Below, piece by piece: positions 1 through 64,000 of a stretch of 64,000 nucleotides of DNA. Numbering within the stretch: the first letter of the stretch is position 1; the number at the start of each line of letters is the position of its first letter. The stretch lies in NCBI RefSeq assembly GCF_000002985.6, contig NC_003284.9, positions 13,268,001 to 13,332,000 of the forward strand, written 5' to 3'. The notes beneath the pieces are model-generated. The model had not been told where the DNA came from, ran no database searches, and saw nothing but the letters and a program-made list of their open reading frames with translations. This DNA comes from Caenorhabditis elegans (Eukaryota; Nematoda; Chromadorea; Rhabditida; Rhabditidae). A program made the translations under genes and the position numbers.

Positions 1-1673
1 CCTTTAAGTAGAATGTCATCTCGGTCTGTAACAAATTGATCATACTGAATACAACAATTGTACACAAAGTTACTTGTATGAGTCCCAAGAATTGGTATCA
101 TGTTTGAGCATCTTTGAACTTCATGGATGACTGCTTGAGTGTACGGCATATTTGGTTTGTCTGACATTGATGGTAATCTAGCAGTTCCTACATTATCAAG
201 TATTTCCTTCCGGACTTTATCTTGAATTTCTGGATATTTCATCATGAATGCCAAATGCCAGCGGAGAGAGTTAGAAGTGGTTTCCATTCCAGCCAGCCAG
301 AAATCGATAACTGATGCACATAGGTTGTTCATGCTGAAATTGAAAAATGTATCAAATGGATACGAACATTGAAAAAAAAGTAAACAATTTGGGATGGAAC
401 GAGAATTCGACTCACTCAAGATTTGGATTTCCACTTTGTTTCATTTGTTGCATGTATGCATGCACAAAGTTTTCTGGTTCGCTTTCTCCATCATAATGTT
501 TGATCTGGCTGGTCACTTCATCATTAATAAATTCTTGATACTGAAAATAAAATTATTCCCATTTTTTCGACTTATCTGTTTTTAAAATTTACCGACTGAA
601 TGTTCTTTTTGATTCTGTGATATCCTAGCTCTCCAATTACTGGGAAATGTTTTAACCATGGGAAAGCTGACATGAGAAAGATCGTCTTTCCTTGTACGGT
701 TTTCAAGTGCTTATCTAGAACTTTCACAAATGTCTCAAACTTCTTAGAATCCTCATATTTGTAATGGTAACTGAAGAGGCTCTCGTTGATGACATTTCCA
801 ACACAAAGTTGAATCGGCCAAAACATGTCAACATTCTTCTTATCAGCAATACGCTCAAGTTGTGCAAGCATTTCGTGGACTGATCTCATGACTTGTTCTT
901 CCATCAAATTTCTGCCTAAACCAAAGTCGCGAAGAATTTTCAAAGCAGTTCTTCTCTGAAATCTCCAATTGTCTCCATTCGAAAACAAGACTCCTGTGTT
1001 CAGGTGAGGCTGGAGCAAAGTTTCTGGTGGTCGATCAGCACGGTAAATAAAGGCGTCACCTGTAAATCGGTTAAGTTCATGAAAATGTCTAGAAAACAAA
1101 AGAAAATTGATCAATGCTTAATTTAGGGAATTCAGCATCGGAAAAAATCCCGTGCAAATTTAAAGTTGGACTTTTTTATTGAGGTGCATATTTTGAATAT
1201 AACAGAAGAATTCGATGGATATAAATTTAATAATATTTCTAATATTCAAATGATTAACATTTTGCCCTGCTAAAAATTGTTGTCACTTGAAAATGCAGCA
1301 TACCAGTGTGTAAAAAACACAAAACGTCATACTGTTTATAATTGCATTATAACTAAACACTTTTACCTTGTGTTACAAACGCTTCTTTTACGTGTTCGTA
1401 GTCTGTTAGAACGATTGCAGGGAGTGGTGTCCATAATGTGAAGCATGGCCCATAAGTTTTTGACAAGTCATCTAAGTACTCTTGGATGTTCTCGGAGGGA
1501 ATCTAAAAAGATAACGGGAAGTTATTTAACAACTATTTTAGCACGCAAACCTGCAAAATATTTCCAATGAATGGGAGTGGAAATGGCCCTTTCGGATATT
1601 TGCTCACTTTCCAGTAAAAATAGGCAATATAAACTGTGATAGAAACTAGAAAAGCAACTATCAGAATACTCAT
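1..1673 (-). CDS. CYP33-family cytochrome P450 (3' end outside window)
   Basis: Microsomal haem monooxygenase of the nematode CYP33 group, expected to oxidise small lipophilic substrates at the ER. Exons on the minus strand: 1551-1673, 1367-1502, 593-1059, 416-540, 74-333 and 1-25 (continuing off the left edge). The N-terminus is one membrane anchor followed by the hinge KYPKGPFPLPFIGN, typical of ER P450s. Exon 5 holds the I-helix AGMETTSNS and the ExxR helix as EVQR. The haem-cysteine exon lies outside the window. Exon lengths 467, 125 and 260 equal those of the complete paralog at 3877-6198, which supports every junction. The two genes are a tandem duplicate in the same orientation. Confidence 0.9.
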
Positions 1674-1720
1674 TTTCGTTTCAATGAAAAGTCAATTGAT
1701 CAAACTCTTCAAGTTGTTCT

Positions 1721-1747
1721 TTTTATAACAGTTTTTGAATTGTTATC
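1721..1747 (-). promoter_or_regulatory. TATA box and GATA site of the first CYP33 gene
   Basis: On the minus strand a TATAAAA lies at 1721-1727, about 48 bp upstream of the ATG, and a GATAA lies at 1743-1747. The paralog at 6198 has the same order and spacing (TATATAA 6240-6246, GATAA 6261-6265). GATAA is the core site of nematode intestinal GATA factors such as ELT-2; intestinal expression is inferred, not seen. Confidence 0.5.
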
Positions 1748-2739
1748 GCCGCGTCCACCGACAGTCACATATAATACTTTTACTACAAAGGCCGCGGCCA
1801 GAACAAAGATTTTACACGTGAAAGTGAAGATGGAAAAGATTAAATACAAAATGTCTATTAGTGTCAAAATAGGAACAACAGCTACAATTACTAATTGTTT
1901 GTTTGAAATTCACTAATTAGGTTAGAACACTGAATATTTTTATGACACTTTTGTGATGTTTGTAATACCAGAAATTTAAGATATTGTTTTGAATAAAGTC
2001 ATTATTAAAAAAAACTATTTTGTTTAACATCATTATGGTTTTTAAAAAAATTTCGAACTATTATAAAGGTGTTTACAAACTGAAATCAACTTATCAAAAT
2101 TTATTCATCCCAGTTCAAAATCAGCAAACATGTAGAAAAAGTCAAATAGATTTCTATTTTAATCCTTAATTTTATAGCATATCTAAACATTTTTTTCGTA
2201 ACCCTTATTTTTAAGAAAAAAAATTGATTTTCCGAAAGTAAGAAGTAATTTATGCTTTGCGAATCTAGCTAGAAAGACGATTAAAAAAAAAAGAAAAGTT
2301 CAAAATGATGAAACTATGTTGCTATGTCTTATAATATTTTGCATCTCTAATTTTCATGGTACATTTTTAAATTAATAATACTGATCATAATTTACTTGTT
2401 TACTGTCATTTTACAGTTCCTCAAAAATTTAATTCGAAGTTCATAAATTATTAAAATAAACTAACTGAAAGTCAGAAAGAAGATAAAATTTGTTTAAACT
2501 ATTGGAAAATAAACAATTAAATTACGAATTTTTTGCCTGTATTATAATATAAAAATTTTATACGTAATTATTTTCTTGAACCATCTAACACTAATGGTAA
2601 CAAGTAGACGAATTTCAGATTCTAGCAGAATAAATCTCACTTTTCAAATATTTTACATATTTGTTGTGAAATGCATATCGGTTATTTGTATTAGAATTCA
2701 TTATTAAAAAATATGCATAGAGCAAATATTGTACACCTT
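1748..2739. other. AT-rich intergenic DNA, no gene seen
   Basis: Very AT-rich stretch upstream of the first CYP33 gene. No open frame with splice sites, RNA gene or clear repeat was found. Confidence 0.6.
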
Positions 2740-3770
2740 TCTCAATTATTCTTGATTTGATTTATTTCAACATTAAGAGCCAAAAGGTAATACATTAAAA
2801 GGTAGTACAATTTAGGTTTAATGAGAAAATAAATTTATAAAACGAGACAAGCCCAGCAAGAGTTCATCTCGAGTGTGGGAAATGGGTGGGGTAAGAATTA
2901 GAAAACAGAAAACAAGAAGATTAAAGGATTAAAGGATTAAAGGACGATCCGTTCTTCAAGTGCTATGCACTGCGGATCTGGGATTCAGGTACACTGCCTG
3001 GTGGTGATCCCTCTGGGCTGTAATTTAAGCCACGCCCTAGCCGGGGACTGTGGCCGATAACCCAGTCGTGGATTGCTCCACTTCCCAATAGAGGCTGGGT
3101 GAACCTAGAATATTAAAGGAAAGAAACTGGACTCGAGATCACATGGAATCAAAACCGGGGAATGTGTAGATCGAGAAAGTGGGAAAATTGGAATGGAGAA
3201 AGGAAAATCGGGACGTTTTTGAAAAGATTATTCCAAATGGGAACTGATTGGGAGAAAAAGTGAGCGGTGCAACTGTCCTTTCTAACGAGAATCATAGGGT
3301 GCCTGTTTTTTAACGAGAATCATAGGGTGCCTGCATGTTTTGGAATAGTAGGAGCAGGAAGTACGGAAGCAGTAGTTGAATTGGGAACTGTCGAGCTGGG
3401 TGGGGATTTCCCGAAGGAATTGGGAATATCAGAAGGAAGAATAGGTTCAAGAATTGGAGGAACTGCCGGGCAAATCGGAACCGAATCGACAACATTATCG
3501 GCAAGATTTTTGAACGAGGTAACAGTCAAAAGAGTAGCGTGAAGATCGTTAATCATGCCAGTCAGTAGAACAACATGTTCATGAAGAGCCTTGTAAGCAT
3601 CATAATCAGCGAGTCGGATTGTGGGAATTGCAGGATCCTCATCAATTGCGACAGAGAGCGATCTTTTCTTTTTTTTTTGGTTCATTCGAATTCGAATCCA
3701 TTGGATCGATAATAGGAGAAGGGCAAGAGAGGGGTCACCGTCTTACTCGGCTCAAAAGGGGAAGAGTGGT
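2740..3770 (-). mobile_element. Probable internally deleted retroelement relic
   Basis: A GC-richer island in AT-rich DNA. On the minus strand a 121-codon frame opens at 3685 with a lysine run (MNQKKKKRS) and then a proline-rich stretch, and ends at 3320 inside a 23-bp sequence present twice (3283-3305 and 3311-3333). It is followed by about 500 bp without a frame, ending in an AATAAA-type signal near 2760. This looks like the start of an ORF1-like protein joined to a 3' UTR, as in a deleted non-LTR element. No reverse transcriptase is present, so the class is inferred. A short single-copy gene is the alternative. Confidence 0.35.
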
Positions 3771-3876
3771 CAAAAGGGATGAGTGTGTTTCTGAAAATTA
3801 GTGTCTTGTATTTCTGAACAAGTGTCAACAACTTAAAAAATAATGTTTATTTACAGAAATATCCGTTACGCTTTTT

Positions 3877-6198
<2,322 letters not shown>

Positions 6199-6239
6199 TG
6201 TGAAACAGCCTTTGTTTTTTTAGAAGTTTCGTAGTTCAC

Positions 6240-6265
6240 TTATATACCGCTCCCAATTTGTTATC
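6240..6265 (-). promoter_or_regulatory. TATA box and GATA site of the second CYP33 gene
   Basis: TATATAA at 6240-6246, 42 bp upstream of the ATG, preceded by GATAA at 6261-6265 on the minus strand. The arrangement is shared with the tandem paralog. Confidence 0.5.
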
Positions 6266-6299
6266 GTCTCACTTTCGGTCACTAATGTCACTAAAACTA

Positions 6300-7300
6300 C
6301 AAAGCACGTATAAGTAAAGTCAAAAAATCAAAACATTATTGAAACACACTTAACAAGAGTTTAGTCACTCAAGATATAAAAGTGATGTATTACATTAATA
6401 AAATCAAAGAAAAATAGAATACAGTACGCGAAACTTTTCTAGCTTTTTTATGTTGAGTTTCACGTTAGTCCTAAAATTTCATGAAACAAAATAAATTTAA
6501 AAAAAAAACAGTAATAAAGCACAAAATAATAAAGTAAAAAAAAAAAACAAAAATACATAAATACAGACGTGCCACTGCTTAAGCGCTACTCGGGAGTTTT
6601 GACACTTATTGGAATTTTTGCATTTCTGAAAAGATTTTTTTAAAGATTATCTCCGAGGTGGTGTCGTCGACTTAAAAAATATTTTTATTTGACTCGAAGT
6701 TGTCTGAAAACTCCGAACTTCAAAATAAAATATCTTGAAAACTTCTCAAAAAAAGTTATGGCGGCTCAAAAAATGACCTAAAATTAGTTAAAATTTGAAA
6801 TTTTTCCCACTTGTCAATGTTGCAGCGGCTGAAAACAATATTTTTTTGAAACCGCCGTTTAATTTTGGTTGTAGCAATTAATTATCTTGCGTATTCAACT
6901 AGAGTTAGGTACATTGAAGGTCGATGGGAGACCAAATTTGGTAAAGTTTGGTAACTTCTCTTTTTTGAGAAGTTTTCAAGAGGTTTCGTTATAAAATCGG
7001 GGGTTTCAGGCAATTTCGAGTCTAATAAAAATCTAACGGAATATTTATCCGGATCAGAATTTCCAAAATGTCTTGTTTGCCTCTTCGGTATTTTTTTAAA
7101 ATTTATTATTTTTCAGAATTGATGACAATTTATTTAAAATTAGCAAATAAAAACCAAAAAGTGTTGTTTCATTTATCGCTTACGGGTTAAAATAATTGGA
7201 ATAATTAGTACAAGAAGATTACACTATTTAGACAAAACGTGACAACATAAAATTAAAAAATGGAAACGGATATAAGTAGTAAAATGCAACAAAAAAAAAT
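6300..7300. repeat. Intergenic DNA with a degenerate foldback repeat
   Basis: No coding frame seen. The segment CTTGAAAACTTCTCAAAAA near 6730 is inverted near 6970, giving long degenerate arms around a ~200-bp core. The inner arm sequence ATGGCGGCTCAAAAAATGAC near 6758 resembles the arm of the foldback element at 44951-45477, so the two are probably related repeats. Confidence 0.45.
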
Positions 7301-7314
7301 TATTGGGGTTACAT

Positions 7315-10300
7315 TTACAGGTACTGGCGAAATTTAAAAACAATGCATCCAATTTGGATCAAATCCCCATCTTCCAATATTATACAAGTTTTCTCCGCTT
7401 TTGGGTAGCTGAGTAGTTGGCTGACGCATTTGCAAGCTATAAATAATTTAATTGACTCTCTGAACAAATCTTAAATGTCTCACAATTCTGACACGTAAAT
7501 TCCTTGTACCGAATTCTGTTTACAGCAACTACATGATTCGCATACAAGCAGAAACTCGGATTTTGGTATGCAATCATGCAGTGAGTGCTGGCCCAATTTG
7601 AACAAACTCCAAAATTTTGAAGTGGGATGTTGGAATTTTGATCTGTACCGATGAATGTTCTTTCCCGTGTCAAAGCAATCGGAGATCGACCAATGACTTC
7701 AATTGATGCATAGATTCGAGGAAAAACGAGAGAAGTTAAAATTCCCAGTGGGGCATGATTCATCATACTGTAATTAAAACCAATTATGACAATATTTAAA
7801 ACAAATTTTTTTTTTCTGAAACTTCAATTCCATCTATCACGAACTTGGTTTACACCTCTCGTAGCAACAAAGCTTAAACTGTTCGCAAGTAAACTAGTAT
7901 AATTATTGTTCAAAATACAACTCACTTTCTGCCAGAAGTGCTCGGGCCTGCCATATCTGCAGCTTTCGTCGTGCTAAATCGAGTTCCGGAACTGCAATTT
8001 AAAAAAATTAAAATTGTCGTGTAATTCTAGAGCTTTCTTGAAAATGAGATTTTAGTAAACAACTGACGCAGTATAGGCAATGCCCTGCCTTAAGTTAAAT
8101 ACTTATTTGAAACTGTTTTATACAAGAAAAACGACGAGTGAGCGTTGTTATACTTTTGATACATATATTTTAATTTTCTCCTCAGGTACTTGAACAAACT
8201 TACTTGCTGAAATAACGTCTTTTAGTTACTATCCCAGTTGAATTGATTGAGAAGATGGGATTACCCATTTGTGGAGCCGCTGACGTTGGTGGTTTTTGGG
8301 AGAACTATAAATATTATTTTTAGAGTCAAATAATAATTTTTAAAACTATTATTTTAAGCAACTGGTTGAATAATCAATTATTGAGATAATTAAACACTTA
8401 CTTGCTGGCTACACATATGTTGCGGTCCGAAACTCAAAATTGAGCTTGCCGGAAAACATGAAGAAGGGAAATGGGACACGTTGGCAAACGAAGATTGACG
8501 GAAGGATTCCATTCCTGTGAACAAAATGTATTGAAGGTAGATAAGCAACATTTTTTATTTTTTCCAAACGACTCAAAATGGCCTCACACGGGAAAATTTT
8601 TCACTGCAGTCGGAAAAAGTCTAACTGTTTGGAAACGGATAAGTTGCCAAAATTGGAGATTCAGCTAAACCTAGTGTTTTTAAATTCTATAAAATTATTC
8701 AGAACTTCCCTTCAAGCAAAATTAATTCTAATTTTTCTTTACCGTTAGCCCTGTTCAGATTATTTGCCAAATTCATGGAAAACGAACCTGATGGTGATAT
8801 CATCCCAAAACTTCTCTTAGGTGTTTTGTTGCTTGCTTCAGAAGAAGAGTGTGTGTTGCGCGAATCAGAGGAATCCAAATTTCTTGCAACCGGATCATTT
8901 GACAAAAAATTCGATTGGGGAGTACCCTCTGATGGATCTTCAATTTCATCGTCCAAAGTGATAATATCGACCATGGGCGATGGAACACAAGCTGCATTTG
9001 TCGCTGTTGGACGAATCGGCACTGGTCGAAAAATGGGATGTGGGGGAATATATTGAACTTGAGAGGAGGCGCTTGTCAACGGCAAATTGTGTTCGGGAAT
9101 TTGTTCAACTGTATGCTTTTCGATCTCTGAAATTTTTGAAATTCAATATGTAGATTCTTTTTGAAAATACGTCTGATAAGGACTGTTCTTACCCATTTTC
9201 AAAGATTCTTCTTGATGAATTGATTGGGCAGAGGAAGATGTTACTATCGGTGAATATCTGGGCAAATCTTGGTACATCGCTCCATCAGTTTCAGTAGGCT
9301 CTGTAAAATGTTAAGTCACTGTGCGTCATTGTGAATTGAAACATAGGAATGTTTTAACTGTTCCACCGCATCATGTATCTCTGAAATTTGCCGGAGGAAT
9401 TGATAGAACTGAGGAGAAGGCACATCTAAGTCCATTATATGTACGTTTACCGACTTCTGGGAGAAATTTAACACCATGTGCAATAGGCTAATTCGAACTT
9501 GTGAATTGGAATTAGGTGCCTGGTTCATCACTATTTGAATTTTTTTAAAGTTTAATTAATGTTTTCCAAAAACGCTGAATAAAAACTATTCTTACCACTT
9601 TTCAAAAGCTTCGCTTGAGGAACTGACATAACTGGGGATGAGGCGCCAGACGCTGAACATCCAGGAAAATCTCCGTCGCCTTTTTTCTTTTCTATAAAAT
9701 TTTGAGCTTTACTGTTCTCATAAATTTGTCAGATTACATAAAAGTTTTTTGAATGTACATACGTTGAGTTTAAATTATTCTTACCCAATTCCAAACGTTT
9801 AGCTTCAGCTCTTGTGATTCTCCTTGTTCCCTCGATATTTTGTGTCTTTTTAATCTTCTTCGAAGGTGCCGAAGGTGAAGCTGCACTTCTTCCTGATGTT
9901 GCAGAAGATGTTGCTGAAGTTGATGTTATCAAAATTATCACAATAAGCATTTTTTATTCACAAACCATTTTCTAGCGCACACCCAAGATTCTCGAATGCT
10001 TTGTAGCATTTGATGAAATTGTAGAAGTTGCGTTCTTCTTTTGCACAACGCTCATTTTTTCTAAAATAACTTAGTGATCTGATGTTTAACTGAAGAGTGT
10101 TTTGCTTACTCATTAAGTTCACCATCTTCTAGCGGTTCCAGTTTAACGTTTGGGCAAGTGCCTAACAATACTTTTGGGATTTTCAATGTTTTAGTATATT
10201 CATCTAATTCAATACCATTGGTCTGAAAGTAGTTTTTATCAATGGAAAAACTAGAAAGAACATACGTTCATTGGATTGAGACGTGAGAGTGCTGCATACA

Positions 10301-10976
10301 GATGTTGCGTACGAAGTGGGCCGGTAGGGGGACCAGCTTTTTCCTTTTTGTGGTACAAAAAGACAGAGGCATGGTAATTCCTCCATGCCTCATTCAGCAT
10401 TCGATTTTTCGGATTTGCCGAAAGAATGGCGGTGAGTTCGGGGATCTTCTTCCTATCTGTCTTTGTAATTTTTTGGCAACGACGACATGTAAAAATTGTT
10501 CCGTTCGGTTGGGGATCCGTGTCGTATCCCAGACATTTTATGTGAAACGATGCTGGGCAGCTGTGGCACCAAAGAACCTCTCCTCGTCTCTGAAAAAAGG
10601 TAAGTTAAAGGTTTATAAGTGATCCAAACCATTTTTCATTCAATCCTTAAGAAATAAAATTTCGCGAATATTTTTTGAACTTTGAATGCAAGCAACTTGA
10701 CAAATATTTTTCACTTTTTTAGGAGTACCATTTCATGATGTTTCAGAAACAAACTTACTGCGCAAATGCAACACGCCTTTTGTTCCTTATAATCCCATTC
10801 TGCATCATCATCACTTTCATGATCTTGACTTGATGAAGAGCATTCTCCTCTCATCTTTGGGGTCATATCCTGAAATTGAGGCGATACGTTAACAAGTTTA
10901 TAAATCATTATCCAACCGTGAGCTCTTCTTTGATTTTCTTTGGAGCCAACTTTTTGTTCGTATTTCGTTTTGTCAT
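7315..10976 (-). CDS. PHF12-like PHD finger and FHA domain protein
   Basis: Predicted 701-aa nuclear chromatin protein. Exons (minus): 10917-10976, 10759-10869, 10266-10589, 10110-10222, 9966-10060, 9785-9913, 9596-9691, 9193-9300, 8743-9126, 8402-8514, 8204-8304, 7926-7991, 7484-7767, 7315-7436; all phases join. A basic N-terminus and acidic patch precede a PHD finger (CCICA, WCHSCPASFHIKC, CRRC; about residues 52-100). The C-terminus is an FHA domain: IGRSPIAL, a THCMIAY strand, a CQNSCKC cysteine cluster, and the closing strand DGDLIQIGC. PHD then C-terminal FHA with a cysteine cluster is the arrangement of PHF12/Pf1, a Sin3-HDAC-associated reader. Many small middle exons encode low-complexity linker. 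The second donor (GTTGG) and the donor of the 9966-10060 exon (GTTTG) are weak. A possible extra exon lies at 9316-9530. Confidence 0.85.
9316..9530 (-). other. Possible alternative terminal exon of the PHF12-like gene
   Basis: After an acceptor at about 9531 (minus), an open frame joins in phase to the 9596-9691 exon and runs about 70 codons to a stop. It contains FYQFLRQISEIHDAVEQLK, which resembles FYNFIKCYKAFENL encoded by the exon at 9966-10060. No donor in the right phase joins it to the next exon, so it would be an alternative 3' end or a decayed duplicate exon. Confidence 0.35.
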
Positions 10977-10989
10977 TTCAAATTCCTAT

Positions 10990-13900
10990 AGTCGTTTGCT
11001 GTAATTAAAACAATTGTTGAATCATTTATTTTACTGAAGGAAAAATTCAGCATAGTGAACATTTTTCAACGTGAAATATTAAAAAAAAAAGGAAGATCAA
11101 TACTCAGAAACGTATGTTGTCGTGTGAATTATTGAGAAAAGAAACCGATTTTCCGCTCGCAGGCTTTTAGATGTGATTTTTCGAGGTCTTTTAAATTTCT
11201 GCGGTTAGCATTAAAGCGCATTTGCTGAATTTGCCAAAAAATGAAAATAAAGTGTTGATTCCTGCTGATTTTAAAGAAATGTTTGAAACAACTAAACACC
11301 GTAACTTCTCTATCAGTGGATATGCAAAAATAATAACACTTCGGATGAACTGGAAGAACGTTTTTTGCTATTATAGATTTCGATTTAATTGACGTGATGA
11401 AAACTAATAGAAAAATACCGGAAAGGAGATACGGTTAGTTTACTCAAATATTATTATAACATCGAACAATCAATGAACATAAGCGACACATAATCTAAAT
11501 TGAGCAAATGAGTGTGAACAGGCACTCATCGGAACGTGTCGGGAGAGGAGAGATGTAAAGAAAGCGTCAGGGGCTGTCAGCAGATGACCGTGTAACTGAG
11601 ACCGATCAATACAGTTTCTAAACACTTGCGTAGGACTCAACAAGTCGTCTAAGCAAGTCGGAGCCGACATCCAACAGATATCCTTCCGTGAATGAAAGAG
11701 TATATGTTTCTGTTGGGAGTCTAAAACGAGAGTAGAATCGTATTGAATGTTGCCAAATCGATTTTGATATTTCAATGACACAAAAAATGTTCCTTTTTAT
11801 TTTGATAGCTTAGTGCAAATTGTTATTCTACTTTAGTCAAAAAGTCACATTTTGCATTGAAATCGTTGTTATCCTCCAGCCAATAAATGAAAAATATTAC
11901 TTATTCATGAAAAATAAGAAACAAAACAATTATACGCAGTATTTCGAAACAAAAAGGCGTGATTATGTACTATGAGTAACAAAAAAAATTAATTAGCGGC
12001 TCAACTTCTCATCAATGGAAAGTGTGCCAATAACAACGCTTAGCAACCCAAATATGTGCTCTGAAGATGATAAATCAGAATGTCAAAAAATCAAAAGCAT
12101 CAAACTATTCTTTATTCTAAATTTCTAGCAATATTGCAAATCATTAGCTAAATATTTAAATTTCACATTACCGGAAGAAGAAGTTTAAATCTGTATTCTT
12201 TTATAAAAAGAGATAAGAAGTGATTTAAAAAAAAGTTTTTTGTGCTGGTCTTGCCTTTCAACATTATTACATATTCAAAAATCAAGAATAAAATACATGC
12301 GAATTACAAAACATTAAGAACGCAAGACCGGGCAACTGTGAAGAATGTTCAATAAATATTAACATAACGATAAAAATGAAAACGGAAACAAGAGAATAAC
12401 ACTTTTCATATTTCAAGACGTGAGCTATGAAACTTGTTTGAGAACGACAATATTTCAATTAGAAAAATCAATATAAATTGATATGAACAAACGCAAAGGA
12501 AATAAAAGTTGACGTCAGGAAAATTGGGACTGGATCACTGAGGTCATCTGCCTACTATGCTCACAATTGTCTTCGATGCACAGTGAGTGGGGGAAATTCA
12601 CACGTTACTCCGCCTAGTCTTCTGCGAAACATGCAATAATATTAGCTACAGCCATAAATAGTGAGAAAATCTTTCAATGTGTATGTTCAAAATTGGTAAT
12701 TTTGAGAGCGGACGGTCAGGTTGAAATTCTCATTCCCCACTTATTAGTTTAAAATTAAATTAACAGAGACCGTAGTCGAAGGAACAGTGTTAGTAGGAAG
12801 ACTTTCTTGTGAAACAAGTAAAACGAGATTTTCAAGAAAAATTAACATAAAAATTATTCTGCCACGAAAATAACACACTTGGCTCACAGATTATTGTGAT
12901 TTCGACTATGCGAAAAAATTGTTTTATTCATTCTAATTTTGATTCAATTAGAGACTACTGTAAGCAAATAGTGAGTGGCACAAAAACAATTAGTGAATGT
13001 TGCCGCAGTGAAAAAATTTCCAACTAAAATATATTAAGCAGAATTTTTTTTCGAGGTGTGAGTATTGAATTTTGGGAGATGGTTGTTTTTGCAAAAATGA
13101 TAGAATCATTGGTTTAACACCTGAGAGGAAGAACTTTTGATATAACTCACGTAAATGAAACATATATAGTGTTTTATTCATAAGATGATTAACGAGTTAC
13201 ATAAAATGGGATTTCGATTTTTTAACGACTTTGACTGATTATTTTTCCCGAGGTTAGTCATGAGCAACCAATATTTTTTTTTGTTATAAAAAACATCAGA
13301 GACCATTTATTTTTATTTTTTAATGGAGAAAAAGGTTTAAATAGAATTTTCCTAGACTTTCTGAACGAAACAATTTTGAAGCTGTTTTTGCTTCTCATGC
13401 ATTCTTGAAAATGGCCAGAAAAGGAAAATCGGCAGTTTTCTAGTTGCAATTTGAACTGAGATTAATTGAAAAGGCAAATGGGGACTATTGTTTTTAGCGC
13501 GAGCAAAATACATTTACTATAGTTTTAGAGTCATAAAAAGAATGAGGTGTACGTGTTGGTAACTCATACATACGTGCATATTTATTCCCGTCTTTAAAAA
13601 AATATTAGTACCATGAGACATTTGCTAATTCTGAAATTTTTTTTGCTGCAAAAATGTAGGCTTACTTTTTTTTGAATGAATCAATGATTAAAATAAATTT
13701 TATCAAAGCAGTTAGGCAAATCAATTCAAAAAGATAGTAATATTAGTAGAATAGCATTGCGAAAATGATGTGGTTTCAAATTTCGCAATTCTCTGCTAAG
13801 TCGAAAATTAGGCTAGACATGCGTAGGATACTTATTTTGCACACCTGAAGCAGATAGATGCGGAGATAATTAGCAGCGTGAGCTATGGATTTTAATCCAA

Positions 13901-14090
13901 ATATGACTTCGATTGTGTCTAACAATTTTGCTGGTAGCGTTGAAAGACTTTAGCAACAATACAGGAAAAATAATATTTTGAAATTATGCAGGTTAATAAT
14001 ATAATCCTGTATTTTATCATCTTAAGTATATTTTCACGATGCTAAACTAATAAATGCTTTATTAAAAAAGAATAGGAAAAAATATCTTGA
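10990..14090. other. Intergenic region between PHF12-like and third CYP33 genes
   Basis: Mostly AT-rich with no convincing gene. Two GC-richer islands stand out, 11460-11790 and 12530-12640. The first contains a 103-codon minus-strand frame (11470-11781) with no recognisable domain, poor codon structure and no splice partner; it could be a non-coding RNA or chance. Confidence 0.5.
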
Positions 14091-14095
14091 TTAGT

Positions 14096-16177
<2,082 letters not shown>

Positions 16178-16765
16178 TTGAAATGAAGCAATTCTCGATG
16201 GAATATTTTTTTAAACAATTTTTTGATGTTTATATAGGTCGATGTGTCTCTACCAGTCATACTACAAACCACATTTCACTGCGGTACGCAGTAGAGTTTG
16301 TGTTTACCATGTCTTAATTGTGATCTGCGGTCTTGAAAAAATACATTCAGCTTTGTATTTTGCATCATGATACTTATGTTTGTGAACTGAATATCATTTG
16401 GGTTATGATTTCTTCGAGTTTTTTTCATCATAATATTTTATCACAAACCAAACACGTAGTTTTGATCTGAATTTTTCAAAAAAAAAAACCATCTCGCATT
16501 ATGACTTTGGCATTTCACCAAAACTTTACCTGTAATTTTCCAATAATCTAAAAGACTTAGGTAAAAATGTTTTGTTTTGAAATTCGGTAATATTGAATGT
16601 TGAATGTGTATCAAACTAACTGTAAATCCGGTAAATCCGCGCTGACTCTACTTCACCTCCCAAAGAAAAATGCTGGAATGTTTAATTTTTATAATTAAAA
16701 TTTCGTACGACTGCTCCCGATGATTTTCTGAAGAGTTACACTTGATACAGAAAATAAAAAAGAAA

Positions 16766-16849
16766 TCCGTCCAACCGGATTCGAACCAGTGACCTAAGGA
16801 TACCTGCTGACTCTACAGTCCTCCGCTCTACCAACTGAGCTATCGACGG
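16766..16849 (-). tRNA. tRNA-Tyr (GTA) with intron
   Basis: 84-nt gene. The acceptor begins CCGTCGA, the anticodon GTA lies in GGACTGTAG, a short intron follows the anticodon as in eukaryotic tRNA-Tyr, and the 3' half resumes ATCCTTAGGTC with T-loop GGTTCGAATCC. The 3' acceptor strand reads TGGACGG, which leaves one G-G mismatch in the acceptor stem. Confidence 0.9.
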
Positions 16850-16859
16850 CACATGAGGG

Positions 16860-17266
16860 TTTGCGCCGCGGGAAAAAAAATTTCGGTTGAAGAAAGAAAG
16901 GGCGAGTGGGACGGAATGAGATTCCTTTATGATTGCGGGTAGATGAAGACGAGGGAAAATTTATACATTTTTTCGTTTTGATATAAATGTAGTAGATGGT
17001 TGTACCAAGATTGCCAAAAAATGTATGAACGGCTTAACCGACAAAAAAGCAAACTTCTTTTAAACTTCAGCGCGAATGAGCCAGTTAGAAAAAATGACCT
17101 TGTTAAAGTCATAAGCTATTACAAAGACAAATAATTTATTCGGTGTAAAATTTTAATGACAAAACAAGGCACAGAATTTCAGTAAGAAGATTGGCAAATG
17201 CACCGGTAGTTAGAGATTCTATGTGAAATGTAACTGGAAAAGAATCTAGAAAAATCCAGGAGAGTT
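16860..17266. other. Intergenic DNA, nothing recognised
   Basis: Sequence between tRNA-Tyr and the 3' end of the first DOMON gene. A 61-codon minus-strand frame here shows no domain and is taken as chance. Confidence 0.6.
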
Positions 17267-18630
17267 TCAGAACATAAGGACAAAAGGGAAGAAAATAGCT
17301 ATCATATGACGAACAATTCGCTTCCGTTCATCCACTCCATTTCCAGAATTATCCAAATTATCGTAATCGTCATCGTTTTCCACTTCATCATATGAATCAG
17401 CGTTATCGAAATTCTTTTCGTTTCCGCGTCTAGCCTTTGGGTTCCTTTGTGGCTTGGAGTCATCTTCATCGTCGAAAAAGTCATCTTCATCCTCATTGCG
17501 ACTACGACGATTGGTCATACGAGGCTTCTGCAAAAAAAGAAACATTACTATATTGAAAGGTTATATTGCTTTGTTAAACTTACACTTTCATCCTCTTCAT
17601 TATCCTCATTCTCATTGTCTGATTCATCTTCTTGAAAGTGTTCACGAGTTGAGTGAGATCTAGAGTTGTTGCTTCGACGACTTTTTTGTCGGGACTCCTT
17701 CTCCTCACGTTCCTCGTCTTCGTAGTCATTTTCCGGTTCTTCTTGGCGACCCTTTGGCGTTCCACGGCGGTAAGACTTCTTTTCTTCAGCACTATCCTCG
17801 TTGTCATCTTTCTTCCGACGGTACACAGGATCATCGCCAACCTCCGTGTCAGACTCTGCCAACTTCTTAGAATTTCTGTCAGATTTGCTATTGTAGCTTC
17901 CTGGAAGATTATTGATGGCGTCTGAAAGAGCTTTCAGATCGTTCGAAGCCAGCACATCTTCCATGGCATTCCTTCTGATTGGAGATCCTATGTAGTGAAT
18001 GGAAGGAGTAGCGAAAACTTCTTCGGGACCATCAACAGAATACTCATCATCATTCAAATTAAACAGTTGAATGCCGTCGTGGATGATGAGCGAATCAACA
18101 AAAGTTCCTTTTGAGATGAATAACAATTGCTCCTGCTCGAAGTTACTTGGAAGCTCAGAAGTCGCGAAAGTACATCGAAAGTCATTATTGCCAAGGGATT
18201 CAACTACTCCGGTGAGGTTCTGCAAATAAATTCCGAAATAATAACAGTGAAAAGATTTACAGTTATATATAGTTATACTTGATATCTAAAAAGGATATCT
18301 ACTGACCTGTTCGGTAACAAGGACAGTCCCTCCGAGCTCAGCGTGCGCACGTAGGCGTTGTCCCTGATGTGGAAGGCAGACCAAGTATTCAATGATCTCG
18401 TCTGGACGTCTATTAACTGCAAATGCTGCATAACCATTCATATCGGTAAAATTGCGAATGTAGAGGTGCAGATTGTGGTCAGTGTCAAATTGAAACAGCG
18501 AGTTGCATCCGGCGTTTGGACTGCAACCGTACGGCTCCCCGAAGCATGAGTTCTCTCTTGAACAGTCAATGCTGACAGCAGCAGAGACCATCATCGGCAG
18601 AGCCATGAGCAGGAAGCGATAAAAGGCCAT
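17267..18630 (-). CDS. Secreted DOMON-domain protein with charged tail, copy 1
   Basis: 406-aa protein from exons 18307-18630, 17584-18219 and 17267-17527 (minus), all phase 0. A signal peptide (LLMALPMMVSAA) precedes a domain opening DCSRENSCFGEPYGCSPNAGC, the cysteine pattern of FRRS1/Reeler-type DOMON domains, ending near residue 150. Residues about 195-390 are very rich in Asp, Glu, Arg and Ser, including TNRRSRNEDEDD. The last 12 residues (IAIFFPFVLMF) are hydrophobic, suggesting a GPI signal. FRRS1-type DOMON domains are thought to bind haem or sugars; ligand is not inferable here. The 5' UTR has an intron (18634-18825) ending 3 nt before the ATG. Tandem paralog at 21137-22626. Confidence 0.85.
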
Positions 18631-18882
18631 TACCTGAAAATCAGCAAAGTTTTAACTATATTACAATTTATCAAGATATATGGAAAAATATAGAAGGAAC
18701 ACACCACATTAGAAATAATAATAAACATTTTTCAATTTCGTATAATGTATATATTAATAAATTGAAACAAAAGAAAAATAAAACACCTCCACCACCACCA
18801 CGACAAGAGCGAGCACACCGCTCACCAACCTACACCAATAAAAATGGGGAGAATGACTGGAGGGCGACTGTCTGTTGCCGAC

Positions 18883-18943
18883 CAGTGGTTGTTTTGTTTG
18901 TGTCCACTTTTTTACCCCGCTACTGGGTGTAGATCAAAACATT
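18883..18943 (-). promoter_or_regulatory. Promoter elements shared by the DOMON paralogs, copy 1
   Basis: Two blocks, 18883-18905 and 18927-18943 (GTGTAGATCAAAACATT on the plus strand), recur upstream of the second DOMON gene at 22880-22902 and 22924-22940 in the same order and at similar spacing, while the sequence between them has diverged. They were either retained from the duplication or are under constraint. Confidence 0.45.
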
Positions 18944-18959
18944 TTCGCCAAGGAGAAGA

Positions 18960-19900
18960 AAGAGGAGAGACATAACCATCAGAGATATGTGACTAAATTG
19001 CCAAGTTTGCAGTTGGACGAGCTCAGAATACATTAACATTTGCCGCAGAAGCAACAAATCGGTTAAAATCTAATTGAAACAAGTACAATGTCGGTCAATA
19101 TTCAAAAAATAAAAATGAGCAAAAAATGCTAAAGGGGTGTATCAAAAAATGAAAAATTTGGGATCGACAAAAATGAGCCGAAGCGCTACAGGAGTGTAGC
19201 AAAAATAAAAAAAATATATGGAGCTTGTCAAGTTTGTTATTCTTGGTAGAAATTGAGAAAATAGTTTTGTCAAATTTCCCGAGTTTTTTGAGGATTTGTC
19301 GCACAGTCCAGACAGGCACAAAATACCTAATATAGTTGAGCATTGGCGAAAATCTTATACAGGAAACCAGTAGACAAAATCATTTAAAATAACGACTTTC
19401 AAATGTATTTTACTTATGTGTTTAGTTTTTAAATATGCCCATTTAAAATATTTCCAAAATTATCAAGGAATGGAGGACACATTTATAGTCATTCTCTTTG
19501 TTTGTATCAAATTTGAATTGTTAAAAATTGTTTGATGTTTTACTTGTTATTTTTGAAGAACTTACTTCAAGCTTTCATTCCGCCACCATATACTAACTAT
19601 AACTACTAACTATACCAATAAGCCACTCTTGTAAATTGTAATATCATTTCCTCATTCCCACCTGTTCCCCCTTGCATTCATATTCCGAATCCCATATTTT
19701 TTCTATTACTTATTCTATCACATACTGTTGAAATATCCAGTGAAAAATAAATAGATTTTGAACTTCTTTTGTAAATTGATAAAACATTATTCGAGTTATG
19801 AGACTATTCTATTTTGAATTGCAAATAAACGGATAACGATTATTAATGAATCTATTCAGGGAAAAACAATAATCATCTCAAGTAAATAAAGCGATTGGCT
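18960..19900. other. Intergenic DNA with short degenerate direct repeats
   Basis: At 19115-19210 two imperfect ~80-bp units each begin AAAATGAGC and contain GCTA..GGGGTGTA/GCTA..GGAGTGTAGC followed by A-rich DNA. No coding frame with splice support was found. Confidence 0.45.
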
Positions 19901-19905
19901 GATTC

Positions 19906-20805
19906 TTAATTGAAAAGTCTCATGCGTTCTCGAGCGGCTCTTGCTCTGTTCCATCTCGGCAGTTTGTGAAGAAGCTCTTTGTTGTCATTTGTAGTTGGAG
20001 GAGCATTCCCAGAGTTGGATGAAAACTCAAACTGTTCCAAACTGATGTCACGAAATTGCTGCAGAATCAGCTCATGATCAATCTGAAATAGTGCATTATT
20101 TTTAATGGTTTTCTTATTGATTTAATTTAGAAACATACCATGAAACGGTTGCCATGTTTCTTTTGATGTTTGGACTTGGTTCCGACTTTCCGAGTTTTGC
20201 GCTGGAATACAATACTCGAAGCGTCTGCCATCTCAGAGAGCACGCTTCTCTTATCAACAGCAACCTTGCGTGAGACGTGTGGCATAGCCATCGGCATAGC
20301 TTTTTCAGGCATCAATACCTTCTTATCCTGAAATAATTCAACAATAAATAATATCCGCTTAGGAAAATGTTATAGGTTTCCTATAACTTCCTTGTTCATT
20401 TAATTTAGAAACTAACCTTGGACCAGTCGTCATGTTTCTCAAAAGTTGAACACTTGTTCTTCTCATCAACAGCAACTTTTCCCAAAGCTCGAGGTTCCTG
20501 CTTTGACGCGGATCTTTCGAAATCCAACCTCGCAACCTCCTAAAATAATAAAACAATTAGATTAGATCTAAATGTGTTCGTCACTCTTTAGAATGAAAGA
20601 ATTAAACACATACCTCTGCAGTAAGAGGGATAGTGAACGTGGCTCTGTGCGAAAGTCCATACTGTTCACATACATCATCAGTGGTGGTGAATTCGAAAAC
20701 TCCTGGAGCCACTTGTTTGCACTCCAGCAAATGCAAAGGAAGCGAAACGGTTATCTCGGTTTCCTTGATTCCAAAAGCTTCCATTCTGGCAGCGCGGTCC
20801 CACAT
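19906..20805 (-). CDS. Unrecognised 226-aa protein
   Basis: Exons (minus) 20614-20805, 20417-20539, 20139-20327, 19906-20082 are all phase 0 with clean GT/AG sites and sum to 681 nt. The ATG is 10 nt downstream of an acceptor (TTTCAG), so the message is probably trans-spliced or has an upstream UTR exon. There is no signal peptide or membrane segment. The first 60 residues look like a compact beta-rich domain (ITVSLPLHLLEC, FEFTTTDDV). Exons 2 and 3 both carry KVAVD followed by K/R residues, hinting at an internal repeat; the C-terminus is basic (WNRARAARERMR). It lies between the two DOMON genes, 330 bp downstream of the second in the same orientation. Function unknown. Confidence 0.75.
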
Positions 20806-21136
20806 TATTACCCGTCTGAAAACAAAATTAAGAACTGTTGGCAGCAGTTTAGAAAACCAGAAATATGATTTCGAAGGAAACAATCAGATAAAGTTCAAAA
20901 CAACCGAGAATATGATAAAAACCGTATGTGTATTGTTAATTTGAGCAATTTGCAAAAAAAAATTAAGAATGCAAAAAAAGTGGTATCTAAGATTCAAGCA
21001 AGGCATGCAAAATGGATAAGAAACTAGGTGTGTTAGCAGTGTAAATGGTGAGTAATTGGGGTGATAGTGAGGTGGGGAGAGTGATACATTATACATTTTC
21101 TAAAATTTGATATTGGTACTTAAGACATGTTAGTAC
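20806..21136. other. Intergenic DNA, nothing recognised
   Basis: 331-bp spacer between the second DOMON gene and the 226-aa gene. The short spacing and shared strand leave an operon possible, but no SL2-type signal could be recognised. Confidence 0.5.
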
Positions 21137-22626
21137 TTAAAACATGAAAACCAAAATGAGAGCAATTGCAACAAGATCACAAACAATGTGCTTCCTTTTA
21201 TCCAATCTACTTCCAGAATTGTCCAGGTCAGACCAGTCCTCATCGTTTTCCTCTGTATCAAACAACTCATCCTCATCGGAATCCTTCTTGTTTTTCCGCC
21301 CTCTCTGTGTCTTCCGTGGCTTGGACTCATCTTCATCATCGATGCGACTACGACGGTTAGTTTTACGAGGCTTCTGGAAAAAGGAAGTTATATTTCATAG
21401 ATTTCTCATAGGTTATGAAACTTACAAAACTATTGTCTTCCTCATAATCCTCATCATCCTCATAATCATCTTCCTCTCGGTTTCTATGAGCTGAGCGACC
21501 TCCATAAGGTTTTCTGCGGGGTTTGAAGTTATCTTCATCGTCGAGAATGTCATCATCATCGTTGCGACTGCGACGGTTGGTTTTACGAGTCTTCTGAAAA
21601 ATAAACATTTTTTATCAATTCCTTGCTTGTTGTTAAACTTACACTTTCCTCCTCTTCATAATCCTCATTCTCATCGTCCGATTCACCTTCCTCACGATGC
21701 TTACGAGTTGAGCGACCTCTAGCGTTGTTGCTGTGACGACGTCTTGGCCGGGACTCCATCTCCTCACGATCTTCGTCCTCGTACTCGTATTCCGGGTATT
21801 GGCGGCGGCGCGAGTGAGAATCGCGAGTTTTCGATCCAGATTGAGCCAACGTCTCTAGATCTCTGTCTGTCTTGCTCTTGGGGCTCTTGGGCAAGTTACT
21901 GATCGCTTCTGAAAGTGAGTCCTTTTCATCTGAAGTCAGCACGTCTTCCATGGAACTCCCTCCGACTTGAGAACCAATGTGATAAATCGATGGAGTCAAT
22001 GGAACTTCAGCAGAAACAATATCAAATTGAGCATCGTCCTCCAAATTGAACAGTTGAATGCCGTCGTGGACGAAGAACGATTCAACAAAAGTTCCCTTTG
22101 ACACAAAGAATAATTGCTCTTGTTGGAACTTGGTTGGGAGTTCGGAAGCCGGGAAAGTACAACGAAAGTCAGTTTTGCCAAGATATTCCACATCACCAGA
22201 GATTCTCTGAAAATAAAATTATTGGTGACACAAAATCAATAAAGAACATTCAGAGAATTGTTTCTCAAACTCGGCTGATCTGCAGTAATCTCTACTAACC
22301 TTTTCGGAAATAAGCACTCTTCCTCCGAAGTCGGCATGAGCGCGAAGAAGTTGTCGTTGGTATGGAAGAATCACAAAGTATTCAATCGTCTCGTCTGAAC
22401 TTCTGTTGACTGCAAATGCTGCGTAGCCACTCATATCGGTGAAATTGCGGATGTAGAAATGCAGATTGTGGTCAGTGTCGAAGTGGAAGAGCGAGTTGCA
22501 TCCGGCGTTTGGACTGCAACCGTACGGCTCCCCGAAGCATGAGTTCTCTCTTGAACAGTCAATGCTGACAGCAGCAGAGACCAACATCGGCAGAGCCATG
22601 AGCAGGAAGCGATGAAAGGCCATCAT
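21137..22626 (-). CDS. Secreted DOMON-domain protein with charged tail, copy 2
   Basis: 431-aa paralog of the gene at 17267-18630. Exons (minus): 22300-22626, 21643-22206, 21426-21593, 21137-21373, all phase 0. The signal peptide and first 60 residues (DCSRENSCFGEPYGCSP) are nearly identical to copy 1. This copy has one more exon: exons 3 and 4 both start AAG-CCT/ACT-CGT and encode KPRKTNRRSR/KTRKTNRRSR followed by an acidic run, so one arose by exon duplication. The tail ends in a hydrophobic segment (LVAIALILVFMF), again GPI-signal-like. Its 5' UTR intron is 22630-22822 with the same splice sequences as copy 1. Confidence 0.85.
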
Positions 22627-22879
22627 TACCTGAAAATCACATTGGAACTGTTTTATAATTTATGAAAATCTTAGAAATAATAAGGAATAAACATTGACAA
22701 CACCAAAGGAAAAATGAACAATGTGTTTCAAATTCGAATTATAAAAATAAAATTAAAAAACTTGAAAAAAATGTAGAAAATAAAAAAAAATCAAATGGTT
22801 GAAATGGAAGAATACCACTCACCAACCTGCACCAAGAAAAAGAGTGAGACTGACCGGCGAGCGGTCGTCTCTGCCAAGC

Positions 22880-22940
22880 CAGTGGTTGTTTTGTTGGTGT
22901 CCTCATGTTCGTCCCGCTCGCGCGTGTAGATCAAAACATT
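22880..22940 (-). promoter_or_regulatory. Promoter elements shared by the DOMON paralogs, copy 2
   Basis: Blocks 22880-22902 and 22924-22940 match those upstream of copy 1 (18883-18905, 18927-18943). Confidence 0.45.
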
Positions 22941-22949
22941 TGGGTCGAA

Positions 22950-23800
22950 AATAACAAAAGGGAGACATAGGAACCAAAGGTGCGCGAAGAATTCGCCAAA
23001 TTTGGCGTTAGATTAACTCTGTGAATGGTGAAATTTGCAGCTAATACAAAAAAAAACAGCCCTATATTGTGAGAATTGGAAATTTTAATCTTTTACAAGT
23101 TTAAAACAGTTTCTTCGACTACACTTCTTCTCACTCTTCACAACATGTTTTTTTATTATGTTTGGAAGATATATGTCTGCATCAAATTCGCGATTTAAGT
23201 TCAGGTTTTTTAAAGTTTTTCGAAATTGGTTCAAGATGTCCGAAAATTTTTACTATTTAGGCAATTATTCTTGCGTTTTTCATCTTCAGTAGTTTTAGAT
23301 CAGGGCTGTCACGAAAAAAAAGTTTCAGCAAAAACATCTTCTCTTTTTGTGTGTCATGTACAATTCCTGTCGATAGGAATTAAAATTTCCTTACCTATTA
23401 CTGAAAAATAGACGTTGACCAGATGAATATCTTAGACGATGCCTTCCCTCTAAACGCTATAAAAATTCTTGGAAAATTTTTGAGATGAATTTTTGGTTTT
23501 TTTTTGTGATTTTTTAATTTTACTTTTAGCTTTTTTGTTTTTTTTATAAAAAAAAGAGAGGTCTGGAGTGTGCGTTCTTTTCAATTTGGGCTAAAGGGTG
23601 TACATACTTTTTTCCGCTTGGGATAACACTGTTGTTGAACTGTTTCTAAATGTGTTGGTTCTGTCATTTTATAATCAAAAAGTCAAAAAACGTTGCTTTC
23701 TCATGACAAAAAATGAACTAATTACTTCTACATGGATACATTGTAATTTTTGACTTTACATTTTGCGCAATTTTCAGTTCATTATTTTTACCTACATTCT
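22950..23800. other. Intergenic DNA, nothing recognised
   Basis: AT-rich spacer between the divergently arranged DOMON copy 2 and the first chemoreceptor gene. No gene or clear repeat seen. Confidence 0.6.
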
Positions 23801-23805
23801 ATTTA

Positions 23806-24984
23806 ATGATTTCGGCGGAAGACTATATTTTTCTGAGTTCTATTTTTTATCCTGTATCTTCCACGCTAGCGGTGTCTGTGCAATTTTTTTTATTATACCT
23901 GATTGTCAAGCACTCCCCTAAACACTTGAATTTTCTTCGAGCCACTTTAGCTCTAACATCTGTTTTTCAAATTATTCTTATAATCGTAACGTATTTTACA
24001 CAAGTTCGGTATCAGACTACTAAAACTCCAATCGAGATTTGGACTTATGGCTACTGCAGATTTTTTGAGCCATGGATATGCAATTGCTTTTACCAAATTA
24101 TGCAGGTTAGGCTTGAACAGAAGAACATTAAAAAAAAAAAATTAAAAAAAAAATTTTTTTAACCGAAAATGTATATTTAGTTGAGCGTGTTGGCAAGTCA
24201 TCTTACAATTTACGGAACTTTTTTCCTCAAGTACAGAATGGTCACAAAACTACAGATGAGCCAAGTTGAAATTATGAAAACGTATGTTGTGTTCTATTTT
24301 CCTCTCATTTTATCCACAGTGAGTTTTGTTGAAAAATTGACATGTTAAAAAAAGATATTGTAAGATATTTGTCGTAATCATTTTCAAAACTCAAGTGTGG
24401 ACGGTACAAGCGGAAGAAGAACTCCGCGTTGTGAACATTGATGGGAACAATAGTAGAATGTATCTAATCTTTGCAATCTTGAACTACTCACACTGGCCAA
24501 ATACGTCAAATCTCGTGATTTACGGTGCATGCTTATTGGCTTCTCCCGTCATTTGCTTTTTCTACAGGAAGTGAGTTTTGTAGAAAGTATGATATTCGAA
24601 TTGTTAGATTATCTTAGGAATACTCTGAAACATATCAAAAACCAAGCTGGAAATATGTCTATTGCTTGTCAGGAACAGTACAGAAGCTTCATATTGGTAT
24701 CAGAACAGTTATTGCAGATATTTCTCATTTAATTCAAGTTTCAGGGTCTCACTATTCAATGCATTCTTCCTTGCGTTATTTTTATTCCACTAGAATTTTT
24801 GTATTACTACTGTATCATCACCAAAAACGAGCTTTTGTTTGTGGAGTTCTTTTTTCCAGTTATAGTTGAACTACCGGCCATGATTGACCCTTTTATATCA
24901 ATTTATTTTGTGACACCATACAGAAAGTTGATTATCAAATGGGTGCGAAAAAGAAAAACTCTGCATAGAACTGATACTTTCTAA
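23806..24984 (+). CDS. SRD-like seven-transmembrane chemoreceptor A
   Basis: 320-aa receptor. Exons: 23806-24105, 24181-24318, 24365-24570, 24618-24696, 24745-24984. It shows the SRD-type signatures KHSPK after TM1, YGYCRFFEPW before TM3, GLTIQC at the start of TM6 and PYRKL after TM7. Exon sizes 300/138/206/79/240 match receptors B and the pseudogene C, confirming the junctions. It is the only member of the cluster on the plus strand. A role as a sensory-neuron GPCR for small molecules is known for the class; the ligand is not inferable. Confidence 0.87.
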
Positions 24985-25191
24985 TGCAATTTTTTATTAT
25001 GATTGAACACATATAAATTTTTATAGATTTTGCATGTGTTTTTACCTTGAATTGAGATGTTTGATAAAAACAATACGTTTTAAAACGTTTTAATATGTAC
25101 AGTTCAAAAGCTGTGCAAATAAAATTTCGACTGCATAACTGTTTTGGGAAGCTACATCTTTTGAAAATAACGACCAGCTTATTACATATCT

Positions 25192-25263
25192 GCCTCATTG
25201 GCTCAGTGGCAGAGCGTCTGTCTAGTAAACAGAAGGTCGCTGGTTCGATTCCAGCATGAGGCA
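25192..25263 (+). tRNA. tRNA-Thr (AGT)
   Basis: 72-nt cloverleaf identical to the gene at 15637-15708 but on the opposite strand. Acceptor GCCTCAT/ATGAGGC, anticodon AGT, discriminator A, followed within 10 nt by a T-run terminator. Confidence 0.95.
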
Positions 25264-25414
25264 CCGAAGTTTTTTTGTCGGACTCATTATTCTTAATTAA
25301 ATCTATATTGCTGTTATTTTTCTATTTTTAATAAACCTTAAAAGTTTATTTGAATTGCACTAACGCTCTTCATCTTTTATTGAATTAAACTTTTGCATTG
25401 ATTCAAATTTATTA

Positions 25415-26769
25415 TTATCTCGTAAACGCATTTGTAGTTCTTGTCTCCTCTCGTTCTTTTTTCACCCATCTCATCAATTTTCTTCTGAACGGAGTTACGA
25501 AATAAATTGAAATAATCGGATCCACCAATGTTGGCAACGCTGGAATCAAAACCAGAAAAAACTCCAAGAACAAGATTTCCTCCCCAGTTAATAAGCAGTA
25601 GTAGTAAAGGGTGTAAATTGGAATGTAGAATACATAGGGAAGCACGCACTGAATGGTGAGACCCTGGAAGATAACTACAATGTATGAAAGCTGATGACAG
25701 TCTTACCATAACAAAACTTTTGTAAAGTTGTTGTCGAGGAGCCGACATGTTTTCCATTTGATGGTAGATTTGACGTAGGGTTCTTCTGCAATTTGACGAT
25801 GTTATGCTTTGTTTATTTACGTTTCCAAAACTGCGAAAATGGAAAAAATAACCATTTGTAATTTAAAACAACTGCTACTCCTTCTCCTATTTGGTAGTAC
25901 TTTGTCGGTTTACTTTTGTGATACTTAACACTTCAGTAATATTTTCATCAACCTTCCAAATCTCAGATTCTAAGAGCTCCTCATTAATCTTAAAAGACTC
26001 ACTTTCTCCAGTGAAAACTCAACACAGGAACAACAAAAATACAAAAACTTGTAATAATAAGATTGAGAGTGTTTGGCCACTTGGAAAAACTCAAAAATGC
26101 AAAAACGAGGTATTCGTCTTCATTGTTCAAAAATAAGTTCACAAGACGAAGTTGCTCTTGAGCCTCCCACGAAAAGGTTTGCGTTTTGACGATAATGATA
26201 ACAAGGATCTGAAACGAATCTCTTTAAACTTTATTAGAGATTAAATAATTATCCTACGAAAGATAGGCAAAATGGGCAGTAAAACGTGAAATATGTTTTC
26301 AGAATTTCAAACTTGCTCATTTGAACACCCTTCACCATTCTGTACTTGAGAAAGAAAGTCCCATAAATTGTAAGTCCACTTGCAAGAGCAGTCAACTGAA
26401 AATCAAAACCATTTTCTATGATACCATTTCTATGATACCATTCTATGATTCTACAATATTTCATATCTGTACCTGTTCTGCTTGATAAAAACAGTAGCAA
26501 ATCCATGGCTCAAAATGTTTGCAAAGCCCATAACTCCACATCTCAATTGGCTTTTTGGTTGTTATAAACCGAATTTGTGTGAAGAACGAAGAAAACGCGA
26601 GCACTATTTGAAAGATGCATGTCAACCCAAGAATTATTCGAAGCATATGGATGCTTTTCGGAGAATGCTTCACAATCAAGAATAGTAAAAATAATTGAGC
26701 AATCAACGTAAAGAAAAAGAAAATAGGGTAGATTCCAAACAACAGCGATCGGTACTCTGCTGCTATCAT
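25415..26769 (-). CDS. SRD-like seven-transmembrane chemoreceptor B
   Basis: 322-aa receptor. Exons (minus): 26473-26769, 26258-26395, 26003-26208, 25707-25785, 25415-25663. KHSPK, YGLCKHFEPW, SKWPNT before TM5, GLTIQC and TPFRRKL are present. Exons 2, 3 and 4 (138, 206, 79 nt) are the same length as in A, so intron positions are conserved although A is on the other strand. No lesion seen, so presumed functional. Confidence 0.87.
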
Positions 26770-27163
26770 TTTTGAAGAAACAAGAAAAATTACTAGTACT
26801 TTATCCTTTTACCAAAGGGCGTGTAGTTTCTGCAGATTTTGTCGTCATACGTGACATGAGTTACAAACAAGAATTATTGAAGTGAGAGTAACATGTAACC
26901 GAAATCTAAGAAATATTTTCACTAATGAGGACATCAGCAATGCGAACAGCGGAAAACTTGTGTTTTGAATTCCTAAATGAAAAGTATTATCAGGTAGAGT
27001 AACCATGTATAAATCATTGTCATTAGCTGAAACGTTAAGTCATGTTGTGCTTATGCCTATTAGGTGGGTAGAGATGGGTCGGGTCGCGCAATTTCTAAAA
27101 TTATTATAAAAACAAAAAATTAGCTTCAAAATGGACGGCTTTATCATAGAAACAAAAGCAAAG
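26770..27163. other. Intergenic DNA, nothing recognised
   Basis: Upstream region of receptor B and 3' flank of the pseudogene C. No gene or repeat recognised. Confidence 0.6.
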
Positions 27164-29885
27164 TTACATTGTATTTACTCTACTTCCCACTGATTCTTTT
27201 TGAACCCATTTTGTCACCAGCTTTCGATAAGGAGTGACAAAATATATAGATATGAGAGGATCAATCATTGTAGGAAATGCAACAATTAACGAGAACGAAA
27301 ATTCGAGAAACAATATCTCCACTTTCGTGCTGATACAATAGTAATACAAAAGCTCAATAGGAATATACATCACACAAGGAAGTATACATATTAGGTTGAG
27401 CAAAAAGTCTTTGCAAAATTTTGATTTTTTTTTTGGAAGTAGTATTTTTTCAAAGCGAACAAGATTCAATGGGTAATATATTTACCATTAATGCTTATGA
27501 CTTCTTGCCAACACAATGGAAGTTGAACAGTACCCTCCGCCTAGAACTCCTGCGATTATGAGGCAAAGAAGTCGTCCAACCCAGTTTCGACGACCTTTCG
27601 ATCATGAAACTTCTGCCCGGCAAGGTGATTTTGGAGAGGGCGGAACATATAGTAGTCAGTAGGAGACAAGTCCGTTGAATACGGTGGGTGAGACGAAAAT
27701 TGGATTCTGAGGGTCTGGAGCTTCTGGCGGGTCTTCAAAGTTGTATGCGGTCTTGCGTGGTCATGGAGCAGCAACAACTTTGATCCTCTAGGGCGATGTA
27801 ATCGATGAGCATGGACCACCTTTTTCAATTAAATGCAGTATAGGCCAGCGTTGATTGTAGCAAAGTTTGGAAGAAGCTCTCTGGAAATGACACCCTTACT
27901 GTCCCACCGAATTGAGAGAAGCACTTTTTTCCTTGAAGTTCTCACTTGATGCCAGGTTTCGCGGTTTCCTCGACCGGGACCCACTCTTTTTTCCTGGTAT
28001 GGCTAACATATAATACCCATTTATCATCTCCAGTAATGATATCCTTAATCCAGTCCGTCGTTCGTTTCCTAGTGAACAGCGAAAGAGAGAGGTCACAAAG
28101 CAATTTTTCTGAGAATCGGACAATTTGTGAGGAACAAGTTGACCGAACTTTGGCACCCTTCCGGTTCTATGGAGATGCTTGATGATGGTTCTTTGGAGAT
28201 GCTTGAGAGTCGCAGAAAGTTTGCGTGACGTTGCTCTTGAATCATCTTCCAGGGCTCTCGAAATATCCTCATCGATATCCGAACGAGAGCGATCTGATCT
28301 TGGTTTATCATCGAGATCGTAGTTCTTTTTCGTGAACTTTTCGAACCAAAACTTCATGGTGTTGTAGGTGACAGAGTTATTGCCTAACACTGCACACATG
28401 TTACGACGAGCTTCGTTGCAATTGCAGCCTTGGAGGAACTCGTACAGAAAAACTCCTAGGAGGACGTGGCGTTCGGCGAGCAAATTCTCGGTCATTTTGA
28501 ACAGCACCCAAAAGTTTTTTCAAATGCATTAAACATGCACATTACGTACTATACAAATAAAAAAACAGAATCAGAAAAAAATGAATTAACGCTGAGAAAT
28601 GAAGAAAAGTACAAATTTTGCAAAGACTTTTTGCTCAACCTAATAGAATAGTGAGATCCTGAACAGAAGTTGAATAAATCTACATATACCAAAAAAAAAG
28701 TTACCATGATAAAACTTTTATGTTGATATTGTCGTGCAAGTGAAATACTTGCGATGTGACCATTAATATGATCTAGCGTTTTTCTGAAAAGCCTAAGAGG
28801 TTTTTCATTCCAATTATTAAATTGAAGAGTAGAGGATGTGGGTAAATTACGGAAGTGTGTAGTACACACCTGAGCATTTACTATGGCATTAAAAGAAAAC
28901 GGCAAAATTCTGTTCGCAGTATAAAAAATGCCTATTTAAAAAATTCCCGGTTGCTCTAGAATGTTCTTTCTGCTTGAACAATTAGTTTTGGGTGAATTTT
29001 TTTGAGATTTATCTAAATTTTTTGATTGAGAATGTTTCGACAAAGCTTTGAAACTGAAAAAAAAAACTGGCCATGATTGGTCTATAAACTTGCTTGAATG
29101 TTGAACACTTGTTGAAATATGGCGTTTGTCTTGACCCAACTTACTTTCGACAGTAATAACAAACAGCCGGAGCAGCAAACATGCAAAACGCGAGAATAAA
29201 CAAATTGCAAGAATTAAGCCAATTTGAGAAACTTAAAAACGAAAAAATAAGATAATCCGCGTTAATAATTCTCAATGAATTCACAAAATTTAGTTTATCT
29301 TCATACTCGGAGTTAAACGTTTGGGTTTCAATAATACTCACGACAATGATCTGTAATTTATCAAGTTGTATTCAATTTTAGAGAGATTTCACACTTACCG
29401 AGGACAATATAAGTGGGAAGTAAAATACAATATATGTGCTGAATATTACTGTTTTATTCATTGACTTTGATTTTACTATCATGTATTTAATAAAAAATGT
29501 TCCGTATATTGTAAGGTTACTAGCTAGAAGACACAGCTGAAACCCTTTTTTTAAAAATCAACTAGATCAATAATAGTCTTTTTACCTGAACAATTTGGTG
29601 GTAAGTATAGCATAGCCAAGGCTCAAAATACCGACAATATCCATACGTCCACATTTCCATAGGGTTCTTTGTTGTAACAAACCGTATTTTTAGAAAACAC
29701 GCCAAAACAATAATAATTAATTGAGACACAGATGTGAGTGCTAATGTGACACGAAGAAAACTCATATTTTTGGGAGAGTGCTTCACAATTAAATACATCA
29801 AAAATAGTTGAAATACGATAGAGAAAATTGAAAACGTTGGTTAAAGCACTGAAAGCAGCGAACGGTACTCGTCGGCTTGAAGCAT
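27164..29885 (-). pseudogene. SRD-like chemoreceptor C, broken by a stop and a mariner insertion
   Basis: All five exons of an A/B-type receptor remain: 29586-29885, 29399-29536, 29145-29350, 28705-28783, and a last exon split into 28646-28658 plus 27164-27390. Two lesions are visible. Codon 15 of exon 1 is TAA (plus 29841-29843) where A and B have the tyrosine of a YP pair. A mariner element (27391-28643) interrupts the last exon at a TA inside a leucine codon; the frame resumes exactly beyond it (LPCVMYIPIELLYYYC). Exons 2, 3 and 4 keep open frames, the 138/206/79 lengths and normal splice sites, so decay is recent. Start at a later in-frame ATG would lose TM1. Confidence 0.88.
27391..28643 (-). 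mobile_element. Mariner-family DNA transposon, degenerate transposase
   Basis: 1253-bp element with perfect 31-bp terminal inverted repeats (27391-27421 and 28613-28643, beginning TTAGGTTGAGC) flanked by the TA duplication (27389-27390, 28644-28645). The minus strand encodes a mariner transposase: an N-terminal helix-turn-helix region with DDKPRSDR (from 28507) and VPHKLSDSQKN, then HDHARPHT and YSTDLSPTDYYMF of the DDD catalytic domain (27556-27828). The frame is broken by shifts and a stop between the two halves, so the copy is non-autonomous, yet its ends are perfect and could be mobilised by an active relative. Confidence 0.93.
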
Positions 29886-29899
29886 CTTATCAACAATGA

Positions 29900-30440
29900 A
29901 TATCAAGTACAACCGAAGGGCTAGACAAAACCAATGAAACCAAGTTTTTGAGTTTTTGAAGTAGAACTAATTGTTACATTGTCTTATTTTCGAAAAAATG
30001 AGGCATCGAGTATTAATCATGGAAATCGTGTATCTGTTTAAAAAATTCAACCTACTCACGTATACACGTATACTCATGTATAAGTCATCAAACAAGTAAT
30101 AGAAACATTACTGAAAATAATAAACACTCAAGATTAGTTCACGTGTAGTTATGGCATTTTTCAACAAAAAAATTTAGATATGAATAGTCCATCACAATGG
30201 CTATCGGATAAGACTAATTTGAATGATCCTGTAAACCAGAAGTAGTTAAGGGGATCAAGTTGGGAGGGAAAAATAATTGAACGGGATAGAATTTAATCGT
30301 GAAGCAAGCATTTGACGGCTCATTGTCTCCGGAAGTAACTTGGCCATACGGTTCCATACGTGAAGATTGACTAGTAGGAAGCCTTCGTTGATTGATCCAC
30401 AAGGGCATATCAATCCTTTCAGAAACTCTACCCAATAGCT
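29900..30440. other. Intergenic DNA with an unrecognised open frame
   Basis: A 73-codon minus-strand frame at 30214-30435, overlapped by another at 30255-30443, is GC-richer than its surroundings. It has no start context, splice partner or recognised domain. It may be part of a decayed repeat next to the mariner fossil at 30500-30600. Confidence 0.35.
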
Positions 30441-30499
30441 CAATATTCCCTAGTTATTGAATTGAATTGAATTTATTTAACCATGGAAAAGGAAAAGAA

Positions 30500-30610
30500 A
30501 AGAAAAGAAAAAATTAACCACCCATATTTTATCAGTTCCTGCTTCACTTGTTTTGCAACATGTGGCCTGGCGTTATGATGTTGAAAATATTTCTTCACGA
30601 AAAAATGCTC
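30500..30610 (-). mobile_element. Mariner transposase fossil
   Basis: On the minus strand about 35 codons read through HHNARPHVAKQVKQELIKYG, the second catalytic block of mariner transposases. No ends or flanking domains are preserved. It is a different lineage from the element at 27391-28643, whose block is HDHARPHT. Confidence 0.65.
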
Positions 30611-30993
30611 ACTATCAGGTGGATCACAAGGTATGCAGTACTAATAGAGAATGCACAATACATTTGACCACAAACCAGAATATGCCAACGAACACATCAT
30701 GGTTATTTTAGAATTACTAAATCTATGAACTTACAATACAATGTTTCAAACAAAGCTAGTTAATTTATCAAATGAGCATGAAAATTATACTCTGGGTCAT
30801 GTACGTGGACCGTCTCTCAATTCACTTTCAATTGTGAGTTTAAATTTTCTACAATTGTAATCTCTTCAAACTCAGTATTTATTATAAAATCATCTGCTAC
30901 TATATATACAGAATTCAAAAAATATATTAGTGCAATGTTTTCAACAAAGTGATTTTATTGTATCCAGGTTCACTTTTCAAGTGGGAATGTAAA

Positions 30994-32523
30994 TCATATT
31001 CTGGATCGTGTAATGCCTGAAGACACCGAAATCGTGGTTCCAACTGAATTGTCTCGTTTCCCAAGACATGACAACAATTTCTTGCGATACGGAATCACAA
31101 AATAAAGCGTGACAATTGGTTCGATGAACACTGGAAGTGCGGATGCCAAGTAGATGAAGTACTGTTGAAAGAGGATTTCGGTTTCTTGAAATATAAATTA
31201 TCTTTTTTACAAATAACATATATTGTCTTACTAGTAGTGACGCAATAAAAATACATGCAGTACATCGGGAAGTAAGTGAAAGTTGGAATTGCAGATTGAA
31301 TAGTAAGACCCTGCAAATGTGAAGATAGTGTCGATAAAAAGGAATAATAAAAACTACCAGAACAAATGATTTGTGTTGAGTTTTGGTTCTGGATGATGCG
31401 TCCAGGTGTTTGTTGAGAAGATTCAAAATTCTTCTGTAAGCGTCAATACTCTAGATTGTGCTATTTTTCTGAAAACTTACGCTCTGATTCCAAAACAAAT
31501 AAATGGAGAAAGTACGACACCACCGACAACAAGAGCAAATTGCATTAGACTGACCGTCTGAAGTTTCATTAGACCAACGATGGAATACTCCGTGGCGTTT
31601 GCATTTTTGAGTGCTAGTTCCTCTTGAATCTCTTGAGGGTATGCGACGGTAAGAATTAGATATATTACAAAGCCCTGGAAGTAAGATACTTTACTTTTTT
31701 TAGAAAATTTACTACCAGATCCACCAGGAGAAGAAACAAACTCAATTGTTTCTGCATTTTACAGAATAACGCCAAAATAACAACTTTCATGACAAAATGC
31801 TCATAATTTTAAAAAAAATGTTACCTTATTTTAGCTAGAATCTCCAATTGTTTAAACTTTCCGTTTCCTACCGGCCGAAAATATTATTTTTTTCAAATGA
31901 TTGTCTAACTTTTCTGCCCACTGTCTCACAAATTCGTAGTTTGGTACATTCAAATGAGCTATGTAATTAAATTCCTCCTATCAGCTTTGAATATACCCAA
32001 ACCAGTGAAAAAAAGTGAGGTACATTACGTTACAAAGTTAGTAAAATGGAGATTTTGGAAATTATGCATGTACAATTCTTACACTTACTGTTGAAAGAAA
32101 AAATGGAATGTGAAATGCCAAGAATGTCAGTATCATTGTTATGCTCGAAACCTTCGTCCAACGTAATGTCATCAATTTAAAGTATAGCGTGACAATCAAT
32201 GATATACCACTCAACAATATAGTCAGTTGAAATATTTGATGGCACGTGTACATAGTCAACGTACTAAGAATTCGAAGAGGTCCATAACTTCGAACCTCCA
32301 CCGGAACATTTGAGGACACCTGCCGAAATTGGAACAACACAACGAGACAAAGACAAGCAATGTTGCAGACACTTGTGTGTGCTATGATGAATCGAAAGAT
32401 TCCCATTTTTGCAGAGTGGAAGATAATGAACAAAAGCCAAATGGTTTGTAGAATAACGGAAGTGCAGAAAAAAACCGGATTGAACAAACTCAAAAAACTG
32501 AGATAGTCTTCATTCGTCAACAT
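30994..32523 (-). CDS. SRD-like seven-transmembrane chemoreceptor D
   Basis: 324-aa receptor. Exons (minus): 32089-32523, 31481-31674, 31358-31433, 31232-31310, 30994-31184. Exon 1 (435 nt) covers what are two exons in the other family members, so intron 1 is missing. Motifs: FHSAKM in place of HSPK, RSYGPLRIL, GLTIQS, and IPYRKKLLSCLGK after TM7. It is the most divergent receptor in the cluster but its 3' intron positions (76/79/~190-nt exons) match E and F. An acceptor 7 nt before the ATG suggests trans-splicing. Confidence 0.8.
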
Positions 32524-32529
32524 TTCGCG

Positions 32530-33595
32530 ACTGAAAATGTAGCTTTGTGAATAGGCAGACCGTTGGGATTGAGTCTCATAAAAATTTGGGTTATTGTGCT
32601 CACATTGCTCTCTCCACACATGATACTTGTTCTGAGTGGGCTGATTGCGTGTGGTATCAGCAAAAAAAATATCATAACAAAAGTGTTAGTTGGAAAGTGC
32701 GTGACTTTGTCCAGTTATCATCCAGTTCAACCAAAAAAAAAGAACATCTAAAAATCTGGTTCCGGGTCTTTGCACAATATGATCTTCAATCAAAATTATA
32801 AAATTTCAGAATGGGGAAATTGAAACATATCAACAATAAAGATAATAGATGTTTGGTGAAGCTGGCGATTATTGAGACGGAAATAATAAAAAAATAGATT
32901 TTTGTGAGAATCTCACTTTATTTCAGTGTGAAGAGGAATGACGTTCCCAGGTTTGAAAACGTCAAAAAACACGTTTAAAAAATAATAAAATTTGGTGGTC
33001 AATCTACTGATATATGCTGAAGTCAATAAACACACAAAATTTTAGAAATACGCAAAACATATGATTTGCTTTAAAACTCAATTCGGTTGTTTTGGTTATT
33101 TTGAATTAAAAAGAAGAGTACTTAAAAATTTACGCAATGTTTGTTGTGTTATTTTTTTATAGAATAAACTCTTGAAAAAAAACAAATTAAAGAATTTCAT
33201 GTGTTCAGTTTACTCTCTCTAAGCAGTTCATTATCAGTTTTTTATTTTTTAAAAATAAAGTCGTTGAAACCGACGTTTCTAAAAATTAATCTCTCGCAAA
33301 TAAAAACTTGAGAAAGAAAGACCCACATTCAACTAAAATATCACTTTTTGCCGGCCTATTTGTGTAGCATAAAGAATCCAGAAAACAATAATGAAAAATA
33401 TAAATTGGGAGAGTCAGATTTAAAAACCAAAATTTGTGGACACAGGAGAGATCGGTAAAATTGCTGACAACTAAGTAACAAAGATTTAATGAAGCCTCTA
33501 AACATAATACAACAACGGAATTCCAGAAGTTGGTTTATAATTTAAATCGATTTATTAAAAATTAAAACAATTATTCTCAATTGATAGTGACTAGT
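32530..33595. other. Intergenic DNA, nothing recognised
   Basis: AT-rich spacer between receptors D and E. Two short plus-strand frames (32547-32801, 32563-32751) overlap the D promoter and look like chance. Confidence 0.6.
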
Positions 33596-33598
33596 AAT

Positions 33599-35457
33599 TC
33601 AATTAATAATAGATACCGCAAACGTGGATCCAGATGCAGAGAAAACTTTATTCTGGGCTGAACGCATCCAACACAACAGTTTCTTCCTATAAGGCGTCAC
33701 AAAATACATTGTGATAACTGGGTCCACGACTGTTGTTAGACTAGGAAGAACGAAGATGAAAAACTGTGAAAATGTATATTCTGTTTCTGAAAATTAAAAA
33801 AAACTAAATTAAAATGTAAAATTTGAAAGATACTTGTGATAAAGCTGATGAATGTACAAATGTAAATCGGAACGTAAACCAGGATATGACCAAAGATTTG
33901 AAAAGTGAGACCCTGAATTCATAAGTTTACAATTTTATTTGAGTAAAAATAATACCTGAAGAAAAATCCGGTTTTGCAAGTACAAAGTATCGGAAGACTT
34001 GTTAGGACCACTGAGAAGCTTGAATATTTTCCTGAAATTTTTTTTTTGCTTGTTTTTAAATACACTTTGTGTAAAAAGTACTTTTTGCATAAACGTTTAT
34101 AAATGAATAGCTATCTACATCTAAAGTTCACAATAATTTTAGGTGGTTGCTATCTTCAAATCATAGGGAGAATGAAAACATTTTCAGAGTTGGTTCAATA
34201 GAATATAAGTTTTTTTTTAAATTACCAGAAAAAATCATTTACTTTATATAAAGCGCGTGTCCTTCTGTCCCTATGTAGTTTGATCTCTGATCAGAGCAAC
34301 GAAATTTTGGGAAACCTTATGCTAAATGCGCAGCAGACATCGATCGAGGTCCGCGATAGACACCGTATATCTAATGTGTTTTCTCAAAAAAGTCGGGGGC
34401 CGCGCCGTAGGTGCGGTCCACGGCTGGTGTTTTAATAAAACAGCTTCTGTTCTCTAAGTAACGAAAAATTGTACAGCTATAAAGTGCTCCACCTTTGCTG
34501 GTTTTTTGGTAGTGACGAATTTGAAACATTACGTTTTTAAATAGCATTTAGATGTCGAACCTCAAATATTTTGTTTCTCGGCTAAAAGTGATATTTGGTT
34601 TGATTTAACACAATGTTTCATAATTTTGAATGCTTACCTTCTTAACGTTAGACATGAAATTGGTACAACTACAACTAATCCATTCACGATTACACCATTA
34701 ATAGAACTAGGTAAAAAGGAGTAATTCATTATTCCAATCACAGAGTATTCCTCTAAATTTTTATTAATAGATTCGTAACTCTTGCGGATATCTTGAGGTA
34801 GAGCTTGAATAATGATCAGATATATTTCACAAGCCTGGAAACCCAAGTTTTATTTTTTGAAGAAACTCGTTAATATTTTTTTAAGTGTCCAATCAGTTTT
34901 CAGTCAGAAGACTTGATTGAAATCATAGAGGTATCTTGAAAATAATTTAAAAAGATAATTTTCAATCAGGAATGAAGTAACTTGCCACTGAAACCGAAAT
35001 AATTGCAAAAATAACACAAATTACAATCCAAATATTCTTTTTTGGAAGAACAACGTGCTTTGCTGCTTGATATTTCATGAAAGTTGTTAAGAAAACTGTC
35101 CATCCACTTATCAAAGAACTCGTCTGAAGATTTTTCGCATTTTACAAATACACTTCTTCACATATAACTTACTTGAAGAACATGCATCATTGAGTAACAA
35201 ATGAACGCTTCAAAATGTCTGCATGGTCCGTAGCTCCAAAGTTGCAATGGAACAAGATTACTTACATATCGTATTTGCGTAATAAAAGCCATTGACGATT
35301 GAATTGATTGAGAGAAACAATTAATTAATAGAATGATTTTTAAAGTTGATAAGTTTTTTGGCGAATGACGAATAATTGTATATATAAGAGTTGTTTGAAA
35401 ACAAACACTAAGTACATAAACCAGTGGATTGAAAACGGAAAGAATCGCACGGAACAT
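33599..35457 (-). CDS. SRD-like seven-transmembrane chemoreceptor E
   Basis: 320-aa receptor. Exons (minus): 35173-35457, 34986-35123, 34638-34834, 33956-34031, 33834-33912, 33599-33786. Motifs RHSPKN, WSYGPCRHFEAFICY, GLTFQ and VTPYRKKL are present. Exon lengths 285/138/197/76/79/188 are identical to receptor F, a tandem duplicate. The donor of exon 2 is ambiguous: GT two residues' context earlier (TCA|GTGGCA) or a GC donor (GTG|GCAAGT) that keeps the 138-nt length; both are in frame. Intron 3 carries a GC-richer repeat (34245-34445). Confidence 0.87.
34245..34445. repeat. GC-richer repeat in receptor E intron 3
   Basis: The segment GGGGGCCGCGCCGTAGGTGC and its flanks are unlike the surrounding intron. 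It contains short inverted pieces (GGTCCGCG/GGTCCACGG with CCGCG). Probable non-autonomous transposon remnant; ends not defined. Confidence 0.4.
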
Positions 35458-35900
35458 TATTGTAAGTAACTAATCATTATGATGAAGTTTTTGATTAACA
35501 AAGTTATTAAATATGATTACGCATTGAGACGAGACAATCAGACTGCATTACGCATTACAGGTCTCAGGGGATAATTAGTCACTGGCAGTTAAGAGTTATC
35601 AAGCTTAACGAGACCAAATGATCACGTAACTTTTTAACTCTCACTTTGTGAAAGTTTAGTTCGCAAAACTACTAGAAAACATGCCAGACTCAAATCACTT
35701 GTATACTCAACTCCCAATGCTGTCAAACTGATAATTATCTGAATGAACATTTTAAATAATGTTTAACAAAACATACCACTTTGGAAAAAAGCCAACAACA
35801 TCTTTTAGACAGAAACCCAAACAATTTATAGAAATTCTTACAAATGTGCATTACTCTGCCAACATCTACGAATTAGTTTTAGTTTTGTTCATTAAAAAAA
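35458..35900. other. Intergenic spacer between receptors E and F
   Basis: Promoter of E and 3' flank of F. A 123-codon plus-strand frame here (35759-36130) is the antisense of receptor F's last exon and is not a gene. Confidence 0.6.
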
Positions 35901-35904
35901 TCAT

Positions 35905-37844
35905 TTATTGGTTGACTGAAACTACAAATGTCGAATGCGCAATAGAGTGCATTTTATTGTTTTTCAATCGCAGCCAAATTATTAATTTCTTTCTATACGG
36001 CGTCACGAAATACATTGTTACAGCCGGATCGATGACAGTTGTTAGATGCGGTAAAACAAATATGAAATACTGCGGGAAAATGTATTCTGTTTCTGAAAAT
36101 ATTTTATTAAGAAACCAGCAGGAACAGTGAAGCTTACTTGTCACCAGACTAATTGATGAGCACACAAAAATAGGAACGTAAACCAGCGTATGACAGAAAA
36201 TTTGCAAAGTGAGGCCCTGAAGTCATGAGTTTCGATTGCTAAGGGTACATGCAAAAATATTACCTGAATGAAAATTCTATTTTGGGAATGTAACGCATCG
36301 GATGATCTATCAGGTCCCGTGAGAAGCTTGAGTATTTTTCTAGATAATGTTTCAGTCAGGGTACCAAATAAGCCTGTACGCGGGACGTCCTTGGCGGCAA
36401 GACGAAGACAAGCCGTCGTCCTCCCGCACGTGGTGTCAAGCTGCCTCATTGCGGTTTGATCTACAAAAATGCGGCAATTTTTCTCCCAGATAAATGTGAC
36501 GTCAGCACACTTTTAACCATGCTAAATCAGTTGAAAAGTCTGCGACTCTTCTCCCGCATTTTTCGAAGATCAAACCAAAATGGGACATTTTGACAGCACG
36601 TCCTGCCGCGGATAATTTGGCTCGCGCACACACAGTGCGGATGGCAAGCCGTCCTGCGAGGCATGATGAAGGCTCGCAATCGTTCTTGGTGGGATGTCGT
36701 AGGACGTTCTAGTTTGTCCTATATAACAGCCCTATTACCAATGTTGGCTATTTTTTTAAATTTTAAATCTCATTTGTTTATCTCAATTGAAAAGCTTCCT
36801 GGCTTTATGCATTTTTAAGTACGTTTTCATCAACAACATTTGGTTCAATTTTTAATTAAGGAAATATTTACTGTCGATCACATATAAAATCAAAAGCGAA
36901 TGAAAAACTTTCCGGTAAATAGGAAGAGAGTAAAAACTCGTATTAACCAAAAATTAAAGAAGAATATTGCAAATGCTCACCTTCGTAATAAAAGACATGT
37001 GATTGGTAAAATGATGACTAAACCATTGACAATTGTAGCATTTATACGACTGGGTAAAACCGAATAATCTACTATTCCAATGACAGAGTATTCATCAAGG
37101 GACTGGTTTATCAAAATGTATTTTTGGCGAATTTCCAAAGGTAAAGCTTGCATAATAACCAGCGATATTGCACAACCCTGGATAGATTAAGTTATTCCTG
37201 GTTCTTTTGTAGCTCTAACTCAAAGTGATTTAACATTCACAACATTTGCACTGATATTTTTAATTTCAAGCTTAAGAATAGTGTTTTTTTAACTAAAAAT
37301 TTAGCGACTCATCAATAAGAACCCGAAAAATGTTTTCAATTTTTAAATTTTCGTTTGGAAAAGCTTAACTCACTGTTGAAACTAATATAATTGCTAAAAT
37401 AGTGCAAACTACAACCCAGGTTTTCTTTTCTGAAAGATGTACATGTTTTGCTGCTTGGTATTTCATGAAAGTTGTTAAGAAAACTGTCAGCGCACTTATC
37501 AAAGAACTTGTCTGAAAAAAAGAAGGCTAATGCGTAATAATCTTCCAAAGGAACAATACCTGAAGAACATGAAACGTGGAATAACAAATAAACGCTTCAA
37601 AGTGACGACATGGTCCATAGCTCCACAATTCCAATGGAACAAGATTACTGACATACCGCACTTGGGAGAAAAATGCCATTGACGATTGAACTAATTGGAA
37701 ACAGCTATTTATGAGTAGAATCGATTTTAGCGTTGATATGTTTTTTGGGGAATGACGAATAATTGTATAGATAAGTGTTGATTGAAAACATAAACTGACA
37801 ATAAAAACAAGTGGATCGAAAACTGTTAAAATTTCACGATACAT
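35905..37844 (-). CDS. SRD-like seven-transmembrane chemoreceptor F
   Basis: 320-aa receptor. Exons (minus): 37560-37844, 37374-37511, 36981-37177, 36264-36339, 36138-36216, 35905-36092. RHSPKN, WSYGPCRHFEAFICY, MKYQAAKHV, GLTLQ and VTPYRKKL match receptor E closely; all six exon lengths are equal to E. Intron 3 is 641 nt because it contains an inserted palindromic repeat (36345-36735). All frames are open; presumed functional. Confidence 0.88.
36345..36735. repeat. Palindromic repeat insertion in receptor F intron 3
   Basis: GC-richer insert absent from the equivalent part of paralog E. Its core is an inverted repeat: GGTTTGATCTACAAAAATGC begins at 36463 and its inverse (with two changes) ends at 36576. 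Similar TTTGATCTACAAAAATGCGG palindromes are, to my knowledge, abundant in C. elegans, so this is a member of a high-copy non-autonomous family. Confidence 0.7.
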
Positions 37845-38179
37845 GTTTTTTAAAAACTAATATAGATGACAAAGAATTTTGCTTTATGATTACGGAAATG
37901 AATTGAGCAAAGAAAATTAGACTTTATCTCAAATTACAAGTCTCGGGAGACAATTACTCATCGGTATTGTTACGTAATCAAGCATGGAAAAACTGAATGA
38001 TCAAAAAACATTTAAAAGTTTGCACTTTATCAGATTGTGCAACAATTCTGAAAATAGTAATAATAACTTTTTGAAATAACCACAGAGTAAACGTTTCTGA
38101 ATACTTACCGAAATGGTTTCAAATTATTTTATTTTTTTAGAAAAACATGTAACTAAACATTATGCTAAAAACCCTTCAG

Positions 38180-38300
38180 GAGGCAGACCGTGCTCAAGCG
38201 AACTTACTGGTGCTCAAGCTATAGTGCTCGAGCTATTTCAAAGGTGCTCAAGCTAATTTACAGATGCTCAAGCTATAGTGCTCAAGTTATTTTACAGGTT
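38180..38300. repeat. Degenerate GTGCTCAAGCTA repeats
   Basis: Five to six imperfect copies of GTGCTCAAGCTATAGT / GTGCTCGAGCTATTT spaced 15-30 bp apart. Confidence 0.7.
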
Positions 38301-38359
38301 CCATGATAAACATTTTTTTGGTTTTTCAACTATGGAGTTCGCACCTAAAACATTGTTTT

Positions 38360-38610
38360 CAAATTATTGGAATGTTAGACGAAAAAAGTAAAACGTTAGG
38401 CTAAAAATTTTATTTCTAACATTTCATTTTTCGTCTAACATTTTACTTTTTTCGTCTAACATTTCATTTTTTCGTCTAACTTTTTTTTGCGTCTAACATT
38501 TTATTTTTCGTCTGACATTTTATTTTTTCGTGTAACATTTTTTTTATTTATTTTTGGTGAACGGCCAGAGTCACTAATTTTGGTGAACGGCCAGAGTCAC
38601 TATTTTCTTT
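38360..38610. repeat. CGTCTAACATTT array and 25-bp tandem pair
   Basis: About seven imperfect copies of TTTTTCGTCTAACATTTTA between 38400 and 38545, then the unit TTGGTGAACGGCCAGAGTCAC twice in tandem (38552-38602). No coding role seen. Confidence 0.75.
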
Positions 38611-38650
38611 TTTTTTCTCCAATTTTTTAAGTTTTATAATTTAAAACAAA

Positions 38651-38879
38651 TTTGACTCCTAACTTTTCAAATTTCTATAGTTTTATTGAAGAGCTTGTTA
38701 TTGTGCATCGAATGTGTTATGAATTGTTGCAAAATCTTCGTTTTTCGTCTTTATAGAGTATTCTGAAAATGCTCTCATTATGTCCACACTCCAATTTTTA
38801 GTTTTATATTTTAAAAAATTTGACTCCTAACTTCCAAATTTCCGTAGTTTTATTGAAGAGCTTGTTATTGTGCATCGAA
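38651..38879. repeat. Direct duplication of about 60 bp
   Basis: The block starting TTTGACTCCTAACTT and running through GAGCTTGTTATTGTGCATCG occurs at 38651-38712 and again at 38819-38879, with a few substitutions and a small deletion. The intervening ~105 bp is unrelated. Confidence 0.7.
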
Positions 38880-39033
38880 CGTACTTCATCGATGTACAAT
38901 GTTCCCATGCTCTGCAAAGTTCCTCCTCAATTTCTTCTCCGTACTCATCTCTCGTGTCTCCCCGTCAGCATTGTCTCACATCTCTACTACCCTCTTCGCA
39001 TATAGCAGGCAACTAGTTTGAATACTGACATGT

Positions 39034-39106
39034 GGTCCTATGGTGTAGTGGTTATCACGTCTGCTTTACACGCAGAAGATCGCCGGTTCGAACCCGGCTA
39101 GGACCT
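39034..39106 (+). tRNA. tRNA-Val (TAC)
   Basis: 73-nt cloverleaf: acceptor GGTCCTA/TAGGACC, D-arm TGTAGTGGTTATCAC, anticodon loop TTTACAC giving TAC, T-loop GGTTCGAACCC. The discriminator base is T rather than the usual A of tRNA-Val. Confidence 0.92.
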
Positions 39107-39281
39107 ACGTTTTTTGAATACTTTGTTTGTATACATAGTTGGTTGAATAGAAAATTGAAAACAATTTATATGGATTTAAAAAAGTATATAGTTATTTTTA
39201 GAAAATTTTAGGAATTTTTCAATAGTGTTAATGTGAATAATAAATTTAAAAAAAATTGTTGGAATTAAGACATATTTCTGG

Positions 39282-40845
39282 TCAGCGACGTTGAGCAACT
39301 GTGAAGACTGTTGCATTTTGAGCCGTGCTGTCATTATTATTTTTCAGATTCAAAAACCGACGAATCATCCTTCGGGTACTTGGTGTTTCTAGATAGTAGA
39401 TGAAAAAATTCATCATCGGAATCGACTCCAAGCGGAAGTAAAAGTATCCTTCTCTCACAACTTCAGGTAAACTAGCGAAAACAGTCTAAAAATAATGTAC
39501 CGTTGCAGCATATTAAAACATATGTTAGACTAGACTTCTTACCGGAAAACATTTTGTGATAAACGCTCCAAGTTCATAAATAGACAAATAAACAGCAATT
39601 GCCACTGTTTGCCTCATCATGATCAGGTCTCTGCGAGCTTGAATTTTCGACAAGTTGCTCTGTTCTGCAGCCTTGACAGTTGGAACGGCGCTGATGTGAT
39701 GATCTTAATTTAATTAGGTAGAAAATTTTTTTTAAACAAAACTTTCACTTACTTTTGGTAAAGAACTTTTTAAATTTTACGTATGTGTCATTCCGTGCGA
39801 AACGCAGATGCAAGATAATAGCCAAGTTGACAAACATACATGTAAATGGAAGTAGAATAGCATATTGGTTTTGGAAAACTGTGATCTGCAATCTTAGGAA
39901 GTTTCTCCTTTTTTCATGAGAACTGCTTTCTCTCAAAAGCAAACACTGGCGCTATTCATTGTTCTCTTCCCCCAAAAAGAGAAGCAAGTGTCTAATCGTT
40001 TCTCTTTTCGGAAGGAAAAGCTTTCCCATGGCCGAATGGTCTAGTGGTATGATTCTCGCTTTGGGTGCGAGAGGTCCCGGGTTCAATCCCCGGTTCGGCC
40101 CATTCTTTTGGCATATTCAAACGCGACACGCACTTGGCACGTTGAATTGAAATTTAATGTAACATTTTTTAAGGCAGTAAACATTTGATCTCCTTTGACG
40201 GAATTCGAACAAAAATGATTACAATGCTCAGATTTTGACTAACCGGATGTCGTTCTGGGTCACACGCAGATATAAATGACAAATGATTCAACATGAAAAT
40301 AATACGACACGGTGTAAAGTATGGAATAAGTAATGATATGAGCACTACAATTGCAATAACGGCAGCATATCCGAAAAGTCGTCGTTGTGTGAACATCTCA
40401 GAGAATGGGTTGAGTATAATAGCCAATCGATTGACTGTCATTAGCACAGAAATGCAAAGAGAATGGAAATACGAAAATGTGGCTCCAAGACTAAATTGAG
40501 CACCAAATGCTGTCAGATAGTCTAGAAACGTCAAATGTTCGAATATGTTTTCAGAACTCTCCACAGGCAACTCACTTTCATATTCTTCCTCAGTAAGGAA
40601 GGCAAAAGCAGCTACATTAACATTAAGGAAAACTGTAATTAGAATTCCGGGAATGCTCATTAAAACAATATAGGCCAGTGGGAGTGCAGCTTAAAAATTA
40701 ATTGAATGTAATTGACTCCTAAAATTCAAAAACTACCGTTCCGACGATTTATTATTGTTGCTGTGAGGAGCACAATGTTGTAAAGCATGCACATTGTTTG
40801 AAGTATTATCATAAAAATTAAAAACAGTTGATACTTCGGTGTCAT
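39282..40845 (-). CDS. Seven-transmembrane chemoreceptor, Srg-superfamily-like
   Basis: 347-aa multipass protein. Exons (minus): 40737-40845, 40244-40689, 39749-39885, 39543-39690, 39282-39485; phases join. The N-terminus is TM1 ([20 protein letters not shown]); exon 2 carries TM2-TM5 including [13 protein letters not shown], whose NR after a hydrophobic helix resembles the Srg/Srv/Srxa group rather than SRD. The C-terminus ends [20 protein letters not shown], a usual TM7 exit. A basic Ser/Asn tail follows. A tRNA-Pro gene lies in intron 2 on the other strand. The exact family is uncertain; unlike SRD genes it lacks HSPK and the PYRK motif. Confidence 0.78.
40030..40101 (+). tRNA. tRNA-Pro (TGG)
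   Basis: 72-nt cloverleaf: acceptor GGCCGAA/TTCGGCC, anticodon loop TTTGGGT giving TGG, T-arm CCGGGTTCAATCCCCGG, discriminator C. It lies antisense within intron 2 of the receptor gene at 39282-40845. Confidence 0.95.
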
Positions 40846-40849
40846 TTTA

Positions 40850-42295
40850 TCGAAAATTGTTGAACGCTTCAAATTCGATTAGGAGAGAATGTAGAGTCAC
40901 AACTGCTGAAAAGGGATATAGACTGAAATGCGAGAAAAACGTGACAGAAATTGAATCATGCTGAATTGCGTGACAGTGATAAAAATGTGTTCGAAACTAT
41001 TGGATTCTGAGAACAATTTCTCCTATTCGCAAAAGCGCCCACTAAATAAAGGGTTTTATGAGTTAGATATAATAGTGTGATTCGCAGAAAAAAAAATGTA
41101 CAGGGAAGTAGAACGGAACCTCTGAAACTGAACTTGCGCACATTCTGAAAAATTTGGGTTTAGATCAAAATCGTATATTTTCGAAATTATCCGACTGGTT
41201 GATTATCAAAATAAATAAACTTCATCATGTAATTTGTCTCCAACGAAGCGTGTAAAAATATTACACGTACCATGCTGGTCAACATGGTGCTCAATGATCG
41301 TGCTTTGATATTAAACGTGGCAAAATGTTCCGGGTTCCGGGTCACATCTTGTAAATATTTCGTTGTAAATAGTTTTAACTGCAGTCGTAGAAACTTAAGT
41401 CTTAAAGAGTTTTATTGCAAAATATTTGCAAATGTTTATGTATTTTTAATAGTTTTCAAAAGTTTAAAAAAATCAAAAGAATTTTTAATAATAATAACGA
41501 TTAATTCATGGCAAGATAACGTTTCATAGCGCATGTTCACATGGAGCTCGAATTTTTTAAGTATCTTTCAACAAACTTTCAAAAAAAGTTGTTTACCTAT
41601 TGAGCACACTGAACAGAACATTGTTACTTTTTTAAGTCTGCACAAAACAAGTAAATAGATCTATTTTAACTGCAGGCAAAAAATAAACAGTACACGAAAA
41701 CATCTGTATTAGTTTTCAGTTGCAACTGCAGCGACGCAGGCTTCAAGACACAAAAAATTGCTCAGAAACAATGCTAATTAAGAGCGCAAGACTAATTTAT
41801 GCGAGGAAACTAACTTTCGAGAGAGATTCAGGACAACCAATAAAGTCCCCCCCCCCAATCAAAAATATTAAACGAAATATTTTTCTCCACATTGCTGATT
41901 TAGAGCAATTTTCCGAGTTGTATCTTTTATCAGTTTTGACTTGGTTTTCAGAAATCTGTAAAAGATTGAATATAATTTAGTTTTTGAAAATCGATATTTT
42001 CTATAGTTTTTTATGGCTAATGTAATTGAAGTTTAGTAAGACGTTTTGATTTTCGATAACTCGATTCTACCGATTTTTCTTAATTTAAAAGTGTTCAGAA
42101 TTTTAAGCACATCTTTTTGGTTTCAAATGTTCTCACAAGGATCACTAAAAATAATTTGAATATGATTACTCCATCCCCCAAGTCAATTTTCAACGAACAC
42201 CAAATTCAACAAGTTCGTTCAGAAGTACACACAATTTTGCACTTTATTTCCGTTATTTCATGGTCATTAACAAAGTTATTCAGAAAGAGGAAGTA
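40850..42295. other. Intergenic DNA, nothing recognised
   Basis: Between the receptor and the BTB gene. Two plus-strand frames of 85-86 codons (41272-41529, 41720-41980) have no domain, no splice partner and AT-rich codon content typical of chance. A C9 run is at 41849. Confidence 0.55.
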
Positions 42296-42299
42296 AACT

Positions 42300-43726
42300 T
42301 CAAATGCGTCCTCCATTATTGTAGTACGTGTTGTTCGCAATTTGGTTCACCGAATTGCGAATATCCACAATATCATTGGTGTTGGCACGTTGTTCCTTTT
42401 CAATGTCAACAAGTGTCTCTTGAATTAGGTACTTGAATACCTCCATGCCAAAGAAGTCTGCTTCTCGCTGGAAAAAATAAGGGAAGTTTATATGTATTGT
42501 CAATTCATACATCATTGGAGTTATTTTCAAATTAAAAGTTGTGATTGTTTTCAATAAATTGATTTGGTGTTTCAAGATTCATTTAATATACACACTTATG
42601 TATGCTACACATTTTTTGCATAAATCTCATAGTTTCTATTTTTTATGATTGTTGACATAGTTGACATTAGTGTTAATCTTGTATTTGTTGGTTTTTTTTC
42701 CATATTGCACTTTGAATTAATTTTTGAATGATATTTCCTGGAAAAAACAATTTTTCAAAACATATTGTTTTTCCTTAACAATATCATAAAATAGTAACTG
42801 CACATGACTAAATTGTATAACTTAATTTTCTCTACCCATGCCAATTGATTAGGTATACCAATATTCGTGACACACAATCGCCAACACATAAATACCCATA
42901 AAACACAAGGCACACCTCGGTGTACCTCTAGTAAACAAGCAACTGTGCTTATCAATGACAACGCATGGTTAAGAAGGCGATGAAATTAAACATGAAACAC
43001 CTACTTTGAGCTGTGCTAACACGTCTTTATCTTTTGGCAGGACAGTGTTCTTTCCGTCTCTCATAAATTGCAGAACGAATGCAAACAGACGCCCGTCCCG
43101 GTTCACGAAGATTGCTCCTGACTCATCACGCTGAAATTTGTATTGAAATTTTTTTAGAGAGAGCTATGAGGATTAAAAGCATTCTCTTGAAATTCAGAAA
43201 AATAATTCTGAAAAAAGCACAAGTAAAAATTGTTGGAAGTTTTTTCAGTAGGATTTAGGCTTTCAGCTAGCTTCTAGATAACCTAATAGTCTCCAATTAA
43301 AAAATTCTGCATCCTCATTAGTATGTATATTTATTTCTAGATTGTCACCCACAATAGTTCTCTGTTGAAGAAGCACAATTTTTCCACTGGTGCGGTCGAT
43401 GCGGATAAAGTTGAGGAAATATGACGACTTTGACTGTGCCAAAGTGTCGTAAAGTGTAGTAAATCTGAAGCCTTCGTTAAATTCTCAGATCTCATGTTCT
43501 CAATTCCCAACTAACCTTGTGCCGCCTGCGTTAATATGCACTATGTCTCGAGCATGATGAGATGTGACTTCAGCCTAAACATAGTTTTATAATACTCCAA
43601 TTTTCTCATTAGCTGTACAATTTATTAGAAAATTGAATCAATTTCAAGACCCACCTTTTTATAATCAGCATACTCAGCGGTATGCATATCCACACCATTT
43701 GAATGAAGAGAAGCTCTAGCTAGCAT
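42300..43726 (-). CDS. Small BTB/T1-domain (KCTD-like) protein
   Basis: 178-aa protein. Exons (minus): 43655-43726, 43516-43574, 43353-43464, 43005-43130, 42300-42467; phases join to 537 nt. A T1/BTB domain covers about residues 34-130: DIVHINAGGTRFTTLYDTL, then IFVNRDGRLFAFVLQFMRDG and LKREADFFGMEVF, the hallmark order of potassium-channel-tetramerisation folds. There is no channel or membrane segment, so it belongs with KCTD proteins, many of which are oligomeric adaptors for Cullin-3 ubiquitin ligases or G-beta; that role is inferred. The C-terminal tail contains a short helical stretch ending NNGGRI. Confidence 0.87.
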
Positions 43727-43729
43727 TAT

Positions 43730-44950
43730 TAGTCAAACCTGCGTGTCCTGTGAAAAACGCGAGCAAGTGAAAATCGAGGTAATAAAACTCAATGGTCGGT
43801 TGTGTTATCAGTGACGTTAGGAAAATTTTTGAATTCACCTTGTGTCAATAAGAAGATACCATCCCATTTTCAGATTGGCAACACGTGTGATTCAACACTT
43901 TTGAAACATATAAAGGTACCTATTTTCGAAAAAAAAATCTTATTCGTGTTTAGAAAAAGTATATTGTTATCACTCAATAATAACCATTTATAATTGATCT
44001 AAAATTTAAATGAAAAAGTGAATAATATTAAAAGCGTGGCAAAATTTGAATAGTTTTTTTTGAAGCTCGCTCTGAAAAATGCCAAAAAAAACAGGCAAAG
44101 AAATATGATCAAGAGTGCCAATTTTACGAATTTGGACAAACCGTAAATATGTCAATGTAATTTTGAAACACGTGTTATTCAGGAAACCGCCAACCAATCA
44201 CCGAAGTATGTCGTCTCCTTTACGTAACGCTGATTGGTCAGTGCCGTCGCATGATTTGCGTATAATTTCAAAATTTAATTGAAGTATTCATTCACCACTT
44301 GACTACTCTCAAAATAACACAACCTTTCATTTTTTGAATAGTAATTTTTGCACTTGTATGCTTATTCTAACTGGCGCCATTCTGTTTTTAAAGTTTTGTT
44401 TTTTTCACAGTTTTTGAACAAGCGGTAGGAAAAAAATCGACAGTTGCCGGTTTTCGTGCCAACAGCTCAGTCTGCTATGTATGTTCACTGAAAAAAAATT
44501 TATCCTGCAATTTCAGAACTACGAAAGTTGTTCAGGAGTAGCTTGCAGCTCAATGACGATAACAAGATGTTCCAGATCATAAAGTCAAATGAAAGTCAAT
44601 TATAATTGATATTTCACTGGCAATTATTTTGTTTTTTTTTTGTTATTTTCTTCACAATATGTGCGGCTGCAGCACTATCAAATTATGTTTTATACCGCCG
44701 TAAAACTTTTCTGGCCGAAAATCTAATCTCGAAAATAATTTTTTATTTGCAAAAATGTCACTTGTTTAATCTCGCACGAGAAGTGCGAATAACTAATTTC
44801 ACGTTTTCATGAGTTATTTTCTTGATTAAAACAAGGCTGCTAAATTGAAACAACAAAAATAAAAGTTACCGTACACCAAACGAAACAATATGAGATTTTG
44901 ATTGGCATTTTCATGTTTTTCAAAAATAATATTTGATTTCGAAATTATGT
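43730..44950. other. Intergenic DNA, nothing recognised
   Basis: First part of an 11-kb stretch without a convincing gene. Short frames here are chance. Confidence 0.6.
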
Positions 44951-45477
44951 TTAAAGGAGGACTAACGGTTCGGACGATTTTGAACGTATAAGCCAAAAAT
45001 GGGCCCAAATGAACGAATTTCGTAATGAAACTGCTCAAACAATTTTCATAAATTTTTTATGGCGGTTCAAAATTTCGAAAAAATGACGCTGATTTTAGCT
45101 AAAATCTCTAATTTTGCCCATTTTTCCGTGTCACATCTGTCCGAAATTGCTTTTTTGGAATTATCACCCTTTATTGCATATATTGGTAGTTTATCTCATT
45201 TAATTTCCTTGATTAAGGTACATTTAAAGCCGATAGCTAACCAATTTTGATGATTTTTGCAATAAAGGATGATAAAAGCAATTTCGGACAGATGTGACAC
45301 GGAAAAATGGGCAAAATTCGAGATTTTGGCTAAAATCAGTGTCATTTTTTCGAAATTTTGAACCGCCATAAAACATTTTTGAAAATTTTTTGAGCAATTT
45401 CATTACAAAATTCGTTCATTTGGGCCCATTTTGGGTCGATACGTTCAAAATCGTCCGAACCGTTAGTCCTCCTTTAA
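44951..45477. repeat. Long foldback (inverted-repeat) element
   Basis: The two halves are inverse copies over about 200 bp each: TTAAAGGAGGACTAACGGTT at the left end is mirrored at 45458-45477, and inner blocks such as ATGGCGGTTCAAAATTTCG and CGTGTCACATCTGTCCGAAA recur inverted with few changes. The non-repeated centre is about 90 bp around 45190. It could fold into a long hairpin. Confidence 0.88.
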
Positions 45478-45479
45478 CT

Positions 45480-48400
45480 GCCTGAACAATTTGTTAAAAT
45501 TTTAGAGTGACATTTATATTTAAAAAAACAGAAGAAACTATAATTTTTGTTTATTATGAAAAACACTTTTTAGGATATGAGTGCGTTTTTTTTTTCTGAA
45601 AGAAGCCATTTCAAAAACCGAAACTAAAACGATAATTAACTTACTTCAGTGTCCATTCGCCTTTTACTTTTTGTTGCTGGAGTCCATTTAAACAAAGTTT
45701 GCACTACTTTTAAAAGATATTCACTCCATAAAAATTCGAAAAAAACTTTTAAAGTGTTTTTTTAAACAGAAATTATACCACCAACAAACGGATGAACCGG
45801 GAAGTGTAAAAGTTTCAAAAAAAAAATAATGCAATTTCTATCAGTTTAGTATGCGTTTTCATGTCAATCTAGGGTTATTCAGTTATTCATAAATCAATTT
45901 TAGATAACTAGGGGACCAAAATAAATTATAAAGATGAAAGATTGGGATAACGAAAAATTGACATAATTTGAGATGTTAGCAAAATTCAACTTTCATGGTG
46001 TCGATACTAAAAATGACAACATTTCAATTCTGCATCGGTGGAAATATTTTGCAAGTAGTAACATTGTTTTTTACAAACCTGCCTTATTAATGACATTTTT
46101 ATTTTTTGCAATTACCATTGAGAATTGCACAGATAATTTTTTTCACTTCTCTCTTCAAGAGCTTTGCCTACTTTTCCTATAACTGCCTGGAACCCAAGCC
46201 ACCATTATGCATTATCTGGGCGTATGCTTAATGAGATTTGCTTCCTGATTCTTTCAATTCCCCTCAATTCTTGCAATATGTTCCCGCACTCTCTTCTAAG
46301 TATCTTTCCGAAGGCACTGTAAACGCGCCACACGCAATTGTTTCTTCATAGTCATTTTATTTCATTGCATTGCTTCTTTCACTGTTTGTTGATTTATTGG
46401 TGTTGGATAGAATGGAAAGGAAACATTTTCTACTGAGAAACAATTATTTCCGAAATTTCCAGCAAGAAATTCAGATTTCAATAATTCTTGTTGAGAATTG
46501 TTCCTATCAGGCATATTTAAATGGATAAAAGTCATGTCAATTTTTTGGTGGACTTTGAATCGATTATTAAATCGTTAAAATATAAATGAGATTGTGTTTT
46601 TTTTTTGTTTTTTGGAAAAACAAACCAGGGGAAACATTCATGCTAGATGCCACACGTTTTATGTCACAACAACATTTTAATTTAAGGAATCCGAAAGCAT
46701 GTTGAAAAATGACAAAAAATTTAGCAGAACATTTCAAACGTTTCTGAGTTTTCTACCAATTCTACCAATTTGAATTTGTATTAAAAATTGAAACTTTATC
46801 TAAAAATTATGATCACTTTGAGTAATATAAATGTGTAAAACGTCTTGTCACATTGAAATTCATATGGACAAAAGTTAGACAAAATTTTTTTGCCAACTGG
46901 GTCATTCATTTTTCACATGCTCGTGTCAGATGACACCGGAAGTTTCATTCAAATAAATTGCTAACAATTGGCATTCTGATAACAAACGCTGCAAGTACAT
47001 TTCTGCTTAATTAGCCAAGCTAGTTAATTAAGTTTTGTTACTGTTATTATTGCTATTATAATAACAATTCCAATAAATCCATACATAGTGTTTTCAAAAT
47101 TCCAATAAAACATATTCCCTAGTATGTTTTTTTTTTGTTTTTGGTTTTTGCCTGTCATAGAATCTGTTCAAACCGGCCTTCTATATCTCAAATCAACTGA
47201 CAATTTGTCAAAAATAGTACCGTTTGCCAAATTGACATATGACATATGACTCATTCATTAACAAAAATGGGCGCATTCTTTAACGCATCTGTTTTTCATC
47301 TGTTTGCACCGAAACAAATCAAATGATTAAACCATCAACGCTGTCACATATCTTTGAAGAATGTGGTAGTGACGTTGACTATATCTTGTATTCTTTGTGT
47401 TTTGTGGTTGTATCATGTTTTTCGTGGCGTTTTTATTCGATTTTTTTTTTGGAAGAAACAATAGAAGTTATAGCGGAACCGATGTACATATTCATGTACA
47501 TTTGTTATAAAATGAATTTTTAAATTGTAGTGTGATAAAATTTAAATGAAGTTCGCAGGCAATTAACATTAACTTATTTTCCACACTTATTTTCCAAAAT
47601 TCCCTTTCAGTGACCAAGTGAATTTCATAATTAGTTTGACCATCAAGATTCTATAAATATAACAGAAACAGCTCAAAGAAGCATACAAAATTAACCATCA
47701 AATCCCCAAAGTTTAATTTTCCTAATACCAAGTATCAAGCTACAACATACAAGTTGGATGATTCAAGCTGATTACTAAATATGCGTTAGTTAAAGTGAGC
47801 CTTTTTAGGAATTTTATTTCAATATATTTAAACATGAGAATTATTTGAAAAACATGTTTTCAGAAAAAATTGAAGATATTCCTGATAATAGTCTTGTCCG
47901 TGTTTTTCCGAGCACTGCATTCAGTCATTTATTCATTTTTCAGATTGTCTGATTGTATTTTCATGAAGTTTCTAATATAACTGCGAAATTTAAATACTTC
48001 ACACGCAATTTGATATCACATTCATTTTCTGAGATCTCGCAGACTAGAACTTATCAGCACGGATACTTCCCGTTAGTCATGGATCCCTAGGCAATAATCA
48101 CAATGGTTAAACACGTCAATATTACTTTTTTCCTACTTCATTCTGTAAGATCAGGCAGAAAAATCGTTTTCAAAATTTTTACTCTTACTATGATGTACGC
48201 CAACTCTTGTGTCCTGCTTTTTCCCTACAAACATTTACTTTGAAACAAGACATCTTGGCCTCCGCAATTCAATTTGAAATTCATGAGATCTGGTAGGTTC
48301 ATTCTGCTTCTTTGTCAAGTATTGCTTTGTTTTGCACAACATAGATTTTGAAATTTTACTAAATTTTTTGAAAATTTGATTTGGAAATTGAAAATGTTCC

Positions 48401-51400
48401 AATATTTCTTGTTACTTTTTTAGCGAGTATTACAATAGAGGTCCTTGGTAGGCTTTCCCCTTCATACTTCTACTTAACGGGGGTATCTTTTTTCGTCACT
48501 GTTTAGAAAATTTGACAAATTTTTCTGGTCGTCATTAAATGGTTTGGTACACATTCCGGATAAAAAAAAACAATTACGTAGACTTCAAAATTTTAAATAG
48601 CTACCGCCACGCTTACAACGAGCTAATGTAACTTGTGTCAATTTACGGGCTTGTTTTGCATTAAATTTTTATTCAAAAAATCTTGGAGGCAGTTCATCAT
48701 TTAATTCTGAAAATAAAATGTGATGAAGTCTCATAAGTTGACATGAGCGGCACAGAAACTCGTTGACTGATTCCAAATTCTCATAGATAGATTTATCCCG
48801 TACCCCTTTTTCAAATTTCCTATCTCCCTGCAGTATTCATCACATATTTTTCCGACCTCTCCGTGAAAAAGAGTGTAAATGGGTTTTCTGCAAAAATGCG
48901 CGTATCTACGCACCTCACGCTGATTTTTCTTGTAGATATAGCGGGAAAAATAAGTTGAAACTGTCATTGTGAGTCAAGGTTTCGAAAAATTCTTTGTGTC
49001 TTGTGTTATTTATATGTTTTTGTATTGTGTGTGAACTTTTTTTTTAGTTTTCTGAAACTTTTTTTCTTTATTCGGGAGTTCTGGGAACAGATGAAATTTA
49101 AATTGATCTTCTCACGACTTTTTCTACAGAAATAAAAGCTCCTCAAGTTACAAATTCCAGTCAATTTTTGATCCTTGAACAAGTAGAATTTCAAACATTT
49201 ATATGTCTACTTAATTTCATACAATTTCACACATCCAAATTTATTTTTATGTCACATCTTTAATTTACTTCCTTCTTTGTGGGCAGCTAGCTCTCTTTTT
49301 ATTTTTTCTGACCTGCGTTGGTCAGTGAGTTCAATATTGAATTGCGGCAAGTAGGTTCAATAAAAAGCTTATTTATGCAAATGCTGGGTACTATACATAT
49401 TCTAAAAGCTCAGACAATGTCTAACTAAGTTAGATGCAATACTATTAGATAGTGCTGGTCGAAGGTGCACAGATAAGACACCAATCTATAAAGGGATGTA
49501 CAGTAAGGTTTTTAAAAAATTTCGTTGCCAATAGGCAAATAAAAATTATTTCTCTTACTTCATACAGTTTTTTTAATGTTGGGGTAAACTTTGTAAAATA
49601 TCACTGTAATTTCAAAATTTCCAAATGAATAAATACATCCCAATCAAAATGAGATATAGTCTAGACACCAACTCAGTTTAATGTTTATCACACGAGAACC
49701 CCTCGTCAATGGTCCCAACGCCACCTGTTTCTTATGTTTCATTTTTCGAGAAAAAAGATATCCGTGTGTTTTGATTGGACTCGAATGAGGTTACCCGATT
49801 AAAAATTTGATACACATTGGGGGTGTTGTTCAAGGTGTCAGACAATAAAACACCAGAGAACATTGCAAATGCAAATTTTTTTGAATACAGTTAAATATTG
49901 ATGTCGTTTATTCGAATGATCTTTGATATTCAGTGATCATTGAGAATTATTTTTCATAGCACAACCTTTTTTTTTTTTTTTTTTAATTTTCAAAAGTGAA
50001 ACTTAATAAACTTGTGATGAGTATAATGAAAGAATATTTAGCACATCAAAATTCTTAGATTTGACTAGGCTGCAGGATTCACTAAATTTTCAAATATAAA
50101 CAACGAAAACATGATCGAATAATGAAACTTTGAAAAATGGAGAAAACTGAGTAGTTGTCGAACAAAAAATAATAGTTTTAAACAGTTTTCTTACTGGCGA
50201 TAATTTATGTTCCAAAAAAGCTTACCATGAAAGTTCAAAACATTTGTTTGAGCTGTGTTCAATTGAACGTCATGCAATTCGCTGTTTGTTTGTTTAAGAC
50301 AGTGATATTTGAATTTGTCTACCAACCATATCTGTTTCATTTTTTAACGTGGTTCCTGGTCATATCCTTTTCATTTTATTCAATTTCAAATCTAGAATTT
50401 CAACATTTCTAGTTTCGATTTAACTGATAATATTTCTAGTCAACCAAATTTTTTAATGCATGACCCCGCGATAAAATTATAAAGAAACAGGCATCTCTCT
50501 CTCTACCCACGAGACCACGAGACCCACGAGAGCCATGTTGTAACAGTCGGGTGGGGCTTCGATGAGTATGTTAGAGCTAAACTTTAAACTTGTGACCCCA
50601 AGAGCTTACATTTATTTTATCAATCTCCAAAACTCTACTCTGATCTACAACGAGCCCGCCTAATTTTCAATTATCTTGATGCAAGTAAGAGAATTGCGGT
50701 GCATGCAAAATTCTCATTATTGCTCCCAATTTTACCCCCCGACTCCTTCTTCATTCCATTAGTCAAGCGTTGTGCGCATGTGTGAGTAACAGCACCAAAT
50801 AGGATATCTTGGTGGTAAAATAATTGCTTTCCAATTTCTGTCTTTCAACCAGTTTTATTGTTTTAATACTTTTTTCTCACCATATAAATTTAACATTTGA
50901 CATATGTTCAGCGGCAGTTTTAAATTTCATTTTCATGATGCATCGTTTTTTGATTGCAAAAAAATAACAATATTAAAAAAAAGCCCAATACACAATTTGA
51001 TCTCTCATTCCAACATGTGTACCATTTCCGTTTGCTTTCTTTTCTTTTTTTTTGATAGCAAATCGATTCAATAAAGTGATAGTGGTGAGACGATTGATAA
51101 AAAAAGTTGTCATTATTGTTATTGATTAACTTCAAACTTCTTTCAACGCGGCCACCCTGTGATTTTGAAAAATGATACTTTTGCCCTTTTGTTTTTTCTG
51201 AAGTCGAAAAATGTTTTCAAGAACTAGAAAATATGTTCCAGAAATAAAAATCGCTTAACAAATTCAAACTTTCATTTTCAAAAATAAAACTTCGCAAAAT
51301 AAAACTCAAAATTTTACAACTTTTTATTGAATAGTTCAAAACTCCATCTAATCCTCCAATTCCTTTCCACAATGTTTCGAATTTAAACGAGATTCTATAG

Positions 51401-51680
51401 AAAATCATTTTCTTTCAAAATGTATCAATAGGATATATCTTTTCGACTGCTTCAAAAATATTCCTTTGTCAATAAAAGTCAGAAACCGACACGTGCATAC
51501 ATCTATTTGGTTTTGATTTACAGTAAGCCTTGATCTTTCATTTAAAAACAGAAAAAAGTTAGATCTGAACTGGCAGTTGTACTAGCTTATAAGAAAGAAT
51601 AAAATTAAAAAAAAAACGAGAAGCTTGCCTGAAGCACAATAAATTATTAAGAACAACCAAATAATGTCCGGAGCCGATAT
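45480..51680. other. Large AT-rich intergenic region, no gene supported
   Basis: Only short isolated frames occur. A weak gene-like pattern at 47650-47990 (TATA-like CTATAAATATA, then an acceptor TTTTCAG at 47861 followed by a hydrophobic frame KKLKIFLIIVLSVFF) has no in-frame start. At 50500-50535 the unit CCACGAGA is repeated three times. Pyrimidine tracts and T-runs are common. Distal regulatory sequence for the IL-17-receptor-like gene is possible. Confidence 0.5.
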
Positions 51681-51681
51681 A

Positions 51682-51897
51682 TACCGTATTTCCTCTATTA
51701 GTTAGGCGCCTCTATTAGTTTTGCACCTCCATTAGTATTTTTTGTTATTGAAATTGATGATATTATGTTATAACTTAATGGAAAACATGAGGAAAAAACC
51801 TGTTCGAAAAATAGTTTTGCACCCTCTATTAGTTTTGCATCAAATTAGGTGCCCGAAAATTAGTTTTGCATGCCTCACTAATAGAGGAAATACGGTA
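51682..51897. repeat. Inverted-repeat element (MITE-like), copy B
   Basis: 216-bp relative of the element at 5381-5741: ends TACCGTATTTCCTCTATTAG and its inverse, with internal CTATTAGTTTTGCAC copies. It is shorter, having lost most of the interior. Confidence 0.75.
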
Positions 51898-52559
51898 TGT
51901 GCATATTATATCAAAAAGTTGCTTCAATAAAACTTGTAAGTATGGCTCCGCTTGATTACGGATTGTTAACGGTTTTGTATTGAATTTTTGTTGTGTATTT
52001 TCTGTGAAGTTTTGAACTGAACACTTTGAATTGAAAAATTTGAGAAAACTACAAATGAATTTTTTGTCTATCTCCATCAATTTTTTGTCAAAAATTGATG
52101 GAGATAGTTTTAATTCTTCGTTGCCTGTAGAGAAAGGCCAAGTCTTGCAGAAAAGATTTCACCGTAACCTGTACATCCCCAACCTGTACAATCTCTTAAG
52201 CTCAATAGACCTTTCAGAGAAGATAAACCATTTCTAGACATCTCGTGTTTGTCTTTTCAAAACCACAAAAGGGATCTTTGGAAAATATCGTTGGTTTGAT
52301 CTCGATGTTTATATTGAAAATAGTTAAATTATTCTTTTGTCATTTGGGAGTTTTTCCTTTGTTGTCTGGAATCAAAAATCACCGCCCCCATATAAATATG
52401 ATTGATACACGGTATATGTATGTCGTGATATCCCAATGTTTTCATTTTGTACAGGGAAATGATTAACAACAAACTCCCGGATTGTTGTGCCACGACTTTT
52501 TGTTCCTCTTTTCCTGTGAATGTTTTAGTGATCTAGCCATTTTTTGCTCGTTCAATTTC

Positions 52560-52830
52560 TTTTTTTAATAGTAAACACGATTAACAAAAAGCGCACCGGC
52601 CACTACCGGTGGTTGGAGGGCAAAAACTGAATTCGTTAGAGAAAAACTGGGGAGAAAAAAAAGAGAATCTGTTTTTCACCTTGTCTCAATAGTCGCCGCA
52701 CTTTTTCTCTCCACTCTCTGTCTTCCATTACGCAACCTATGCATCCTGTCCTCTCTCTAAGTTTCTCGCTTTTGTTTCATACGGTTCGTCTTCATCATTT
52801 CTTCTTCTTCTCTCTCGCACTTGTTTTTGC
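52560..52830 (+). promoter_or_regulatory. Candidate promoter region of the IL-17-receptor-like gene
   Basis: GC- and CT-richer than its surroundings: a GCACCGGCCACTACCGGTGG palindromic stretch at 52592-52611 and repeated CTCTCTC/TCTTCTTCTTCTC tracts at 52700-52820, as seen at many Caenorhabditis transcription starts. The next strong acceptor downstream is at 54963, so a 5' UTR exon with a ~2-kb first intron is possible. Confidence 0.3.
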
Positions 52831-54072
52831 ATTACGTGTGTTTCTACTTTTGATTGATATATGTTTATTGGTAGTGAGAAAGTTTGCAATCGAAATGATA
52901 ACCTATCTTCAAATTTGAACATCATTCTTTCCATTTGCCAATTCTCAGTCTGTGTAATATAGCTCGGAGTCAGGATGAATCACAGATTCTAGATCATTCA
53001 TTGAAAACTTGAAAATAAAATCAAAGCTTATCATCTGTCCCGCCAATATTCGCTAGCTCCTTTGATTTTTGTTCTATGATACATTAATGAAATCTTACCT
53101 CAGACATTGATACACACTTTTCAAAATATTTTTTTTGTACTAAGTACTTATCAAAATGTAACAGTGTATAGATATGCTTCAACTCAATTTCAAAAGACCC
53201 TTTGAAACTCCTTAACTGATATGACTCTTCCAGTGTATAGTGGTGAGCAAAAGATCACAATCGCCGATTAAGTCTTTTTAATATTTTCTAATAATTAAAT
53301 AGAATTTATTAAAAAAAGTTGTGTGGAATTTTTGTAACTGTGCGTTTTCGAAATGTTTAAGTATTATAATTTCAAACATCAGACACATTATACAAATTTA
53401 ACTTGCACTGTATTTATTCCTAACTACCATTAAACATTCCTTCCCTCCTCTACTTAAAATTTTTATCACGATTTACAGTAAATCTTTCAAACCTTGTCGT
53501 AATCACGCAAATTTTTTACAGACTGTATAGACACAATTTATAAGCAAAATACGGTGTTTTTCATTTCAAATTCACATTCTTTTTGCATGCTTGATTTTTG
53601 AATCCATGTTTTTTACTGTTTTTTTTAACGATTTCCGTTCTACACAAGTGAAAGTTTGCCAGTTGTTTTGCTGAAACGATTAACATATACCTCCCCCGAT
53701 CAAATATATTTCGCGATGTTATGATGTTTTTCATTATTTTCCCAGTATTATATCAAAAACTGCTTTTCGCTGTTTACCCCACCGAGTATACTTAATGTAC
53801 ATTTTGAACAATCATCTCAGACAGAACCGCCGATAAAATCTTTTTTCACTGATAAAATCTTATTCAATCCTGCAAGTATTTTTTTGGATCTTTAAATTTT
53901 ACATTGGAAAAAGTACAAAATGTAACCTGCTCCTATATACTTTATAGCACTTACGAAAATACACAAACTCATCGAAAAAAGTGCAGAAAAACAAAAACTT
54001 GGGAGATGTAATAGCGAAAACTTGGGACATGTAATAGCGATTATCCGGTCCAAACTGTAAAAATGAAATTTT

Positions 54073-54092
54073 GGGGGGGGGGGGGGGGGGGG
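54073..54092 (+). repeat. 20-nt G tract
   Basis: Uninterrupted run of 20 G, flanked on both sides by AAATGAAA/TTTCATTT inverse sequences. Able to form a G-quadruplex. Confidence 0.9.
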
Positions 54093-55158
54093 TTTCATTT
54101 GGAATTCAAGGGGTAGAGGTTTTGTGTCTTCTGCATAATTCTGCATCTCTGTTTTTGTTTCATACTTTTATTAAACTCCGCTCATTTGATCTTTTGTGAT
54201 GTATTAGAAAATAATTGTTGCACTACGTTTTGCGATCAGAAGTTTCAAATATTGAAACATTTAACTATCATCTTTGTATTAATTTCTCAAATTTTTTCCT
54301 GAATAATATTTTCTAATTGCTTCTTCAAAGTAACAACAAAAATAGAAAGTTATGTAGAAATCAAAACCACTGGTACAGCGAATTAATTCTACAGTTTAAA
54401 AACGACTAGAATTTTCCAGTTGCAAAACTCTTGTTTTGTTTTGTTTTCCGCGTTAATATAACTTTCAGTGTTTACAGTTTTTGTTCGGAATTTTTTTTCG
54501 CAATTTTCGCATTTGTATCTAAAATCTGTTGTGTCCAAAATTAATTTATCCGTGAAGTTAATTATTCCAAACTATACATGTTTATCTTGTTGGAATATGA
54601 ATGTTTAAACCAAAATTAAAACAAAAAACTGGAATTAAAATTATTTTTGTTCTTTGATTTTTTATTTCGACTTTCAAAAAATTGATGAAAATTGGGTTTT
54701 CACCTCTTTTAGACTTGAAACATATTCCTTATTTCTTGAATGTTTTGAAAGTGTTATTTGACCATTTTAGTACCACAGTAGTGGTTTTCAATTCTTTCTC
54801 ATTTGCCGATCTCCATTTTTAACTACTCAGTTTTCAGCATTCATAATTATTATTTATTTCTTCCAAATTCAAAAATTGAACTTATTACTTGATCGAAAAC
54901 GTTTAGTTTTTCAATGTTTCTTTTTTCTCTATGAACTTTCAATTTCACTAGCATTTTTACAGGACACGACATCTCCGATCTAGCAACCAATCTAGCTACA
55001 AAAGATAACCTGGAACATCCAAACATCATTGGAAAACCCAAGTTTTGCTACGTCGCGTGACCCCACCTCCTCCTCAACGTCATCATCATTTTTATCATCG
55101 ACGTCTCTTCCATCAAATTTGCTACGTCGATTCCTCCACATCTACCATATGCCTAACT

Positions 55159-58100
55159 ATGAATGGCAGCAAAAAATATAACACGAGTGGTCATTCCACG
55201 ACTACTGTATTTATATCACACAGTATGCTTGCTGTTTTGACCACCGTACTTTTTTTGGCTCCGGCTACTGGTGCCGACACGGTTTGCTCCTTTAACGGTA
55301 ATGGAACTTGCTCCGTGAACACAGATACTGATGGAATTATCGAAATTTTGAATGAAAATAATTCGACAGTAAATTGGAAGATTCGACCTCAAAACATTGG
55401 GTTTATGTATTATGTAACGGTAAGTTGTTCGTTTCTTAAAAAATCATTTTTTACTCGACGTGGAAATTTTAAATTTCACAGCTAGGTCCTACGCTTCCTT
55501 CCTTATTTTTAACTCTCTTTTCCACTTAAACCAGTTTTATTTCCTTTGTATTGTCAATCATTTCCTATCATATTATCCCATGTGAGGCATATCACATAGT
55601 TTCATCCAATTCACTAACCTCTACCCTTATATTAGCCAGTTGTTTTATTGAACAGCCTTCGAGGAATGTTGTACAAGATACTTTTTTTTGCCGTACACTT
55701 TAAGTAGCTCCATTTCGCAACTAATTTCCTTCTGGGGCTTGGCGTCTAACTTTTGCCCTCCACTGAGTAATGAGCTTTTCTGTTGGATAGGCAATCTAAC
55801 AAATTCGCAAATTTATTTTCAGTGTTTTTTTTGCTGATATTTTTCTTTAGTTGAAATTATACCGACAACGTTTTTAATTTTTGATCTTCTCTTTGCCCCC
55901 TGCCACAAACATTCAGACGATACCCACCCACTCATTAAAAAGCTCGTAAATCGGGGGACTATTCTTTTATAGACGTCGGGCGATGGTGACGATCTGATTG
56001 TCAAGGGAATCGTGAAATGGAAGGTTCAACTGAAAAATTGGTCGACAAACGATACCGTAGTCGAGGGATTTCTGGTGACGATCATGGATCATGATACAAA
56101 TGAAACAGTGACTACTTATCAGCTGACGTTGTCTGAACCTTTTGAGCATTTTGCCGAGAGAAACGATGTAATGGAGATGCGTCTGGAGTTGGATGACGTG
56201 CTTAGTTTTGATAAAAGATATGACGCAAAGGTTGGTTTTAACGCCACGTGAGCGATCAGATAATAAATTCATTTTTTGTTCAGATCAACATTCTTCCAAT
56301 CGGCAAACAAGCTGCCGCTTCATCGTTTCTTTCGATAATGGGAAAACTCGAGGGAGAAAAGTGCTCAGCAATGACTGGTTCGTACTTTGATCACCTATTT
56401 TATTAATGATGGAAAATATGAATTAAATAATAGGAGACAAGTAGATGCTTGATTCTATTTAACTTGAGCACTGACGTCGCCCCAGGGGTGGCTGTACCTA
56501 TTGTCATAAATTGTCGAATCAGCATCAAAATCGCTGCGCGCCCAAACATTAATCTTTTTATTTCAGGTTTGGCAGAGAGATGGGCACCACATGTCATGGT
56601 CGAACTTTACGAGACAACGTCAGATATTCAGGTACTATTAAATAATAGAGAGTAAGGTAGAAGACAGAAAAAGAAAAAAAGAATATTAAGATTTAAAAGT
56701 GAAAAAAAATGGAGATAGAGGGTTTAACGTCATGATCATGTCTTGGGCTGTGATTTATGTAATCACAATTTAAATTTGTTCTAATTTATAACATGAGTAA
56801 GGATGAATCATATGTACAACTCAAAAGCTCAAAAATTCAAGATAAAATGACGCATCTGTAGGTTTTTAAATCTGAACCTTTTTCGTAAGATACACGCGTT
56901 AAGTTTTGAATACTATCATATCGTTTCATTTTTCTATTTTCAGCTATCCTGGAAAGCTGCTCCACAATTTCTGTGCGTGAAAACTTATGAAGTAATTTTA
57001 CAAAACCGTGATGGTCGAATTATCAACACATCTGAAGTCAAGGTGAGTCAGAATGCAGTTCAAAAAACCAAGAACTTTTCTAATCATCTTGGTCATGACT
57101 ATCACGAGGATTGACAACGATATGTAGACAATTGTGACAGAAATCAAAAACTGAAGCTAATTTATTTTCATAACTAATCAAAGCTTTGCAAAAGATGAAA
57201 CGAAAAAAAAATCAAACGCGAAAAGAACAGATAGACTGGGAGAACCCGTTCGATAGTACATTGATGACAGTTCTAGAAAATCATAAATTATTTTTGGACT
57301 TTGATAATTACATATTAAACACAAATCATGATTCGAATCGTTTTTAGGTCAACCTTGGGCAGAAGATCGCAAACGCAACATTCCATGGGATTGAGAGAAA
57401 TCAAATGGTTCAAGTCAAGGTAATAAGATAAATATTTGTTGTAGGCAATTTATAATTTTAGGTTCGCGGGAAAAATGCGATTGATGGCGGATGTGCATGC
57501 GTCAATTGCAATTGTATTACAGATAAGACAAAGTTCTTCGTTATACCAAGCCTTGCAAAAGTGGTGAGTACAAAATGAGGGACGGTGTAAATACCTAACA
57601 TGATTTGTTTTATGTAAAAAATAGAACAATGGTAGAGTTTTGAGAAACTTTGTGGGGTGAAAGTGAACGCCATTTCGCTAAAAAACTACAAAACTATTTT
57701 TTAAAAACTATTTAAAAAATTATATCAATAAAAACTATAAAAACTTTAAAATAAGACTATAAAATGTTTTGCAAATATTCGTAGAACTAGAAAATTATAA
57801 AAAGTTTACTCGCTATTAGTTTCAAAAAAGTTTACTTCCAAAAACGTCTACCTCGTGAATCAATTGAAAAATCAATTAAAAGTTCCTTACTTCAGAGTCA
57901 CTCTGACAATGATCAAATTTTTTTCAGACTCCACCGGCACCCACTTCGCCTACTGCAGTTCATCATGAAACGCTTATACTCTCCCCTCTCCAGATTTTCT
58001 TTATTTTTACCGGAGTAGTTTCGTTGCTTCTTTTATTGGCGTTCGGATGGCTATGCTGCAACAAATATCGCAAAACAATCTTCAAACAGAAAATTGCGTT

Positions 58101-59448
58101 TAGTGCGCTCAAATCGTCACAGTATCCAAACAGAAAAACGAAACCAAAGAGTAAGAGATTCTAGTGGGATAATTTTAAAATTATGTTTTCAGAAGCGTTC
58201 AAAGTGATGCTAGTATGTCCCGAGGTGTCCGGTCGTGATGAAGACTTCATGATGCGTATTGCCGATGCACTGAAAAAATCTAATAACAAAGTCGTTTGCG
58301 ACAGATGGTTTGAAGACTCGAAAAACGCAGAAGAAAATATGTTGCATTGGGTTTACGAACAAACAAAAATTGCTGAAAAGGTACAAAAAATTCGGCGTAA
58401 TGCACACCACGTTTTTCTCATTTTCAGATCATCGTTTTTCATTCTGCATACTACCATCCACGGTGTGGTATCTATGACGTCATTAACAACTTCTTCCCGT
58501 GTACCGATCCGCGATTGGCTCACATTGCTCTCACTCCAGAAGCACAGCGAAGTGTGCCGAAAGAAGTTGAATACGTATTGCCTCGTGATCAGAAACTTCT
58601 AGAAGATGCATTTGATATCACTATCGCTGATCCACTTGTCATAGATATTCCTATCGAGGACGTGGCAATTCCAGAAAATGTGCCCATTCATCATGAGAGC
58701 TGTGACAGCATTGACAGTAGAAATAACTCAAAGACGCATAGTACAGACTCGGGTGTCTCATCATTGTCAAGTAATAGCTCACATTCAGGAGGAGATAATG
58801 AGGTCAGTAAGAGAAAAAATGTAAATGGTTAATTAACAGGAAACTTCATTTTCTAATAAATAGAATCACGATCCGAGTGTGCCTTTTTCATTTCATATCC
58901 AAAAATTTAGCAAAAAATGTAGATTAAAATTTAGTTTTTATCAGGCGCTTCGTTGTAAAAACAAAGTGTAACATCCCATCAAAAAGTGATAACTTTACCG
59001 CAATTTCTCGTGTTCAAACCCAGAAAAGACATTCTTATTGCACATGGCCGCTGAAGAAAGCCTAAGAAGATATGTAGAGTCCAATACTAGTCGTTCGGTG
59101 TTTTGTAAGTCTAGAAGAAATAATACAGAATTTTGTAGGAATAAAAAAATTTTACTCCAAAACTTTACATACTTTTCATACTTTTGATATAACTTACAAT
59201 TAGAGGATTTCAAAAAAAAAATAATTTGAAAGCAAATGAATATAACTAGTACTTAAAGAATGCAGAATTTCAATTGAAGTTGCTAAAATCTAGGTTTGTC
59301 ACTCATTCAAACAGACTTTGGTTATATGCACATCACGTTTCATAAACATTTACAATTTCAGACTCTGACAAGTGGTATGCCAACTCATTTGAGAGATCTA
59401 AACATCGAAGCCCATCCTCTACTTCGACAGCCCGTAGAAGTTGTGTAG
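55159..59448 (+). CDS. IL-17-receptor-like (ILCR) SEFIR-domain receptor
   Basis: 607-aa single-pass membrane protein. Exons: 55159-55419, 55973-56230, 56284-56377, 56567-56631, 56944-57042, 57348-57419, 57462-57563, 57928-58150, 58193-58380, 58428-58802, 59362-59448; all phases join. A signal-like segment MLAVLTTVLFLAPATGA (about 23-39) precedes a ~290-aa ectodomain with many N-x-S/T sites and a membrane-proximal CACVNCNC cluster. TM near 338-361 is followed by basic residues. The cytoplasmic SEFIR domain (about 393-515) starts FKVMLVCPEVSGRDEDFMMR and contains CDRWFED and IIVFHSAYYHPRCGIYDVI. SEFIR domains recruit ACT1-type adaptors in IL-17 signalling. The tail is Ser-rich. The start could also lie at 55045 in frame; the later ATG fits the signal peptide better. 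Confidence 0.9.
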
Positions 59449-61263
59449 CACATTTTGAACATGTGAGCCTGTACAAAAGCCATAATACTTCTCAACTACT
59501 ATCATCGTCATCTCTCCGTCACCAATGATCTCTACTCAAAACGGTTATGGACGGTTTTTTTGCATAAGGATTCAACTAGCCCTACACGATTGCTTTGATC
59601 TCTGTACATTTTTGCGTTTAATATGGATATTTGCTTTTTAATGGATTTTCGATCTTCTACTTTTATTGTTGATTTTTCTGGTTTTGTGGGGGTTGTGTAC
59701 AAATTTTGTTTATTTGTTGTCGGTAACCACGGGTACCATATTATGTGAATCGTTTATCATCGTATTAAATCATGTATACATGCATTGTACAGAGTTTTTG
59801 AATATAATAAATGAACATGACGTCATTTGCACCTACTTTGTGCTTTTGAACTTTCACTGTTTCAGATATTTTTTATTTATGAAAAAAGGTATCTATGAAC
59901 AAGCTTTTCAATACATTATAACTTTGTTGTATCTGGTCTGATCCTCAATATTTTTGAGTCTTCAAAAGAAACAATTATAAATTGCAATACATCTCAACAC
60001 TGTTTTATGGCGTCTCAAATTTTGAAAAAAAAAATTATTTTATAAAAATTGATTTGCAGCAGACATGTTGAAAACGGTGCTTTTCTTTTAAATTATTTTT
60101 GTTGTGATAATGTAATTAACTACAACTTTACATAAATTGAACTGAATATACGGGTCATTCATTTTTACAAACCTTATCTATTCTATCAATACCATGACTT
60201 TTTTCGCGAAAAGTCAGCCGACATGACATGACTCTTATCTCTTTTTTTTTTGTTAATTCTTTTTTTGTTGCGACAAATTAGTGTCAAAAAACGTGAACCC
60301 ATTCGATCACATAACATTTTGAACTTCAAGAAAATCACACAATCGATAAATGATGAAGTATGGTAAGTCAAAATTTTCTAATATTCCAACTGATTAATAG
60401 TTAGTGTGTTTGAGTTTTACTTTTTCAAATTAATGTTTACATTAAAACAACTATAACAATCCTCAATTGAAATATTGTACACGAAATAAAAATCAAAACA
60501 TATGTATGAACATATTTCTCTTATCTTTTTGTATTCTGTCAAAGGGGTCTAATTTTTTTGACCATTTTTTTGTCAGTTAGAACCAAATAAAATCATGCCG
60601 CATGTCTGTGAAAAATCACCTTATTCTTTCTCTTTGAGATTGATAAAAACGTTCTGTAGGTTTTCCAAAATGTTAACTAAAAAATCAAATTTAAGCCGTC
60701 GGTATAGTATTACAGGCTAGGTATAGGATGCTCGGATAATATTAATTTTAAAAATTCGAAAATGCATCATACATAAAACTTTTTAATACAAAATATAGAT
60801 GTTTTCTTTTTATTTATTTATTAATATAACGTATCTATATAATTTTCAATTAAGCAATAAATATTTTTGAAGATTTGAGGATAAAACTAAGCAAATTCTA
60901 AAACTGCAATGTTCAATGAAATTGCGTTATTCAGTGTTACCTATAAAGATTTTTCAAAACGTTACTCTCTTATTCTTCTCCCATTCACGTGTTGCACTTT
61001 CTGCCAGCCGCCTTCTCGGAGAAACTAGGAAATATCTGTGACTTTCTCTAGCCACTCTCTACTCTCTCGTCAGTGCAAATAGAGCGCGAATGCTTTAAAA
61101 TGACGCATCAATCACTCTGTCGGTCATTTGATTTTACACTTTTCACTGATAGCTTAAAGCTCGGAAGCGGAACTATAGTGAAACATTTTATAAATTACGA
61201 TTTAGATTTTTTTGAATTCTGTATCATGCTGCCTAATTTTTAATAATTTGAATATTTTTAGGC
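59449..61263. other. Intergenic DNA upstream of the sirtuin
   Basis: 3' flank of the receptor, then AT-rich DNA. A 91-codon frame at 59666-59941 is AT-rich and unsupported. The last 250 bp hold the sirtuin promoter, including the motif TGCAAATAGAGCGCGA at 61074-61089. Confidence 0.55.
61030..61160 (+). promoter_or_regulatory. Sirtuin promoter motif block
   Basis: CTCTACTCTCTCGTCAGTGC followed by AAATAGAGCGCGAATGC lies about 180 bp upstream of the sirtuin ATG. The same string occurs at 63783-63814 downstream of the gene. Confidence 0.4.
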
Positions 61264-63102
61264 ATGGCTCAAAAGTTTGTACCGGAGGCCGCCGAGCTCT
61301 GTGAAAATTCCTTGAAAAAGTTCATATCTTTGATTGGAACAGTGGACAAGCTGCTTGTCATCTCTGGAGCAGGAATATCTACAGAATCTGGTAATCTTTC
61401 ATAGTTCCGATACTCAATCGTCTAAAATTTTAGTTCCAGGTATCCCAGATTACCGCTCGAAAGATGTGGGGCTGTACGCAAGAATTGCACACAAGCCAAT
61501 TTATTTTCAAGATTACATGAGGTCCAACCGTTGTAGACAAAGGTGAGGTTATGCTTGGAAAAAAGTGAAAAAAGTAAAGCTGGTTAAGAAAAAAATGTTT
61601 TCCCGTTACGATTTTTCTACTCAACAGAAATGTTTTACAAGTACATCATCAAAATAGTCCGGGCTTTTTTTTTTAAATATATCTTATTCATGGTATAATT
61701 TATGCTAGCTGAGCCTTCAAAAAATATAAAATTTCAAAACAATAATTTCATATTTTCAGATACTGGTCTCGCAATTTTTTAGCCTGGCCGAGATTTGGTC
61801 AAGCTGCTCCTAACATCAATCACTACGCACTATCGAAATGGGAAGCTTCCGATAGATTCCAATGGTTAATCACACAAAACGTGGATGGGCTTCACTTAAA
61901 GTAAAGACGGTCAAAAATGAGTTAAAATTTTTTTTTAATTCAGAGCGGGCTCAAAAATGGTAACGGAACTTCATGGCAGTGCTCTTCAAGTAAAATGTAC
62001 AACATGTGATTACATTGAATCAAGGTACATTGGACTGAATCAACTCAATTATGGAAAAAAAAAAACAATTTCTCAATGAGGAATTGTTTGATAAAAGCTA
62101 AAACAAATGATGATTTACTAAAATTGAACAATCACATGTAGCGTAGAAAAAAGGATTGTTATACATATTTGGATTTAAAAAAAACGAAAAGATAACATTT
62201 TAACTAAAATGTTGAAACTTCCTCTAAAATGTATCGGTGAACTTCCTTATAACATATTTTAATTAACGTACATTCTTCCTAATTGATAATGTTTGATCAT
62301 TGTAACTTCATTGACTTTTCGATTTCACTCCACTTCCTGAATGTGTGGAATGGCAGACAATCTAAGAGAGTATGGACGCCTCTTAATGTATCTAATAGGC
62401 CACTTCACATTTCGGTTTGTGAACGTAAAAATAACCGTTTATTTTATAAGGGATCTCATAAAATTAAAACGTTTCAACTTCAGACAAACGTACCAAGACC
62501 GACTTGATTACGCAAATCCTGGGTTTAAAGAAGAACACGTGGCTCCAGGAGAGCTGGCGCCAGATGGTGACATTATTCTACCGTTGGGAACTGAGAAAGT
62601 AAGTGTTTTACGGTGGAATAAGTCGAAAAATACAGTGTTTTCAGGGTTTCCAAATTCCCGAGTGCCCAAGTTGTGGGGGACTTATGAAGACAGATGTCAC
62701 GTTTTTTGGAGAGAACGTTAACATGGACAAAGTCAATTTTTGTTACGAGAAAGTGAATGAATGTGATGGGATTTTATCACTTGGCACGTCGTTGGCGGTG
62801 TTATCTGGATTTCGGTTTATCCATCATGTAAGGCTAATGGGATTTACTGGATGACTTTTTTGGTTATCTAAAAACAAAAACGTTTTGATGTTTCCGTGGG
62901 TAGCACAAAAATTAACTATTTAAAAAAATTTCAAACAACTTTTTTAGATTGTTAAGAGTCCTTCAAAAATAAAAATGTAAACTTTCAGGCTAACATGAAG
63001 AAGAAACCAATTTTCATAGTCAATATAGGACCTACAAGAGCTGATCACATGGCGACGATGAAGTTAGATTATAAAATCTCTGACGTTTTAAAAGAAATGT
63101 AG
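61264..63102 (+). CDS. sir-2.3: SIRT4-type NAD-dependent sirtuin (SIR-2.2/SIR-2.3 group)
   Basis: 287-aa class II sirtuin. Exons: 61264-61390, 61440-61542, 61760-61900, 61944-62024, 62484-62598, 62645-62827, 62989-63102; phases join. NAD-binding GAGIS (35-39), TQNVDG (115-120), catalytic His134 in ELHG, zinc ligands C142-x2-C145 and C196-x2-C199, GTSLAVLSG and NIGPTRAD are all present, so the enzyme should be active. SIRT4-type sirtuins are mitochondrial deacylases/ADP-ribosyltransferases of carbon and nitrogen metabolism. The sequence fits my memory of C. elegans SIR-2.3 better than its tandem sister SIR-2.2, but the choice between the two is uncertain. An acceptor sits 2 nt before the ATG, suggesting trans-splicing. 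Confidence 0.92.
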
Positions 63103-64000
63103 ACTAAGACGTGTAGTTTTGGAATTTGATAATATTGTGTTGACGACAGTTTTTTGGGTACTTTCCGTTTGTATTTTGAAACTTTTTTTTATTGTTTGAA
63201 TAGAATGGCAATTTGTTTCATGTTAATTGGAATAAACAATTTTTGATGAATATGATTGTGAAAATGCGTTATTTTCAGAAAAAAAATCATCTACTCCTGC
63301 AAAAAAAGTAACAAAATTGGCAAAACAAAATCCTGGAATTAGGAGATAGACTCAAATATTTTACCAAACAGCTTTTCTATATTATGAGAATATAATCACT
63401 TTTTGTTCATCAAGGATAACTTGCTTAGTTCTTTTTTAAAGTTTATGATTCTTCTTTAGTAGTAGTTTTTTTTTTTAAATCAAGATTCCCAATGGGATGA
63501 TCATTTTAAACATCGCACCATATTGCTTTGATGACATGATTTAAACTATTTCAACACCTTCGTAAGGTTAGATTTTTATTATCAATTTTGTCAAATATTT
63601 TATTTCCTCATTAAACAATTATTTTTAAAACCTTGCTATCAAAAAAATTGTGGACTTTGTTCTGTACCTAGATAATCTTCCAGCTGTTGGTTGGTCTCCC
63701 ATTATTCTTTCATTTTCGGCGGACCCGCACTCTCTGCCGGCGTTTTCCTTGGCAATACAGGAAGAGGTTACTGGATTTCTCTACTCTACTCTCTCGCCTG
63801 TGCAAATAGAGCGCGATTCATCCAAAGATATATTTTTAAGGGTTTTTTGAATGAACGTGATTCAACACAATTAGCTGTAAGATCCGGACTCGAAACTCTT
63901 GTGAATAATTTTTCAATAACGTTTATGAATAAAATTAAAAAAAAAACTGTTCTTATTGTTCTTCATTATTTTCACTTGTTTTGACAATCAATTCATCTTC
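63103..64000. other. Sirtuin 3' flank and promoter-like copy
   Basis: After the AATAAA near 63230, AT-rich DNA leads to 63690-63850, which shares CACTCTCTGCCGGCG/CACTTTCTGCCAGCC and TCTACTCTCTCGCCTGTGC plus AAATAGAGCGCGA with the sirtuin promoter. This may be the promoter of a second tandem sirtuin beyond the window. Two short plus frames here (63650-63850, 63691-63984) are unsupported. Confidence 0.5.

What the first reader, a model, noticed from the sequence alone, without database searches (positions are those of the whole stretch)
27164..29885. Chemoreceptor pseudogene with two independent lesions
A TAA at codon 15 (29841-29843) and a mariner inserted in the last exon at a TA inside a codon, while all introns and the other exons remain intact. 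The undamaged exon structure suggests very recent loss, so alleles lacking one or both lesions may still segregate in wild populations.
Basis: seen in the sequence. Interest (0 to 1): 0.7.

Follow-up and report, generated by a model that had tools for sequence, protein, structure and literature searches.

The report
Worm chemoreceptor pseudogene with two lesions

Summary
On the minus strand lies a five-exon Srd chemoreceptor gene (Pfam PF10317) whose exon lengths (300/138/206/79/240) equal those of its intact neighbour at 23806-24984. Codon 15 is TAA (29843-29841). A 1,253-bp mariner (28643-27391, TA on both sides) splits codon 246; the frame then runs two codons into the element and stops. 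All eight splice sites look normal.

"Very recent loss" is only partly supported. Loss was late in the gene's history: no other nonsense codon, no frameshift, and a branch about as long as its intact sister's. But the mariner has 7 private substitutions in 1,252 sites (terminal branch 0.9%). That caps its age at about 3-5 million generations by point estimate, some 4-15 times the typical depth among strains. Being a cap, it makes a fixed insertion likelier but does not prove it.

One new point: the TA used by the mariner exists only because a glutamine codon, invariant in 19 of 19 distinct relatives read there, had already become CTA. Otherwise this is an ordinary member of a well-described class (about 1,300 genes and 400 pseudogenes, PMC2576165).

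The parts
29586..29885 (-). exon 1 of the Srd pseudogene (300 nt), ATG at 29885-29883
   Evidence: Pfam Srd E 2e-28
29841..29843 (-). TAA at codon 15
   Evidence: alignment column Tyr/Asn/Asp/Trp in 13 relatives
29399..29536 (-). exon 2 (138 nt)
29145..29350 (-). exon 3 (206 nt)
   Evidence: Pfam Srd E 2.4e-5
28784..29144 (-). intron 3, 361 nt (47 in neighbour A, 217 in neighbour B), splice sites normal
28705..28783 (-). exon 4 (79 nt)
   Evidence: with the mariner in place, chose a cryptic donor at 28716 instead
28644..28658 (-). last exon, part before the mariner, ending in codon 246 CTA whose TA is the target site
27391..28643 (-). mariner-type DNA transposon, 1,253 bp, longest open frame 207 codons
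27389..27390 (-). second copy of the duplicated TA
27164..27388 (-). last exon, part after the mariner, with the gene's own stop at 27166-27164
23806..24984 (+). neighbour A: open Srd gene, sister of the pseudogene, same exon lengths
25421..26769 (-). neighbour B: open Srd gene, next closest

Best explanation
This is the reference-strain allele of an old Srd chemoreceptor gene that has lost its function. Shown: five in-frame exons with normal splice sites, a TAA at codon 15, and a mariner in codon 246 after which the frame runs two codons and stops. A protein from the normal start would be 14 residues long; one restarted at the next in-frame ATG (codon 30) would lack most of the first membrane helix and everything after residue 248. 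Inferred order: the gene was under constraint for most of its history; then an invariant glutamine codon became CTA, which made the TA; later the mariner used that TA. The TAA arose at an undetermined point; I lean (about 60%) to before the insertion, because constraint seems to have been gone already. The insertion is probably old enough to be shared by most strains of the species.
For: Gene model and lesions. Family. Open relatives; tree with T+A at 99/96 and T+A+B at 96/98. Motif G-x-x-x-Q: the last-exon search gave 25 places; 1 is this gene and 4 repeat another place's peptide, leaving 20; 2 did not resolve at the motif; 18 of the other 18 have G and Q, and one further gene makes 19 of 19. 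This gene has D and L. CAA and CAG contain no TA, while 35 of 35 fetched copies that keep both ends lie between TA dinucleotides. Mariner: 7 private substitutions of 1,252 sites, no private indel, terminal branch 0.0092, grouped with L029 and L064 at support 1.0.
Against: No transcript, wild-isolate or sister-species sequence was available. The excess of changes at invariant sites is weak and post hoc (3 of 11 against 9 of 141 pooled over 12 other genes of the X chromosome, one-sided p 0.03-0.04; the distant chromosome II gene, 5 of 16, was left out of the pool; several gene models are rough; at looser thresholds T does not stand out). The Gln-to-Leu change could have been tolerated in a working receptor. 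The TAA is also compatible with coming after the insertion: 0.25-0.41 stops expected by the mariner clock, probability 22-33% of at least one. With the laboratory indel ratio, the lack of indels in the exons fits a shorter neutral time (best 0.3%, range 0.02-1.3%) than the mariner clock.
Confidence: 0.88

Rival explanations
1. Segregating loss: one or both lesions are young and intact alleles still exist in wild strains.
For: Exons and splice sites are otherwise sound; likely functional alleles are reported in wild isolates for several srh and str loci that are defective in N2 (PMC2576165, passages); sensory genes are enriched in hyper-divergent regions (PMC9306471, passages). The mariner's private changes only cap its age.
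Against: Two lesions, not one; mariner divergence 0.22-1.15% against 0.06-0.155% per-lineage depth in the species; a missense change at an invariant residue already preceded the insertion.
Confidence: 0.2
2. A shortened or altered product is still made: restart at codon 30, and the mariner spliced out like an intron, as recalled (from no call) for Tc1 insertions in this worm.
For: Strong cryptic sites exist in the element (donor 28550, score 6.6; acceptor 27549, score 7.7). One in-frame pair was chosen by the alignment program (donor 28716, acceptor 27408).
Against: Among the pairs examined with a donor in the last exon or the element's first part, the eight best in-frame ones all keep 2-5 stops; the pair chosen uses weak sites (3.2 and -0.3) and removes the conserved motif; the TAA remains in every case.
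Confidence: 0.03
3. The mariner was the first disabling lesion and the TAA is a later neutral hit.
For: By the mariner clock the chance of at least one nonsense change since insertion is 22-33%, higher if neutral time is longer.
Against: The Gln-to-Leu change that made the target TA came before the insertion, so constraint had probably weakened already.
Confidence: 0.35

Closest known systems
C. elegans srd chemoreceptor family (Pfam PF10317, Str superfamily)
   Same: Pfam match in exons 1, 3 and the last; five-exon structure equal to neighbour A; PYR at the end of the last helix; one of six Srd genes in the window
   Different: Carries a nonsense codon and a transposon; departs at three residues invariant among the 13 relatives aligned
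Multi-defect chemoreceptor pseudogenes of the N2 reference (Thomas and Robertson 2008, PMC2576165, passages)
   Same: More than one obvious defect; the paper presumes such loci to be fixed pseudogenes
   Different: One of the defects is a full-length mariner; the passages seen name stops, frameshifts, deletions and splice defects, and the word mariner does not occur in the main text
Single-defect 'flatliner' alleles (same paper, citing Stewart et al. 2005, which was not held)
   Same: Nearly intact gene in the reference strain
   Different: Two lesions here, so the defining feature is not met
Mariner elements with a Mos1-type HTH_48 domain
   Same: TTAGG ends, inverted repeats, TA duplication, about 1.25 kb, 39 other copies listed in this genome (a lower bound)
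   Different: This copy's transposase frame is broken (longest open run 207 codons)

Membership tests
Srd chemoreceptor | Match to Pfam PF10317 above the curated cut-off | tested here: met
   exon 1 99.9 bits, exon 3 24.1, last exon 66.6; cut-off 22.8
[quoted passage not shown]
   VTPYRKL in the last exon
Srd chemoreceptor | Continuous seven-helix reading frame | tested here: not met
   TAA at codon 15 and mariner at codon 246; a member by descent, not a working receptor
Single-defect flatliner allele | A single apparent defect in the reference genome | tested here: not met
   two defects
Multi-defect fixed pseudogene | More than one obvious defect | tested here: met
Multi-defect fixed pseudogene | Fixed in the species | not testable with these tools
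   no strain sequences held; the mariner's divergence makes it likelier
Mariner transposon | Terminal inverted repeats and TA target duplication | tested here: met
   44-nt arms incl. TA, 91%; TA on both sides, as in 35 of 35 other copies that keep both ends
Mariner transposon | Transposase HTH domain | tested here: met
   PF17906 HTH_48 E 2.5e-14
Mariner transposon | Catalytic D,D34D motif (recalled) | not tested
   frame broken; not reconstructed

The most novel reading that the evidence does not exclude
The reference allele is an old null haplotype that has persisted beside intact alleles, so that this Srd receptor is a long-lived presence/absence polymorphism kept by balancing selection, with the mariner and the TAA marking the null lineage.
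Probability: 0.07. Interest if true: 0.5.

Novelty: new member of a known kind. Interest (0 to 1): 0.2.

Why it matters
It is one worked case of how a chemoreceptor gene dies. The transposon's target site was created by an earlier missense change at an invariant residue, so the order of two of the events can be read from a single genome. It also shows that undamaged exons and introns are weak evidence for a loss recent enough to segregate: at neutral distances of 0.56-0.92% fewer than one stop codon, and 0.3-2.8 indels depending on the indel ratio used, are expected in a gene of this size.

Tried and rejected
dN/dS of the pseudogene branch: synonymous differences between T, A and B are saturated (pS 0.76-0.80), so no branch ratio was computed; branch lengths of a protein tree were used instead. 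Rescue by splicing was tested and found unlikely. Relatives outside this genome: one scan of the bacterial and archaeal contigs gave 109 pattern matches and no confirmed relative, as expected; no nematode collection is on hand. The gene's own name was sought with guessed names and R04D3 and in two papers and not found; R04D3.6.8.10 and .12 stand in a GPCR list in PMC10670001 (one passage). The first motif reading missed most minus-strand loci and was redone on both strands; the gene models of L018 and L020 failed, probably for the same reason, and were not used. With a D-derived query the models of D and E appear to put exon 4 in the wrong place; the A/B-query models were used, in which E shows one stop in a poorly aligned stretch and L015 one, both left unresolved and masked. 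Paper searches with no hit or no useful hit. PMC5850821, PMC12239620, PMC8733454 and PMC5749674 were seen as passages only.

Full report
What is there. The window is G000:C6:13268001-13332000 of a genome of 100,286,401 bases in seven contigs. I recognise these sizes, from memory, as the C. elegans reference with C6 as the X chromosome. Three frames matching cytochrome P450 agree with the K09A11/R04D3 region, since R04D3.1 is CYP-14A4 in PMC8945457 (one passage). The locus (T below) lies on the minus strand among six Srd genes of the window: A 23806-24984 (+), B 26769-25421 (-), T, C near 32.5 kb, D near 35.4 kb and E near 37.8 kb.

Gene model. Exons are 29885-29586, 29536-29399, 29350-29145, 28783-28705, and 28658-28644 plus 27388-27164; lengths 300, 138, 206, 79 and 240 (the last without the mariner, the duplicated TA counted once), 963 in all, the same as A. 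Pfam finds Srd in exon 1 (E 2e-28), exon 3 (2.4e-5) and the last exon (2.7e-18). T's donors score 5.8-9.6 and acceptors 2.8-7.9 on a matrix from 42 introns of nine relatives, whose minima are 0.4 and 1.0. A spliced alignment with A as query, free to use frameshifts, uses none.

Lesions. Codon 15 is TAA. Relatives have Tyr (8), Asn (3), Asp (1) or Trp (1) in that column. The mariner occupies 28643-27391 (1,253 bp) with TA on both sides. Reading on from the left gives DLTILLG and then a stop. No other nonsense codon is in the frame.

Further damage. Among 13 other Srd genes aligned with T, 11 columns are invariant; T departs at 3: Q66K, G242D and codon 246, which is masked in that alignment and reads CTA (Leu) from the left flank. 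Twelve other genes of the same chromosome depart at 9 of 141 such sites in leave-one-out counts (one-sided Fisher p 0.044, binomial p 0.029). The distant chromosome II gene (5 of 16) was left out of that pool. The test is post hoc, rests partly on rough gene models, and is weak. At looser thresholds T does not stand out: 3 of 25 and 6 of 43, against for example 4 of 28 and 6 of 45 for B. The motif G-x-x-x-Q at the start of the last exon was read in the 25 places that one search returned: one is T, four repeat another place's peptide, two did not resolve at the motif, and 18 of the remaining 18 have G and Q. One more gene makes 19 of 19.

Order of events. Mariners insert at TA. I fetched 37 of the 39 other copies that one search lists (it scored 40 of 61 candidates, T included). 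Of the 37, 35 keep both ends, and 35 of 35 have TA on both sides; the other two are cut short at one end. CAA and CAG have no TA. The TA in codon 246 therefore exists because an A had become T, and this change at an invariant residue came before the insertion. That the gene was already released from constraint then is an inference. The place of the TAA in the order is open: since the insertion 0.25-0.41 nonsense changes would be expected by neutral change in 951 coding bases, probability 22-33% of at least one.

Age. T's mariner has 7 private substitutions in 1,252 sites (95% interval 2.8-14.4), no private indel, and a terminal branch of 0.0092; it groups with L029 and L064 (support 1.0). Private changes may include some inherited from an unsampled source, so this caps the age. 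A knock-down rate of 4.22e-8, stated to be about 23 times wild type, gives about 1.8e-9 per site per generation (PMC8727991, passages), hence about 3.1 million generations (1.2-6.3), or 5.0 million from the branch length. Nucleotide diversity of 0.0012 outside and 0.0031 within Hawaii (PMC9306471, passages) implies 0.33 and 0.84 million generations per lineage. Results that pull the other way: with 0.32 indels per SNP as in laboratory lines, one stop and no indel in the exons favour a neutral distance of 0.3% (0.02-1.3%), while the ratio of 0.05 seen among the mariner copies gives 1.1% (0.07-4.8%). All agree that loss was late in the gene's history: T's branch is 0.44 against 0.40 for A, and synonymous sites between T, A and B are saturated.

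Could it still work? A restart at codon 30 would lose most of helix 1. Of the in-frame donor-acceptor pairs examined with a donor in the last exon or the first part of the element, the eight best all keep 2-5 stops. The pair chosen (28716 to 27408) has no further stop but uses weak sites (3.2 and -0.3) and removes the conserved motif.

What is known. [quoted passage not shown] T falls in the multi-defect class. Whether T is in their supplementary list or named in WormBase could not be checked; I think it very probably is. Laricchia et al. 2017 (PMC5850821, passages) report MARINER2 among the families with the most insertions and active reference sites; I did not establish which named family this element belongs to.

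Verdict. Observation confirmed; interpretation partly supported. The locus is an ordinary decayed chemoreceptor with a readable order of two events, and its mariner lesion is probably, though not provably here, too old to be segregating widely.

Noticed in passing
G000:C6:1946191-1947353 and 1954342-1955504: Two mariner copies 8,151 bp apart with the same match scores and the same gap relative to the window copy, which suggests a duplicated chromosome segment that carried the element along.
   Followed up: no
mariner copies L029-L064, L068 and the window copy: None of 38 copies has an open run of 330 codons or more and 1 of 38 has 250-329, yet L037 and L042 have no private substitution: recent movement without an intact transposase among the copies fetched.
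   Followed up: partly
window 28784-29144: Intron 3 of the pseudogene is 361 nt, against 47 in neighbour A and 217 in neighbour B.
   Followed up: no
window 32062-32685: Srd gene C has the homologues of exons 1 and 2 in one open frame without the intron, unlike A, B and T.
   Followed up: partly
window 40169-40690 (-): An exon-sized frame matching the srxa chemoreceptor family (E 3.3e-28), a different receptor family next to the Srd cluster.
   Followed up: no
window 17548-18651 and 21583-22659 (-): Two similar predicted proteins with acidic, repetitive tails, a tandem pair; three of their four frames were scanned and have no Pfam match.
   Followed up: no
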